Source of the DNA: Flavobacteriales bacterium
Lineage (GTDB): Bacteria > Bacteroidota > Bacteroidia > UBA10329
NCBI GenBank assembly: GCA_021739695.1
Contig: JAIPBM010000003.1
Coordinates: 1 to 64,000 of the forward strand
Direction of reading: 5' to 3'
Length of the DNA stretch: 64,000 nt
The notes beneath the pieces were generated by a model that did not search any database, had not been told where the DNA came from, and was given only the letters and a program-made list of their open reading frames with translations. The position numbers were made by a program, and so were the translations under genes. This document shows positions 1 through 64,000 of this stretch, piece by piece. Each line of letters starts with the position of its first letter. The first letter of the stretch is position 1.

Positions 1-184
1 ATCTTGGTAGGTCAATCAGACGAGATTCCTCCCTTCGATAAAAACTCAGGGCAGGCTGCACCTCGGAATGACAGGACTACTGTCATGCTGACGAAGTGCC
101 TGCCCTGAGCTTGTCGAAGGGAAGCATTTCTTTTACCATCTTGGTAGGTCAATCAAACGAGATTCCTCGTGCCTCGGAATGACA
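1..184. repeat. Degenerate dispersed intergenic repeat, two partial copies
   Basis: The segment atcttggtaggtcaatca, followed by acgagattcct after one variable base, occurs at 1-30 and again at 138-167. The fuller copy (81-184) opens with TGTCAT and closes with ATGACA and contains a GAAGCAT-type and a TTCCTCG-type block. The same blocks recur at 1846-2052. No coding potential is evident. It looks like a small non-autonomous, partly palindromic intergenic repeat of a kind common in Bacteroidota; the mechanism of spread is not visible. Confidence 0.6.
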
Positions 185-247
185 AAACCAATGTCATGTT
201 TCGAAGTGCTATCTCAAGCCGATTTGAAAGGATTAATTTAGAGCACC

Positions 248-1822
248 ATGAAGCTTCTCAAACCCATACTCATAAGCCTGTCCATTTTTCTGTTCCTGAT
301 CATCGGAGCCCTGCTGACCTGGTATTATCTACAAGGCCCAGCTCATCAAGGTCTGGTCCGTTCAGATTTTGCCGACAGACCATTCAAGATTGAAGAAATC
401 GTTGATGTAACGCCCGTTGCCAATAAGCCGAATATCGTCTTCATTTTGGCGGATGACCTGGGTTATGGTGATGTTGGCTATAACCTGCAAACAGTGATCA
501 ACACCAAAAACCTGGATGCCTTCGCAAGCCAGAGCGTGGTGTTTACCAACTTTTACGCACCAGCCTCCATCTGCACACCTTCGCGCATCGGTTTCCTGTC
601 TGGCAGATATGCGCTTCGGCAAGGTTTGGCATATCCTTTTCATCATGTTAATGGCAGTTTGGTGATGAACATTGGTAGTCGCGTGGCCAATGTTTTAGGA
701 GCGGTGGATATGCGTGGCGAGCACAACATCATCAACGGCATCATGCCATCAGAACTCATCATTCCTGAACTGTTGAAGCTTGCCAACTACCGAACAGGTG
801 TTGTGGGAAAATGGCATTTGGGCACCATTTCGCAGGATGATCAATTTCATCCATTCCATCATGGTTTCGATTATTTCGTAGGCCTCGAAGCTTCGAATGA
901 CGATTGGCCGGTGGCGTTTTACGACAACGACAAGAAAGTACTGGATGATATTGGCCTGAACCAAGCGCATTATACCCAGTTGTTTACGGATGCTGCGAAG
1001 ACGTTCATTGATCAGAACAAGGATGAACCCTTCTTTCTTTACTTGGCGCACAAAGACCCGCACCAACCTTTCTTCCCTTCTCAAGGATTTAAAGGGAAGT
1101 CTAAAGCAGGTGCCTATGGCGATGCAGTAGAAGAATTTGACCACAGTGTGGGTCAAGTACTCGATTACTTGGATAGCCTCGGCCTAACGGAAAACACCAT
1201 CGTTGTGATTACCAGCGATAATGGTCCTTGGTTCGAAGGAAATCCGTGTGGTCTGAGAGGCAGAAAAGGCCAAGTATTTGAAGGTGGCTATCGCGTGCCG
1301 TTCATGATCCGTTACCCCAAAAAGATAAAATCGGCCTACAGAACAGACATTCCCGCCATGGGAATCGACCTCTTGCCTACCCTTGTGGCAGAAGCAGGCG
1401 TTTCGTTGCCGAAAGATAGGATCATTGATGGGCGCAATCTGTTCGATATCCTGGCCGACAGCTCCGAAACGGGTCTTGGCAGAAATCGTCCGTTGTTCTT
1501 CTTTCACGATTACGCTTTTGAAGCCGTGAGAATGGGCGATTGGAAGTTCATTGAGACCAATTATAGCTACACATGGCCTGTGCCTTTAGAACATCCGAAT
1601 TATTCAACGAAGGAATTTGTGCCGACCTATTCTCCGCCAGAAAAGGACACCACCATTAACCGACTGGACAATTGGCCAAAGCTGTACAATTTGAAGGAAA
1701 GTCCATATGAAGCATACAATCTGAACACGAGGAACGAGCAAAAAGGCAAGGACATGCAGCGAGTGCTCACTGAATTCAGAAATGAGTTCTTGAAGAATCC
1801 AAGAGGTTGGCGTGAGTATTGA
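248..1822 (+). CDS. Membrane-anchored arylsulfatase (type I sulfatase)
   Basis: A 524-aa protein with an N-terminal hydrophobic segment (residues 7-27) that should anchor it to the inner membrane or act as a signal. The alkaline-phosphatase-fold sulfatase core starts at PNIVFILADD (61-70), which supplies metal-binding aspartates. The CTPSR motif at 109-113 is the Cys-type sulfatase signature, whose Cys is converted to formylglycine by a maturase. No maturase gene is seen in the window. A KWHLG block near 188 and an ITSDNG block further on also fit the family. It probably hydrolyses sulfate esters, perhaps of algal polysaccharides or glycolipids; the substrate is not deducible. Length is normal and it stands alone between repeats. 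Confidence 0.9.
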   Translation: MKLLKPILISLSIFLFLIIGALLTWYYLQGPAHQGLVRSDFADRPFKIEEIVDVTPVANKPNIVFILADDLGYGDVGYNLQTVINTKNLDAFASQSVVFTNFYAPASICTPSRIGFLSGRYALRQGLAYPFHHVNGSLVMNIGSRVANVLGAVDMRGEHNIINGIMPSELIIPELLKLANYRTGVVGKWHLGTISQDDQFHPFHHGFDYFVGLEASNDDWPVAFYDNDKKVLDDIGLNQAHYTQLFTDAAKTFIDQNKDEPFFLYLAHKDPHQPFFPSQGFKGKSKAGAYGDAVEEFDHSVGQVLDYLDSLGLTENTIVVITSDNGPWFEGNPCGLRGRKGQVFEGGYRVPFMIRYPKKIKSAYRTDIPAMGIDLLPTLVAEAGVSLPKDRIIDGRNLFDILADSSETGLGRNRPLFFFHDYAFEAVRMGDWKFIETNYSYTWPVPLEHPNYSTKEFVPTYSPPEKDTTINRLDNWPKLYNLKESPYEAYNLNTRNEQKGKDMQRVLTEFRNEFLKNPRGWREY

Positions 1823-1845
1823 ATTCACTTATTGACTTGCGGCAG

Positions 1846-2052
1846 TTCCTCAGGGTGACATAGGTCTATTGCGTAATTCAACTGGCTGTCATGCAGAGGC
1901 ACGAAGCATCTAGTGTATCATTTATAATGTTGGGAAGAGCCTGAGACTTCTCGTTCCTCGAAGTGACAAGCCGAATCCTAATCTCATCTGTCATGCAGAC
2001 GAAGGAAGCATCTCTTTTGCTAAGCAAAGACTCCTCGTGCATCCGAGTGACA
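1846..2052. repeat. Dispersed intergenic repeats (further copies)
   Basis: Most of the 376-bp gap between the sulfatase and the DUF445 gene is repeat. A partial right end lies at 1846-1861. Two longer copies lie at 1887-1968 and 1989-2052. Each long copy opens with TGTCATGCAG, carries GAAGCATCT and ends in a block like CGAAGTGACA or CGAGTGACA. They match the 81-184 copy in order of blocks, with drift. The remaining 2053-2198 shows no clear feature. Confidence 0.6.
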
Positions 2053-2198
2053 GGAGTATATGTTTTTCAGAACATGAAACTTATGGTTTGTACCTAGCAT
2101 CCAATAATTCGAATCTGATTATCTTTCCAAGCGTTTGAACCACCATAAATAATCCGACCATCGAACTCTGGGAAACATATAGCTACCTCCTGCCCTAC

Positions 2199-3377
2199 GT
2201 GGCAATACCAATCACGAGCGGCATCGTGGGATGGGGCACCAATTGGTTGGCCATACACATGACCTTTTACCCGGTTGAGTTCGTTGGTATAAAACCCTAC
2301 TTAGGTTGGCAAGGAATTGTGCCTTCCAAGGCAGCTAAGATGGCTGAGAAGTCGGTTGACCTGATGACCTCTAAGCTGATTGATGTTCAAGATGTATTTG
2401 GAAAGCTTGAACCAAAACGGGTGGCACAAGATCTACAGCCAGTGCTGAATACCTTGGCCCGTCAGATGATTGACGAGATCATGACGCAAGAAGCACGATT
2501 GATGTGGCTTGCAACACCAGCGCTGGTTAAAGAAGGAATTTACCGCCAAGCCGTTTCGCAAATGCCGGAAGTGGCTGAAGAAATGATGCTGGACATTAGA
2601 GACAACATCGAAGAATTCCTCGACCTGAAAGGATTGGTGGTTGAACATCTTACCAAAGACAAATCGCTCACAAACGAGATATTCCTCAAGTGCGGAGCCG
2701 AAGAATTCAAGTTCATCAAATCCTCGGGACTCTACTTCGGCTTCCTTTTCGGAATCATTCAAGCCATCGTTTGGTACTTCAACGATTCGTGGTGGTTGCT
2801 ACCTCTAGGCGGTCTTATTGTAGGTTGGGCAACCAATTGGCTGGCACTTAAGATGATCTTCAACCCGAAGAAGGAAATCAACATCTTGGGCATTAAGATC
2901 CATGGCCTTTTCATCAAGCGCCAGCGAGAAGTTGCCACGGAATACTCCAAGATCGTTTCGTCCAAGATCCTGACCGTAGAACGCATGTTCGATCGGATAT
3001 TCAGAGGCAAAGCTTCTGACAAGATGGTCAGCATACTTCATGGACATATCAAACGCGCCATAGACGATCAGATCGGTCTTTCGAGAGCCATCTATCAGAT
3101 ATTTGCAGGAACTAAGAAATACGACCAACTCAAGGACATGGCGGCCAATCGTTTTGTAGAGAGCCTCCCCCATTCCATTCATCGCACCTTCGATTATGCG
3201 GAAAATGCCTTGGATCTTGAAACCACCATGCGCGAGAAAATGTCTGAACTTTCTCCCGATGAGTTTGAAGCGGTTCTTCGTCCTGCCTTTCAAGAAGACG
3301 AATGGATTCTCATTCTCGTAGGCGCCATTCTTGGTGGTTTGGCCGGAGTTGGGCAACTTGTTTTCCTCTTTTCGTGA
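2199..3377 (+). CDS. DUF445 family membrane protein
   Basis: The 392-aa frame carries two similar membrane blocks, GIVGWGTNWLAIHM near residue 8 and GLIVGWATNWLALKM near 205, and a C-terminal hydrophobic segment (WILILVGAILGG). This internal duplication around a helical soluble part is typical of DUF445 (YheB/YjiN-like) proteins of unknown function. The GTG start at 2199 falls inside the first membrane block. The frame stays open upstream to a stop at 2136-2138 without any ATG, GTG or TTG, so the true start may be a rare codon or be affected by an error. It is flanked by repeats on both sides, with no operon partner. Confidence 0.8.
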   Translation: MAIPITSGIVGWGTNWLAIHMTFYPVEFVGIKPYLGWQGIVPSKAAKMAEKSVDLMTSKLIDVQDVFGKLEPKRVAQDLQPVLNTLARQMIDEIMTQEARLMWLATPALVKEGIYRQAVSQMPEVAEEMMLDIRDNIEEFLDLKGLVVEHLTKDKSLTNEIFLKCGAEEFKFIKSSGLYFGFLFGIIQAIVWYFNDSWWLLPLGGLIVGWATNWLALKMIFNPKKEINILGIKIHGLFIKRQREVATEYSKIVSSKILTVERMFDRIFRGKASDKMVSILHGHIKRAIDDQIGLSRAIYQIFAGTKKYDQLKDMAANRFVESLPHSIHRTFDYAENALDLETTMREKMSELSPDEFEAVLRPAFQEDEWILILVGAILGGLAGVGQLVFLFS

Positions 3378-3420
3378 GATGTTGATTTCCAATTTTAAAG
3401 GATTTGCGAGGAACAATTAC

Positions 3421-3473
3421 CGATTAACGATTTGCGATTGGTCCACTGCGGAGCTAACATAAATCGTTAATCG
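3421..3473. repeat. 13-bp perfect inverted repeat
   Basis: CGATTAACGATTT (3421-3433) pairs exactly with AAATCGTTAATCG (3461-3473) around a 27-nt loop. The downstream bases to 3548 repeat related words (cgctaatcgtt, cgctattcactattcgc). It lies between same-strand genes and has no clean T-run directly after the stem, so it is more likely a repeat element than a simple terminator. Confidence 0.6.
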
Positions 3474-3557
3474 CCATTCGCTAATCGTTCATCGATATTC
3501 TTTTTTTCCTTTTCACTGGTCGCTATTCACTATTCGCTAATCACTAATTTAGAATCC

Positions 3558-4973
3558 ATGAATAAACGTGTGAATGCCTTTGCGGACGATGCGCTTGGAA
3601 ACCTTGATGCAACGGGTGTTGCAGAGGCCATTGCGAAAAAAGAAATCTCGGTTCAAGAAGCCATCGAAGCTGCCATAAAGCGTTCGGAAAAGGTAGATCC
3701 CGATCTGAATGCCATCATCGTTAAAACCTATGATGATGCGCGGAAATACGACCGATTGAATACAAAAGGCGCGTTCTATGGTGTACCTACCTTCTTTAAG
3801 GATACAGATAACATCAAAGGCTATCCGACCCAATTGGGAACAGGCTCCTTTAAAGCGAAGAAGGCAAAACGTAACAGTCGCTTCGTCAATCAATTTCTTT
3901 CTACGGGAGTAAGCTACTTGGGAAAAACCACTTTGCCTGAATTCGGTCTATTGTGCAGCACGGAGAACGAAAAATGGTCCATTACCCGAAATCCTTGGAA
4001 CACGGATTACACTTCGGGCGGTTCATCGTCTGGCTCATCGGCATTGGTTGCCAGCGGAGCGGTTCCGATTGCATCAGGCAATGATGGTGCTGGTTCCATT
4101 CGAATTCCAGCTGCCATTTGCGGCTTGGTCGGTTTAAAACCAACTCGAGATCGGGTATACGGAATTGATGGCACCGACCTGATGCCAATTCAGATCATTC
4201 ACCAAGGCGTGCTTACGCGATCGGTACGTGATACCGCTACCTTTTTCAGCGAAGCCGAAAAGTTCTATCAGAATCCACGCATGCCCAAATTGGGTCACAT
4301 CAGCCATGCTAGCAAGAAAAGACTTCGCATTGCCTTCGTCAATAATCTGACGGATGGCGCAACGGGACACCAAGATGCTGACACCTACAAGCTGCAGATG
4401 GAAACGGCCCAACTGCTCGAATCACTCGGGCATAGCGTTGTGCAGGTTCCTTTGCCCATTGATGTAGATACCATGGTGGGGCATTTCCTCAATTACTACG
4501 GATTCTTGGCCTATATGTCGAGTCACATGGGAAGGCTTGTGGTTCAAACCAAGGTAGATAAGACGCAGATTGAACCATTTACCATGGGACTGAGCAAACG
4601 CTTTAAGGCCAATGCACTCAGACTTCCTGCCAGCATTCGCGCCATGCGTAAATTGGGACACGAATCCGGCAAGATGTTCGAAAACTATGATGTGGTGATG
4701 ACGCCTGTGCTTTCGCACAAAACACCGAAGATCGGCTACTTCTCTCCCGAGTTGCCTTACGAAGAAGTCACGAAAAGAGCCATTGAATTCGCTACCTACA
4801 CCGGTCTGTATAACGTAACGGGAGAACCAGCCATCTCCCTCCCACTCGGTAAAGATTCGGATGGAATGCCGCTAGGTGTTCAGTTTGCCGCGCCTTATGG
4901 CGAAGACAAACGCCTATTGGAATTGGCCTTCGAACTCGAAGCCGCCAAACCATTTCGTGTGATGGGTTCTTAG
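3558..4973 (+). CDS. Amidase signature family hydrolase
   Basis: A 471-aa cytoplasmic amidase. The Ser-cisSer-Lys triad is visible: Lys81 in GVPTFFKD, Ser156 in the GGSSSGS loop and the nucleophile Ser180 in GAGSIRIPA. Spacing matches the fatty-acid amide hydrolase family (about 24 and 99 residues). The usual TDTGGS before the nucleophile is NDGAGS here. C-terminal blocks (EPAISLPLG, GMPLGVQFAAPYGED) are also typical. It lacks the partners of GatCAB, so it is more likely a general amidase resembling 6-aminohexanoate-cyclic-dimer or acylamide hydrolases. The P450 gene begins 45 bp downstream on the same strand, so the two may be co-transcribed. The substrate is unknown. Confidence 0.9.
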   Translation: MNKRVNAFADDALGNLDATGVAEAIAKKEISVQEAIEAAIKRSEKVDPDLNAIIVKTYDDARKYDRLNTKGAFYGVPTFFKDTDNIKGYPTQLGTGSFKAKKAKRNSRFVNQFLSTGVSYLGKTTLPEFGLLCSTENEKWSITRNPWNTDYTSGGSSSGSSALVASGAVPIASGNDGAGSIRIPAAICGLVGLKPTRDRVYGIDGTDLMPIQIIHQGVLTRSVRDTATFFSEAEKFYQNPRMPKLGHISHASKKRLRIAFVNNLTDGATGHQDADTYKLQMETAQLLESLGHSVVQVPLPIDVDTMVGHFLNYYGFLAYMSSHMGRLVVQTKVDKTQIEPFTMGLSKRFKANALRLPASIRAMRKLGHESGKMFENYDVVMTPVLSHKTPKIGYFSPELPYEEVTKRAIEFATYTGLYNVTGEPAISLPLGKDSDGMPLGVQFAAPYGEDKRLLELAFELEAAKPFRVMGS

Positions 4974-5018
4974 GTCCATCTCCAAGAAGCCATTACCTAA
5001 TACCTAACTCCTATCACC

Positions 5019-6380
5019 TTGTCCGCTACCAAGCCCATCGTTCCGCACATTTCGCTACTCAAGATCCTTGTCAACCTTCCGAAGTTTATCGGCAACCCGG
5101 CCATTTCCTTCAAAGAGGTCTTAGATAAGCACAATGGCGTGGTTACCATGGATCTTCCGTACAACTCTGTTCTGGCAACCGACAGACCGGAACTGATGAG
5201 ACATGTACTTCAACAAAACAATCGCAACTACATCAAAACCAGCATTGTAAGAGACTTACTGAAGAAGCAACTGGGCAACGGGCTACTTACTTCTGAAGGA
5301 GACTATTGGCTTAAACAACGGAGAGCCATCCAACCCGGGTTTCATCGCAAACGATTGGAAGGCATCGCTTCCATCATGGTAGCTGAGATCAATAAATACC
5401 TTGATGACGTCTTCGACAGCTACGCAGAGACCGAACAGGAAATAGACATCGCCAAAGAGATGACCACTTTGGCCTTCAAGATCGTTTCCAAAAGTCTGTT
5501 CGGGCAAGAAGCAGAAGATGACAAGTTGGATGTGATTGAAGAGATCGTATCTCAAAGCCAACAGTTTATGGTCGATCAGGTGCGCAAGCCCATGCTCAAA
5601 CCGTGGTATCGCATCAGCGGTGCCTACACCCGAAATCAGCAGGTAAAGGAAAAAGGCGATGCCTTGGTGATGGAGATCATCCACCAGAGACAACAATCCA
5701 CTGAAGAGCATCACGATCTGCTGGACATGCTCATCCAGACCAGATACGAAGATGGTTCTGGCATGACCGATCAACAACTGCTCGATGAAGCCATCATACT
5801 CTACGTGGCAGGTCACGAAACCTCGGCCAATGCCATGGCCTGGCTTTGGTACCTCTTGGGCACGCATCCCGAAATTGAAGAGAAGGTTCTCCGATCAGTA
5901 AACGAAAGCATTGGCGATAAAGCCCCATCCTTCGAAAACCTGCGCGACCTTGGCTATTGCCTGCAAGTAGTGGAAGAAACCATGCGCCTCTACCCTCCTG
6001 CTTGGATCATCGATCGCGAACCCCTAGAAGATGATGAGTTCGAAGGCATTCCCATCAAGAAAGGAAAAGATGTGATCTGTTTCATCTATGGCGTGCATCG
6101 CAGCGAACGCTACTGGAGCAACCCTACCAAGTTCGACCCCGAACGCTTCTCAGCAGAAAACAAGGCCAAACAGATTCCCTTCTCCTACATGCCATTTGGT
6201 GGCGGACCTAGGCTTTGCATCGGCAACAGCTTCGCCCTTATGGAAATGCAATTCGTACTGGCCATGATGATCAAACGTTACCACTTCGAGGTCATCAAAG
6301 ATCAGGTCATCGACATCAACCCAATGGTTACCCTACGACCTAAGTACGGCATCAAGGTCATCGTCAGAAAGAGAAACTAA
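5019..6380 (+). CDS. Cytochrome P450 (first of two paralogs)
   Basis: A 453-aa soluble P450 starting at a TTG codon. The I-helix motif AGHETS is at 264-269, the ExxR pair at Glu320/Arg323 (ETMRLYPPAW) and the heme-binding loop FGGGPRLCIG has Cys400 as the axial thiolate ligand. There is no N-terminal membrane anchor and no fused reductase, so it needs separate electron donors, none of which is seen nearby. It is clearly related to the P450 at 14271-15668: both share NGLLTSEGD/EGLLTSEGD and QPGFHR/QPGFHRDR blocks. Likely a monooxygenase on a fatty acid or other hydrophobic substrate; this is inferred only from family resemblance. Confidence 0.92.
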   Translation: MSATKPIVPHISLLKILVNLPKFIGNPAISFKEVLDKHNGVVTMDLPYNSVLATDRPELMRHVLQQNNRNYIKTSIVRDLLKKQLGNGLLTSEGDYWLKQRRAIQPGFHRKRLEGIASIMVAEINKYLDDVFDSYAETEQEIDIAKEMTTLAFKIVSKSLFGQEAEDDKLDVIEEIVSQSQQFMVDQVRKPMLKPWYRISGAYTRNQQVKEKGDALVMEIIHQRQQSTEEHHDLLDMLIQTRYEDGSGMTDQQLLDEAIILYVAGHETSANAMAWLWYLLGTHPEIEEKVLRSVNESIGDKAPSFENLRDLGYCLQVVEETMRLYPPAWIIDREPLEDDEFEGIPIKKGKDVICFIYGVHRSERYWSNPTKFDPERFSAENKAKQIPFSYMPFGGGPRLCIGNSFALMEMQFVLAMMIKRYHFEVIKDQVIDINPMVTLRPKYGIKVIVRKRN

Positions 6381-6387
6381 GCATTTC

Positions 6388-6535
6388 AGACTAACCCATT
6401 CGTGCTAGTCTTTTTAAACTCATCTCTTCAAACTAACATATATATGCTAGTCTCATTGGTCTAATCCGTGAGTGTTAGTCTCTTCGTCTTAATCCGTTTG
6501 ATCTAACTTATATGTACTAGTCTCTTTGGTCTAAT
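6388..6535. repeat. Imperfect tandem repeat with CTAGTC/TTAGTC hairpins
   Basis: After the P450 gene about four imperfect units of roughly 40 bp repeat the words gtctaa/actaac, atatatg or ccgtgagtg, and ctagtct or ttagtct. The first unit is a 6-bp stem, AGACTA (6388-6393) and TAGTCT (6406-6411), followed by TTTTT, and could act as a weak terminator. The rest of 6536-6741 shows no gene or clear structure. Confidence 0.55.
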
Positions 6536-6741
6536 TCCTAAATGCAAACACCTAACTCCTAATATCTCAATGTGTACTTACCAGACTTCAGGGTGCGCAT
6601 GTGCATCTTGCATCTCGATGACATATTTTCTATTGCCCAAGTAATCTATTCAGGTAGATCTATTTGAACCTTCCCGTACATGCTTAAGTTCTTTGCCAAC
6701 TCAAAATGCCATGATTTTCACTTTTAAAGGCCACTTAAATT

Positions 6742-7479
6742 TTAGTTGATTACCACAAGCTTAACTTGCTTAGATTCAATCGTATCTCCAGCTTGGTCTA
6801 ACGTGCGGGCAATAAAATCAATTTCTCCTGCATAAGAATTCACTCCCGTAAACACGAACGTATTGATCGCCTTTCCCTCTGCATTCGAACTACGCTCTAC
6901 TGCCTGAAGGAAACCAGGAACTGATGTGTTTGCTGACACTTCAAACATCACCGCATGGTATTTGCTTGGCACCCCACCGTTGGCTGTCTCCATTTCAGCT
7001 GTTAGAGTGATCTCTGCCACCGTGTCGTTTTTCAAATAGAACGGGCTTACAGTCAAGTCTATACCGGTCGGATATGCCTGCTTGTAAAATACCGTATCCG
7101 TTCTTTCATAAACAGATAATTCGGTAGTCAGTACATTATCTTTTACCGAAGAGGTAGAAATCATCGTAACAGATATATAGCAGGCATCCAACGAATCAGT
7201 AAGCATACTCACGTTCGTATGAAGCACATCCGAACCCGACTTTTCAAATGTGCAATTGCTGCATTTCAAGCTCAGTTTGGTCAGATTGGTATCTGCATCT
7301 ATTGGAAAGCGATAAGTAACGATAGAAGCGCTTTTACCATCGGCTAAAATGGAATCTGCGCTAAGCGTTACGTCAAGCTCACCAAAGATGGCTTTGGCTG
7401 TATAGTCATAATCGGTTTCACGGTAGCAACCAGTAAGTACTAAAAGCACTAAAAGGGAAAAAAGGAATGTGTTTTTCAT
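6742..7479 (-). CDS. Lipoprotein with Ig-like repeats, unknown function
   Basis: A 245-aa protein with a lipoprotein signal peptide ending in the lipobox LTGC (about residues 15-18). The mature part looks all-beta: SADSILADGKSASIVTYRF near residue 40 resembles the start of bacterial Ig-like (Big-1/invasin) domains, and a second similar segment starts near LTVSPFYLKNDTVAEITLTAEM. It follows the 642-aa gene with a 5-bp gap on the same strand, so the two are almost certainly co-transcribed and may act together at the cell surface. I do not recognise a named family. Confidence 0.75.
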   Translation of the reverse strand: MKNTFLFSLLVLLVLTGCYRETDYDYTAKAIFGELDVTLSADSILADGKSASIVTYRFPIDADTNLTKLSLKCSNCTFEKSGSDVLHTNVSMLTDSLDACYISVTMISTSSVKDNVLTTELSVYERTDTVFYKQAYPTGIDLTVSPFYLKNDTVAEITLTAEMETANGGVPSKYHAVMFEVSANTSVPGFLQAVERSSNAEGKAINTFVFTGVNSYAGEIDFIARTLDQAGDTIESKQVKLVVIN

Positions 7480-7484
7480 GGCTA

Positions 7485-9413
7485 TTACTTAAAAATGGAA
7501 ATGAGATCTTTCGCGGCATCCAACAGATCAAAGTCGATGGAAAGGCCAACGTAAGGCATGGCAGTCAATTGTTTATTCGAATTGAAGGGCTCCGGGTTGT
7601 CTCGTCTATAAAACATGGCACCAACACTCAGGTTAACGACATTGGAAAACCGGAAACCATAGCCAACCAAGAAATTCATGTTCTTGTAGATATCAAATCG
7701 GGTCTTACCATCCGAAATCGTTATTGGCGAGTACGACACGTTCACAGACGACCGATGCCAAAAGGTCTTAAACTGAATATGTCTGAAGGCTAGATTAGGA
7801 TCAAGTGGTCTCAAATTGAAGCGCAATCCAAAAAACGGAACAACCGAATTAAAAGCACCAGAGCCATTCAGAACATTGCGTGCATAAGCAACACCAAAAT
7901 CAGGTCGTACATTGAATTTACCTTTGGTGTTTACGGTCGTAGCTCCTTCAGAAGTTCCTTGAATACTGGTAGCAATGAACTTGTTCATTGGCTTAGTGAA
8001 ATACTCACGGGTGCCAACTAGCCTGCTCTCAATCGTCTCAATATTCTTGAGCCGTTGCTTGATTTTTCTTTTCTCTTTGTCACTTGTATCCTTACTGTCA
8101 TGAAGGACCTTCAAACGATGATTTACTAGCGCATAAGTATTCTTCAACTTATAATTTGTTATATCATTCAACAATTTCGCGCGTTTTTCAAGATATGAAT
8201 TCGTATTCTTCAGATGGTCATAAAGAGAACGTAACAGCACTACACTATTCTCACACAATACCGAACTAGGACCATACGAACCAAGCGTTATCCGTTCTAC
8301 AATGGTAATCGTATGCTCCAGGTTCTTTTTTCTGTTCGAAACATCTACTTTTTCCACTGTATCGGTCAAATTCTTAAAGTCTATGGGTAATTGTCCACTG
8401 GCAATCCACGACTTATAAGTTACAGCTGAAGGCAGAATGTATGAAGAATCAAGTTTTAGAATCTGCATATGAGACTGTTTAGAACCGCAACCATCACATA
8501 GCTCTATTAGCTTAGGAAAAACTGTAGTACCATAACATTTTAGAAAGGATTCTAAAGAATTATCTAAACTACCGGTCGTATTGATATTAGTGTACATTAC
8601 ATTTAAATCGTTAAACTGCCGTATTAAATATTTTCTCTTTGTTACCTCAGGATCTATTCGCTCAAAGCAGGCTAATTTCGCTAATGCTTCCTTCAATTTC
8701 CCATTCCTCGCAAACTCAAGGATTTTCTGAGCCTCCAGATCTCGATTTTCCATTGCAAGTGGCGCACATTTGTTTGAGTCTAACTCCAAAATTTCTTTGG
8801 TTCCACCAAATAGACCCTTGAGATATCGTTGGTTTTTCTCCGTTCGATGATTGGAGACTGCGGGTCTTCTGATAATTTTATCAACTTCATGTTCAACTTC
8901 TGAGCTGGAAGCTTCAAATTCATAGTTCACAACATACTTCCGGTTAGCCATTAATGGAAACACCTTTAGCAGAACATAATTGGTCGAGTCAATAATATTA
9001 CCTGTGGGTTGTCCATTTTTATCATCAGTGTAGACGTAAAGCACGGGCTCACCTATCGAGTCATTCATATCATTGGTCACATGAATAGCCTTTGGCCCCC
9101 CACCATAAGTCTTATTGATTCGGTCTTTCTCTGCACGAGAGAATATTTTGGCAACTTGGGTTTTTCCTAACCACCATGCCTTCCCCATGCGCTTTATAGA
9201 AGCCCTCGTTAGCGTCAGCCCCTTCTCCTTAGGAATCTTCAGATAAAACTCCTGATCAAAAGGCATGGCCTCTTTCGGTGCGCGCGTTTGCGGATCTATT
9301 TCAACCACCTTCGTCTGGCCGAAAGACATACTGTAAAATGCAGTGAAGAGAATTACGAGCGTAGCGCCTTTAAGAAAAGAAGCGCGCTTCAATGGTTGGG
9401 AAGTGGGTATCAT
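7485..9413 (-). CDS. Large secreted or outer-membrane protein, unknown
   Basis: A 642-aa protein with an N-terminal basic and hydrophobic signal (SFLKGATLVILFTAFYSMSFGQ), consistent with export. The central part (about 180-470) is charged and helical. The last ~130 residues carry alternating aromatic strands, for example FRFSNVVNLSVGAMFYR and YVGLSIDFDLL, which look like outer-membrane beta-barrel strands. It is the first gene of a two-gene unit with the lipoprotein 6742-7479. The upstream 259 bp contain only a terminator for the next gene. No named family is recognised; an envelope role is inferred. Confidence 0.7.
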   Translation of the reverse strand: MIPTSQPLKRASFLKGATLVILFTAFYSMSFGQTKVVEIDPQTRAPKEAMPFDQEFYLKIPKEKGLTLTRASIKRMGKAWWLGKTQVAKIFSRAEKDRINKTYGGGPKAIHVTNDMNDSIGEPVLYVYTDDKNGQPTGNIIDSTNYVLLKVFPLMANRKYVVNYEFEASSSEVEHEVDKIIRRPAVSNHRTEKNQRYLKGLFGGTKEILELDSNKCAPLAMENRDLEAQKILEFARNGKLKEALAKLACFERIDPEVTKRKYLIRQFNDLNVMYTNINTTGSLDNSLESFLKCYGTTVFPKLIELCDGCGSKQSHMQILKLDSSYILPSAVTYKSWIASGQLPIDFKNLTDTVEKVDVSNRKKNLEHTITIVERITLGSYGPSSVLCENSVVLLRSLYDHLKNTNSYLEKRAKLLNDITNYKLKNTYALVNHRLKVLHDSKDTSDKEKRKIKQRLKNIETIESRLVGTREYFTKPMNKFIATSIQGTSEGATTVNTKGKFNVRPDFGVAYARNVLNGSGAFNSVVPFFGLRFNLRPLDPNLAFRHIQFKTFWHRSSVNVSYSPITISDGKTRFDIYKNMNFLVGYGFRFSNVVNLSVGAMFYRRDNPEPFNSNKQLTAMPYVGLSIDFDLLDAAKDLISIFK

Positions 9414-21618: not shown

Positions 21619-21684
21619 AGGACAAAGGTAGGTGAGTAAACGTAAGCTTAACTGTTTTGAAATAAACAGGATTGTATTATGGTC

Positions 21685-21714
21685 TTGACTCGATCGTCAA
21701 TTCATTTAGTTTTG
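21685..21714 (+). promoter_or_regulatory. Bacteroidota-type promoter for acyl-CoA dehydrogenase
   Basis: TTG at 21685-21687 and TAGTTTTG at 21707-21714 (consensus TAnnTTTG), separated by 19 bp, fit the -33/-7 pattern of the Bacteroidota housekeeping sigma factor. The predicted start point near 21721 lies downstream of the possible ATG at 21679 and supports the ATG at 21742. Confidence 0.6.
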
Positions 21715-21741
21715 TCGCCACTCAGTAAAACACTTAGAATA

Positions 21742-23541
21742 ATGGCAAAAGAATACATGAGCATGCGCAACCTGCGCTTTTTGCTTCACGAGGTTTTGAA
21801 TGTGGAACAACTAACCCAATATGAGCGCTATGCCGAACATACAAAGGAAGGTTTTGATATGATGCTGGATTCTGCAAGGCAGATTTCAGACAATCTTCTG
21901 TTTCCTATCTACACGGAAATGGACGAAAAGAAGCCTGAGATGGGTGACGGTGTTGTGCATGTTCATCCGCAGATCAAAGACATCATGCGCGAAACAGGAG
22001 AAAGCGGATGGATCGTGGCGCAAGAAGATTTCCATCATGGCGGACAACAAATGCCTGCAACGGTTTATAACGCTGCCAACTTCATTTTTCATGCAGCTAA
22101 TACATCTGCTGCTTCGTACTTTGGACTTACAATGGGTTCTGCGGAGCTTATTTCCGCCTTCGGGAGCAAAGAATTGCAGGAAACGTATATGACCAAAATG
22201 TTTGCTGGTCACTGGCAAGGAACCATGGCGCTTACTGAGCCGCATGCAGGAAGTTCGTTAGGTGACATTTACACCACAGCTTCTGAAGCCGCAGACGGTT
22301 CTTACCGTATTAAAGGACAGAAGATATTCATCTCTGCAGGAGACCACGATGGCGTTGAAAATATCGTTCACTTGATGTTGGCCAAAATTGATGGCGCACC
22401 AGCAGGAACCAAAGGCATTTCATTATTTGTTGTTCCAAAATTCCGTCCTGAGAACGGTAACTTGGTTCCTAACGATGTTTTTACTGCCGGATTTGAAGGC
22501 AAAATGGGCATGAAAGGTTGCCCCGTAGCTCATTTGGTAATGGGCGATAATGCTGATTGCCACGGCTGGTTGGTGGGCGAACCGAATAACGGTCTGCGCT
22601 ACATGTTCCAAATGATGAATGGCGCACGTATCAGTGTTGGAATGATGAGTTCTGCCCTTTCCTCTGCTGCGTATTATGCGTCATTGGAATACGCCAATGA
22701 GCGCCCACAAGGAAGAACACATTCCAACAGAGATGTTGAATCTCCAATGGAAATGATCATCAACTATGCAGACGTGAAGCGTATGCTTCTTTTCCAAAAG
22801 TGTGTTGCCGAAGGCGGTTTGGCTTTGGTTTGTCAATGTGCTTTCTATGCTGATATGGTGCGCGTTTCTGAAGGAGCTGACAAGGAAAAATACCAATTAC
22901 TCTTAGACCTGCTTACTCCAATGGCCAAATCATATCCGGCCGAAATGAGTGTTCAAAGCACGAGTCAAGGAATGCAAGTATTGGGAGGTGCAGGTTTCTG
23001 TAGTGATTTCCCACTTCAACAATACTATCGTGATACACGAATCAACCCGATTTATGAAGGCACAACTGGTATTCAAGCCATGGACCTTTTGGGAAGAAAA
23101 GTGACCATGAAAATGGGTTCTGCAGTGATGGCATTCGGTGCCGAGTTGCAGGAAACCATCAAAGCTGGAATGGCTGTAGAAGCCGTGAATCCGTACGCTA
23201 CGAAGTTGGCCGGTTCTGCTCAGAAATTTCAAGAAGTGACAATGAAACTGATGGGATTGGCGCAAAGCGAAGCACCAGAAGTATTCTTAGCAGATGCAAC
23301 GCTTTATTTAGAAAATGCTGGAATTCTAGCTGTGGGATGGCAATGGTTGAAGCAAGCGTTGGTGATAGAAGCAAAATTGGCTGAAAATCCTTCTGGAGAA
23401 GAGTTGAATTTCTACAAAGGAAAACAAGCAGCGTTCGAATTTTTCTTCGAATACGAGTTGCCAAAATCAATCGGACTCACCAAGCGACTGCTCAGCGATT
23501 ACCGACTGACACTCAATCTTGATGCCGAATACTTGAATTGA
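21742..23541 (+). CDS. Acyl-CoA dehydrogenase
   Basis: A 599-aa flavoenzyme when started at the ATG at 21742; the frame could open 63 bp earlier, but that lies upstream of the apparent promoter. The N-terminal helical domain, the ALTEPHAGSSLGD block that contacts FAD, and the C-terminal RINPIYEGTTGIQAMDLLGRK block, whose Glu is the likely catalytic base, mark the family. The ~600-aa length with an extra C-terminal helical part resembles long FadE-like enzymes for longer acyl chains. It catalyses the first beta-oxidation step. A weak terminator follows at 23546, and a dienoyl-CoA isomerase-like gene follows 44 bp downstream. Confidence 0.92.
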   Translation: MAKEYMSMRNLRFLLHEVLNVEQLTQYERYAEHTKEGFDMMLDSARQISDNLLFPIYTEMDEKKPEMGDGVVHVHPQIKDIMRETGESGWIVAQEDFHHGGQQMPATVYNAANFIFHAANTSAASYFGLTMGSAELISAFGSKELQETYMTKMFAGHWQGTMALTEPHAGSSLGDIYTTASEAADGSYRIKGQKIFISAGDHDGVENIVHLMLAKIDGAPAGTKGISLFVVPKFRPENGNLVPNDVFTAGFEGKMGMKGCPVAHLVMGDNADCHGWLVGEPNNGLRYMFQMMNGARISVGMMSSALSSAAYYASLEYANERPQGRTHSNRDVESPMEMIINYADVKRMLLFQKCVAEGGLALVCQCAFYADMVRVSEGADKEKYQLLLDLLTPMAKSYPAEMSVQSTSQGMQVLGGAGFCSDFPLQQYYRDTRINPIYEGTTGIQAMDLLGRKVTMKMGSAVMAFGAELQETIKAGMAVEAVNPYATKLAGSAQKFQEVTMKLMGLAQSEAPEVFLADATLYLENAGILAVGWQWLKQALVIEAKLAENPSGEELNFYKGKQAAFEFFFEYELPKSIGLTKRLLSDYRLTLNLDAEYLN

Positions 23542-23545
23542 TCTA

Positions 23546-23575
23546 AAGGGCGCACATTCAGTGCGGCCTTTTTTA
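23546..23575 (+). terminator. Terminator-like hairpin
   Basis: The stem AAGGGCGCAC and GTGCGGCCTT has one mismatch and an ATTCA loop and is followed by TTTT. It lies between the acyl-CoA dehydrogenase stop and the next gene, so read-through or attenuation is possible. Confidence 0.6.
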
Positions 23576-23585
23576 AAACCAGCTG

Positions 23586-24398
23586 ATGAGCTACGAACAT
23601 TTTAACTACACGCTTGAGAACAAGATAGCTCACGTGGTTATCAATCGGCCCGATAAGGTCAATGCCTTGAACGAAAAGGCATGGGAAGAACTGAAGGCCA
23701 TTTTCGAGCGAATAGACAAAGAACCTGAGGCTCGTGTAGCTATACTTTCTGGCGAGGGAAAACTGTTCTGCGCAGGCATTGATCTTCAAATGCTCATGTC
23801 TGTTAAGAATGTTGAAAACATCGAATGTGCTGGTCGAAGAAGTGAAAAGATTCTGGCATTTGTTCACGATTTACAGGATTGCATCAACGCCATTGAAAAA
23901 TGTTCGAAACCCATTCTGGCAGCCATTCATAGCGGCTGCATTGGCGGAGGCGTTGATATTGTGGCAGCTTGCGATATGCGCTATTGTACAGAAGATGCCT
24001 ATTTCACCATCAAGGAAATTGACATGGGAATGGTGGCCGATCTAGGAACGTTGCAGCGTTTGCCCAAGTTTGTAAAACCTGCGTCAGTTGCCGAAATGGC
24101 TTTTACTGGAAAAAAGGTAGGTGCTGCGGAAGCTAAAGAAATTGGTCTAGTGAACAATCACTTTTCCGACAAGGAATCGATGATGCAAGAAGTTCACAAA
24201 TTGGCAGAAATAATAGCTTCCAAATCGCCACTTTCCATTCGAGGGACGAAAGAAATATTGCGCCACACAAGAGATCATTCAGTTGCTGATGGATTACATC
24301 ACATGGCAGTTTGGAATTCGGCCATGCTACTTTCTGACGACCTGACCACTGCCTTTATGGCCGCAATGAGCAAACAACCGCCTGTTTTCAAAGACTAG
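23586..24398 (+). CDS. Enoyl-CoA hydratase/isomerase, dienoyl-CoA isomerase-like
   Basis: A 270-aa crotonase-fold protein. KLFCAGIDL (about 59-67) and AIHSGCIGGGVDIVAACDMRYC form the two oxyanion-hole and substrate-binding blocks. The segment EIDMGMVADLGTLQRLPKF matches delta3,5-delta2,4-dienoyl-CoA isomerase (ECH1) rather than plain hydratase: an Asp sits in the ADLGTLQRLP block as in ECH1 proteins. It would help degrade unsaturated fatty acids, which suits its place just after an acyl-CoA dehydrogenase gene. Cytoplasmic, normal length. Confidence 0.88.
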   Translation: MSYEHFNYTLENKIAHVVINRPDKVNALNEKAWEELKAIFERIDKEPEARVAILSGEGKLFCAGIDLQMLMSVKNVENIECAGRRSEKILAFVHDLQDCINAIEKCSKPILAAIHSGCIGGGVDIVAACDMRYCTEDAYFTIKEIDMGMVADLGTLQRLPKFVKPASVAEMAFTGKKVGAAEAKEIGLVNNHFSDKESMMQEVHKLAEIIASKSPLSIRGTKEILRHTRDHSVADGLHHMAVWNSAMLLSDDLTTAFMAAMSKQPPVFKD

Positions 24399-24407
24399 AA
24401 CCGAGCG

Positions 24408-24415
24408 TACATTTG
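24408..24415 (+). promoter_or_regulatory. TAnnTTTG box next to start codon
   Basis: TACATTTG (24408-24415) matches the Bacteroidota -7 consensus and ends only four bases before the ATG at 24420. If used, transcription would begin at or just inside the start codon, giving a leaderless mRNA. A TTTTC near 24386 could be a poor -33 element. Confidence 0.4.
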
Positions 24416-24419
24416 CGGA

Positions 24420-24875
24420 ATGGAATTACCCAAATTGGTCGACCTGGTTTTAAACGAGCTGGTTTCAACCAGACAACCGTCTATCAGTGTCAGGCGGATT
24501 CTCAAGAGCAAAAAGATTGAGTATACCGATGACGTGATCACTTCCATAGAAGGTCTTTTAGAATCAAAAAGCCTCGTCATCAAGAAGGATGTTGATTCCG
24601 AAGGTTATGCCTGCTATTCGCTCACTGTTACTGGTCAGGATTTCATTAAAACCTTTGGTAGTTATTCAAAATTTCTTCGTGGTATTGAATCCGAAAACAG
24701 GAAAGTTCAACGGGCCAAATCTAAAAAGCCCTACAAAGCAATGGATACGGACGGGAATCCACCTGCCCCATTCACTCCTATGGAGCCATCATTTATGGAC
24801 AAGCACAAATTGGAACTACTCTTCCTCGTAGTAGTACTGGTTCTTTTTTTCGTGGTTGCCAAAATCACCGATTAG
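24420..24875 (+). CDS. Small winged-helix-like protein with C-terminal membrane helix
   Basis: A 151-aa protein. Residues 1-85 are helical with a beta-like end (ISVRRILKSKKIEYTDDVITSI, YACYSLTVTGQDFI in pieces), a pattern seen in winged-helix domains. A basic stretch follows (RAKSKKPYK), and the last ~20 residues are a hydrophobic segment (LLFLVVVLVLFFVVAK). So it looks like a tail-anchored cytoplasmic protein. The next gene starts 3 bp later, which suggests an operon. No named family is recognised. Confidence 0.65.
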   Translation: MELPKLVDLVLNELVSTRQPSISVRRILKSKKIEYTDDVITSIEGLLESKSLVIKKDVDSEGYACYSLTVTGQDFIKTFGSYSKFLRGIESENRKVQRAKSKKPYKAMDTDGNPPAPFTPMEPSFMDKHKLELLFLVVVLVLFFVVAKITD

Positions 24876-24878
24876 CGA

Positions 24879-25316
24879 ATGCAGCATTTCTGTAAGGCTT
24901 TAACGCTCATTTCACTGCTTTACATGACGCGTGTTCGCGCGCAAGAAGTGGATGAGCTAAATTGGATGATAGGTGCATGGGAACTTACAGAAGGTAGCTC
25001 ATCGACCGTTGAGTCGTGGACAAAGCTTAATGATTCTACATTGATTGGAAAATCTGATTCATATAACGATGGCGAATTGGTCTTTTCGGAAAATTTGCGA
25101 ATTGAAAAACGCGGAAAAGAATTCAACTACGTGGCTATTCTTCCAAGTAAAACGGCTGTTTTTAAATTGGATGAACTGGCACACGGAACTGTTTCGTTTG
25201 TAGATCCTGAAAATGATTTTCCATCACGAATTACATATAGAAGGGTTCCTTCAGGAATCGAGATCGTATTGTTCGGTTCTGGAAAAGAAGAGTTAATGGT
25301 TTTTCGCCCAAAATGA
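24879..25316 (+). CDS. DUF6265 family exported protein
   Basis: A 145-aa protein with a signal peptide (first ~22 residues, ending in RAQ). The core LNWMIGAWELTEGSSSTVESWT, read in parts, followed by FNYVAILP and FVDPENDFPSRITYRR, is typical of DUF6265, a lipocalin-like beta-barrel family of unknown function. It starts 3 bp after the previous stop and the next frame opens immediately after its stop, so the three genes form a tight unit. Confidence 0.82.
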   Translation: MQHFCKALTLISLLYMTRVRAQEVDELNWMIGAWELTEGSSSTVESWTKLNDSTLIGKSDSYNDGELVFSENLRIEKRGKEFNYVAILPSKTAVFKLDELAHGTVSFVDPENDFPSRITYRRVPSGIEIVLFGSGKEELMVFRPK

Positions 25317-25361
25317 ATGATCGGTACAATTCTTGAAACACGAAGTACAAACGCTCTCGTC

Positions 25362-25916
25362 ATGAAATCCCCACTATTTCTCATCGGTTTCGCAATCCTA
25401 CTTTCCTCCTGCTCCATTAATCGGATGTTTCTGACGGTGGATACCAAAATGCAAATTGAAAAAGCAGGCATCGACATAAAGAAGGTCCAGTTCTATAATT
25501 CGGAAGAAATTGTTCTTGCCCGTCAACTCAAGAACGAGGAACTGAAGGTGGCTGAAGGAAAAGTGCGCATTGAAAATGGAAAGCAGATCGAAGAGATCAT
25601 TATTCCGGCCAACACGCCTGGAATATGCGAACTGAACGATGAGAAGACCTTGAAAGTCAGTTTCGATACTGGCGATGATCGGTCAGTTCCATTTTTGGTT
25701 GAGCGCCAAGGTGATGTGGTTGTTGCAGGTAGCTATTTTAAGATCGGTGCCAAGAATTGGACTCGTTCAAACAATGGAAACAAGGTTGGTCAACTTGATT
25801 ATCAAGGGAAAATCTACACGCTCGTTCGTGGTTCAAATAGCCGATTGATGATTGACAAGTCAGTCCTTAATCGTGTAAAACGAGATGTGCATGTGGCAAA
25901 AGGCAGAAAGCTCTGA
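25362..25916 (+). CDS. Hypothetical lipoprotein
   Basis: I choose the ATG at 25362 over one at 25317 because it gives MKSPLFLIGFAILLSSC, a lipoprotein signal with lipobox LSSC. The ~184-aa mature protein is mostly beta: VQFYNSEEIVLARQL, VEDGKVRIENGK-like repeats and PFLVERQGDVVVAGSYF. It ends with a basic tail (RVKRDVHVAKGRKL). No family is recognised. It is probably co-transcribed with the DUF6265 gene. Confidence 0.68.
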   Translation: MKSPLFLIGFAILLSSCSINRMFLTVDTKMQIEKAGIDIKKVQFYNSEEIVLARQLKNEELKVAEGKVRIENGKQIEEIIIPANTPGICELNDEKTLKVSFDTGDDRSVPFLVERQGDVVVAGSYFKIGAKNWTRSNNGNKVGQLDYQGKIYTLVRGSNSRLMIDKSVLNRVKRDVHVAKGRKL

Positions 25917-25950
25917 TACTTACATTTGCCTTTCTGAAAAACAGGCTTAA

Positions 25951-26349
25951 ATGGAATTATTGATGACGAAAGTCTGCATGACCAAAGACATTGGTGTGCA
26001 CGGCAATTTATTTGGTGGTTTAATGCTTTCGTGGATTGACGAAGCGGCCGTGGCCATGAGCAACCGGATTTGCAAAACCCCAAATATGGTCACTCGGAAA
26101 ATGACCGAAATTCTATTTGAGCGTCCTGTAAAGGTGGGACACACGATCAATATTTATGGTGAAGCCGTGTCGATGGGCACAACATCCATTGCATTGAATA
26201 TTGAAGCAAGACGTTACAACGTTTACACAGAAAAGGAAGATGTTGTCTGCACTACTCAGATCGTGTTCGTAAGAATTGATGAGGAAGGAAATAAGATTCC
26301 GATTGCAGGCGAAGTTCGTAGACGGTTTGCAGAACAGCACAAATCCTGA
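25951..26349 (+). CDS. Acyl-CoA thioesterase (YciA-like hotdog fold)
   Basis: A 132-aa single hotdog-domain protein. Blocks typical of the YciA/acyl-CoA hydrolase group are GVHGNLFGGLMLSWIDEAA (the HGNLFGG loop and the catalytic Asp), VTRKMTEILFERPVKVGH and VVCTTQIVFVRID. It should hydrolyse acyl-CoA to free acid and CoA. A TACATTTG box at 25921-25928 matches the -7 consensus and would give a leader of about 17 nt. It converges with the GNAT gene, whose stop directly abuts its own. Confidence 0.87.
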   Translation: MELLMTKVCMTKDIGVHGNLFGGLMLSWIDEAAVAMSNRICKTPNMVTRKMTEILFERPVKVGHTINIYGEAVSMGTTSIALNIEARRYNVYTEKEDVVCTTQIVFVRIDEEGNKIPIAGEVRRRFAEQHKS

Positions 26350-26790
26350 TCAGCGCTTGAACAGGAATTCTTGGGCATCGGGCAAGAAACCAGCCCTTCC
26401 GAAAATGTCGTGAGTCGTTTTTCCGGCCGTTAGACGGACAAGAATATTTCCTTTGGCGTAAAGCTTTGATCGATTCAGGAGTTCGGTGGCAATACCTTTC
26501 CTCCTTTCCTTTTCAGCTGTAGCCAAAAATGCCAGAATGTTTTCTGCAAAGTAGCCTTCGAAGTTGGTACGATTAACCACCGAAACACCTACAATTTCGG
26601 TTTCGATGCTTGCAATGATCACGAATCCACCCTGATGCGGAAACTTACTTAGGGCATACTCAATGGCACGCGAAACGTTTTCCCTCGAATCCAAATAATC
26701 ATCCAGATTGGTCATCAGGAAATTGATGATGGCTTCTTTCTCCAGAGTTGTGACGAAATCGGTGGTATTTAAAAGTTGGTATTCAATCAT
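26350..26790 (-). CDS. GNAT family N-acetyltransferase
   Basis: Started at the ATG at 26790 the product has 146 aa, a normal GNAT length; the frame runs 96 bp further upstream, but that stretch (SFLGCLWLNN...) does not look conserved. VSVVNRTNFEGYFAENILAFLAT and the acetyl-CoA loop KERRKGIATELLNRS are the diagnostic motif B/A parts. The C-terminal RLTAGKTTHDIFGRAGF fits the last strand and helix. The substrate is unknown. Its promoter region faces the TlpA-like gene. Confidence 0.82.
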   Translation of the reverse strand: MIEYQLLNTTDFVTTLEKEAIINFLMTNLDDYLDSRENVSRAIEYALSKFPHQGGFVIIASIETEIVGVSVVNRTNFEGYFAENILAFLATAEKERRKGIATELLNRSKLYAKGNILVRLTAGKTTHDIFGRAGFLPDAQEFLFKR

Positions 26791-26893
26791 AATGTTAAAA
26801 AATGTAAAAGACCAAATCCAAGGGCAACTAGGAATAGGCTTTGCGTTATTTAGCCAAAGGCAGCCTAAGAAACTCAAAAAGCACATGAATTGC

Positions 26894-26901
26894 TAATTTT
26901 G
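26894..26901 (+). promoter_or_regulatory. TAnnTTTG box upstream of TlpA-like gene
   Basis: TAATTTTG matches the Bacteroidota -7 box and would place the start point near 26908, about 30 nt before the ATG at 26939. A good -33 TTG was not found at the expected distance. Confidence 0.45.
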
Positions 26902-26938
26902 GGCGTCCTTTCAACCAGACAAACACGATTATAAGAAT

Positions 26939-28372
26939 ATGAGGAGAACGCTATTTACATGGATACTGGTAGGATTAGTAACTACCGCTTTCGGTCAGAA
27001 AGCAGGATACGAACTTGATTTTACCATAGAAGGCTGTAAACCAGGAAAAGCCGTGCTCGCCTATTATTACGGTGACAAGCAATATATCAAAGACAGCACG
27101 CGAGTAAACGATAAAGGTCATTTCGTATTCAAGGGAGACGAAGACCTTTCGCAAGGCATTTACATTGCTGTAATGCCACCAGACAACAAATACTTTGAAG
27201 TCATTGTGGATGGCGATCAGCAATTCAAAATGGTATCCAATTACGATAGCCCGATCAATAGCATGAAAGTGACCGGGAACGAAGAGAATGTTCGTTTTTA
27301 CAGCTACCTCAAATTCCTTAACGATCAGAAAAAAAAGAGCAAACCGCTAACCGATCAAGTGGAAGCGCTTCAAAAAGCTGATAGTGCTGGCTATCGCGAA
27401 ACGGCTGAATTCAAGTCAATTCAAGAGAAGATGACGGCTGTGGATGAAGAAGTGAAAGACTATAAGAACAAGTTTATTGAAGATTATCCTAAGGCGTTGT
27501 TGACCAAAGTGTTCTTGGCATCTAAAGACCCAGACATTCCAGAAGCACCTGTTTTGGAAGATGGGAAAACGGATAGCACTTTCGCTTGGCGATACTTTAA
27601 AGATCACTATTGGGATTTGATTGACTTCACTGATGATCGCATTATCAGAACGCCTGTGTATCATGGCAAGCTAGAGCGATTCATGACCAAGACAATCTAT
27701 CAGATTCCTGATTCAGTTATTGTTGAAGCAAGTAAACTCATCGAAAAAACCAGAAAGAGCCCAGAGCTTTTCAAATACACCGTATTCTGGATCACCAGTC
27801 ATTTTGAAACATCCAAGCAAATGGGAATGGATGCCGTTTTTGTACACATGGCCAATTCTTACTATTGCACGGGTCAAGCGTTTTGGGCAGATTCGACTAC
27901 CATCGAAAAAATCTGTGAGCGTGCTCGTAAGTTGAATTATTCACTCATAGGACACACTGCTCCTAATCTGATCATGAACGATACCGCAGGGAATTTCCAA
28001 GTGATGCATGCGGTTCCTGCTGAATACACAATTGCTTACTTCTGGGACCCAGAGTGTGGGCATTGCAAAAAAGTGACTCCGTTGGTAAAAGAGTTCTATG
28101 ATCAATTTAAGGAAGAACTTGGTGTGGAAGTTTACGGAGTTAACACCAATGCAAAGGAGCGAGATGAGTGGATCAAATACATCAACGAACATGATCTGAA
28201 TTGGATCAATGTGGAAGACCCAGAACAAAAAACGGCTTACAAGTATCTTTACGACATCTATTCAACGCCTGTTATTTACTTACTAGATAAGGACAAGAAG
28301 ATCATCGCTAAGCGAATTGGAGCCGAAGACCTTGAAAACTTCATCCGTCATCACAAAAAGAAAACATCTTAG
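26939..28372 (+). CDS. TlpA-like thioredoxin-fold lipoprotein/exported protein
   Basis: A 477-aa exported protein with signal peptide (MRRTLFTWILVGLVTTAFGQ). The N-terminal ~100 residues (YELDFTIEGCKPGKAVLAYYYG) resemble DUF4369. The middle is helical, as in the DUF5106 region of Bacteroidota thiol-disulfide proteins. The C-terminal thioredoxin domain has FWDPECGHCKKVTP, so the active site is CGHC, and the cis-Pro region STPVIYLLD. It should act in periplasmic disulfide reduction or cytochrome and protein maturation. Single gene with its own apparent promoter. Confidence 0.87.
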   Translation: MRRTLFTWILVGLVTTAFGQKAGYELDFTIEGCKPGKAVLAYYYGDKQYIKDSTRVNDKGHFVFKGDEDLSQGIYIAVMPPDNKYFEVIVDGDQQFKMVSNYDSPINSMKVTGNEENVRFYSYLKFLNDQKKKSKPLTDQVEALQKADSAGYRETAEFKSIQEKMTAVDEEVKDYKNKFIEDYPKALLTKVFLASKDPDIPEAPVLEDGKTDSTFAWRYFKDHYWDLIDFTDDRIIRTPVYHGKLERFMTKTIYQIPDSVIVEASKLIEKTRKSPELFKYTVFWITSHFETSKQMGMDAVFVHMANSYYCTGQAFWADSTTIEKICERARKLNYSLIGHTAPNLIMNDTAGNFQVMHAVPAEYTIAYFWDPECGHCKKVTPLVKEFYDQFKEELGVEVYGVNTNAKERDEWIKYINEHDLNWINVEDPEQKTAYKYLYDIYSTPVIYLLDKDKKIIAKRIGAEDLENFIRHHKKKTS

Positions 28373-28402
28373 GCATTACTTTAGCCACAAATAATCCAAG
28401 AA

Positions 28403-28918
28403 ATGCTCAACTCAAGAAATCTTTTCATCCTCGTTCTTATTGTCCTTTGTGCTGGATTAAGAATAGCTGGTATTCTTCCTTATAATTTTTCACCTGTTGC
28501 GGCTATTGCCCTTTTCGGTGGAGCCATGTTCAGCAATCGTGCTTTGGCATTCGTTGCTCCAATATCCATCATGTTCATATCCGACCTTTTTGTAGGAATG
28601 CATGATACGATGTGGGCCGTTTATGGCGCATTTCTTATCATCGTTCTGATCGGTCGTTTTGTGTCAAAGAAACCGAGTATGTTGGCTGCAATGAGCGGTG
28701 CACTCGCAGGTTCTGTTTTGTTTTTTCTTATTACGAATGCGGCAGCTTGGTTCGGTAATCCTTATTACTCTCAAGACTTTGCAGGATTACTGAACAGTTA
28801 TGTTGCTGGTATTCCATTTTTTAGAGGAACAGTAATTGGCGATATGCTGTTTACTCTTGTTCTTTTCGGCAGTTACAAACTTGCCGAATACCGTTTCCCA
28901 ACTTTGGTAAAAGCGTAA
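28403..28918 (+). CDS. DUF6580 family putative transport membrane protein
   Basis: A 171-aa integral membrane protein with about five hydrophobic helices. LRIAGILPYNFSPVAAIALFGGAMF and FFLITNAAAWFGNPYYSQDFAGLL are conserved features of DUF6580, a small family resembling the substrate-binding components of ECF-type transporters. The substrate is unknown and no ECF ATPase is in the window. The next membrane gene begins 4 bp after its stop, probably in one operon. Confidence 0.82.
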   Translation: MLNSRNLFILVLIVLCAGLRIAGILPYNFSPVAAIALFGGAMFSNRALAFVAPISIMFISDLFVGMHDTMWAVYGAFLIIVLIGRFVSKKPSMLAAMSGALAGSVLFFLITNAAAWFGNPYYSQDFAGLLNSYVAGIPFFRGTVIGDMLFTLVLFGSYKLAEYRFPTLVKA

Positions 28919-28922
28919 AGTT

Positions 28923-29423
28923 TTGCTTAAGAATCCGATTGCCGCAACGCTCATAGCGTTGCTGCTGGCCACCGTTGTGAACAGCTATTATTTCACTACC
29001 GGAACTGATCTTACGGTAGTTGTTTCGAGAACGCTATTTGCTGATCTGTTATTAGTACTTAGTCTAGTACCAGTTTACCAAACCATTCTTTTGAGCAATG
29101 GTGTTGTGGGACAGTTGATCACCGATAAAGTGAAATCGGGCATGAAACCTGTGGCCATGTATACATTCCTGTTGGCGCTTATCACCTTTGTCCTCTTCAA
29201 ACTATTTGGCGATCCTTTGGTAGGTGCGAGAATTGTAGAACTGACCGAACGAATGAACAGCGCAATTGAACAAGGATTGATGACAGCTGACCAGAAGACT
29301 GAACAGCTGGAATTGGTGAAGCAGATCTACTCTCCAAGTTCACATGTCATAATCGTGCTGATATCAAACCTTTTCGTTGGATTTATCAGCTCGATTCTAG
29401 CCGCTATCCTAGTAAAGAAGTAA
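28923..29423 (+). CDS. DUF4199-like membrane protein
   Basis: A 166-aa protein that starts with TTG 4 bp after the previous stop. It has two hydrophobic segments near the N-terminus, one near 75-90 and one at the C-terminus (VIIVLISNLFVGFISSILAAILV), with a charged helical loop between. This is the layout of Bacteroidota DUF4199 proteins, whose function is unknown. The assignment to that family is tentative. It converges with the T9SS protein gene downstream. Confidence 0.65.
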   Translation: MLKNPIAATLIALLLATVVNSYYFTTGTDLTVVVSRTLFADLLLVLSLVPVYQTILLSNGVVGQLITDKVKSGMKPVAMYTFLLALITFVLFKLFGDPLVGARIVELTERMNSAIEQGLMTADQKTEQLELVKQIYSPSSHVIIVLISNLFVGFISSILAAILVKK

Positions 29424-29431
29424 TCTTCCTT

Positions 29432-31000
29432 TTAGTTCTTCACGAACTTTTTTCTGGCTAATACCTCGTTGCCGCTCATTAAACGCATAGTATAGATTCC
29501 TGCATCAAGGAAATCAACATTGGCTTGGAACTTATTGTGGCCTGCATGTTGCGTGATCACCTGCTGAGTGACAATCAATTTCCCAGACATATCAAATACA
29601 TCATAGTTCAATAAATTACCTGACCGTTCTGCAACCCAAAGTAATTGTAGTGTTTCGTTGGCAGGATTTGGATAAAGTGTAAGGTTTTCCCACGCTTGTG
29701 GACTCGGTTCGTCATAAATAAGTTTGACTAGCCCTTTCTCCTCCTCTGTCAGTCCAGACAGATCGATATCGCCACCACGCATATATACGTTCAGCTTCAT
29801 TGTTCCATCCTTGCTGAATTGGTTCGAAAGTGAACTACCCTCTGCAAATGTGAGTTTCGCTCCAACAGGAAGTTCCATGTAAAACTGTCCTGATTCGGGG
29901 TCGGTGTAGTATTCATAAATGAACACTGGCCCGTTTATAATAAGCTCAGCATTCGGCTCAATGACGAGTTTCCCGCCTGTTTTAAGTGCCAACATTCCAA
30001 CGCTATTGAAACCATACTCGAATCGAGAACCAGTTTTTATTTTCAAACCACCGCCTTTACCAAATAGATTACAGCCAGTAGAACCGTGAAACCCTATAGT
30101 TCCACCGTCAATCACTAATTGATTTCCTTCTTCCCATAGCACCTCAAAGAATGTAATGCACATGCTTCCGCCCAAAATCACTTCCAAACCATGTCTGATC
30201 GAATCAGATCCATCAACAAGAGCTCCTCGTAAAGCTGTATAATCCTGGAAATGCAATGAAGAATATCCATCAACATAATATTGAACCAAAGTGGAATCAG
30301 TCGGATTTCCCCAAGGCTCTACATCAGTGTACGAAACAGAATCGGCAGTTGGGTAGATGTTGTGCCAATATCGAACAAGATTTGGGCCATAATCTGTCTG
30401 CGGCTGTGTTACCTGAGGTACAATTGTAGTTCCATCCCAATGAGGATTTAAACTTGGAGAATACAACGATAAATTATATGATGCTCCCAAAGACTTGTAT
30501 TCATATATCAAGCGATTGATTTTCTGTCCAACTACTTTCTGAGTTGGAAAACAGAGAGCTTCTGAACCATCATATATGAGATCTTGAGCTATTTCAATTG
30601 TATCAGATACTGAAGAATCTGGCATCTCCATTCCCAAATGAATGTCCGTTTCATAGCCTAGTGAAGTCAGCATATAAACCGTGGTCGTATCTACAACAAG
30701 AGCCGAGTCAAGTACCATTTCAAAGAATACTGAACGATTGGTTGGGACTGATAGAGTTGGAAATCGCCAAGATCCGCTTACTTGAACCAACGAATAGCAT
30801 AGCAAACTATCAAGGTCACCATTCCACTGATCGTTTACTGTGGAATACATCCGAACCTTCGAATATGCGTTAACGGTTGTAGTGGTGTCAAATTCGCACG
30901 GAACCGGTTGAACAGATCCTAGATCAACCTGATAAGACTGCGAGCATGCAGTGCCAAAAGAAAGGAGAATGAGGAGAAACGCAGAGTATAATGTCTTCAT
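29432..31000 (-). CDS. Secreted protein with T9SS type A sorting domain
   Basis: The ATG at 31000 gives MKTLYSAFLLILLSFGTACSQS as signal, so I prefer it to the ATG 27 bp upstream; product about 522 aa. The N-terminal half is beta-rich with no known domain. The middle (GGSMCITFFEVLWEEGNQLVIDGG onward, read in parts) has repeating hydrophobic strands typical of a right-handed beta-helix. The last ~80 residues (LYPNPANETLQLLW ... ARKKFVKN) form a type A T9SS sorting domain. Probably a cell-surface or released protein; function unknown. Confidence 0.8.
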   Translation of the reverse strand: MKTLYSAFLLILLSFGTACSQSYQVDLGSVQPVPCEFDTTTTVNAYSKVRMYSTVNDQWNGDLDSLLCYSLVQVSGSWRFPTLSVPTNRSVFFEMVLDSALVVDTTTVYMLTSLGYETDIHLGMEMPDSSVSDTIEIAQDLIYDGSEALCFPTQKVVGQKINRLIYEYKSLGASYNLSLYSPSLNPHWDGTTIVPQVTQPQTDYGPNLVRYWHNIYPTADSVSYTDVEPWGNPTDSTLVQYYVDGYSSLHFQDYTALRGALVDGSDSIRHGLEVILGGSMCITFFEVLWEEGNQLVIDGGTIGFHGSTGCNLFGKGGGLKIKTGSRFEYGFNSVGMLALKTGGKLVIEPNAELIINGPVFIYEYYTDPESGQFYMELPVGAKLTFAEGSSLSNQFSKDGTMKLNVYMRGGDIDLSGLTEEEKGLVKLIYDEPSPQAWENLTLYPNPANETLQLLWVAERSGNLLNYDVFDMSGKLIVTQQVITQHAGHNKFQANVDFLDAGIYTMRLMSGNEVLARKKFVKN

Positions 31001-31036
31001 ATCAAGAATTTGACATGAATGTAACAAACTATCAGG

Positions 31037-32395
31037 TTACTTCACAATGGAGGCGGAGATTTTTTCGAGGTCAAGACCATCAAAACTGCCAGAACTCATC
31101 ATCAACAGATTCTTGCGTTTCCAGTTAATGCCTTGCAAAAAGTCTTTCAACTCCTTCGAATCGGTGATGACAATCAGGTCCTTACGTCCAAAAGCCTTTT
31201 TCACTTCCTTCTTGGTCAGTTCTGGCAGTTTCTTGTGCTTAAGCGTTTTGGGATTGAAGTAAACAATGGCCATATCAGCTGCCTTCATGCTTTTCCGATA
31301 CTCTTCCAAAAACTTTAGATTGAGTGAACTAAAGGTGTGTAGTTCTAGACAAGCAATCAATTGGCGGTCGTCAAATTGCTTTTTCACAGCATCTACTGTT
31401 GCCTTTACTTTAGATGGCGAATGGGCAAAGTCTTTATAAACCGTTGTCTTTTTAGACGATGCCAACAACTCCAATCGCTTAGACGCACCTTTGAAATCTT
31501 GAATGGCTGAATAAAAATCGGGCCGCTCAACACCTAAACTAGCGCAAACCAAACGGGCACCATTCAAATTGACCAGATTGTGTTCTCCAAATACTTGAAG
31601 AGGAATCTTGCCTTCATCGGTAAGCAATGAAGTGATACCATTTTCTATCACGTAAGGTGGAACCGAATATGGCAGTAGAGAAATCTCATTGTCCGATTCA
31701 TCTGCCACTTTCTTCACTTCAGCGTCATCAATGCAGTAGATCAGCTTGCCATTCTTTTCAATCAGATCAACAAACATGCTGAACTGCTCCACGTAGTTCT
31801 CGAAGGTGGGAAACACGTTCACGTGGTCCCAAGCAATGCCGCTGATAAGAGCAATATTAGGTTTGTAAAGATGGAATTTAGGACGTCTATCGATAGGGCT
31901 ACTCAGATACTCATCACCTTCCAAAATAACGATTGGCGCTTCTTCAGTAAGCTTAACCATGGTATCGAAACCAGCCAATTGTGCACCTACCATGTAATCG
32001 GCATTGATTCCACATTTGTTCAACACATGCAGAATCATGGCTGTGATGGTGGTTTTGCCATGGCTTCCACCAATGACCACTCGGGTTTTCTCCTTGGTCT
32101 GCTCGTAGATATATTCCGGATAGGAATAGATCTTCAATCCAAGCTCCTGCGCTTTCAGCAATTCGGGATTATCGGCACGAGCATGCATGCCAACAATAAC
32201 AGCATCTAGGTCGGATGTGATATTGGCTTCGTTCCAACCCATTTCTGCAGGTAGTAGACCGAATTTGGCAAGGCGCGTTTTAGAAGGCTCAAAAACCTCG
32301 TCATCCGAACCGGTAACCTTATACCCTTTGTGGTGCAGCGCCAAAGCAAGATTATGCATGGCACTCCCTCCTATGGCAATGAAATGGGTTTTCAT
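31037..32395 (-). CDS. mpl: Mpl-type UDP-N-acetylmuramate:tripeptide ligase
   Basis: A 452-aa Mur-ligase-family enzyme. The N-terminal Rossmann part starts HFIAIGGSAMHNLALALHHKG. The ATP loop is GGSHGKTTITAMI (about 109-121), and EGDEY and GIAWDHVNVFPT are typical of the central domain. DFAHSPSKVKATVDAVK marks the C-terminal domain. The SAMHNLA start and overall layout fit Mpl, which recycles murein tripeptide, rather than MurC. Cytoplasmic. It lies just downstream of an unrelated divergent MBL-fold gene. Confidence 0.85.
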   Translation of the reverse strand: MKTHFIAIGGSAMHNLALALHHKGYKVTGSDDEVFEPSKTRLAKFGLLPAEMGWNEANITSDLDAVIVGMHARADNPELLKAQELGLKIYSYPEYIYEQTKEKTRVVIGGSHGKTTITAMILHVLNKCGINADYMVGAQLAGFDTMVKLTEEAPIVILEGDEYLSSPIDRRPKFHLYKPNIALISGIAWDHVNVFPTFENYVEQFSMFVDLIEKNGKLIYCIDDAEVKKVADESDNEISLLPYSVPPYVIENGITSLLTDEGKIPLQVFGEHNLVNLNGARLVCASLGVERPDFYSAIQDFKGASKRLELLASSKKTTVYKDFAHSPSKVKATVDAVKKQFDDRQLIACLELHTFSSLNLKFLEEYRKSMKAADMAIVYFNPKTLKHKKLPELTKKEVKKAFGRKDLIVITDSKELKDFLQGINWKRKNLLMMSSGSFDGLDLEKISASIVK

Positions 32396-32571
32396 CTCAA
32401 ACTACGTTAAGCAAATGTTAAGCCGTGCAAAATAAGACGGACAAACCATGTAGCAATGTTAAATTTTAAGAGCTGTACATATTGGCTCACTGCCACATGA
32501 GGCGAGTACATACAATCGGATTCGGATGCTTCTTTTCTGCTTTACCATATCTTCGCCAAAAACAATCAGCA

Positions 32572-33411
32572 ATGCAACTCTACAGTATAGAAACAGGATA
32601 TTTCAAATTGGATGGTGGCGCCATGTTCGGGGTTGTGCCTAAATCCTTGTGGCAAAGGACGAATCCGGCCGATGCGAATAACCTCTGCACTTGGGCCATG
32701 CGCTGTTTGCTTATTCAAGATGGAAACAGGCTGATCCTTGTGGATAACGGCATTGGAAACAAGCAGGACGATAAATTCCTTCAGCATTACTATCTGCACG
32801 GAGATGATACGCTTGAAAAAAGCCTCGCGAAGCATGGTTTCGGCAAAGATGACATCACAGACGTGTTCCTAACCCATCTTCATTTCGACCATTGTGGCGG
32901 CAGCGTAGTTTGGAACCGCGACCGTACTGGCTACGAAATGAATTTTAAGAACGCTACCTATTGGAGCAACGAGCGGCATTGGCAATGGGCAACAGTTCCG
33001 AACAGAAGGGAAAAAGCCAGTTTCCTGAAAGAGAACATTCTACCGATTCAGGAAAGTGGGCAGTTGAAATTCATTGGCGATGAGGGAAATTGGATTCCCG
33101 GCATTGATATTCTGTTTGCCAACGGCCACACCGATGCGCAGATGATTCCAAAAATCCAGTACAAAGGCAGAACCATCGTTTTCATGGCCGACCTTTTGCC
33201 CTCAGTAGGCCACTTCCCTATTCCTTTTGTGATGGGATATGATACCCGTCCGCTGTTGACCCTTGATGAAAAGGAGAAATTCTTGAACGAAGCGGCTGCG
33301 CAGGACTACATCCTCATGTTTCAGCATGATTCTGTGAATGAATGCTGTTCTGTTATCAGTACAGACAAGGGCGTGCGGGCTGACCAACTACTCAAACTTT
33401 CAGAACTTTAG
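32572..33411 (+). CDS. MBL-fold metallo-hydrolase
   Basis: I start at the ATG at 32572 (MQLYSIETGYFKLDGGAMFG); an open frame from a TTG at 32482 adds 30 residues that do not look conserved. The 279-aa product carries the metal motif HLHFDHCGG, a second His in FANGHTDAQM and further ligands in DLLPSVGH. The N-terminal part resembles AttM/AiiA-like lactonases and other quorum-quenching-type MBL hydrolases, but the true substrate is unknown. Monocistronic. Confidence 0.87.
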   Translation: MQLYSIETGYFKLDGGAMFGVVPKSLWQRTNPADANNLCTWAMRCLLIQDGNRLILVDNGIGNKQDDKFLQHYYLHGDDTLEKSLAKHGFGKDDITDVFLTHLHFDHCGGSVVWNRDRTGYEMNFKNATYWSNERHWQWATVPNRREKASFLKENILPIQESGQLKFIGDEGNWIPGIDILFANGHTDAQMIPKIQYKGRTIVFMADLLPSVGHFPIPFVMGYDTRPLLTLDEKEKFLNEAAAQDYILMFQHDSVNECCSVISTDKGVRADQLLKLSEL

Positions 33412-33536
33412 AAAGACAACTACCGAGGAATAGCCTCGTTCATAAGTTGTTCATCGCTTGATCATTGACGCATCGGATAAAAGAGAGAATCTTTAATTTC
33501 GAATGGTTGATGGATCAGACATAGTGACCACCAAGT

Positions 33537-36500
33537 ATGAAACGAGCCTTACCCCTGCTCATATCGTTCCTGCTGACCCTTGTTGTCGGAAATGTGTTCT
33601 CGCAATGCAACGAGCTCATACCGTTAGAAGTGATCAATCCTGGTTTTGAAGGTCCAACGGCAGCACACATTACTCCTGCACCTTGGAGCACTTGTGGCAT
33701 CACACCAGATACGCAACCTGGCTCGTGGGGAGTAACACTTCCACCCTCTGAAGGCAATAGCTACGTTGGTTTTGTATACGGAAGCGCAAGTTGGCAAGAA
33801 GGTGCTTCGCAAGCACTGAGCGGAAGCATGCAGGCAGGAGTTCAGTACGATTTTACGATCGATCTTGCCGCCACACCTGCTTCTGGTGGTGGGTTAGACC
33901 CCAGTCAGCATTGTGTAATGGAAGTTTGGGGCGCAAGTGCCATTTGCCAGAAAACGCAGTTGATGTGGAGTTCGCCTTTAATAACGGCTTACACATGGGA
34001 AACTTATAACGTGAGCATCCTCCCAACTCAAAATTGGACACACATCTATTTCATCTGCAACTGCGGTCCTCTTGGGTATATCCTTCTCGACAATATCACT
34101 CCGCTTCAGGCGAACAATCCCAATGTGTTCATCACTTCTCATGTGGATGGTGATGCAGAATCCTGTGGATTCACACTCGCAGGAAATGTGAACAATGCAG
34201 TTATTGATTCCGTTATCCTGACTGGTAATTTCCAAGGATCGCCATTGGCTACAACCATGAATGGCTTGGATTGGTCTGCCCCTCTTACATTCAATGGACC
34301 TGGTAATCAAACGGTGATTGCCACGGCTTACTATACAGACCAACAGTTGCAAGAAACCTGTGTTTCTACTCATGTAGACTTGATCATCAACTCACCAGCC
34401 TCCAATTTCACCTTTGTAAGTCAATGCGATGGGACAGCCATTCCCTTCACCGATGCTTCAGTTCCCTTTGGGTCGAACACCATTACAGATTGGAATTGGG
34501 ATTTTGGCGATGGAACTACTTCAACACAACAGAATCCAACTCACACATTTTCCGCTTCCGGAATATATACTGTCAGTTTAGAAATAACGTCTTCGGATGG
34601 TTGTGCGGTCACTTCAAGTCAAGACATCACCGTGTACGAAAATCCAGTTGCCGATTTCACCTTTAATGAAGCCTGCGAAGGAGATATCACCGATTTCTGG
34701 AACGTGTCTTCTATCGGCATCGGAACCATCATCAACCAAACCTGGGACTTTGGTGATGGGAATACTTCTACGGTGCTCAATCCATCAAATACCTATTCCA
34801 ATTTGGGGGTCTATGATGTTCAATTAACAGTTACCACTTCTGATGGATGTATTGGTTCAGTAACCCAGCAAGTTGGCATGTTTCCGCTGCCCGTGGCCGA
34901 TTTCAGTTTTACAGATGCCTGTTTGCAATCCGATTTTCAGCTTACCGATCAATCTTCAGTGGTTACAGGTGCAGTAACGGCTTGGGATTGGGACTTTGGA
35001 GATGGTGGCATATCAACCGTGCAGAACCCTACAAACACTTACGGAGCGGATGGCACTTATAACGTGACGCTAACAGCCACCACTGATCATGCTTGTACTG
35101 ATGTGATTACCCAAAGTATTACAGTATATCCGTTGCCTGTGGCAGATTTTACCAATACCACCGTTTGCGCGCTCATCACGATGGATTATACAGATGCATC
35201 TTTGGTCTCATCTGGCACCATAGCTGGTTGGCAATGGTATTTTGGCGATGGTTCAAGTGCCACAACTCAGAACCCAAGTCATGATTTCACCACAGGTGGA
35301 ACCTACACTTCATCGTTGGTGGTAACAACAGGATTTGGCTGCCAAGACAGTGCGGCCATTGATGTAACTGTATATCCCAAACCTGACGCGGAATTCATCC
35401 CGATCGATGCATGTCTGAACGATCATAACACCTTCATTGATCAATCGACTATCGTTGGTTCGAATATCAATGGCTGGAATTGGGATTTTGGCGATAATGC
35501 AGGCACATCCACCATTCAAAACCCTATTTACACCTACACATCAAGTGGGCAGTACACCACCGAACTGATTGCCACAACTGCCGATGGCTGTAAAGACACG
35601 GTAGAACAAACGGTGAATGTGTTTGATCTTCCTGTGGCAGATTTCAATTTCACTAACATTTGCGAAGATGATTCTGTTCTGTTCGTAGATCAATCAACCA
35701 TTTCTTCTGGTGCCATCACAGGCTGGAATTGGGATTTTGGAAACGGTCAAACATCCAGTCTACAAGTTTCTCCTTACCAAAGCTATCCTGCAGATAACAA
35801 CTACCCTGTTTCGCTCATCGTTTCTTCCGGATTCGGATGTTCTGATACGTTGCAAGACATGATAGAGATCTATCCTGTGCCTATTGCTGAGTTTCTGTTT
35901 GATAGCGTTTGCTTTCCACTGGAAATTCAGTTTACTGATGTTTCAGACCCCAACGGAAGTTACGCCATCACTTCGTGGAATTGGACCTTCTCTGACGGCC
36001 AGACCAGCGCACTTCAATCGCCTAGCATGGATTTTGGAATGCCAGGAACGTTCTCAGCCGAACTGGGAATAAGCAATGGCCCCGGTTGTAAGAGTTTCTT
36101 TGCTGCCGGAGATGCAGTGGTTCATCCGCTGCCAGTGGCCGATTTTCCAACGGATATGGCCACATGTTTAGAAGACACCATCTTCTTCACCGATCTATCA
36201 ACCATCACTCCAATAACGGATGATGTAATTGATCAATGGACATGGAATTTGGCCGATGGAAACATACTCAATGCACAAAATGGCTATCATATTTACAGCA
36301 CTCATAACCACTATAATGTAAGGCTTGACGTAACCACTAATCATGGATGTACTGACGATGTGACCCATGTTGTGGAAATTTATCCGCTTCCTGCTGTGAA
36401 TTTCATTGCAGACCCACCGCAAGGATGTGCCCCATTGGATGTTCAGTTCTTCGACCAAACGAGCATTCCAAACCCTTACGTCCTATCCACTTGGGATTGG

Positions 36501-37190
36501 TATCTCGGAAACGACTCAACCACCTCATCTTCCCCATCTCCTTTTCTGACATATGATCCAGAGTTGGAACCGATGGATATCGCTCAATACGATATAGGGC
36601 TTACCGTTACATCAACCAACGGTTGCGTCTCTAGCATCTATAAGCCTGCATACGTAACGGTTTACCCTAAGCCAGTTGCCGAATTCACCGTAAGTCCAAA
36701 GGTCAACAACATCATCAAGCCGCAATTTGAACTCACTGATCTTTCAACTGAGAACGTGACACAGTGGGATTGGAGCTTTGGAGATGGAACTTACTCAAGC
36801 GAACAAGACCCCACTCATCGGTATCAAGCAGTTGGAACCTATCCCATTGGGCTTATTGTGGAAACTCAATTTGGCTGTAAAGACACCTTTGGACTTGAAG
36901 TGAAAGTTGAACCTGTTTTCACCTTCTACATTCCAAATTCCTTTACGCCAGATGCTGATGGCATCAACGATGAGTTCTTCGGTCAGGGAGAAGGATTTAA
37001 TTCCTATTCAATGTTCATTTACGACCGTTGGGGAGAAATGATATTCGAATCGAACAACGCTGATCATCATTGGGATGGCACCTACAAAGGCAAGCAGGTT
37101 GAACAAGGAACGTACGTTTATCGGTTCTACATCATCGATTGGCAATCAGACGATCATCAGTATGATGGGCACGTAACGCTTCATCGCTAA
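33537..37190 (+). CDS. PKD-repeat surface protein, T9SS type B (paralog 1)
   Basis: A 1217-aa secreted protein with a signal peptide ending near GNVFSQ. Residues ~25-195 form a jelly-roll-like module (NPGFEGPTAAH, SEGNSYVGFVYG). From ~285 about ten PKD-like repeats follow, each marked by WDFGDG or a variant (for example WNWDFGDGTTST, WDWDFGDGGIST). The final ~90 residues (YIPNSFTPDADGINDEFFG, YDRWGEMIFES, WDGTYKGKQVEQGTYVYRF) are the gliding-motility-associated C-terminal domain that targets cargo to type IX secretion. Probably an adhesin or structural surface protein. The next gene is a clear paralog. Confidence 0.9.
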   Translation: MKRALPLLISFLLTLVVGNVFSQCNELIPLEVINPGFEGPTAAHITPAPWSTCGITPDTQPGSWGVTLPPSEGNSYVGFVYGSASWQEGASQALSGSMQAGVQYDFTIDLAATPASGGGLDPSQHCVMEVWGASAICQKTQLMWSSPLITAYTWETYNVSILPTQNWTHIYFICNCGPLGYILLDNITPLQANNPNVFITSHVDGDAESCGFTLAGNVNNAVIDSVILTGNFQGSPLATTMNGLDWSAPLTFNGPGNQTVIATAYYTDQQLQETCVSTHVDLIINSPASNFTFVSQCDGTAIPFTDASVPFGSNTITDWNWDFGDGTTSTQQNPTHTFSASGIYTVSLEITSSDGCAVTSSQDITVYENPVADFTFNEACEGDITDFWNVSSIGIGTIINQTWDFGDGNTSTVLNPSNTYSNLGVYDVQLTVTTSDGCIGSVTQQVGMFPLPVADFSFTDACLQSDFQLTDQSSVVTGAVTAWDWDFGDGGISTVQNPTNTYGADGTYNVTLTATTDHACTDVITQSITVYPLPVADFTNTTVCALITMDYTDASLVSSGTIAGWQWYFGDGSSATTQNPSHDFTTGGTYTSSLVVTTGFGCQDSAAIDVTVYPKPDAEFIPIDACLNDHNTFIDQSTIVGSNINGWNWDFGDNAGTSTIQNPIYTYTSSGQYTTELIATTADGCKDTVEQTVNVFDLPVADFNFTNICEDDSVLFVDQSTISSGAITGWNWDFGNGQTSSLQVSPYQSYPADNNYPVSLIVSSGFGCSDTLQDMIEIYPVPIAEFLFDSVCFPLEIQFTDVSDPNGSYAITSWNWTFSDGQTSALQSPSMDFGMPGTFSAELGISNGPGCKSFFAAGDAVVHPLPVADFPTDMATCLEDTIFFTDLSTITPITDDVIDQWTWNLADGNILNAQNGYHIYSTHNHYNVRLDVTTNHGCTDDVTHVVEIYPLPAVNFIADPPQGCAPLDVQFFDQTSIPNPYVLSTWDWYLGNDSTTSSSPSPFLTYDPELEPMDIAQYDIGLTVTSTNGCVSSIYKPAYVTVYPKPVAEFTVSPKVNNIIKPQFELTDLSTENVTQWDWSFGDGTYSSEQDPTHRYQAVGTYPIGLIVETQFGCKDTFGLEVKVEPVFTFYIPNSFTPDADGINDEFFGQGEGFNSYSMFIYDRWGEMIFESNNADHHWDGTYKGKQVEQGTYVYRFYIIDWQSDDHQYDGHVTLHR

Positions 37191-37298
37191 ATGAGTTCTT
37201 CTTTCTAGTAGACAACCTCAACCATGCGTTGCCGTTTGTAATTGTGATGTTCCGATAGGGAATTTGCTTCAGATTCCTAACTTCGGTGCTTACTGGAC

Positions 37299-40200
37299 GT
37301 GCTCAGCAACAACCCCATATCATCCGCTGACCGACAACTTTGGCCATCTAGATTGATTCGGCACATTTTGTTGGTTCTCACCCTTGGGATTGCGATTAAT
37401 TCGTTCGGACAAGAAATCTGCAATAATGCCATAGACGATGACGGAGATGGATTGATTGACCTGAACGATGACGAGTGCGTTTGCACCGGTTTCGGTGGTT
37501 CAACCAACGCTTCTTCATTGATTCCTAACAGTTCATTCGAAGACAGAAGTTGTTGCCCTAGCGGATATTCTGCCTTGAACTGCGCTGATACTTGGATCCA
37601 AGCTTCCAATCCCACTTCTGATTATTGGAATACCTGCGGCACGGCTGGCAGCAGTTTCGATGGAGGTGCAAGCCTTCCACCTCCAGACGGTAATGGTTTT
37701 GTTGGATTCATCAACATGAGCGGTTGGCAAGAATATGTTGGTGCTTGCCTCACTTCCACTATGGTTGCCGGTCAGACTTACGACCTGAGCTTTTACATGG
37801 GTTATACCAACAACAGTCCTGCCCTTGATCTTACCTTCTATGGAACTCCCAATTGTGGCGACCTTCCGTTCAATAGCAACGATTGTCCAGTAGGAATCGG
37901 TGGTTGGATTCAGTTGGGGCAGACCACCATTGGCGGACCATTGGGTTGGGAAGCGATCACGGTGACGTTCACCCCAAGCATCGACATTAACGCTCTTGTA
38001 CTTGGAGGTGCATGCGGCAGCGGTGACGCTCGAACCTATTATTATATGGACGACCTAACATTGGTCTCAACCGATGAATTTGAAGTGCTTAGCGTCTCGC
38101 TGAGTGGGCAATATTGCGACAACGATATTGCTCTACATGCTGTATCCGATAGTGCTGGTGGAACATGGCAATGGTATAAGGAAGGCATTGCCATCGTGGG
38201 TCAGACCACTGCAGACTATAGTGTGCCAGCAGGAATGGCCGGTGTGGGGAATTACACTGTAGTTTACACAATGGGAAGCCAGTGCGAATCGATTGATATT
38301 GAAGTAGCAGCACCCGATTTTCCTACTGCCGATTTCGTTACCACTAACGTGTGTTTTCCGGCTGATGTGTCATTTACTGATCAGTCAAGTGTTGCTTCAG
38401 GTTCTATTATTGATTGGCAGTGGGATTTTGGCGACAACACTACTTCAACTGCTCAGGATGCTACTCACACGTACGTTTCGGATGGGACATATACGGTCGA
38501 ATTGACCATCACCACAGATATTAATTGCGTGGCCAATTACCAAACTGACGTCACGGTCTACCCCAAACCAGTGGCCGACTTCAGTTTCGTACCTGGCTGT
38601 TTGGGCGACCCAACGGTTTTCACAGATGAATCAACCATCAACACTCCTGGAAACATTACTACCTACGAGTGGGATTTCGGTGACCTGAATACGTCTTCAC
38701 AATCAGATCCATCCAACTTCTACGCTGCCGAAAACAGTTACAATGTGGAGATGATAATTACAAGTGCCGATGGATGCAAGGATACTTCTTCAGCCGTTGT
38801 CAATGTTTATCCAAGCCCAATTGTTGACGTTTCTGTCCAAGCGGAATGCACACTTGATAACGTTCAGTTTGTAAACAATTCTTCCATATCCAGTGGAATC
38901 ATCAGTCAATACGACTGGGATTTTGGAGATAATTCTACTTCTGCCAGTGTTGCTCCAATCCATATCTATCAGTTGCCCAACACTTATACCGTTCAGTTTA
39001 CTGCCACAAGTGATGAAGGCTGCGTGTCCGACACTACGTTTCAGCTCGTTTCCTATCCCAATCCTGTGGCAGATTTTAGCGCAACTGAAGTATGTGCAGA
39101 TGCAGCGGTGCAAATATTAGATCATAGCTTTGTCATTGCTCCAGGAATTCTGGACACATGGGAATTTGACTTAGGAGATAATTCGCCCGTTTTGAACGCA
39201 GTTCCAGCACAGTATCAATACGCTACTTCTGGAACTTACACGCTTCAACTCATACTTACCACGCAAGATGGTTGTGATGACACCTCGAGCATCATGACGA
39301 ATGTGTATGACCTACCAACGGCCGATTTCAATTTCAACAACATTTGTGAAGATGATTCGGTGCAATTCGTAGATCTTTCAAGCATTCCTTCTGGAAGTAT
39401 CAATAACTGGCAATGGAGCTTTGGGAATGGAAATACTGCATCAACGCAACTGACCACGTATCAAAGCTATCCTTCCGATAATCTGTATCCTGTTTCGTTA
39501 ATCGTGTCATCGGGTTTTGGCTGCTCCGACACGCTAGAGGATGTGATAGAGATCTACCCTGTTCCAGTTGCCGAATTCTCGTTCGATAGCGTGTGCTATC
39601 CGCTTGAAATTCAGTTTACAGATCTGTCAGATCCGAATGGAACCTATCCCATCACCAGTTGGGACTGGATATTCAGCGATAATCAAACGAGCAATCTTCA
39701 AAGTCCATCCATGGATTTTGGAATGCCTGGAACGTTCTCAGCAGAACTTCAGGTTAGTAACGCGCCAGGATGTAAAAGCACATATATGGCTGGCGATGCT
39801 GTAGTTCATCCATTGCCTGTGGCTGCCTTTCCAACTGGATTAGCAACATGCTTGGAAGACACGATTTTCTTCACAGATGAATCCACTATTGCTCCAGTTA
39901 CGGACGATGTGATCAATGCCTGGAATTGGAACTTGGATGACAACTCTTCGATTACAACTCAAAATGGATTTCATGTCTATCAGGATGCCGATCTTTATAA
40001 CGTACAATTATCTGTGACAACCAACCACGGTTGCAGTGGAAATGTAACGCATGTGGTCGAAATCTATCCACTACCGAATGTCGATTTCACCTCATCACCT
40101 TTCGAAGGTTGCCAGCCACTACAAGTTCAATTTATAGATGGCACGACTATTCCAGCTCCCTACTTCCTTGCTGGATGGGAATGGAACCTGGGGACCGATT

Positions 40201-40874
40201 CCTCCATTGCTTCTGTCCCAAATCCATTTCTGATCTACGACCCGGAAATCGACCCTTTGGACATTGCACAATACAGCATTTCGCTACAGGTCACTTCTGG
40301 TAATGGCTGTGTTTCCGACATTTTCCGACCGAATTACATAAGCGTTTATCCAAAACCAGATGCGTTGTTTTCGGTAGATGAAGACGTCAAAAGCATCCTC
40401 GACCCTAAATTTCTATTCACCGACCTTTCATCAGAAAATGTGACCATCTTGGATTGGAATTTTGGTGATGGATCATTTTCTGCTGATCAGAACCCGCAAC
40501 ATACCTATGGCGAAATCGGAACCTATCCTATTACGCTCATGGTAGAAACGCAATACGGTTGTTTGGATACGATCGGCTACGAGGTGAAGGTCGAACCTAT
40601 ATACACCTTTTATATTCCAAACTCCTTTACTCCAGATGCTGATCGGATCAATGACGACTTTTTCGGTATAGGCGAAGGATATGTCTCTTACGCGATGTAC
40701 GTCTATGACCGGTGGGGAGAATTAATCTTTGAATCAAACAAAGACACCTACCATTGGGACGGCACTTACAAAGGAAAACAGGTACAACAAGGCACCTATG
40801 TATACAGATTTTACATCATTGACTGGCGTGGCCACGACCACCAATACAATGGTGTGGTCACCTTGCATCGTTGA
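37299..40874 (+). CDS. PKD-repeat surface protein, T9SS type B (paralog 2)
   Basis: A 1191-aa protein beginning at GTG. After the signal region comes ICNNAIDDDGDGLIDLNDDEC (read in parts), a calcium-binding-like DxDGD motif, then a jelly-roll-like module, about nine PKD-like repeats and the same gliding-motility C-terminal domain (YIPNSFTPDADRINDDFFG). The last ~550 residues match paralog 1 block by block, including shared segments such as NNICEDDSV versus TNICEDDSV and SPSMDFGMPGTFSAEL. The N-terminal third differs. This indicates tandem duplication followed by replacement or divergence of the front module. Confidence 0.9.
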   Translation: MLSNNPISSADRQLWPSRLIRHILLVLTLGIAINSFGQEICNNAIDDDGDGLIDLNDDECVCTGFGGSTNASSLIPNSSFEDRSCCPSGYSALNCADTWIQASNPTSDYWNTCGTAGSSFDGGASLPPPDGNGFVGFINMSGWQEYVGACLTSTMVAGQTYDLSFYMGYTNNSPALDLTFYGTPNCGDLPFNSNDCPVGIGGWIQLGQTTIGGPLGWEAITVTFTPSIDINALVLGGACGSGDARTYYYMDDLTLVSTDEFEVLSVSLSGQYCDNDIALHAVSDSAGGTWQWYKEGIAIVGQTTADYSVPAGMAGVGNYTVVYTMGSQCESIDIEVAAPDFPTADFVTTNVCFPADVSFTDQSSVASGSIIDWQWDFGDNTTSTAQDATHTYVSDGTYTVELTITTDINCVANYQTDVTVYPKPVADFSFVPGCLGDPTVFTDESTINTPGNITTYEWDFGDLNTSSQSDPSNFYAAENSYNVEMIITSADGCKDTSSAVVNVYPSPIVDVSVQAECTLDNVQFVNNSSISSGIISQYDWDFGDNSTSASVAPIHIYQLPNTYTVQFTATSDEGCVSDTTFQLVSYPNPVADFSATEVCADAAVQILDHSFVIAPGILDTWEFDLGDNSPVLNAVPAQYQYATSGTYTLQLILTTQDGCDDTSSIMTNVYDLPTADFNFNNICEDDSVQFVDLSSIPSGSINNWQWSFGNGNTASTQLTTYQSYPSDNLYPVSLIVSSGFGCSDTLEDVIEIYPVPVAEFSFDSVCYPLEIQFTDLSDPNGTYPITSWDWIFSDNQTSNLQSPSMDFGMPGTFSAELQVSNAPGCKSTYMAGDAVVHPLPVAAFPTGLATCLEDTIFFTDESTIAPVTDDVINAWNWNLDDNSSITTQNGFHVYQDADLYNVQLSVTTNHGCSGNVTHVVEIYPLPNVDFTSSPFEGCQPLQVQFIDGTTIPAPYFLAGWEWNLGTDSSIASVPNPFLIYDPEIDPLDIAQYSISLQVTSGNGCVSDIFRPNYISVYPKPDALFSVDEDVKSILDPKFLFTDLSSENVTILDWNFGDGSFSADQNPQHTYGEIGTYPITLMVETQYGCLDTIGYEVKVEPIYTFYIPNSFTPDADRINDDFFGIGEGYVSYAMYVYDRWGELIFESNKDTYHWDGTYKGKQVQQGTYVYRFYIIDWRGHDHQYNGVVTLHR

Positions 40875-40891
40875 TCGGATCAAGTTTCGCG

Positions 40892-41248
40892 TCAGTTTTC
40901 TATGAATTCCTGAAAGTCATCATTGTAATAGATCATGACTTCTTCTCCCTCAGCAATATTTCGAGTGGCCACAAAGGTCTGAGTCAGTTTTTCCTCGTCT
41001 TGATGAAGCACCTTGGCACTGAAGTCTTTATCGTGATTAAAAAAGCTTCCTACATCGCTCAGGCATAGCGCATAATATTCTTCACTCCATGGAAATTCCA
41101 GTGTTGCAATCAGTTCTGGCAATTCCTCATTATGATGTAGTAGCGTAACATGACTTACTGCCAATATTTCGCCTTCAGCAATAGCTCGTTTGGCAAAAAC
41201 TCCTTTACCGTGAATAGGACTTTCCTTGATTTCTACGCAGTCGTTCAT
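40892..41248 (-). CDS. Small SET-domain protein
   Basis: Started at ATG 41248 the product has 118 aa; an in-frame start 24 bp upstream is possible. It consists of little more than a SET domain: ESPIHGKGVFAKRAIAEGE at the front, SFFNHDKDFSA (in place of the NHS block) and IAEGEEVMIYYNDDF at the end, the expected SAM and substrate-lysine pocket parts. There is no pre-SET or post-SET zinc cluster. Such short bacterial SET proteins could methylate lysines in proteins; no target is known. It is divergent from the DUF1796 gene with about 30 bp between starts, so they probably share control. Confidence 0.8.
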   Translation of the reverse strand: MNDCVEIKESPIHGKGVFAKRAIAEGEILAVSHVTLLHHNEELPELIATLEFPWSEEYYALCLSDVGSFFNHDKDFSAKVLHQDEEKLTQTFVATRNIAEGEEVMIYYNDDFQEFIEN

Positions 41249-41257
41249 GTACCTTTG
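41226..41257 (+). promoter_or_regulatory. Promoter of the DUF1796 gene
   Basis: TTG (41226-41228) and TACCTTTG (41250-41257) are 21 bp apart and match the Bacteroidota -33/-7 pattern. The site overlaps the first codons of the divergent SET gene and lies 20 bp before the ATG at 41278. Confidence 0.5.
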
Positions 41258-41277
41258 TTTTTCAGTTCGCAAGAATA

Positions 41278-42063
41278 ATGAAATCGTTGCTTAATAAAGG
41301 TATTCACCAACTTTGGAAGCTCGTACACAAGCAAGTAGTGTGTTCCGATGTGGAGAAATTGGTTTTCCTTGAGCGCGCAGAAGAGGTCAAATCGGAAATC
41401 AGTGACTGGTGTGGTACTACCGAACATGAAAACATTGGCCTCGGGCAAAATTGCAACGCATCATGGTACTTAAAGTCTACCGGAATTAAGCGTGCCTCCT
41501 ACCCTTTCGATTGGGTTTTTGCTACACCAGCCATCATAATGGATATCTTGAATGACGATTTCAAGGCTTTTCTGGATAAGGACCAACTTATCCCGCATGG
41601 AATGGATGCAGGACATAAACGTTATCACGAAACGATGTTCGGTCATCGAAATCCTGCATCGTCTGCCTCAGACCTTCAATTTCTTGAACGATGTGTAGCC
41701 AGATGGAAGCAGTTGATGCATGACCGAAAGCCTGTGGTATTTATTACCGTTGTATTGAACGAATTTGAAAAAAGAAAACGGTGGCAAGATGGATTTACGA
41801 AAGGATTTGCCATGCCTAAAAATCAGGTTCTGTCGGATTTTGAAGGAATGATGCAGCAGATCAAGGACTTGAATCCCAAGGCTAAATTCCTCTTCATAGA
41901 GCAATACACCGAAAAACCGTTCGAACTCAGCATAACTGAAAAGTCAAGCAGTGCTCTTTGGATTAAATTCTGTTCAATCGATAAGAATACTGGAGTTCAG
42001 TACATCAACGAAGTGGACGATTCTGTAATGACAGTGCTTTACGAAGGGTTGACACCTAATTAA
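41278..42063 (+). CDS. DUF1796 putative cysteine peptidase
   Basis: A 261-aa protein. The block LGQNCNASWYLKSTGIKRASYPFDWVF, read in parts, has Cys59 and the SxPFDW motif typical of DUF1796, a papain-like fold with a predicted Cys-His catalytic pair. KRYHETMFGHRN supplies candidate histidines. The function of the family is unproven. It has no signal peptide, so it is cytoplasmic. It is divergent from the SET gene and its stop lies 4 bp from the end of the convergent lectin/SprB gene. Confidence 0.8.
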   Translation: MKSLLNKGIHQLWKLVHKQVVCSDVEKLVFLERAEEVKSEISDWCGTTEHENIGLGQNCNASWYLKSTGIKRASYPFDWVFATPAIIMDILNDDFKAFLDKDQLIPHGMDAGHKRYHETMFGHRNPASSASDLQFLERCVARWKQLMHDRKPVVFITVVLNEFEKRKRWQDGFTKGFAMPKNQVLSDFEGMMQQIKDLNPKAKFLFIEQYTEKPFELSITEKSSSALWIKFCSIDKNTGVQYINEVDDSVMTVLYEGLTPN

Positions 42064-42067
42064 GCCA

Positions 42068-45000
42068 TCAATCCCTTATCAGCGTTACAATTCCTTTGTA
42101 AACGTGACGGTCAAGGTCAGCATACTCCCTGAAAGTGATAAGATAAACGTAAGTTCCAACTGGAACTTCCTTCAATGAGAACATATTCGTTCCATCCCAC
42201 TTTTTCTGGAATTTTCCAGTTTGCCAGATCAACTTGCCCCAACGATCGTAGATGAACATATCGTAGCTCTCCTCCTCAATTCCTTCTCCTTGCGGAAAGA
42301 AAAAGTCATTCTTTCCATTGATTCCAGGCGTAAATGCATTGGGAATGTAGAGCAAGAGCATTGGGTCAATATTCACATACTGATAGGTCGTATCGTAGCA
42401 ATAACCATTAGAAGCAAGCAGCTGAACCAAGTAATCTCCAGCTCGGTCATAATGATGCTTTGGATCTTCTTCATTCGATGAGTCCCCATCGCCAAAATTC
42501 CAGGTCCATTGAGAAGTTCCAATGGAATTATTGATGAATTGAACTTCTTGATCAAGCAAATTTTCGCCTTGAATTCGGTACTCGAACGCACCAGTTGGAT
42601 AAGGCAGGTCATCAGCAACATCAACGAAAGTGGAATCCTTACACCCGTTGAGGTCAGTCACTACAACTTCATAGGAACCAGCACCTAGATCGTAATGAAC
42701 TGCGGTTGAAATACTATCTGGCTTCCACAGATAAGTATATGGCGGTGTACCAAGTTGAACATTTATCACTGCTGCACCTAGTCCTTGTCCGCACGTATCT
42801 GTCAAATAGCTAGGTAGCAAGGTTAATGCTGGTGGTTGAGTTAGGGTGAAAGTCTGCACAATCTTGCATCCATTTGCATCCGTAATCGTTGCTGTATACG
42901 TACCTACAGAAAGATCTGTGGCAGCACTACCGATTTGGGAGTTCGGGTCGTCCCAAACAACGGCAGCATAAGGAGTCGTTCCTCCCGTGATCTGTGTTAT
43001 GGCAATAACCCCATCTGATCCCAAATAGCACGAAATAGGCGTAACCGCAGATTGAGCATCCAAAAGTACAGGTTCGAACAACTCGACAGCATCTGTGGTT
43101 GTGCATCCATTGGCATCAGTTATATCCACAAAATAGATTCCAATATCAAGTCCTTGAAAAGTGTTGGCACCCGTATTTGATGCAGTTTCCACCAAGGCTC
43201 CAAAAGCATCTGACAATACATATTGGAAAGGCGAAAGCCCGCCCTGTGAAGCTACTATCTCACCATCGCCACTTTCAAAGCAACTCAGATCCTGAGGAGT
43301 GAGCGTCATAGGTAAAGGTTGAGCGGGTTGTGTGATGGTTATTGTTGCACCAGCAGCACATCCAGTTGCATCTTGGGTTACAACGTTATATGTAGCGGCA
43401 ATTAACCCAGTGATCGATGCGGTCCCTGCGGTTCCAGGATTTACTTGAATTGGCGTAAGGAACGCATCAGTCCAAACGATATCATACGGGGCCAGGCCGT
43501 TAGTTACAGTCAGTGAGGCGGCACCATCGCTTCCTCCAAAACAAATATTATCCGTAATGATGAAATTCATGCTTAAACCAGCCCCATCTACAATAACGAA
43601 TGGTGATGTTGCTGTACATCCGTTTGCGTCAGTTACTGTCACAGAATAATTTCCAGCCAAAAGCGCATTCGGATCTTCGCCTGCCCAATCAACCACATAT
43701 GGAGGTGTTCCTCCCGCTGTCACGTCAACCGCTGTTCCATCACTCAAGCCAGGGCAAGATGTTTCAGTTACGTTCACTGAAACGGTAAGTAACGTTGGTT
43801 CAATAATATCGACTTGACCAGAAATAACGCATCCATTTGCATCTGATACGGTTCCAGCATATGGTCCAGGACATAAGTTGGTGATACTATTACCAATAGC
43901 TCCTGTGGACCACGTAACTGTTACCGGAGCAGCGCCACCTTGAACAACCACGTCAGCAGTTCCATCGCAGGCACCATTGCAGGTAACATCTGTTGAACTG
44001 AAAACTGCTGTCGGGCCAGGGTTAACTGTTACCTGAAGCGTGGTTTGATCAACACAACCATCAACAGTTAAAACCCCAAGTGAAACAGGAAAAGTTCCAG
44101 ATGAAGGAAACGTATATGAAGCATCTGTTGATATGATCGTATCACCAGGCATCGGAACCCAAGCACTTCCAAGAATAACACCCCCATTTCCATTCGAAGT
44201 ATTGGTGAAATCCGTTGGATTTCCCTCGCAAACAGTTGTAAATGTAAAGTCGGCTATGGGCGAAGGAGATACCGTTACGTTCAGAGTTTCCACAGGAGAT
44301 GTACATCCATTCTCGGTTACTTGAAGCGTAACCGTTTGCTGTCCTGATGCGGCCCAACCAACCTGATATGGCCCCTGACCGCTGCCACTGACCACAACTC
44401 CGGTTCCGAAGTTCCATGCGTACGTGGCGTTTGCAGCAGCATTTCCAGTATAGGTTATGGTTGCTGGTGCACCAATGCAAACAGCAGAACCACCAGCATC
44501 AAAAGTCGCTGACGGTCCAGGAAGGATATCAACAGTAACCGATTCCGTGGCGCTGCATGAATATCTATCAGTGACTCCAACATCGTAAGTGCTTGTAACC
44601 GCTGGGCTAACAGTGATGGCTGCCGTGAATTGATTCGTAGACCACGCATATTGATACGGAACAGAACCAAGAAGTGTCGATGCCGTCAAGGTTACAGGGT
44701 TACCTGCACACACGTTATTCGCACTTGCCACAACGCTGATCTCTGGGCATAAGTTGACTTCGATAACCGAAATACTATTGTCACTGCAACTAAGGTCATT
44801 CCACTGTCCACCAGCATAAATTTGAACACATTGCTCCCCGTTTTGACAGTCAGAATCACACCCTCCAAAAATGTCCGTATCGCCAAATCCATTGTCATTC
44901 GGTTCTCCTCCTGCCCAATTCTGGTAAATTGTTGGACTTGCGTTGGGCACAAATGGACCTGTTGTGCCATCGCTAGCGAAAAAGGTGGCTGCGCCTGCTC

Positions 45001-45352
45001 CGCTACGTTGATACCCTATCCACACTGTAGCTCCATTATAGGCGCTGGCGTCTAAAGCAGCAGATACGTTTGCATTTTCTGCAGCATCATTCATTACAAC
45101 CAAATTGGCACCTAAGGTTGCCGCATTTGCCTGAGATTGTGCAGCGGATTGAGAAGCTGGATTTACGAAATATAAACTACAAGGCTGTCCTTGCACGTTA
45201 AGTGGAACGTAACCCGCCCCTTGAAATGTCGCCATGATACCTGGAATATCGCAGGTCGGGGACTGGGCTTTAGCAACAAGTACGAATGAACTTAACAGGA
45301 TAAAAGAGAATAAGAATTTTATAGTGTATGTCCTAAACATTGGTCTCATCAA
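42068..45352 (-). CDS. C-type lectin/PKD/SprB-repeat surface protein, T9SS type B
   Basis: A 1094-aa secreted protein (signal peptide to about VLVAKAQ). Residues ~55-200 form a C-type lectin-like domain with VWIGYQRS, NWAGGEPNDNG and GGQWNDLSCS; the EPN triplet is the mannose-type calcium/sugar motif. PKD-like repeats follow. Then about six SprB-like repeats occur, recognisable from words such as DVTCNGACDGTADV, TSCPGLSDGTAV and SCYLGSDGVI. A last PKD repeat (WTWNFGDGDSSNEEDP) precedes the gliding-motility C-terminal domain (YIPNAFTPGINGKNDFFF). Probably a calcium-dependent, sugar-binding adhesin linked to gliding. Confidence 0.9.
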   Translation of the reverse strand: MMRPMFRTYTIKFLFSFILLSSFVLVAKAQSPTCDIPGIMATFQGAGYVPLNVQGQPCSLYFVNPASQSAAQSQANAATLGANLVVMNDAAENANVSAALDASAYNGATVWIGYQRSGAGAATFFASDGTTGPFVPNASPTIYQNWAGGEPNDNGFGDTDIFGGCDSDCQNGEQCVQIYAGGQWNDLSCSDNSISVIEVNLCPEISVVASANNVCAGNPVTLTASTLLGSVPYQYAWSTNQFTAAITVSPAVTSTYDVGVTDRYSCSATESVTVDILPGPSATFDAGGSAVCIGAPATITYTGNAAANATYAWNFGTGVVVSGSGQGPYQVGWAASGQQTVTLQVTENGCTSPVETLNVTVSPSPIADFTFTTVCEGNPTDFTNTSNGNGGVILGSAWVPMPGDTIISTDASYTFPSSGTFPVSLGVLTVDGCVDQTTLQVTVNPGPTAVFSSTDVTCNGACDGTADVVVQGGAAPVTVTWSTGAIGNSITNLCPGPYAGTVSDANGCVISGQVDIIEPTLLTVSVNVTETSCPGLSDGTAVDVTAGGTPPYVVDWAGEDPNALLAGNYSVTVTDANGCTATSPFVIVDGAGLSMNFIITDNICFGGSDGAASLTVTNGLAPYDIVWTDAFLTPIQVNPGTAGTASITGLIAATYNVVTQDATGCAAGATITITQPAQPLPMTLTPQDLSCFESGDGEIVASQGGLSPFQYVLSDAFGALVETASNTGANTFQGLDIGIYFVDITDANGCTTTDAVELFEPVLLDAQSAVTPISCYLGSDGVIAITQITGGTTPYAAVVWDDPNSQIGSAATDLSVGTYTATITDANGCKIVQTFTLTQPPALTLLPSYLTDTCGQGLGAAVINVQLGTPPYTYLWKPDSISTAVHYDLGAGSYEVVVTDLNGCKDSTFVDVADDLPYPTGAFEYRIQGENLLDQEVQFINNSIGTSQWTWNFGDGDSSNEEDPKHHYDRAGDYLVQLLASNGYCYDTTYQYVNIDPMLLLYIPNAFTPGINGKNDFFFPQGEGIEEESYDMFIYDRWGKLIWQTGKFQKKWDGTNMFSLKEVPVGTYVYLITFREYADLDRHVYKGIVTLIRD

Positions 45353-45740
45353 GAATGGGGTTGTCTTTTGCTGGCATGAATTACGCTAATTGAAACTTGA
45401 TGACCTTTGTTTTGGTCAATCAAGTTTTCAACATAATGAACGTGGGATGATTGGGTGAGTTGCCAACCCAAGTCCTGTAATCATTAACCAGAGCAATATT
45501 ATTACGGTATTAGCCAAGATGAATGTAGTCTGCCAAATTTCCAGCCTGTTCAAATATGGTTATTCAGCGCCCTGCTTTTATAAGACCTTCAAAGCCAATT
45601 CAAATACTCAAACTGTAAATGTCTTTGTGGCTGTTCAACTCAACCATCTATAAATAGCCAGATTATTACTTGGCCTACCAAAAAGTAATCGAACGATAGA
45701 CAACCCACTGCGATATGTTGAGTTATCTATTATATCAATC
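45353..45740. other. Intergenic region, 388 bp
   Basis: No gene is visible. An imperfect hairpin lies at 45396-45424: CTTGATGACC and GGTCAATCAAG with one bulged base. Given its place about 45 bp upstream of the lectin gene start it could be regulatory for that gene. The rest is plain AT-rich sequence that must hold the promoters of both divergent genes. Confidence 0.5.
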
Positions 45741-46328
45741 ATGAAAACCACGGCTTTTTTCATATTGTCCATTCTATTTTCCGTTTCGGTTAAGGCACAA
45801 GAAGCATATGATCACTATACCAACTACTACTCTATTGAAGCTGGTTTCATTGGTTCATCGTCAGGCCTGGTACTAGGGCCAACTTTTTCCGTTTACCGTG
45901 GTGGCCATAAAATTGACGCAGGCCTCGGAATGAAGATCTACGATGTTTGGAAAGATGGTTCTGGAATACTCACCACTTATCTAGGTTACAAATATTACCC
46001 AAACGAGCGAAAGAATGATTTCAACCTATATTTCGGTTATTACGATGTTCTATCCGTTCACAACATGGGAAAGCGATTCCCTGAAGTGTATGATGAAGCT
46101 TCAGACAAATACCGATCCCCCACTTATGTTTACTTACTCGAAAACCTTATTGGTTTAGGTTTTGATTACCAAATGGGAAATCGATTTTACATGTATACCG
46201 ATTTCAGTGTAGGCGTGGTATTAGATTGGACCACGTATCGCGAGACCGAATCAACAATAGAAATCCGTTCTACGGGACTTGCAAGGCTTGGTGTAGGTTA
46301 CAACATTGGTTGGAGGAAGGCAAAATGA
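45741..46328 (+). CDS. Outer-membrane beta-barrel-like protein
   Basis: A 195-aa protein with a signal peptide (MKTTAFFILSILFSVSVKAQ). The mature part has alternating aromatic strands ending in Gly or Tyr, for example SIEAGFIGSSSGLVLGPTF, LTTYLGYKYYPNE and FNLYFGYYDVL. The final strand, GVGYNIGWRKAK, has the pattern of an outer-membrane barrel end. Function unknown. It is the last clear chromosomal gene before the tRNA-Met fragment. Confidence 0.72.
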   Translation: MKTTAFFILSILFSVSVKAQEAYDHYTNYYSIEAGFIGSSSGLVLGPTFSVYRGGHKIDAGLGMKIYDVWKDGSGILTTYLGYKYYPNERKNDFNLYFGYYDVLSVHNMGKRFPEVYDEASDKYRSPTYVYLLENLIGLGFDYQMGNRFYMYTDFSVGVVLDWTTYRETESTIEIRSTGLARLGVGYNIGWRKAK

Positions 46329-46335
46329 AGGCAAC

Positions 46336-46366
46336 AAAAAACCCGAAATCATTTCTGATTTCGGGT
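46336..46366 (-). terminator. Terminator of the former tRNA-Met gene
   Basis: A perfect 11-bp stem, ACCCGAAATCA (46341-46351) and TGATTTCGGGT (46356-46366), with a 4-nt loop. On the minus strand it is followed by TTTTT. It sits directly after the 3' end of the minus-strand tRNA fragment and may also end the plus-strand gene. Confidence 0.8.
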
Positions 46367-46372
46367 CTGAGT

Positions 46373-46415
46373 TGCGGGAGCTGGACTCGAACCAACGACC
46401 TTCGGGTTATGAGCC
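46373..46415 (-). other. 3' fragment of tRNA-Met: island attachment site
   Basis: The minus strand reads ggctcataacccgaaggtcg, then the T-arm gttcgagtcc and an acceptor end in gctcccgca. This is the part of a tRNA-Met from the 5' side of the anticodon stem (CAT anticodon) to the 3' end, 43 nt. The 5' half (D-arm and 5' acceptor strand) is missing; the sequence beyond 46415 is unrelated. A tyrosine integrase gene follows 160 bp away. This is what is left at one end when an element integrates in a tRNA gene; the intact tRNA should lie at the other end, which I did not find in the window. Confidence 0.8.
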
Positions 46416-46505
46416 TTGTGAATATTGAGTTGATATGGTCTATTTTGATTCATTTTGTGCTTAAACAGTAAAACTCAGGTGTCACTTCATATCGTGAAAA
46501 ACCAT

Positions 46506-46538
46506 GTAAAACAGTCAAATGTTTTACCTATGTTTTAC
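46506..46538. repeat. Repeated TGTTTTAC sites before the integrase
   Basis: GTAAAACA (46506-46513) is the exact reverse complement of TGTTTTAC at 46520-46527, and a second direct copy is at 46531-46538, 11 bp on. They could be integrase arm-type or operator sites, since they lie between the att fragment and the integrase start. Confidence 0.5.
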
Positions 46539-46574
46539 CAACTATTCGTATCTTTCGTTCTCAAAACAAAGGAT

Positions 46575-47789
46575 ATGGCAAGTGTTAAGGTACTGCTTTT
46601 AAACCATAGACAGCGAACAGATGGGACATGCCCACTAAGTGTGCGAATTATCAAAGACCGAAAACCTCGGTACATTTTCACGGGACACTACATCCTTCCT
46701 AAGGATTGGGATGAATCGAAATCGTGTGTAAAGAAGTCTCACGATAACTCAGTGAGATTGAATAACCTTCTGCATAAGAAGGTGTCGGAGGCTTCAGGGG
46801 CAATCATGGAGTCTGAGGTTGCCGATGATGATGCAACGGCAGGTGAATTGAAAAAGCGTGTTACGCGTTCAGGCAAGCGAATGTCATTCTACGACCTTGC
46901 CAAGGAGCGGATTATTGAGAAAGAAAAGAGTGAGAAGTTTTCGGTCTCAAAGGCGGAGGAATCCATAGTCAACAACATTCGAAGATTCGCTGGTAACTCT
47001 TTGGTCTTTGAAGACATTACGACTTCCTGGATCAATCGGTTCAAAGCATTCTGTATTTCTGAGTTAGGGCATAAAGGAAGGACGGTAACCAATCAATTGA
47101 TATTCATTCGCACCATGTACAACCGAGCTATTCAAGAGGGAATTGTGCAAGCAAAGCATTACCCCTTTGCTGGTGATATGGAGAAAATACGGATTAAGGG
47201 AGGGCTGAAAATTGGTCTGACCCAAGAAGAGATTCAGCGGATAGAAGCACTTGAGCTTGAACGTGGGACTCCTATATGGCACACGAGAAACGTGTGGCTT
47301 TTCGCCTTCTATTTCGCAGGGATTCGAGTGTCAGACGTATTGAAAATGACATGGGCAGACATCAAGGATGGTCGCGTATGGTATGTGATGAACAAGAATG
47401 ACAAACCAATATCTCTGAAGATTCCTGAGAAAGTGCAGGTCATTCTTGACTACTATATACCAGAGAGACAAGGTCAATCAGACTATATTTTCCCCGACCT
47501 GAAAAAGGCGAAGAAAAATGATGTAGAGGATATATTTCGTAAGACCCGAACTGCCACAAAACGATTCAACAAGTACCTTAAGGTTATTGCCCAACAAGCA
47601 GAGGTTGAAAAGAACCTTTCAAACCATATTGCACGGCATAGTTTCGGAAATATTGCTGGAGAGAGGATTCACCCTCTTATGCTACAGAAATTGTATCGGC
47701 ATTCAGATTTGAAAACGACCATCAACTACCAATCGAACTTCATACATAAAGAGGCGGATGAGGCGTTGGATGAGGTGATTAATTTTTAA
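46575..47789 (+). CDS. Tyrosine recombinase (site-specific integrase)
   Basis: Started at ATG 46575 (MASVKVLLLNHRQR) the protein has 404 aa; the frame opens 120 bp earlier, but that part overlaps the repeat sites and reads poorly. Residues 1-110 are an arm-type DNA-binding domain of the Bacteroidota kind, 105-220 a SAM-like core-binding domain, and the rest the catalytic domain. The catalytic residues are Arg251 (AGIRVSD), His351/Arg354 (HIARHSF), His376 (LYRHSD) and Tyr385 (TTINYQ). It lies beside the tRNA-Met fragment and should be the enzyme that integrated the island. A weak TATCTTTC box at 46549 may be its promoter. Confidence 0.92.
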   Translation: MASVKVLLLNHRQRTDGTCPLSVRIIKDRKPRYIFTGHYILPKDWDESKSCVKKSHDNSVRLNNLLHKKVSEASGAIMESEVADDDATAGELKKRVTRSGKRMSFYDLAKERIIEKEKSEKFSVSKAEESIVNNIRRFAGNSLVFEDITTSWINRFKAFCISELGHKGRTVTNQLIFIRTMYNRAIQEGIVQAKHYPFAGDMEKIRIKGGLKIGLTQEEIQRIEALELERGTPIWHTRNVWLFAFYFAGIRVSDVLKMTWADIKDGRVWYVMNKNDKPISLKIPEKVQVILDYYIPERQGQSDYIFPDLKKAKKNDVEDIFRKTRTATKRFNKYLKVIAQQAEVEKNLSNHIARHSFGNIAGERIHPLMLQKLYRHSDLKTTINYQSNFIHKEADEALDEVINF

Positions 47790-48226
47790 CCCAAACTTAT
47801 CATTTCGAACTGGATGTAGTACCAAAACACCAGCAACGCTAATAAAGAGACGAACATTCCTCCGCATACTGCCACTGGTACAAGTTTCAGCACTGGTGGG
47901 CTCACTACATCTTCATTAAGAATCTTGTTTACCCGATTTGTGGTTTCCTTAATGTCATTATGGTATTTGACGAACAGTCCAATACCCCACAATGGAGTAC
48001 CAACGCTTACAATTGTTACCCAGAAAAAGACTTTGACAACAGCTAATGCTATCCATGAATTTTCAAACTCGATGATTGTAGCGCTAATAGCAACAATACT
48101 AACCGAGCAAAAAAAAGTATACCAACGAACAAGCAAATCCATAGTTGATTTCACTACACTATTTTTCTCCTGTAGTTGCAGTTTATAAAACTCTAGCCTT
48201 GTCTTATCAATATTCTTCAGCTTCAT
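47786..48226 (-). CDS. Small membrane protein, unknown
   Basis: I start at ATG 48226 (MKLKNIDKTRLEFYKLQLQ), giving 146 aa. A short charged helix is followed by four hydrophobic segments arranged as two hairpins: FFCSVSIVAISATII, VVKVFFWVTIVSVGTPLWGIGLF, and VAVCGGMFVSLLALLVFWYYI near the end. It overlaps the end of the integrase gene by 4 bp in convergent orientation. No family is recognised. It is likely island cargo. Confidence 0.6.
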   Translation of the reverse strand: MKLKNIDKTRLEFYKLQLQEKNSVVKSTMDLLVRWYTFFCSVSIVAISATIIEFENSWIALAVVKVFFWVTIVSVGTPLWGIGLFVKYHNDIKETTNRVNKILNEDVVSPPVLKLVPVAVCGGMFVSLLALLVFWYYIQFEMISLG

Positions 48227-48420
48227 ATTCTCTCTGTTTTGTAGCATCACCAACTTAAGACATTTATTCAAACAACCAATCAAATGGCATTCGTCCCGTT
48301 GCCATCAATCGCACAATCTGCCACACAAATTCAATGGCAAAGATGATTATGAAGAGAATGAGGAACTCTCCGAAGCTTCCGAATTCTCGTAACTTGGCTT
48401 CTACTTTTCGCAAAAGATTC

Positions 48421-48678
48421 ATGAATATCAAGATAGGGATATATGAGTTTACTCTGATGCCAACAGATGAGCAGGCTAACTATCTGTGGGATAACGGTGA
48501 GTATATTACTCATTCCATCCGTGAAGGAATGAGGTATCAACTGCATGTATTGAGTAATTTCTATGTTGAAGTGACGTACGACAGTACAGAGAACTGTATT
48601 GTTGACTTGAAATCATTCAAAACCTCACGGCTTCTTGAACCCTACTTGTCTCACATTGATATTGGAGATTTGATGTAA
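48421..48678 (+). CDS. Small hypothetical protein
   Basis: The likely start is ATG 48421 (MNIKIGIYEFTLMPTDEQANYLW), giving 85 aa; an earlier in-frame ATG at 48334 adds a basic stretch of doubtful reality. The product is a mixed alpha/beta protein with YITHSIREGMRYQLHVLSNFYVEVTYD in the middle, read in parts. Short proteins of this kind with a DEQAxYLW start occur in Bacteroidota islands in my memory, without known function. Confidence 0.6.
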   Translation: MNIKIGIYEFTLMPTDEQANYLWDNGEYITHSIREGMRYQLHVLSNFYVEVTYDSTENCIVDLKSFKTSRLLEPYLSHIDIGDLM

Positions 48679-48740
48679 CACCAAAGTACGGAAGGTCGCC
48701 CCACGGTATAGGGTTTGTTGTCTTTTGTATATTTATATCC

Positions 48741-49010
48741 ATGAATGTCATCTGCATACAAGACCAAGCGTTCTATGCTCTCATAGAAGAGGTGGTTGAC
48801 CGTATGAAGGAAAAAAGTGGTCAGGTTGAGGATAGATGGGTGAAGGCAGATGATGCAATGGAACTCTTAGGAATTAAGAGCAAGACTACACTTCAAAAAT
48901 TGCGAGACGAAGGAAAGATTCGTTTCTCTCAACCGTACAAAAAGGTAATTCTTTACGATAGGGAATCAATACTGCAATTGTTGGAGAATAATGCAAAAGA
49001 AACGTTCTAA
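48741..49010 (+). CDS. Helix-turn-helix (excisionase-like) DNA-binding protein
   Basis: An 89-aa protein. Residues 28-80 form an HTH_17/MerR-like winged helix: WVKADDAMELLGIKSKTTLQ and KLRDEGKIRFSQPYKKVILYDR, the order seen in excisionases and mobile-element regulators of Bacteroidota. The gene overlaps the next one by one base (TAATG), so the two are translationally coupled. It could direct excision of the island or regulate transfer genes. Confidence 0.82.
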   Translation: MNVICIQDQAFYALIEEVVDRMKEKSGQVEDRWVKADDAMELLGIKSKTTLQKLRDEGKIRFSQPYKKVILYDRESILQLLENNAKETF

Positions 49011-49267
49011 TGGAAGATGAATTCGAAAACCCAGAAGATGGGATAAATGTTGCTGAGTATGAAAAAGGATTTAACCAGGCTTTCGTTGTAGCTGAAGCTA
49101 ATCCAACACTCGCGAAAGACATTTTTTCATCATTAGAACTGGATAGTGATTTTGCGAGTGGGCTGTTCCATGGCTCAAGGGAATTTTTCCGACAACAGGA
49201 ATTGGATAGGGCAAAGGAACTGGATTCACTCCGAAATCGTGGTAATGATATGGAAAGGGGAAGGTGA
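49010..49267 (+). CDS. Small acidic hypothetical protein coupled to HTH gene
   Basis: An 85-aa, strongly acidic, mostly helical protein (EYEKGFNQAFVVAEANPTLAKDIFSSLEL in parts, then REFFRQQELDRAKELDSLRNR). The start codon overlaps the stop of the HTH gene, so expression is linked. No domain is recognised. It may be a partner of the HTH protein in island control. Confidence 0.65.
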   Translation: MEDEFENPEDGINVAEYEKGFNQAFVVAEANPTLAKDIFSSLELDSDFASGLFHGSREFFRQQELDRAKELDSLRNRGNDMERGR

Positions 49268-49299
49268 GTAAACTATTCCTGTTGCTAGACTACAGTATA

Positions 49300-49363
49300 T
49301 TCAAACTCACATTCTATTGCTTTAAGATAACGAGTTTTTCCGTTAGGGCTGCCTTGCCGTTGA
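49300..49363. repeat. 64-bp direct repeat, copy 1
   Basis: Identical to 50314-50377. It covers the last codons of the 336-aa gene (encoding NGKAALTEKLVILKQ and stop on the minus strand) plus about 17 bp beyond that resemble the start of the next gene in copy 2. Confidence 0.9.
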
Positions 49364-50324
49364 CTATCAGAACGACACTGTAAACACCATCAGCCCAATG
49401 GCTTACGTCAATGGACACAGGAAATTCCCCCTGTCCGCATAAGGCAGACACCCCCTTTTGAATAGGGAACGTGCGGCCTAGCATATCGAATACTCGAAGT
49501 TCCGCCCTATCGTCCCCCTTCAGTTCACACTTAACGGTAATTGTACCATCCATACTCGGGTTTGGAAACACCTCCATCCCCCACCTTCGGGGGGTTGGGG
49601 GGCTTATACCCACGTAGTGCGCGCTGTCTATATGGCTCAGCCATACATCGTCTAGGTAATAGGCTCCTACAAACCAATCGTACTCAGGACCGACACCTCC
49701 CCCAATAAATTCAATTTCGCTATTTACGTCTGTTCTAAAATTACCAATGTGAATGTACCGCTCACCACCATGGGCCGTGAACGTGCCGCTCACCTTTACC
49801 CAATCGGTCTTGCTGGTGAGTGGGTTGGCGGAGGTGTTCTCTACGTAGATCTCACAATTTGGCCAACATAATAACTCCCCAAACTCCGCTGTATCGACAT
49901 CGGTAAATGTCACACCGAGGTTGTGCGTAGCATACTCTGCACTATCGCATTGGCTAACATAGAATTCGACATAGTAATCTTCACCCTCAACCAAGGGGTA
50001 CTTCAGAGGACACTTAACAAATTCTCTTGCATCAACAAAGGAAGGGTAATTTACATACGTAGCAAAACCAGCGTAACCCTCTCCTCTACGTGGCATTTGC
50101 ACACCATTAACGTTAACTGGAACAGAATACCCATTATCACCGCAGACATTATACAGATCGGGACTGTTCATGGATCGATTCCAAGGGGAAGCCCAAAAAA
50201 TTGCCCCTCCGCTCGTTGGGCAATAAGTAATTTCCTCGAAAGAAGGATTAGGAACAATGTTCTGAGCCTCCAATTGGAGGCTCAGAATCATTATCAATAT
50301 GAACAATGCAGGTTTCAAACTCAC
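49314..50324 (-). CDS. Secreted protein with T9SS type A sorting domain
   Basis: A 336-aa protein starting with GTG only 3 bp after the stop of the 2107-aa gene. Signal peptide MSLKPALFILIMILSLQLEAQ. Residues 22-235 form a jelly-roll-like module (NPSFEEITYCPTSGG, GEGYAGFATYVNYPSF, YYLDDVWLSHID) of the kind seen at the front of the PKD proteins. A Pro-rich linker (ISPPTPRRWG) leads to the type A sorting domain (VFPNPSMDGTITVKC ... KAALTEKLVILKQ). The last ~15 residues are identical to the giant protein upstream. Surface or secreted protein of unknown role. Confidence 0.82.
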   Translation of the reverse strand: MSLKPALFILIMILSLQLEAQNIVPNPSFEEITYCPTSGGAIFWASPWNRSMNSPDLYNVCGDNGYSVPVNVNGVQMPRRGEGYAGFATYVNYPSFVDAREFVKCPLKYPLVEGEDYYVEFYVSQCDSAEYATHNLGVTFTDVDTAEFGELLCWPNCEIYVENTSANPLTSKTDWVKVSGTFTAHGGERYIHIGNFRTDVNSEIEFIGGGVGPEYDWFVGAYYLDDVWLSHIDSAHYVGISPPTPRRWGMEVFPNPSMDGTITVKCELKGDDRAELRVFDMLGRTFPIQKGVSALCGQGEFPVSIDVSHWADGVYSVVLIVNGKAALTEKLVILKQ

Positions 50325-50377
50325 ATTCTATTGCTTTAAGATAACGAGTTTTTCCGTTAGGGCTGCCTTGCCGTTGA
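50314..50377. repeat. 64-bp direct repeat, copy 2
   Basis: Identical to 49300-49363. On the minus strand it holds the 3' end of the 2107-aa gene, its stop and the first codons of the 336-aa gene. Recombination between the copies would delete or duplicate a 1014-bp unit holding the 336-aa gene. Confidence 0.9.
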
Positions 50378-53300
50378 TAATAAGGACACAATGATAAAGC
50401 CCTTCACTCAATCCATTCAACTGCAAGGCATCAGAGCCACACACCCGTGTATTGCTGTACACCCGTCTGCCCGTCATTTCATATACCATCAGCTCGGCCC
50501 GGTCGTCTTCTTGCAGATGGCATTCGATGGTTACGATTCCTGTTGTAGGGTTAGGGTAAAGTTTAAGTGTTCCAACATAAGCATCGTGCTGCGGGTCAGG
50601 CTCTGGCGCGGCCCGCTTAGCACTTGGTTCCACAGGCAATTCACAGACATTCTCGTAGAATACGATTGTCGTATCCATACTCAATAGCAGTGAACGGGCC
50701 TGATAGACACCCGGGCCGTATTTTAGGGGACACAGGGCCGCCACCTCTCGCAGGTAGCTGATATCACTCCCTGTCCAAGAGCTGTCGTTGCTGAAATAGT
50801 GGTCGACACCAATGCCCAACACGGTTTTAAACAATGACTGCAAGGTGTCGGTCGCTACCACTTTTGCATTCACATCCAACAGATGCTTCTCCGTGGCCGA
50901 GTCGAGTGGGAAGGTCAATTGACCTGCAATGCTATCGAGGTCGCGGTAAGCCGTCAGGTTCATTGTATCTACAAATGCCTGAAAGGTACTGTCCATGGTA
51001 TAGATGGAATCATATCGCAACGCGCGATAGACATGGAGCCGCGCCCATTGGCGTGCCTCCAAGCTATCGACCCCATGGAATACCAATGTGTCGAGCGCAA
51101 TGGCTTTGGCAAGGGTCGGATCAGGACTGCGATACTCAGGAACGGAATCACAGTCTGTGCTGGAAGATGTTCCAGTTGAAGACTGTACTTCAATTTTATA
51201 CAATGAAAGACTTGGATTAACCGCAATAGAAATAAACGGATCAGGATAGAAATCGGTATTCGGGGAGCCTTGAACATAGAAATCTCCGGGCGTCACTGTC
51301 GGGTCGATATTGTATGTATGCCTCGTAAAGCTGTCGTGATTCACCCATAAGTTATTAGACGGCACGGTTGGGCTTCCTTGGTTGTTGATAAAGCCGTTCT
51401 TATGCACGTAGCCGTTTGTGCTGGTGGCCATGGTGTTTTCCTCTATCAGCGCACCGGGCATGCCCCCGTAGTTATAAATGGCATCATTCGTATAGCTAAT
51501 ATCATTGCAACGTATATCGGCAAAGGGGCTGGTTTGACTTTGTATGCCCCGATAGTTACCACTGCCTCCGCCAACAATGGTATTCTTTACAATTTCGGCA
51601 CGGGGGCAGTTTATAGCACTTACTCCAACACTACCGTTACCAAACCCAGAGGATACGCTGATGTTGTTTTCTGCCACTATTGGATTGGCCAGATTCCATG
51701 TAAAGATTCCTGTGGCCATACTCTGTATGGTATTTGGTTGCCCGAGAATACCTTTTTTCCCAACCAGCATATTCGAATTATCATTTGCGCCAAAACCTAT
51801 TACACCGATTCCAATGGTATAGGGGTCGTAAGACATTGTATGCATTATTGTATTGCTACTCAATCGAACCCATTCTGTAGCATCTAAATTGTTGAATCGC
51901 GATTGAATGCCCCATTCACAATCTGTAAACGTGCATCCGTTTATCAGTACATTTCCTGTAGAGGCATGCGTCAAAACCCCAATGCCATCAAACGCTGAAG
52001 ACGCACCAGTGCTACTTACGCCACCATTGAGCCGGGTAAACGATGCACTGGTTTCAACATGCACATCATTCATGCCCCAAGTAAATATCCCACAGTCCGA
52101 ATCGCGGAAAATATTGTTCTTAAATGCTTCAAATTTACGATCACTTCCAGACGGAGCAAAACACTGAACGCCCCAACCTGCATTCTCCCAACCTCCATAA
52201 CTGTCTGCTTTTCGAATATACTCGAACAGATTATATTCATAAAGTGCTACGTTTGAATTTTCTCCACGGATACCCCATTTAGCGTTGGCAAAATGATTCC
52301 CTACTAGATTATCGTTTGCCGTGCCAGGCCAGGACATATCAGTACCAGAAGATACCGATGAATTCTCAATGAACAGACCAACTAACGTCTCTCTTAAATC
52401 ATCACCATTAGTATTCAATTGACTTGTACATGTGAAATCATTGTTGCTGAGAATTGCTGATGTGATATCTGACTTGTCTCTAATAAACACATGGAAATAA
52501 TTACGATCGTAATTACTATTTCGGATGTCCAATGCACCATTACCTCTAAATAATGTACCAAAATAGGCATCCTCAATTGTAGTGGAAGGGCTGAATGATG
52601 CATTACTTTCAACGGTGAGGTTCCCTCCTTCCCACACAATAAGCTTATGCCATAAATAATCACCACAGGCATGCAACCATGAATTCTTTGTCGTTCCATT
52701 ATCGGTTATCGTCAGAGTAAATGGCGAAAGCACCTCAATAGTGGCTCCTTGTGTCAAGGTAACTTCACACCCTTCTAAAGCAAGATCGTGATCAACGGTC
52801 ATTGTTCCTGTAACAGTGAAGTCTTCTGATATTGTCCAAGTAGCACCACTCGTATTTACAACAGGCGCAACGGTAGTTGCATTAAAATCGGATACGCTGA
52901 GATCCACAACGCGATGTAGCTCCGTTGTACCGTCATCTTCATACGCTATGCAACAGCCTTTCAACTCAATGAAGTTACATACCTCCTTAACACCATTATT
53001 GGCTGTGACGAAAATGATCACATCTTCACCATAATAATCACCCCAATCGGATACGATTATCTGTTCGGTACCTTGCCCTGTCCAAACGATCGGGTTGGTT
53101 CCTCCACCTGGCACACCCCACTGCAAATTGGTATAACCAACTGGCAGTTCAACACTTAATGTACAGGGCATAGAATACTCGCATGTGTATTCACATCCTG
53201 TGATACCAAGGCTATTATCTGGAGCAGTTTGAGAAACGACAACTTGATCTTCACATTCAGTCCCATCAGGAGCGGTAATATGAACGGTATAAGTACCTGC

Positions 53301-56300
53301 ATGTTGATCAGGAATAAATGGGTCGATTACGACCTGACCTACATCTCCAACGGTGATACCAAAGTCTGGGTCTCCTGAGAATTCCCATTCAAAAGAAAAT
53401 CCATCAATACTGCTGCAACCTACTCCTAATTCCAAAGTAGTTCCAGCACAAACTTCCATATCGTCTTGTAGCAGCGCCATTTTGACTACTCGAATATTAT
53501 CGAGATGATACCTCGCGTATACTCCGTTAAAGTAATTAGCAGCTTGGTTGTTCCAATTGCCATTTGATAATGCTGGAAACGGATTTCCATTCAAAACCTG
53601 TGCGTCACTATTGAAATTGCCTAACGTTACAATATCCTGTCCGCCAACTGTAGGAGTAATCACACCATCCATTGTTTCCCAGGTGGTGCCTATGTTGTTT
53701 GGATTAGTTGCCACAATAGCATGGGTTTCAGGATAGAATCCTGGAACAATCAAACCATTTGACACATTTAATGAGTATATCGGAGGTATTTGCCCGATAG
53801 AAAAGGCAATGCCCATACCATTGGTCATCCAACGAGATTGTCTAGAATTATTGCTTCTGCAAACCGCATCGTAGCTGTAGTAATAACAAGTTCCTGCTTC
53901 TAATGGTTCTTTAAGTTTTGTGCCAATATATTCCCTCCAATTTGGCGATCTATTAGCTTGACCAAATCCTGGCTGAGTCTTGTATCTGTACGTAACAATG
54001 CTCAAATATTGTTCATTCCCCTGTCCACTAAGGTTATCTAGGATTCCTCCGCCATTTGGATTATTAGACGGATCTATTCCGTACCAACCTAGTTCATTTG
54101 GAAGTAGCGGATTATATCCATCACAAAAAGCTGATTGCATATCTGGGCTTCCCCCAGCAGTAAACCAATTACAAAGTGGTGTTGGGCCAAGATTCACGCA
54201 TATCTGCGAGGTTGTGGAGGCTGTAGGTATGTAATTTTCAAGACCGCCATTACCGATCAGGTCACAATCAGGAAAATCTGCGCATTCAGCTCTTGGTCCT
54301 CTCTGCTGAATGCATACCCTATAGTAGTTGTGGTCAGTGACTGTATCCTTGCGCAGAAACCTTAACTTGTAATCACTTAAAGCTACAAGACTATCAAGCT
54401 CAAGTTTGAAATGAAAATATTCGAAAACCGTATCTATTCCTTTGGTGAATATAGGGGCGGATCCGCAGCCCTCGTAAAGAAGTATGGAATCAATCACTCC
54501 AAAGTCATTGTCGCTCGCCAACCAAATATCAAGGTCTATCGAACTGCTGTCTGGAATTAGCGTTAGCCATAGTTCATTATTATCCATGGGTATATTAGAA
54601 ATACACGTGTCAGAAGGTCCAATAGTATATTTAGGTAACTCACAACCACACTCCATACTACTATCACTCTCCAACACGAACATATTGAAATCACTGACCC
54701 CGCTAGAAGTAGAGATGGTTCCTTTATCAGCTGTTCCAGTGGTGGCCCCATTGCCAAGATCATCCCATTGTGTGCCGTTCCATCCTGCAACATGACGGGC
54801 GGAAAGTGATGGATCCATAACGCAACTTGTAACCGTATCCCAGCTCAACTTAACCACCGGTGTACTGCTTCCTACGTTCCGGGTAAGTGTCCAATACTCG
54901 TTGGTACTGAGATAATCAAGTGAACTCGCTTTGCTAGCATGGCTATTAATCCAGTCACTGTTGCTTTCAAAATACTCCCCAGTAAAGGCATCGGTCACAG
55001 TGCTTGGAGCAGTTATTGAAATCGGTCTATATATCCCGTTGCGTCCCACCGGAAACGTAAAAGCATCATTTCCGATCTTTTTCACCGCGCCTTCCACGTA
55101 ACTGTTGTCTGTAGCAGTCGGTAGAACAATTCCATCATCAAGCGAAACAAGGGCATTGCTCCTGCATTCGATAATGCCATTGGTCAGATACAATCCCTTC
55201 GTAATTGTGATGTCGTCCATCAACAGAACCCTACCTGAAGGTTTGTCAATCTCTAATCGTCTTGTTTCAACAATATTATCTCCTCCTAAGGACAGATTTT
55301 GTTGTCCACTCCCTGCAAACACTAGTCTACCCGTAGAAGTGCCATTGCCAATAACGACATTACCTCCTTGTTCATCGCAGGTAACATCCCCATGAACCAC
55401 AGTTCGCATACTGTACCCCAATACAACGTTGTTATGCGTACTGGTAACTAATAGTCCACCATAAATGCTATCAGTAATTCCTGCCGAAACGCGTATCGGG
55501 CCGGTAGCATCATTTGTGATAACCAGATCAGACATGAAAACATTGCCAGCTACAGTATCTGTACCGGTGCTTTCTTTGGTCAACGCCACGTTATCCAAAA
55601 ACCTATTGTCTGTGATCAATATGTTACCGCCTGTTACATAGGCAGCTCCATTTATCACCGCCCCATCAACGGTCACATCATCTAGGTCAATGGTCAGACT
55701 TCCGATGTTCGGGCCATAGGTTCCTTGCTGCAGATAGAATTCCTGCGCATCGGCACCTTTGTTCAATATCACGCCTCCCCCAGTTCCTTGCTGTGTTAGT
55801 CCCATGATCTTCAGAAAACCATCCGTGTATCCTGTACTTCCGTCAATTACGCCATTTCCACTTGTTTGGATCAGTTCGCAGGTACCAGAGGTGACCGCCA
55901 TGTTCAGATCGCCTAGACCGCTCTTGTTAAGAATGATGTTGCCGTCAACAGTCATCTTAGCCGATCCATTTCCACCTGCCAGTCCGAAACTGGTTCCTGA
56001 AGGTCCTTCATCATTGATCACTACATCCCCCTGAACATAATTATACGGGTATTGATAGGCCAAACGTATCCTTCTTCCAGAAATAGTTAATCCTGCAAAG
56101 CATGAATCCGCGGGATTATTCCCCATGTTCATATTGGCATTGGACGTATTCTCAACATCCACATGACCGTAAAACTTGTTGCCGCGCCACCAAGTAGACC
56201 CGCTGCCAGTGGTCTGATGGATCTTGACACTGTCTGTACACGAAGCGTATTGAACCGTAACGGTCGTGGCGGTCAGATCCAACTTACAGTTCACGGTGGC

Positions 56301-56651
56301 GTTGGTGATAGTTGTGCTATTGGTTGCACTTTGGACAATCTTGCCCGATGTTGTTGTTCCACCGTACATCAGCAGCTGATCATTAACGGTCAAGGTGTAT
56401 CCATCTAGATTCATGGTGCCACTGTTGATACGGTAGCGTTCGATGGTCTTATCACTGGTCAGTTTAAGGTTGTGGGATGCGGATTGAATGACAATGTAAT
56501 CCGAGGAACTTGGAACTCCGTTCGGTGTCCAGTTAGTGGATGTGCCCCAAGCTGTATTGGTCGTGCCGTTCCAAGTATATGAGGTTTGAGCAACGAGCGG
56601 TGTACTGAGTATTGCGAACGAAAGAAGGAGGAGAAGGTTTTTCATGGTCAA
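50328..56651 (-). CDS. Giant beta-helix surface protein with T9SS type A domain
   Basis: A 2107-aa exported protein (signal at MKNLLLLLSFAILSTPLVAQ; ATG at 56645 is an equal candidate). Residues ~22-640 begin YTWNGTTNTAWGTSTNWTPNG in parts and form a long run of short strands like a beta-helix with 'SGNGVIDGS'-type turns. The middle (~810-1090) has a jelly-roll module around GNGGLENYIP, followed by an Ig/PKD-like region near 1100-1210. A second right-handed beta-helix (about 1330-1790) has turns such as NNIFRDSDCGIFTW. The C-terminus (LYPNPTTGIVTIEC ... KAALTEKLVILKQ) is a type A sorting domain. Probably a large adhesin or polysaccharide-binding protein. Confidence 0.88.
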   Translation of the reverse strand: MTMKNLLLLLSFAILSTPLVAQTSYTWNGTTNTAWGTSTNWTPNGVPSSSDYIVIQSASHNLKLTSDKTIERYRINSGTMNLDGYTLTVNDQLLMYGGTTTSGKIVQSATNSTTITNATVNCKLDLTATTVTVQYASCTDSVKIHQTTGSGSTWWRGNKFYGHVDVENTSNANMNMGNNPADSCFAGLTISGRRIRLAYQYPYNYVQGDVVINDEGPSGTSFGLAGGNGSAKMTVDGNIILNKSGLGDLNMAVTSGTCELIQTSGNGVIDGSTGYTDGFLKIMGLTQQGTGGGVILNKGADAQEFYLQQGTYGPNIGSLTIDLDDVTVDGAVINGAAYVTGGNILITDNRFLDNVALTKESTGTDTVAGNVFMSDLVITNDATGPIRVSAGITDSIYGGLLVTSTHNNVVLGYSMRTVVHGDVTCDEQGGNVVIGNGTSTGRLVFAGSGQQNLSLGGDNIVETRRLEIDKPSGRVLLMDDITITKGLYLTNGIIECRSNALVSLDDGIVLPTATDNSYVEGAVKKIGNDAFTFPVGRNGIYRPISITAPSTVTDAFTGEYFESNSDWINSHASKASSLDYLSTNEYWTLTRNVGSSTPVVKLSWDTVTSCVMDPSLSARHVAGWNGTQWDDLGNGATTGTADKGTISTSSGVSDFNMFVLESDSSMECGCELPKYTIGPSDTCISNIPMDNNELWLTLIPDSSSIDLDIWLASDNDFGVIDSILLYEGCGSAPIFTKGIDTVFEYFHFKLELDSLVALSDYKLRFLRKDTVTDHNYYRVCIQQRGPRAECADFPDCDLIGNGGLENYIPTASTTSQICVNLGPTPLCNWFTAGGSPDMQSAFCDGYNPLLPNELGWYGIDPSNNPNGGGILDNLSGQGNEQYLSIVTYRYKTQPGFGQANRSPNWREYIGTKLKEPLEAGTCYYYSYDAVCRSNNSRQSRWMTNGMGIAFSIGQIPPIYSLNVSNGLIVPGFYPETHAIVATNPNNIGTTWETMDGVITPTVGGQDIVTLGNFNSDAQVLNGNPFPALSNGNWNNQAANYFNGVYARYHLDNIRVVKMALLQDDMEVCAGTTLELGVGCSSIDGFSFEWEFSGDPDFGITVGDVGQVVIDPFIPDQHAGTYTVHITAPDGTECEDQVVVSQTAPDNSLGITGCEYTCEYSMPCTLSVELPVGYTNLQWGVPGGGTNPIVWTGQGTEQIIVSDWGDYYGEDVIIFVTANNGVKEVCNFIELKGCCIAYEDDGTTELHRVVDLSVSDFNATTVAPVVNTSGATWTISEDFTVTGTMTVDHDLALEGCEVTLTQGATIEVLSPFTLTITDNGTTKNSWLHACGDYLWHKLIVWEGGNLTVESNASFSPSTTIEDAYFGTLFRGNGALDIRNSNYDRNYFHVFIRDKSDITSAILSNNDFTCTSQLNTNGDDLRETLVGLFIENSSVSSGTDMSWPGTANDNLVGNHFANAKWGIRGENSNVALYEYNLFEYIRKADSYGGWENAGWGVQCFAPSGSDRKFEAFKNNIFRDSDCGIFTWGMNDVHVETSASFTRLNGGVSSTGASSAFDGIGVLTHASTGNVLINGCTFTDCEWGIQSRFNNLDATEWVRLSSNTIMHTMSYDPYTIGIGVIGFGANDNSNMLVGKKGILGQPNTIQSMATGIFTWNLANPIVAENNISVSSGFGNGSVGVSAINCPRAEIVKNTIVGGGSGNYRGIQSQTSPFADIRCNDISYTNDAIYNYGGMPGALIEENTMATSTNGYVHKNGFINNQGSPTVPSNNLWVNHDSFTRHTYNIDPTVTPGDFYVQGSPNTDFYPDPFISIAVNPSLSLYKIEVQSSTGTSSSTDCDSVPEYRSPDPTLAKAIALDTLVFHGVDSLEARQWARLHVYRALRYDSIYTMDSTFQAFVDTMNLTAYRDLDSIAGQLTFPLDSATEKHLLDVNAKVVATDTLQSLFKTVLGIGVDHYFSNDSSWTGSDISYLREVAALCPLKYGPGVYQARSLLLSMDTTIVFYENVCELPVEPSAKRAAPEPDPQHDAYVGTLKLYPNPTTGIVTIECHLQEDDRAELMVYEMTGRRVYSNTRVCGSDALQLNGLSEGLYHCVLIINGKAALTEKLVILKQ

Positions 56652-56704
56652 AAGGTTTAGGTTCTGATATTTCCTGAGTTGGGACGAGCGTTACTTTCTG
56701 ATAG

Positions 56705-57169
56705 TCATGGATATGTTCCTTGAGCAACAGTGGGTCCGACACCCTGACCATTGACATTACCAAGGCCGTTACCATTGACCAAGCCGTAACCGTTCCCTTG
56801 AGCATTGGCATTGACCAATTTCACCCGGAAGGCAGAAACATTTTCGAACTGCCCTAGACCTATGGTCCATGCTCCGGGCTTTCCATACACATAGGTGCTA
56901 TCGGGAAAGGCCTGCACTTCCAATGGGAATACACGGTCTACATAATTGATAAGGCCATCAGGACTTTCCATGATCACGCGGACACTGGGTGCAGAGAAAT
57001 GAAAGCCGATCACACACTCCTTAGGTGCAGCCTCCAGTGACGAAAGAGATAGACTATTCGCATCAACATTTCCTGCCACATGGTAGGCGATACTCACAGG
57101 TGCCTGGGCGTTTGTGTTGAAGGAGATGATGGCCAAGGTCAACGTGATGAATGAGGATAACAGTTTCAT
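56705..57169 (-). CDS. Exported protein with Gly/Asn-rich tail
   Basis: From ATG 57169 (MKLLSSFITLTLAIISFNTNAQ, a signal peptide) the product has 154 aa. The mature domain is beta-rich (VIGFHFSAPSVRVIMESPDG). The last ~30 residues are low complexity, alternating Gly, Asn and Val (GNGYGLVNGNGLGNVNGQG). It lies 53 bp upstream of the giant gene on the same strand and may be co-expressed. No family is recognised. The gap 57206-57490 holds no visible gene. Confidence 0.68.
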   Translation of the reverse strand: MKLLSSFITLTLAIISFNTNAQAPVSIAYHVAGNVDANSLSLSSLEAAPKECVIGFHFSAPSVRVIMESPDGLINYVDRVFPLEVQAFPDSTYVYGKPGAWTIGLGQFENVSAFRVKLVNANAQGNGYGLVNGNGLGNVNGQGVGPTVAQGTYP

Positions 57170-57490
57170 GGTCAAGTGGTTTTGATTAGACAGCCACAAT
57201 GTCATAATTTTGACCGTATAGAACAGTCGATTTACCGTTACGAGTTATCAACGATCTGACTAGGCGGATATTAACTGACTGTTATGTCGAAAGGCGTGCA
57301 ACTATTCTGTCGTTGCTGGGTTTTGAACTTGTCAGCTAGTGCATTAAGACGTAATGTTTAGGCAACATCTCGACCTTGGATCTGTGAATAACTTTCTCCG
57401 ATGATCAATGTTGAATTTTGTGCTTCTACGTGATATTCGTAGTCTTGATGTGGGATTTTGGAGCTGAATAACCTGGATTAAAACCGCTGA

Positions 57491-58039
57491 ATGGTCACGA
57501 AGCTTCCTGTTAAAAATAAAGAAAACACATACGTCCTGCTCGATGAAGATATTCTTCAAGATCTGAGGGACGATCCTGAGTTAAAGAGAAAGGCTTTTAT
57601 CGAAAAACTTTCTCTCCACTCACGAAGCGGATACGTATACTTCCAACGCTATCTGTCGTACAAGCAGTTCCCTAAGTATGAGACCGTATATCTGCATAAG
57701 CTTATCGCTGAACGGTACTTAGAAAAACCAATCGCGGACAAGAAGCTCTTTGTTCGGTTTATCGATGGTGACCCCCTCAATGTCCAGTTAGCTAATTTGG
57801 AGTGGGCGCAGATGAAAACGATCAGAAGGGAAATGAAGGGAACCAGTTCTACGGGGTTCAGAGGTGTGACCAAAGATCGTGGTCGGTTCAGAGCCGTTAT
57901 CTACGTGGGCGACAAGAAGCATGATCTGGGATTTTTCAGCTATGCCGAGGATGCGGCAGAAGCATACAACGAAAAATCCCGTGAGCTGTTCGGTGAAACA
58001 GGGAGTCTTAATGTGATTGATGGAGGCAATTCTAAGTAG
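57491..58039 (+). CDS. AP2-domain protein with degenerate HNH-like part
   Basis: A 182-aa protein. Residues ~55-115 (VYLHKLIAERYLEKP, VRFIDGDPLNVQLANLEWA) align by eye with HNH homing endonucleases that read LHRLIA...NHIDGN...NLEW, but the usual His before IDG is Phe. Residues ~117-170 (TGFRGVTKDRGRFRAVIYVG, LGFFSYAEDAAEAYNEKS) form an AP2/ERF DNA-binding domain. The pair is typical of phage and mobile-element homing nucleases. Loss of the His suggests a nuclease-dead, possibly regulatory, DNA-binding protein. It lies at the front of the replication/recombination block of the island. Confidence 0.82.
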   Translation: MVTKLPVKNKENTYVLLDEDILQDLRDDPELKRKAFIEKLSLHSRSGYVYFQRYLSYKQFPKYETVYLHKLIAERYLEKPIADKKLFVRFIDGDPLNVQLANLEWAQMKTIRREMKGTSSTGFRGVTKDRGRFRAVIYVGDKKHDLGFFSYAEDAAEAYNEKSRELFGETGSLNVIDGGNSK

Positions 58040-58172
58040 GGAAGAATCAAACCAAGTTCTTTCCGAATAAAACACGACCTCGCTCCCACCTAAGAATGGT
58101 CAGTCGTGCTTCATTATCGTTTGTAGTGCGTTGTGTGTGTATCCACTGCTCCACATATACTAATGGGATTAA

Positions 58173-58673
58173 TTAATCCGACAAGTAGAAGTGCGTGATG
58201 ATCAAGGATAGGGCATCAAACAAGCCTTGATTGTAATCCTCAGCATCCCAGGCCTTACGTTCTTTTGGCAATCGATGTCGATACTCCTTCATGTACTTGC
58301 CGATGACATGAGCAATTTGAAACTTCGATTTTGCTTCACCATCAAATTCAGAGAATACCATTCGGATTTGTTCACGATTGTATCGTGCAACTTGAATGTG
58401 TTCTTGAGTCGCAAACTTTTGAATAACCCGTGTGAGTTGTTTAACACGTGATGATTTATACGAATTCTTTCCTTGAAGATGTTGAAGGACTATATGCGTG
58501 GGTTCATACTTTGCAATGAGAGTGGTAATCCTTTCGAGCGCTTTTGAATTATTAGGGGGGACAATTCGGACAACTCCACAATCAATTGGTTCCCTTGGAC
58601 TTCGCACGACTGCATATCCGAATCCTATACTGTTTGGATATATGGCCAATGTGAGACCGTGTTTGGAAGTCAT
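58173..58673 (-). CDS. RuvC-like protein lacking canonical acidic residues
   Basis: A 166-aa protein with the size and strand order of a RuvC/RNase H fold: LTLAIYPNSIGFGYAVV at the front, HIVLQHLQGK after ~60 residues and AEDYNQGLFDALSLIITHF at the end. In RuvC these places are IDPG, an E in the second strand, and the last Asp pair. Here the first Asp is Tyr and the second Glu is Gln, while a DAED/FDAL region remains. I recall similar YPN-type proteins in Bacteroidota mobile elements. It may bind branched DNA without normal cutting. It overlaps the XRE gene by 4 bp. Confidence 0.65.
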   Translation of the reverse strand: MTSKHGLTLAIYPNSIGFGYAVVRSPREPIDCGVVRIVPPNNSKALERITTLIAKYEPTHIVLQHLQGKNSYKSSRVKQLTRVIQKFATQEHIQVARYNREQIRMVFSEFDGEAKSKFQIAHVIGKYMKEYRHRLPKERKAWDAEDYNQGLFDALSLIITHFYLSD

Positions 58674-59014
58674 GGTCGGTCAGAACTAAGATTTCTAAGA
58701 AATTGGAGAAGGAAGGCGATTCGTTCAGCTCCTTTTGGTGTGAGTTGCTCTTTTTCAAGTTGAGCTACGAGTGGTTTAATGCGAGAGGCGATACGGCTTT
58801 GAACGGTCGTGCGTTGATCGACAAAAAATTCACTCACTGCTGCGCCAAAAAGCAGATGGTATGCAATGAGAATTTCAATCGTCACTTGACGTTCGCCATT
58901 CTCGCAACGGGAGATGAATGAATTGTCAGTGTGGTTTAATAAAAAGGCAAGGTCGGCCTGAGTGAGATTGGATTGCTTCCGGTGCATGCGTAACGTGTTG
59001 AATGGTTTTTTCAT
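58670..59014 (-). CDS. XRE-family transcriptional regulator
   Basis: A 114-aa protein. Residues 5-65 form a classic XRE/Cro helix-turn-helix: LRMHRKQSNLTQADLAFLLN and NSFISRCENGERQVTIEILI. A short charged C-terminal helix follows. It is coupled to the RuvC-like gene by a 4-bp ATGA overlap. The region upstream (59015-59305) has several inverted repeats that could be its operators. It probably represses element genes until induction. Confidence 0.88.
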   Translation of the reverse strand: MKKPFNTLRMHRKQSNLTQADLAFLLNHTDNSFISRCENGERQVTIEILIAYHLLFGAAVSEFFVDQRTTVQSRIASRIKPLVAQLEKEQLTPKGAERIAFLLQFLRNLSSDRP

Positions 59015-59085
59015 AAAAACATGTTCGTTGATGAACTAATAATGTTTATATGATACTAAATGGGTTTAGAGGTAATAGAAGTTAG

Positions 59086-59106
59086 AATATGTCTGATTGA
59101 CATATT
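59086..59106. repeat. 8-bp perfect inverted repeat (possible operator)
   Basis: AATATGTC (59086-59093) and GACATATT (59099-59106) with a 5-nt gap, followed by TTTT. It lies upstream of the XRE gene and could be an operator or a weak plus-strand terminator. Confidence 0.5.
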
Positions 59107-59229
59107 TTTTCGGTGGTTGTGCACGTGATGTGGATAACCTCGATTGTAGTGGTCGGAGACTATTTATGTTTATGGAAAGAAGAAAAATTGTTTCTCAATT
59201 TTTCATCATAGGTATGTGCACACGTCACC

Positions 59230-59257
59230 CTTAGTTGGTGTGGAACACCAAACTAAG
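59230..59257. repeat. Hairpin in the regulator-replication gap
   Basis: CTTAGTTGGTGT and ACACCAAACTAAG pair along 12 bp with a single bulged base and a 3-nt loop. It lies just downstream (minus strand) of the replication-type gene, so it may be that gene's terminator, or part of an origin. Confidence 0.5.
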
Positions 59258-59305
59258 TCTGCCATGTACACATCCCCGTGAGAGTTGAACATTGCAGTGT
59301 GATAT

Positions 59306-59785
59306 TCATGTATACAATCGTTTTAGAATATCCTTGATGCTTTGAAGGCTCTTTGTAATATTTTCTTTTGTAGGATTAGTTTTGTCTTGTACAAGTAACC
59401 TGACACCTTTCCTCCTACTAACCTTACAAGTCATGTTAAATTGCTTTAAATCTTCTGTTCGCCCAAGTGCGTAGAACAGCTTTGATTTACCTTTTCTCTC
59501 TGAAGGTGTGTTGGTAGCATTTCCTTTGAAGTCAGTGATGGAAATCAACTTCAAATTGCTTAAGGTTTGAAGCGTTGAAGAAATAGTTTGCCTTGTTAGT
59601 CCAGTTTTTAGCACAAATTGACTTTGACTGATCCAATCACGATTCTTTCGTTGACCATTTGAAAGTGCCCATCCATTCGTTTGGCGGATTATGACCAGAA
59701 CGACTTTGAGTTCCGCCATGGTTAAGTGGGGAAGCATTTGATCCAACATGATGTTTGGAACTGGGGTTGTGCGTTTTAAGCTCAT
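59306..59785 (-). CDS. Winged-helix replication-type protein (RepO/replisome organiser-like)
   Basis: A 159-aa protein. Residues 1-100 read VPNIMLDQMLPHLTMAELKV, VVLVIIRQTNGW, KNRDWISQSQFVLKTGLTRQ and TISSTLQTLSNLKLISI, the order found in phage replication protein O and plasmid replisome organisers that begin with a winged helix. The C-terminal part is basic and helical. It probably helps replicate the excised element or loads a helicase. It has no helicase partner nearby. The gene is divergent from the recombinase unit, with an 11-bp inverted repeat between them. Confidence 0.72.
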   Translation of the reverse strand: MSLKRTTPVPNIMLDQMLPHLTMAELKVVLVIIRQTNGWALSNGQRKNRDWISQSQFVLKTGLTRQTISSTLQTLSNLKLISITDFKGNATNTPSERKGKSKLFYALGRTEDLKQFNMTCKVSRRKGVRLLVQDKTNPTKENITKSLQSIKDILKRLYT

Positions 59786-59815
59786 CCTCCCATCATGAAC
59801 TATCGAGGACTAGGT

Positions 59816-59864
59816 AACAGAAGTGAAATTATGCTCAATCGGCTGTCATATTCTCACTTCTGTT
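59816..59864. repeat. 11-bp inverted repeat between Rep-like and recombinase units
   Basis: AACAGAAGTGA (59816-59826) matches the reverse complement TCACTTCTGTT (59854-59864) exactly, with 27 bp between. The 49-bp span is about the size of a serine-integrase attachment site, but it could also be an operator for the two divergent units. Confidence 0.55.
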
Positions 59865-59895
59865 TTAGGTAATCTGCCACATGTAGAGTGATTAT

Positions 59896-60060
59896 ATGTG
59901 TGAAAGATGTCAAAACAATCTAGGGGGAAAATCCAGAAACAAAACTGTGGGATCTGGGCCCGATTTGAAGGTCCAATATGTTACGATTCAAGATGAGGAT
60001 GCAGAGGCTAAAATCAACCGTGCATTTGACATTCTCTTTAAATCTTTGGAGAATTTATGA
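59896..60060 (+). CDS. Small ORF coupled to the serine recombinase
   Basis: A 54-aa ORF that starts at ATG 59896 and ends in the ATGA shared with the recombinase start. The N-terminus has a CxxC pair (MCERCQNN), followed by a Gly/Lys linker and then PDLKVQYVTIQDEDAEAKINR and AFDILFKSLENL, a strand-then-helix unit. A homolog lies at 63255-63386: LKVxYVxxQ, then a charged stretch, then INRAFDxLF is shared. Conservation at two places and the exact coupling argue that it is real. Function unknown; a recombinase partner or directionality factor is possible. Confidence 0.72.
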   Translation: MCERCQNNLGGKSRNKTVGSGPDLKVQYVTIQDEDAEAKINRAFDILFKSLENL

Positions 60061-61793
60061 ATCAAGAAACCTCACAATTCAAGAAACTTGTTGCCGTATA
60101 TGGTAGAGTTTCAACTTCGACTCAAGAGAATGAAGGAACCATTGAAACACAACTATTGGCAGTTCGAGAACATGCTGAAAAACATGGCTATTCTATTGTA
60201 CGAGAGTACTTGGATGAAGGATGGAGCGGAGACACGCTAGTGAGACCCAACCTCGACCAGCTTAGGATGGATGCTAAGAAAAAGCTTTGGGAAGCAGTTT
60301 TAATATTTGACCCTGATAGACTTGCACGAAGATTCTCGTACCAAGAATTGGTGTCTGATGAGCTTCGCGAAGCTGGAATCGAAGTGATGTTCGTTACCAC
60401 TCCAACTCCAACCAATAGTGAAGACAGAATCCTCTTTGGAGTAAAGGGTTTGTTTGCAGAATATGAACGGTCAAAAATTGCTGAGCGCTTTCGACTTGGA
60501 AAAGTTCGAAAAGCCAAAGAAGGTCATATTATCGCAAGTGAAGCTCCGTATGGATATACCTATGTCGCTCGAAAAGGGAACAAAGGTGAATCTGGTTTTA
60601 AGGAAGGGTACTATGAAGTCAATGAGGTAGAAGCAAGTGTTGTCAAAAGCATTTTCTCTTGGGTGGCTGATGACAGACTTAGTCTTCGAGCAGTCATTGG
60701 CAAACTAAAGGATTTAGGTATTCCTCCGCGGAAGAGTAAACGAGGTGTTTGGAGCACGAGTACCCTGAGCAACATGTTCAAAAACCGAACCTATATTGGA
60801 GAGGGATTTTATGGAAAACACTATGGAGTTGTTCCAGAAAACCCTACGAGTAAAAACGTATATAGGAAGATAAAAAAGACCAGCAGGAAACAGAGACCGG
60901 AGGAGGATTGGATCAGTATTCCTACTCCTCAAATAATTCCTGAAAAGTTGTTCAATCGAGCTTCAAAGAGGTTGCAAAAGAATTTCGAACAGTCAATTCG
61001 CAACACTAAAAATGAATACTTACTCTCGGGAAGAATCTGGTGTACTTGTGACTCACGGAGAACTGGTGAAGGTCCGCAGAATGGCAAGTACCTCTATTAC
61101 CGATGCTCTAACAGGATTAATAACTTTCCCTTACCTCCTACTTGCTTGGAAGGGGGAATTAATGCCAGAATTGCCGACAAGTTGGTATGGAACGAGATAA
61201 GCCAACTTATGTCATCTCCCTCTTTACTGTTTAAACAGGCTGAACGATTTTATGTTGAACCAAACCGCGAAGTCACTGGTCCGACAATCAACATTCAAGC
61301 TACTCAAGCTGAGATTACCAAATTGAAAGAACGAGAAGCACGATTTACCAATGCGTATGGCGATGGGGTTCTTTCGATTGAAAAATTTAAAGAACTCGTT
61401 TTGCCAGTTAGAGAAAGGGCTGCCATTCTTGAAAATCAAGTCTCGAAAGCCAAGGACGAAGTCCAGCCCAAGGCAAAACAATCTCTACCGAATTACTCTG
61501 ACATTGAAGAGTTCACAAACGTGATCTCAAATCGTTTAGGTGACTTGAGTTTTGATGATAAAAAAGCTATCCTAGATGACACAACTTGTAAAATTGTCGG
61601 CACACAAGAAGGTTTACTTATTAGCGGTTATATATCAATACAAAATCATGTCGAGTACTGTTCTATCTATAGGTATGACACGAACGCAATCAAGCACACT
61701 AAGGATAGTAAAAATATAATCTCATTTAAGATTGAGTTGTCGTTACCACCACCACTTCAGAGGGGAGTTGATTATGGTTTTATTAAAAAATAA
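60057..61793 (+). CDS. Large serine recombinase
   Basis: A 578-aa site-specific recombinase. The resolvase domain starts AVYGRVSTSTQENEGTIE with catalytic Ser19, and DPDRLARRF and EYERSKIAERF follow. A recombinase domain (APYGYTYVARKG, VWSTSTLSNMFKNRTYIGEG) begins near 160. A zinc-ribbon-like part near 325-370 has WCTCDSRR, YYRCSNR and TCLEGG cysteines. A coiled-coil and C-terminal beta end (LPPPLQRGVDYGF) close it. It is translationally coupled to the small ORF upstream. It should integrate or excise a DNA segment with simple att sites. A decayed copy of its C-terminus lies at 63529-63675. Confidence 0.93.
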   Translation: MNQETSQFKKLVAVYGRVSTSTQENEGTIETQLLAVREHAEKHGYSIVREYLDEGWSGDTLVRPNLDQLRMDAKKKLWEAVLIFDPDRLARRFSYQELVSDELREAGIEVMFVTTPTPTNSEDRILFGVKGLFAEYERSKIAERFRLGKVRKAKEGHIIASEAPYGYTYVARKGNKGESGFKEGYYEVNEVEASVVKSIFSWVADDRLSLRAVIGKLKDLGIPPRKSKRGVWSTSTLSNMFKNRTYIGEGFYGKHYGVVPENPTSKNVYRKIKKTSRKQRPEEDWISIPTPQIIPEKLFNRASKRLQKNFEQSIRNTKNEYLLSGRIWCTCDSRRTGEGPQNGKYLYYRCSNRINNFPLPPTCLEGGINARIADKLVWNEISQLMSSPSLLFKQAERFYVEPNREVTGPTINIQATQAEITKLKEREARFTNAYGDGVLSIEKFKELVLPVRERAAILENQVSKAKDEVQPKAKQSLPNYSDIEEFTNVISNRLGDLSFDDKKAILDDTTCKIVGTQEGLLISGYISIQNHVEYCSIYRYDTNAIKHTKDSKNIISFKIELSLPPPLQRGVDYGFIKK

Positions 61794-61890
61794 TCCTATG
61801 GAAAATATAGAATCCCCACATGACAGCCTCCTCCTAACGTAATTGGTTGATGTATTTATGCTTTACCTGATTTTATGTATAATCATGTAT

Positions 61891-62580
61891 ATGGAGAAAC
61901 TACAACAACCAGAAAGAACCCCAGAGATTATTCTCGAGGAGATTAATAAAATAAAAGAAGACCTCAAAAGTCCAGACATTACCCTTGAAGGATCAGAGGG
62001 GAGACTTTCTTACTTATTGGATGTTATAGGTACATATGAAAATCTCAAGGATATCCCTATACATATAAAAATAGAGTATGGTGCTCTTGAAGATAAGGGT
62101 GTGGATAGTTTTTTGGTAAAAGAGAAAAAAAGAATTCAAAAAGAATTAAAAGATAATATCGATAAACTAAACAAGGAGCTAGATTCTTTTGCCAAGGAAC
62201 AAGAAGAACAGGAGATCGATGATAGGGAAGTTTTGTTTGAAAAATTGAATTCCGAGGTTAAGAGAGTTCAAGAGGTAGTAGCTAATGCGTATGACAAAGT
62301 AAGCCCCCTTATTGATCGTGTTGAAAATTATAAGAATGAAAATGGGTCAACAGGTAATGAAAGGTTGGATATAAAAGCAGCCTTACTCTTATTGCCGGAT
62401 GCAGAAGATGATTACTATAAATATCATAGGATTATTGAAAAAACAGAAGGCCCACTTTCTGAACTACAGGCAATCCTGGATAAGGTAAAAGATGCCGTGG
62501 ATAATGATAAAGGAATAGGGTATGCAGAAAGAGATTCCAAAGCTATTTTAGAAAATATAGGGAAGTATTTAGAATCATAA
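61891..62580 (+). CDS. Coiled-coil cargo protein, unknown
   Basis: Several starts are possible (TTG 61843, ATG 61885, ATG 61891); I take the ATG at 61891 (MEKLQQPERTPEIILEEINK), giving 229 aa. No signal or membrane segment then remains. The protein is strongly charged and helical, with heptad-like coiled-coil runs around 85-125 and 185-225 (KKRIQKELKDNIDKLNKELD, ILDKVKDAVDNDKG). The DNA is visibly AT-richer than the chromosomal part. It sits directly after the recombinase, where such elements usually carry cargo. No family is recognised. Confidence 0.62.
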   Translation: MEKLQQPERTPEIILEEINKIKEDLKSPDITLEGSEGRLSYLLDVIGTYENLKDIPIHIKIEYGALEDKGVDSFLVKEKKRIQKELKDNIDKLNKELDSFAKEQEEQEIDDREVLFEKLNSEVKRVQEVVANAYDKVSPLIDRVENYKNENGSTGNERLDIKAALLLLPDAEDDYYKYHRIIEKTEGPLSELQAILDKVKDAVDNDKGIGYAERDSKAILENIGKYLES

Positions 62581-62591
62581 AATACAGATAA

Positions 62592-62617
62592 AAAGCTCCA
62601 CCGATTGGTGGAGCTTT
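62592..62617. terminator. Bidirectional rho-independent terminator
   Basis: AAAGCTCCACC (62592-62602) and GGTGGAGCTTT (62607-62617) form an 11-bp stem with a GATT loop. The minus strand continues in T, so it ends the convergent lipoprotein transcript; it can also stop the coiled-coil gene. Confidence 0.8.
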
Positions 62618-62644
62618 AAAGTAAACCTTATTAGAAATAATGTG

Positions 62645-63130
62645 TTATTTACACCCTTTCTCCAGCGTTTCCAACTGATTATTCATTTGGTTAAGGATAT
62701 CTTCCATTGAGAGTATGGTAAGTTCATATTCTTCGGTGACTTCTTGAAAATCAACTAAAAATTCCTTTGTAAAGCCTTTAGATTCACTAGTCAGAAAAGT
62801 TTTCACATGATTCGTTTGCACAATTTCTGACCTCAAGGTTTGCTCTCTCACAATTTTCAAGCCAAATCTGAAAATGAGATCACTCATTTCCGAAACATCA
62901 AAACTTCCGTCTTGACTATAACAGTTCTCTGTTAATGAACTGTACTTAAGAGCACTATTCCCATATTCTTGATACAGATCAAGCCTTCTTTCAAAAAACA
63001 TTAGATATGAATCATAGGCATCGAGATACTGAGCTTCTCTTTCTTCGAGTAGGGCCGTTACTTCTTCAGATTTTTGTCCACATGATTGGAATAGGAAGGT
63101 GACGGACAGTAGGAACAATACTTTTTTCAT
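62645..63130 (-). CDS. Hypothetical lipoprotein
   Basis: A 161-aa protein with a lipoprotein signal (MKKVLFLLSVTFLFQSCGQ; lipobox FQSC). The mature part is almost all helical and charged (EEREAQYLDAYDSYLMFFER, EFLVDFQEVTEEYELTILSM). It is convergent with the coiled-coil gene and lies downstream of the minus-strand small ORF. No family is recognised; it is probably cargo of an integrated element. Confidence 0.65.
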   Translation of the reverse strand: MKKVLFLLSVTFLFQSCGQKSEEVTALLEEREAQYLDAYDSYLMFFERRLDLYQEYGNSALKYSSLTENCYSQDGSFDVSEMSDLIFRFGLKIVREQTLRSEIVQTNHVKTFLTSESKGFTKEFLVDFQEVTEEYELTILSMEDILNQMNNQLETLEKGCK

Positions 63131-63254
63131 TTTTATTGGATTTTGTGATGAACAGGGTGGTTCCCTGATTGGGTTTAACTATTTATGAGAATGCTATCAC
63201 ACACTTTATATTTTGTCAATATTCCACTTCACTAAAAAATTCAACATTTTCATA

Positions 63255-63386
63255 TTATTTATCTTCACTCATTTCTCTAAACAAAACATCAAATGCTCTA
63301 TTTATTCTCCTTTCGAACTCCAATCTTTCATCTTCATCCTTAGGTTGTACTTCCACATACGTAACCTTTAATTCTTCTGACTTCAT
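63255..63386 (-). CDS. Second copy of the recombinase-associated small ORF
   Basis: A 43-aa minus-strand ORF: MKSEELKVTYVEVQPKDED then ERLEFERRINRAFDVLFREM and a short end. It shares LKVxYVxxQ and INRAFDxLF with the 54-aa ORF at 59896, in the same order and near the C-terminus, but lacks the CxxC N-terminus. No recombinase gene follows it on the minus strand. It may be the remains of another recombinase unit in opposite orientation, or a cargo copy. Confidence 0.62.
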   Translation of the reverse strand: MKSEELKVTYVEVQPKDEDERLEFERRINRAFDVLFREMSEDK

Positions 63387-63528
63387 GTTATTAATATTAT
63401 GTTAATAATACTTCCAGTATACTAGTTTGCTTTTTTGACATATTTTCACTACTATTCAATACATCAATGGTCATGATACATTTTAAAAACAATATAATCC
63501 CAAGTCAGAACCTTATCTCATAAGGCTT

Positions 63529-63675
63529 ATTTGACGTTCTATATATGGCACTATCTATAGGAACGCCCAGAACACAATCCGACACGCTGACAGTGAGAAA
63601 AACATTGTTCCTTTCGAAATCAAAGTACCGTTACCACCGCCACTTCAGCGAGGTGTCGATTATGGGTTTAAATAG
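63529..63675 (+). pseudogene. Decayed C-terminal end of a second serine recombinase
   Basis: In the frame ending at the TAG 63673-63675 the translation reads SIYGTIYRNAQNTIRHADSE, then KNIVPFEIK and VPLPPPLQRGVDYGFK. It matches the end of the recombinase at 60057-61793 (CSIYRYDTNAIKHTKDS, KNIISFKIE, LSLPPPLQRGVDYGF). A stop at 63532-63534 interrupts the frame upstream and no catalytic domain precedes it. So only the last ~45 residues of a paralog remain. Confidence 0.78.
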
Positions 63676-63707
63676 AAGGAAATCGGTTAACTTGGTGGCG
63701 GTGGTAA
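63631..63707. repeat. 13-bp inverted repeat over the recombinase remnant
   Basis: TTACCACCGCCAC (63631-63643), part of the remnant coding LPPPL, pairs exactly with GTGGCGGTGGTAA (63695-63707) beyond the stop. The intact recombinase end at 61746 has the related left arm but no matching right arm nearby. Confidence 0.55.
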
Positions 63708-63732
63708 TTATTTATTCTTAAGTTCTATTACT

Positions 63733-64000
63733 ATGAGAATTATTGATCGAGACGATATAAAAGCTTGGGGTAAATCATTTGGATCAAAAGGCCAACTACC
63801 TGTTCTCTTAGCGAAATTATCAAGAGCCACATCAGGGTTCTCTACTAGAATACATTTCCCATCTGGCAGTGCGGTTACGACTTCAGGATTTGACGGAATC
63901 GTAGATTGTACCGAAGAACACGCCTATGTTCCTGAGGGTCGTTCTATCTGGGAATTTGGAACTGAGCCTGGACCAAAAACCAAAGCCCAAGAAGACTACG
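63733..64000 (+). CDS. N-terminus of a large, possibly nuclease-like defence protein (partial)
   Basis: The gene runs off the right edge; 89 residues are visible from ATG 63733. They read MRIIDRDDIKAWGKSFGSKG, QLPVLLAKLSRATSG, HFPSGSAVTTSGFDGIVDC, YVPEGRSIWEFGTEPGP and KTKAQEDY. I recall this N-terminus (LPxLxxRL, FPxGxSVxxxGxDG, VPxGxSxWExGT, KAxxDY) from very large proteins near bacterial defence genes. Asp54, Glu74 and Lys84 have the order of a PD-(D/E)xK nuclease core, but this is pattern reading only. It follows recombinase remains directly, the place where cargo is expected. Confidence 0.62.
   Translation, partial: MRIIDRDDIKAWGKSFGSKGQLPVLLAKLSRATSGFSTRIHFPSGSAVTTSGFDGIVDCTEEHAYVPEGRSIWEFGTEPGPKTKAQEDY

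What the first reader, a model, noticed from the sequence alone, without database searches (positions are those of the whole stretch)
59896..63386. A conserved, overlooked small protein tied to serine recombinases (two homologs)
Two ORFs too short for usual calls, 59896-60060 (54 aa) and 63255-63386 (43 aa, minus), share LKVxYVxxQ and INRAFDxLF in the same order. The first overlaps the recombinase start by ATGA. Two conserved copies beside intact or decayed recombinases suggest a dedicated partner, perhaps a directionality factor or accessory DNA-binding protein. The N-terminal CxxC in only one copy suggests a variable front module.
Basis: partly seen in the sequence, partly recalled or inferred. 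Interest (0 to 1): 0.65.

Follow-up and report, generated by a model that had tools for sequence, protein, structure and literature searches.

The report
Small partner protein of serine recombinases
Next to a DNA-inserting enzyme of a mobile element sits an uncatalogued gene for a tiny protein that travels with this kind of enzyme in very different bacteria and probably steers it, most likely by switching it from inserting the element to cutting it out.

Summary
Both small ORFs are real genes of one undescribed protein family. The 54-aa ORF (59896-60060) overlaps by 4 nt the start of a large serine recombinase (LSR, 60057-61793). A profile of 28 members finds every member when that member and its close relatives are left out, and finds both window copies when trained without them. 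All 25 LSR loci of this clade with enough upstream sequence (mostly Patescibacteria and Bacteroidota, one Bradyrhizobium) carry it. In 20 whole genomes all 21 hits lie in LSR operons. In 395 Bacteroidota genomes the only strong hits are the two window copies and one LSR-linked copy. Codons show purifying selection, and smORF distances track LSR distances. A possibly related set accompanies distant LSRs, including phage WO and plasmids of four phyla. Nothing matches Pfam, NCBIfam, PHROGs or PDB. AlphaFold gives an extended segment plus an amphipathic helix. The second copy (63255-63386, minus) is an orphan beside a 42-codon relic of another LSR's C-terminus. Best explanation: a dedicated LSR co-factor, most likely a recombination directionality factor acting by protein contact. 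The link is shown; the function is inferred. It has no detectable homology to SprB or TP901-1 Xis. A DNA-binding role is less likely.

The parts
59896..60060 (+). smORF copy 1 (54 aa): small LSR partner protein; conserved core residues 24-54 (LKVQYVTIQDEDAEAKINRAFDILFKSLENL)
   Evidence: 28-member family, leave-one-out HMM E 1.3e-8, 9e-9 with both window copies left out; AF2 helix 34-52
60057..61793 (+). large serine recombinase, 578 aa (Resolvase + Recombinase + Zn ribbon), CcrB-like
   Evidence: PF00239 1.9e-29, PF07508 1.2e-18, PF13408 7e-8; NCBIfam CcrB 98 bits, far below its equivalog cut-off
63255..63386 (-). smORF copy 2 (43 aa), orphan homologue of copy 1
   Evidence: HMM E 1.1e-5 without window copies in training
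63544..63669 (+). relic of the C-terminal 42 codons of a second LSR (YGTIYRNAQN...PLPPPLQRGVDYGF)
   Evidence: tblastn 59.5% identity, E 1e-11
59816..59864 (.). inverted repeat (18-nt arms, 89% complementary) in the divergent intergenic region upstream of smORF copy 1; operator or att candidate
   Evidence: not found at the same place in L090/L091
59306..59785 (-). divergent winged-helix/RepO-like gene of the conserved module
   Evidence: PF04492 3.4e-8; same gene in L090 and by position and sequence in L091
58670..59014 (-). HTH regulator of the conserved module
   Evidence: PF01381 8.9e-8; same position in L090, L091, L089
58173..58673 (-). RuvC-like gene of the conserved module
   Evidence: PF02075 1.9e-4, just under the Pfam cut-off; same position in L090, L091, L089

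Best explanation
The small ORF encodes a dedicated protein co-factor of a large serine recombinase, in one operon with it and often overlapping its start (anatomy shown). It is most likely a recombination directionality factor (RDF). The conserved strand + amphipathic helix would dock on the recombinase C-terminal half (the zinc-ribbon/coiled-coil region where known RDFs act) and permit attL x attR synapsis (excision) while disfavouring attP x attB. The docking site and the direction of the effect are inferred. Copy 2 is probably the orphaned partner of a second, decayed LSR.
For: Present at 25 of 25 same-clade LSR loci with upstream sequence. 21 hits in 20 whole genomes, all in LSR operons. 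In 395 Bacteroidota genomes the only strong hits are the window and G177. In 287 Patescibacteria genomes all six hits lie in LSR operons or within about 7 kb of a serine recombinase match. smORF distances correlate with LSR distances (Mantel r 0.48, 0 of 5000 permutations). Purifying selection: most of the closest pairs pN/pS 0.26-0.4, 356 of 357 pairs pN<pS. It is kept when 1-3 kb away from the LSR (L068, L074, L092, L141), so it is more than a translational leader. It is as small as proven LSR RDFs: SprB 58 aa and TP901-1 Xis 64 aa, CD1234 72 aa, which binds its LSR (PMC5025042). Mostly acidic, no HTH.
Against: No detectable homology to SprB or TP901-1 Xis (31% of shuffles score as high; hhalign probability 1.9% for SprB). 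Known LSR RDF genes are usually expressed separately from the integrase, whereas this one is locked to it, which would favour constant excision unless another promoter drives the LSR alone. Ten loci have an HTH_17/excisionase-like gene just before the LSR, which could be the real RDF. No complex prediction or assay could be run.
Confidence: 0.5

Rival explanations
1. A constitutive accessory subunit of the LSR, needed for folding, synapsis or stability in both directions, not a direction switch. The strand would complete a sheet of the recombinase.
For: Near-invariant linkage and frequent 4-nt to 86-nt overlaps that would give co-translation. The isolated strand + helix is too small for an independent core (AF2 pLDDT 72, N-terminus disordered).
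Against: Well-studied serine integrases recombine attP x attB alone (PMC4111918). The gene is separated from the LSR by 1-3 kb in some elements.
Confidence: 0.25
2. A regulator of the LSR operon or of element copy/expression, for example an anti-repressor or a partner of the divergent HTH/winged-helix proteins.
For: Divergent regulator-like genes and an inverted repeat sit just upstream. In some Patescibacteria elements it heads an operon with a primase-like gene.
Against: The regulators are not conserved across the family whereas the LSR is. Mostly acidic, no DNA-binding fold predicted.
Confidence: 0.15
3. A translated leader that only couples or tunes LSR translation; the peptide itself has no target.
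For: Overlaps of 4-86 nt with the LSR start in many loci.
Against: Amino-acid-level conservation and persistence where the gene is 1-3 kb from the LSR.
Confidence: 0.06
4. Chance ORFs or an alignment artefact.
For: No database family matches it; single-sequence search of relatives found only the two copies.
Against: Leave-one-out profiles, whole-genome specificity and pN/pS.
Confidence: 0.02

Closest known systems
SprB, RDF of SPbeta integrase SprA (58 aa)
   Same: Size; small protein of an LSR element; similar-looking strand-then-helix layout by eye; a Holliday-junction resolvase gene lies next to it, as a RuvC-like gene does in the window module.
   Different: No significant sequence similarity. 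In SPbeta it lies at the attachment-site end of the prophage record, not overlapping the integrase start.
TP901-1 Xis/ORF7 (64 aa)
   Same: Small RDF of a serine integrase.
   Different: No significant similarity. Its gene lies in the divergent early operon, about 3 kb from int.
CD1234, RDF of the C. difficile skin element (72 aa)
   Same: Small, acidic (pI 5.5), acts by binding its LSR (PMC5025042).
   Different: Separately regulated from the LSR; sequence not compared here.
HTH_17 / MerR-like excisionases
   Same: An HTH_17-type gene stands just before the LSR in ten loci (Pfam-tested in L068).
   Different: The small protein itself has no HTH and no similarity to them.

Membership tests
LSR recombination directionality factors (functional class) | Required with the integrase for attL x attR recombination | not testable with these tools
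   Needs a recombination assay.
LSR recombination directionality factors (functional class) | Encoded on the same element as its LSR | tested here: met
   25/25 clade loci; all 21 hits in 20 genomes.
LSR recombination directionality factors (functional class) | Binds the LSR directly | not testable with these tools
   No complex prediction available; only co-variation of distances (Mantel r 0.48).
SprB family | Sequence homology | tested here: not met
   HMM 0.8 bits, 624/2000 shuffles as good; hhalign probability 1.9%.
TP901-1 Xis family | Sequence homology | tested here: not met
   -0.4 bits, 631/2000 shuffles as good.
HTH-type excisionases | Winged-helix/HTH_17 fold | tested here: not met
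   No Pfam match; AF2 extended segment + single helix.
The family described here (A3) | Strand-helix core with (A/V)(F/Y)D(I/L)LF, in an LSR operon | tested here: met
   Both window copies match the profile; LSR operon met for copy 1 only.
A3 and A4 (plasmid/phage WO set) as one superfamily | Significant profile similarity | tested here: inconclusive
   hhalign weak (probability 2.5%), but combined shuffle tests 3e-8 and 1.3e-6 against 0.28-0.65 for controls.

The most novel reading that the evidence does not exclude
One ancient family of micro-proteins (A3 + A4) is the standing direction switch of the whole CcrB-like branch of large serine recombinases, from Patescibacteria and Bacteroidota to phage WO and plasmids of Pseudomonadota, Actinomycetota, Cyanobacteriota and Deinococcota. 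Unlike the patchwork of unrelated RDFs known so far, it has co-evolved with its enzyme and is encoded in the same operon.
Probability: 0.35. Interest if true: 0.8.

Novelty: new variant of a known kind. Interest (0 to 1): 0.62.

Why it matters
RDFs of serine integrases are hard to find because they share no sequence. [quoted passage not shown] A profile that pulls out a conserved small partner beside such enzymes makes the question testable in many systems at once. If it controls direction, it would also supply matched integrase/partner pairs for genome engineering. It also shows that genes of about 50 codons next to well-known enzymes are still missed by annotation.

Tried and rejected
Single-sequence searches of 148 relatives gave only the two copies plus chance hits; L015 and L029 were inspected and dismissed. 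Single-protein LSR scans of genome contigs and viral contigs found nothing, and the A2 viral scan gave only three distant fragments. A profile scan of viral contigs with A3 was impossible (too short). Homology to the RDFs SprB and TP901-1 Xis looked plausible by eye but failed shuffle controls. Other Bacteroidota LSRs have a different small helical ORF upstream (type C); it scores like controls against A3 and A4, so it was not merged. Foldseek against PDB gave no usable match for either model. Weak profile hits L134-L137 are judged false: no LSR within about 1.5 kb (L134 sits among metabolic genes). CxxC as a family feature: rejected.

Full report
OBSERVATION. The stop codon of copy 1 (59896-60060, +) overlaps the recombinase start codon in ATGA (60057-60060). 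The recombinase is a 578-aa large serine recombinase (LSR) with Resolvase, Recombinase and zinc-ribbon domains, loosely CcrB-like. Copy 2 (63255-63386, -) has no recombinase on its strand, but 63544-63669 (+) is a 42-codon relic of the C-terminus of a second LSR, 60% identical to the intact one.

FINDING THE FAMILY. One-sequence searches found only the two copies, so I went through the enzyme. A 50% identical LSR in G177 and one in G053 gave an LSR alignment. Its scan of genome contigs returned 29 loci: mostly Patescibacteria (Kaiser-, Nomura-, Wolfe-, Doudna-, Levy-, Roizmanbacteria and others), several Bacteroidota, one Bradyrhizobium, one Acidobacterium. Reading upstream of each gave, at most of them, a short ORF with the same core: a hydrophobic strand, an acidic loop, then a helix of the type L.(R/K)AFD(I/L)LFEE..K. 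Alignment A3 has 28 members.

IS IT REAL? With each member and everything at least 50% identical to it removed, the remaining profile still finds it among 14,253 six-frame ORFs at E 7e-5 or better, 28 of 28. Without either window copy in training, the window copies score 9e-9 and 1.1e-5. Codon comparisons give uncorrected pN/pS of 0.26-0.40 in most of the closest pairs (L088-L089 is 0.60), and pN<pS in 356 of 357 pairs. The codons were aligned by protein, and silent sites are near saturation, so the ratio is only indicative.

IS IT TIED TO RECOMBINASES? All 25 clade loci with enough upstream sequence have it. In two others (L070, L075) the contig starts too close to tell. The gene overlaps the LSR start by 4-86 nt, or precedes it by 8-48 nt, or by about 107-224 nt with an HTH_17/excisionase-like gene between (Pfam-tested in L068 only, 1.5e-11), or stands 1-3 kb upstream (L068, L074, L092, L141), in L068, L092 and L141 ahead of a primase-like gene. 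The test was then turned round by searching whole genomes with the small protein's own profile. Twenty genomes gave 21 hits: 19 with the LSR within the fetched 1.5-kb flank and two (L124, L125) whose LSR lies 2.8-3 kb downstream. 395 Bacteroidota genomes gave only the window and G177 as strong hits. 287 Patescibacteria genomes gave three known and three weak hits; L141 has an LSR 2.2 kb downstream, and serine recombinase matches lie about 4.5-7 kb from the other two. Distances between small proteins follow distances between LSRs (Mantel r 0.48, 0 of 5000 permutations). L096 is a second rearranged locus, with small gene and LSR N-terminus inverted relative to the rest of the LSR; it resembles the state of copy 2.

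HOW FAR DOES IT GO? LSRs about 30% identical to the window's on plasmids and in Wolbachia phage WO also have a short ORF at or overlapping their start, with a V.(F/Y)E....L..AY..L core (alignment A4). tblastn with one of these (L111) hit nine plasmid records, all at an LSR start by annotation or position; the WO version hit four WO records at the position of the LSR start. Whether A3 and A4 are one family is not settled: hhalign is weak, but combined shuffle tests are significant in both directions (3e-8, 1.3e-6) while SPbeta small proteins and the unrelated 'type C' ORFs are not (0.28-0.65). Bacillota LSRs that I read (L105, L108, L109) lack it.

STRUCTURE AND DATABASES. AF2 gives copy 1 a disordered N-terminus, an extended segment and one helix, 34-52 (pLDDT 72). 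A longer Patescibacterial form has strands followed by a helix at low confidence (66). No Pfam, NCBIfam, PHROG, PDB sequence or PDB fold match. A3 proteins are mostly acidic (23 of 28 below pI 6), A4 proteins mostly basic.

CONTEXT. In the window, L090 and L091 the same module recurs: RuvC-like, HTH and RepO-like winged-helix genes on one strand, then divergently the small gene and the LSR; L089 has part of it. Beyond the window the same contig has a MobA/VirD2 relaxase and a VirD4-type coupling protein, so the LSR may belong to an integrative mobilizable or conjugative element. The element's ends were not mapped.

MECHANISM. Shown: family, linkage, purifying selection, gene order. Inferred: the protein works on the LSR. 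A pure translational leader is unlikely because the gene persists 1-3 kb away. Among protein-level roles I favour an RDF, because LSR RDFs are the known small proteins carried by LSR elements, are of this size (SprB 58 aa, TP901-1 Xis 64 aa; CD1234 72 aa, which binds its LSR and is needed only for excision, PMC5025042) and act by protein contact (PMC4111918). Against this, the locked co-expression is unusual, there is no sequence homology to SprB or TP901-1 Xis, and an excisionase-like gene is present in ten loci. A non-directional subunit is the main rival.

VERDICT.

Noticed in passing
63544-63669: Relic of the C-terminal end of a second LSR, about 1.9 kb downstream of the intact one, suggesting tandem accretion of elements at one site.
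   Followed up: partly
59816-59864: 49-nt inverted repeat between the divergent winged-helix gene and the small ORF; absent at the same place in L090 and L091, so possibly an element-specific operator or att site.
   Followed up: partly
58173-59785: RuvC-like, HTH and RepO-like genes form a conserved block divergent from the small gene and LSR in window, L090, L091 and partly L089.
   Followed up: partly
L147:4500-5675 (-), L147:11159-13884 (-): Beyond the window: HerA/mads_8-like ATPase (similar genes in L090, L091, L086), MobA-type relaxase and VirD4-like coupling protein.
   Followed up: partly
L033, L051, L052, L054, L055, L057, L058, L061, L062, L065, L066, L067: Other Bacteroidota LSRs carry a different small helical ORF upstream (type C, e.g. 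KKYTDEEVSQMRELLHLIAKINYENL). Leave-one-out profiles recover 8 of 12 at E<1e-3: a second unnamed LSR-linked small protein.
   Followed up: partly
L068:2736-7644, L092:2548-7698, L144:10832-14855: Patescibacterial elements with small gene, primase-like gene, (in L068 and L092) an HTH gene, and LSR; a DUF5659 protein in front of the small gene in L068.
   Followed up: partly
L101, L107: Plasmid LSRs overlapped at the 3' end by a group II intron maturase-domain gene, with a CopG gene (and in L107 an RT-domain gene) upstream: possibly LSRs nested in group II introns.
   Followed up: no
L096:5992-6743: LSR split into opposite strands: small gene and LSR N-terminus on minus, downstream part on plus; inversion or assembly artefact.
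   Followed up: no
61843-62580 and 62645-63130: Coiled-coil-like ORF and a small lipoprotein without clear family, between the intact LSR and the orphan small ORF.
   Followed up: no
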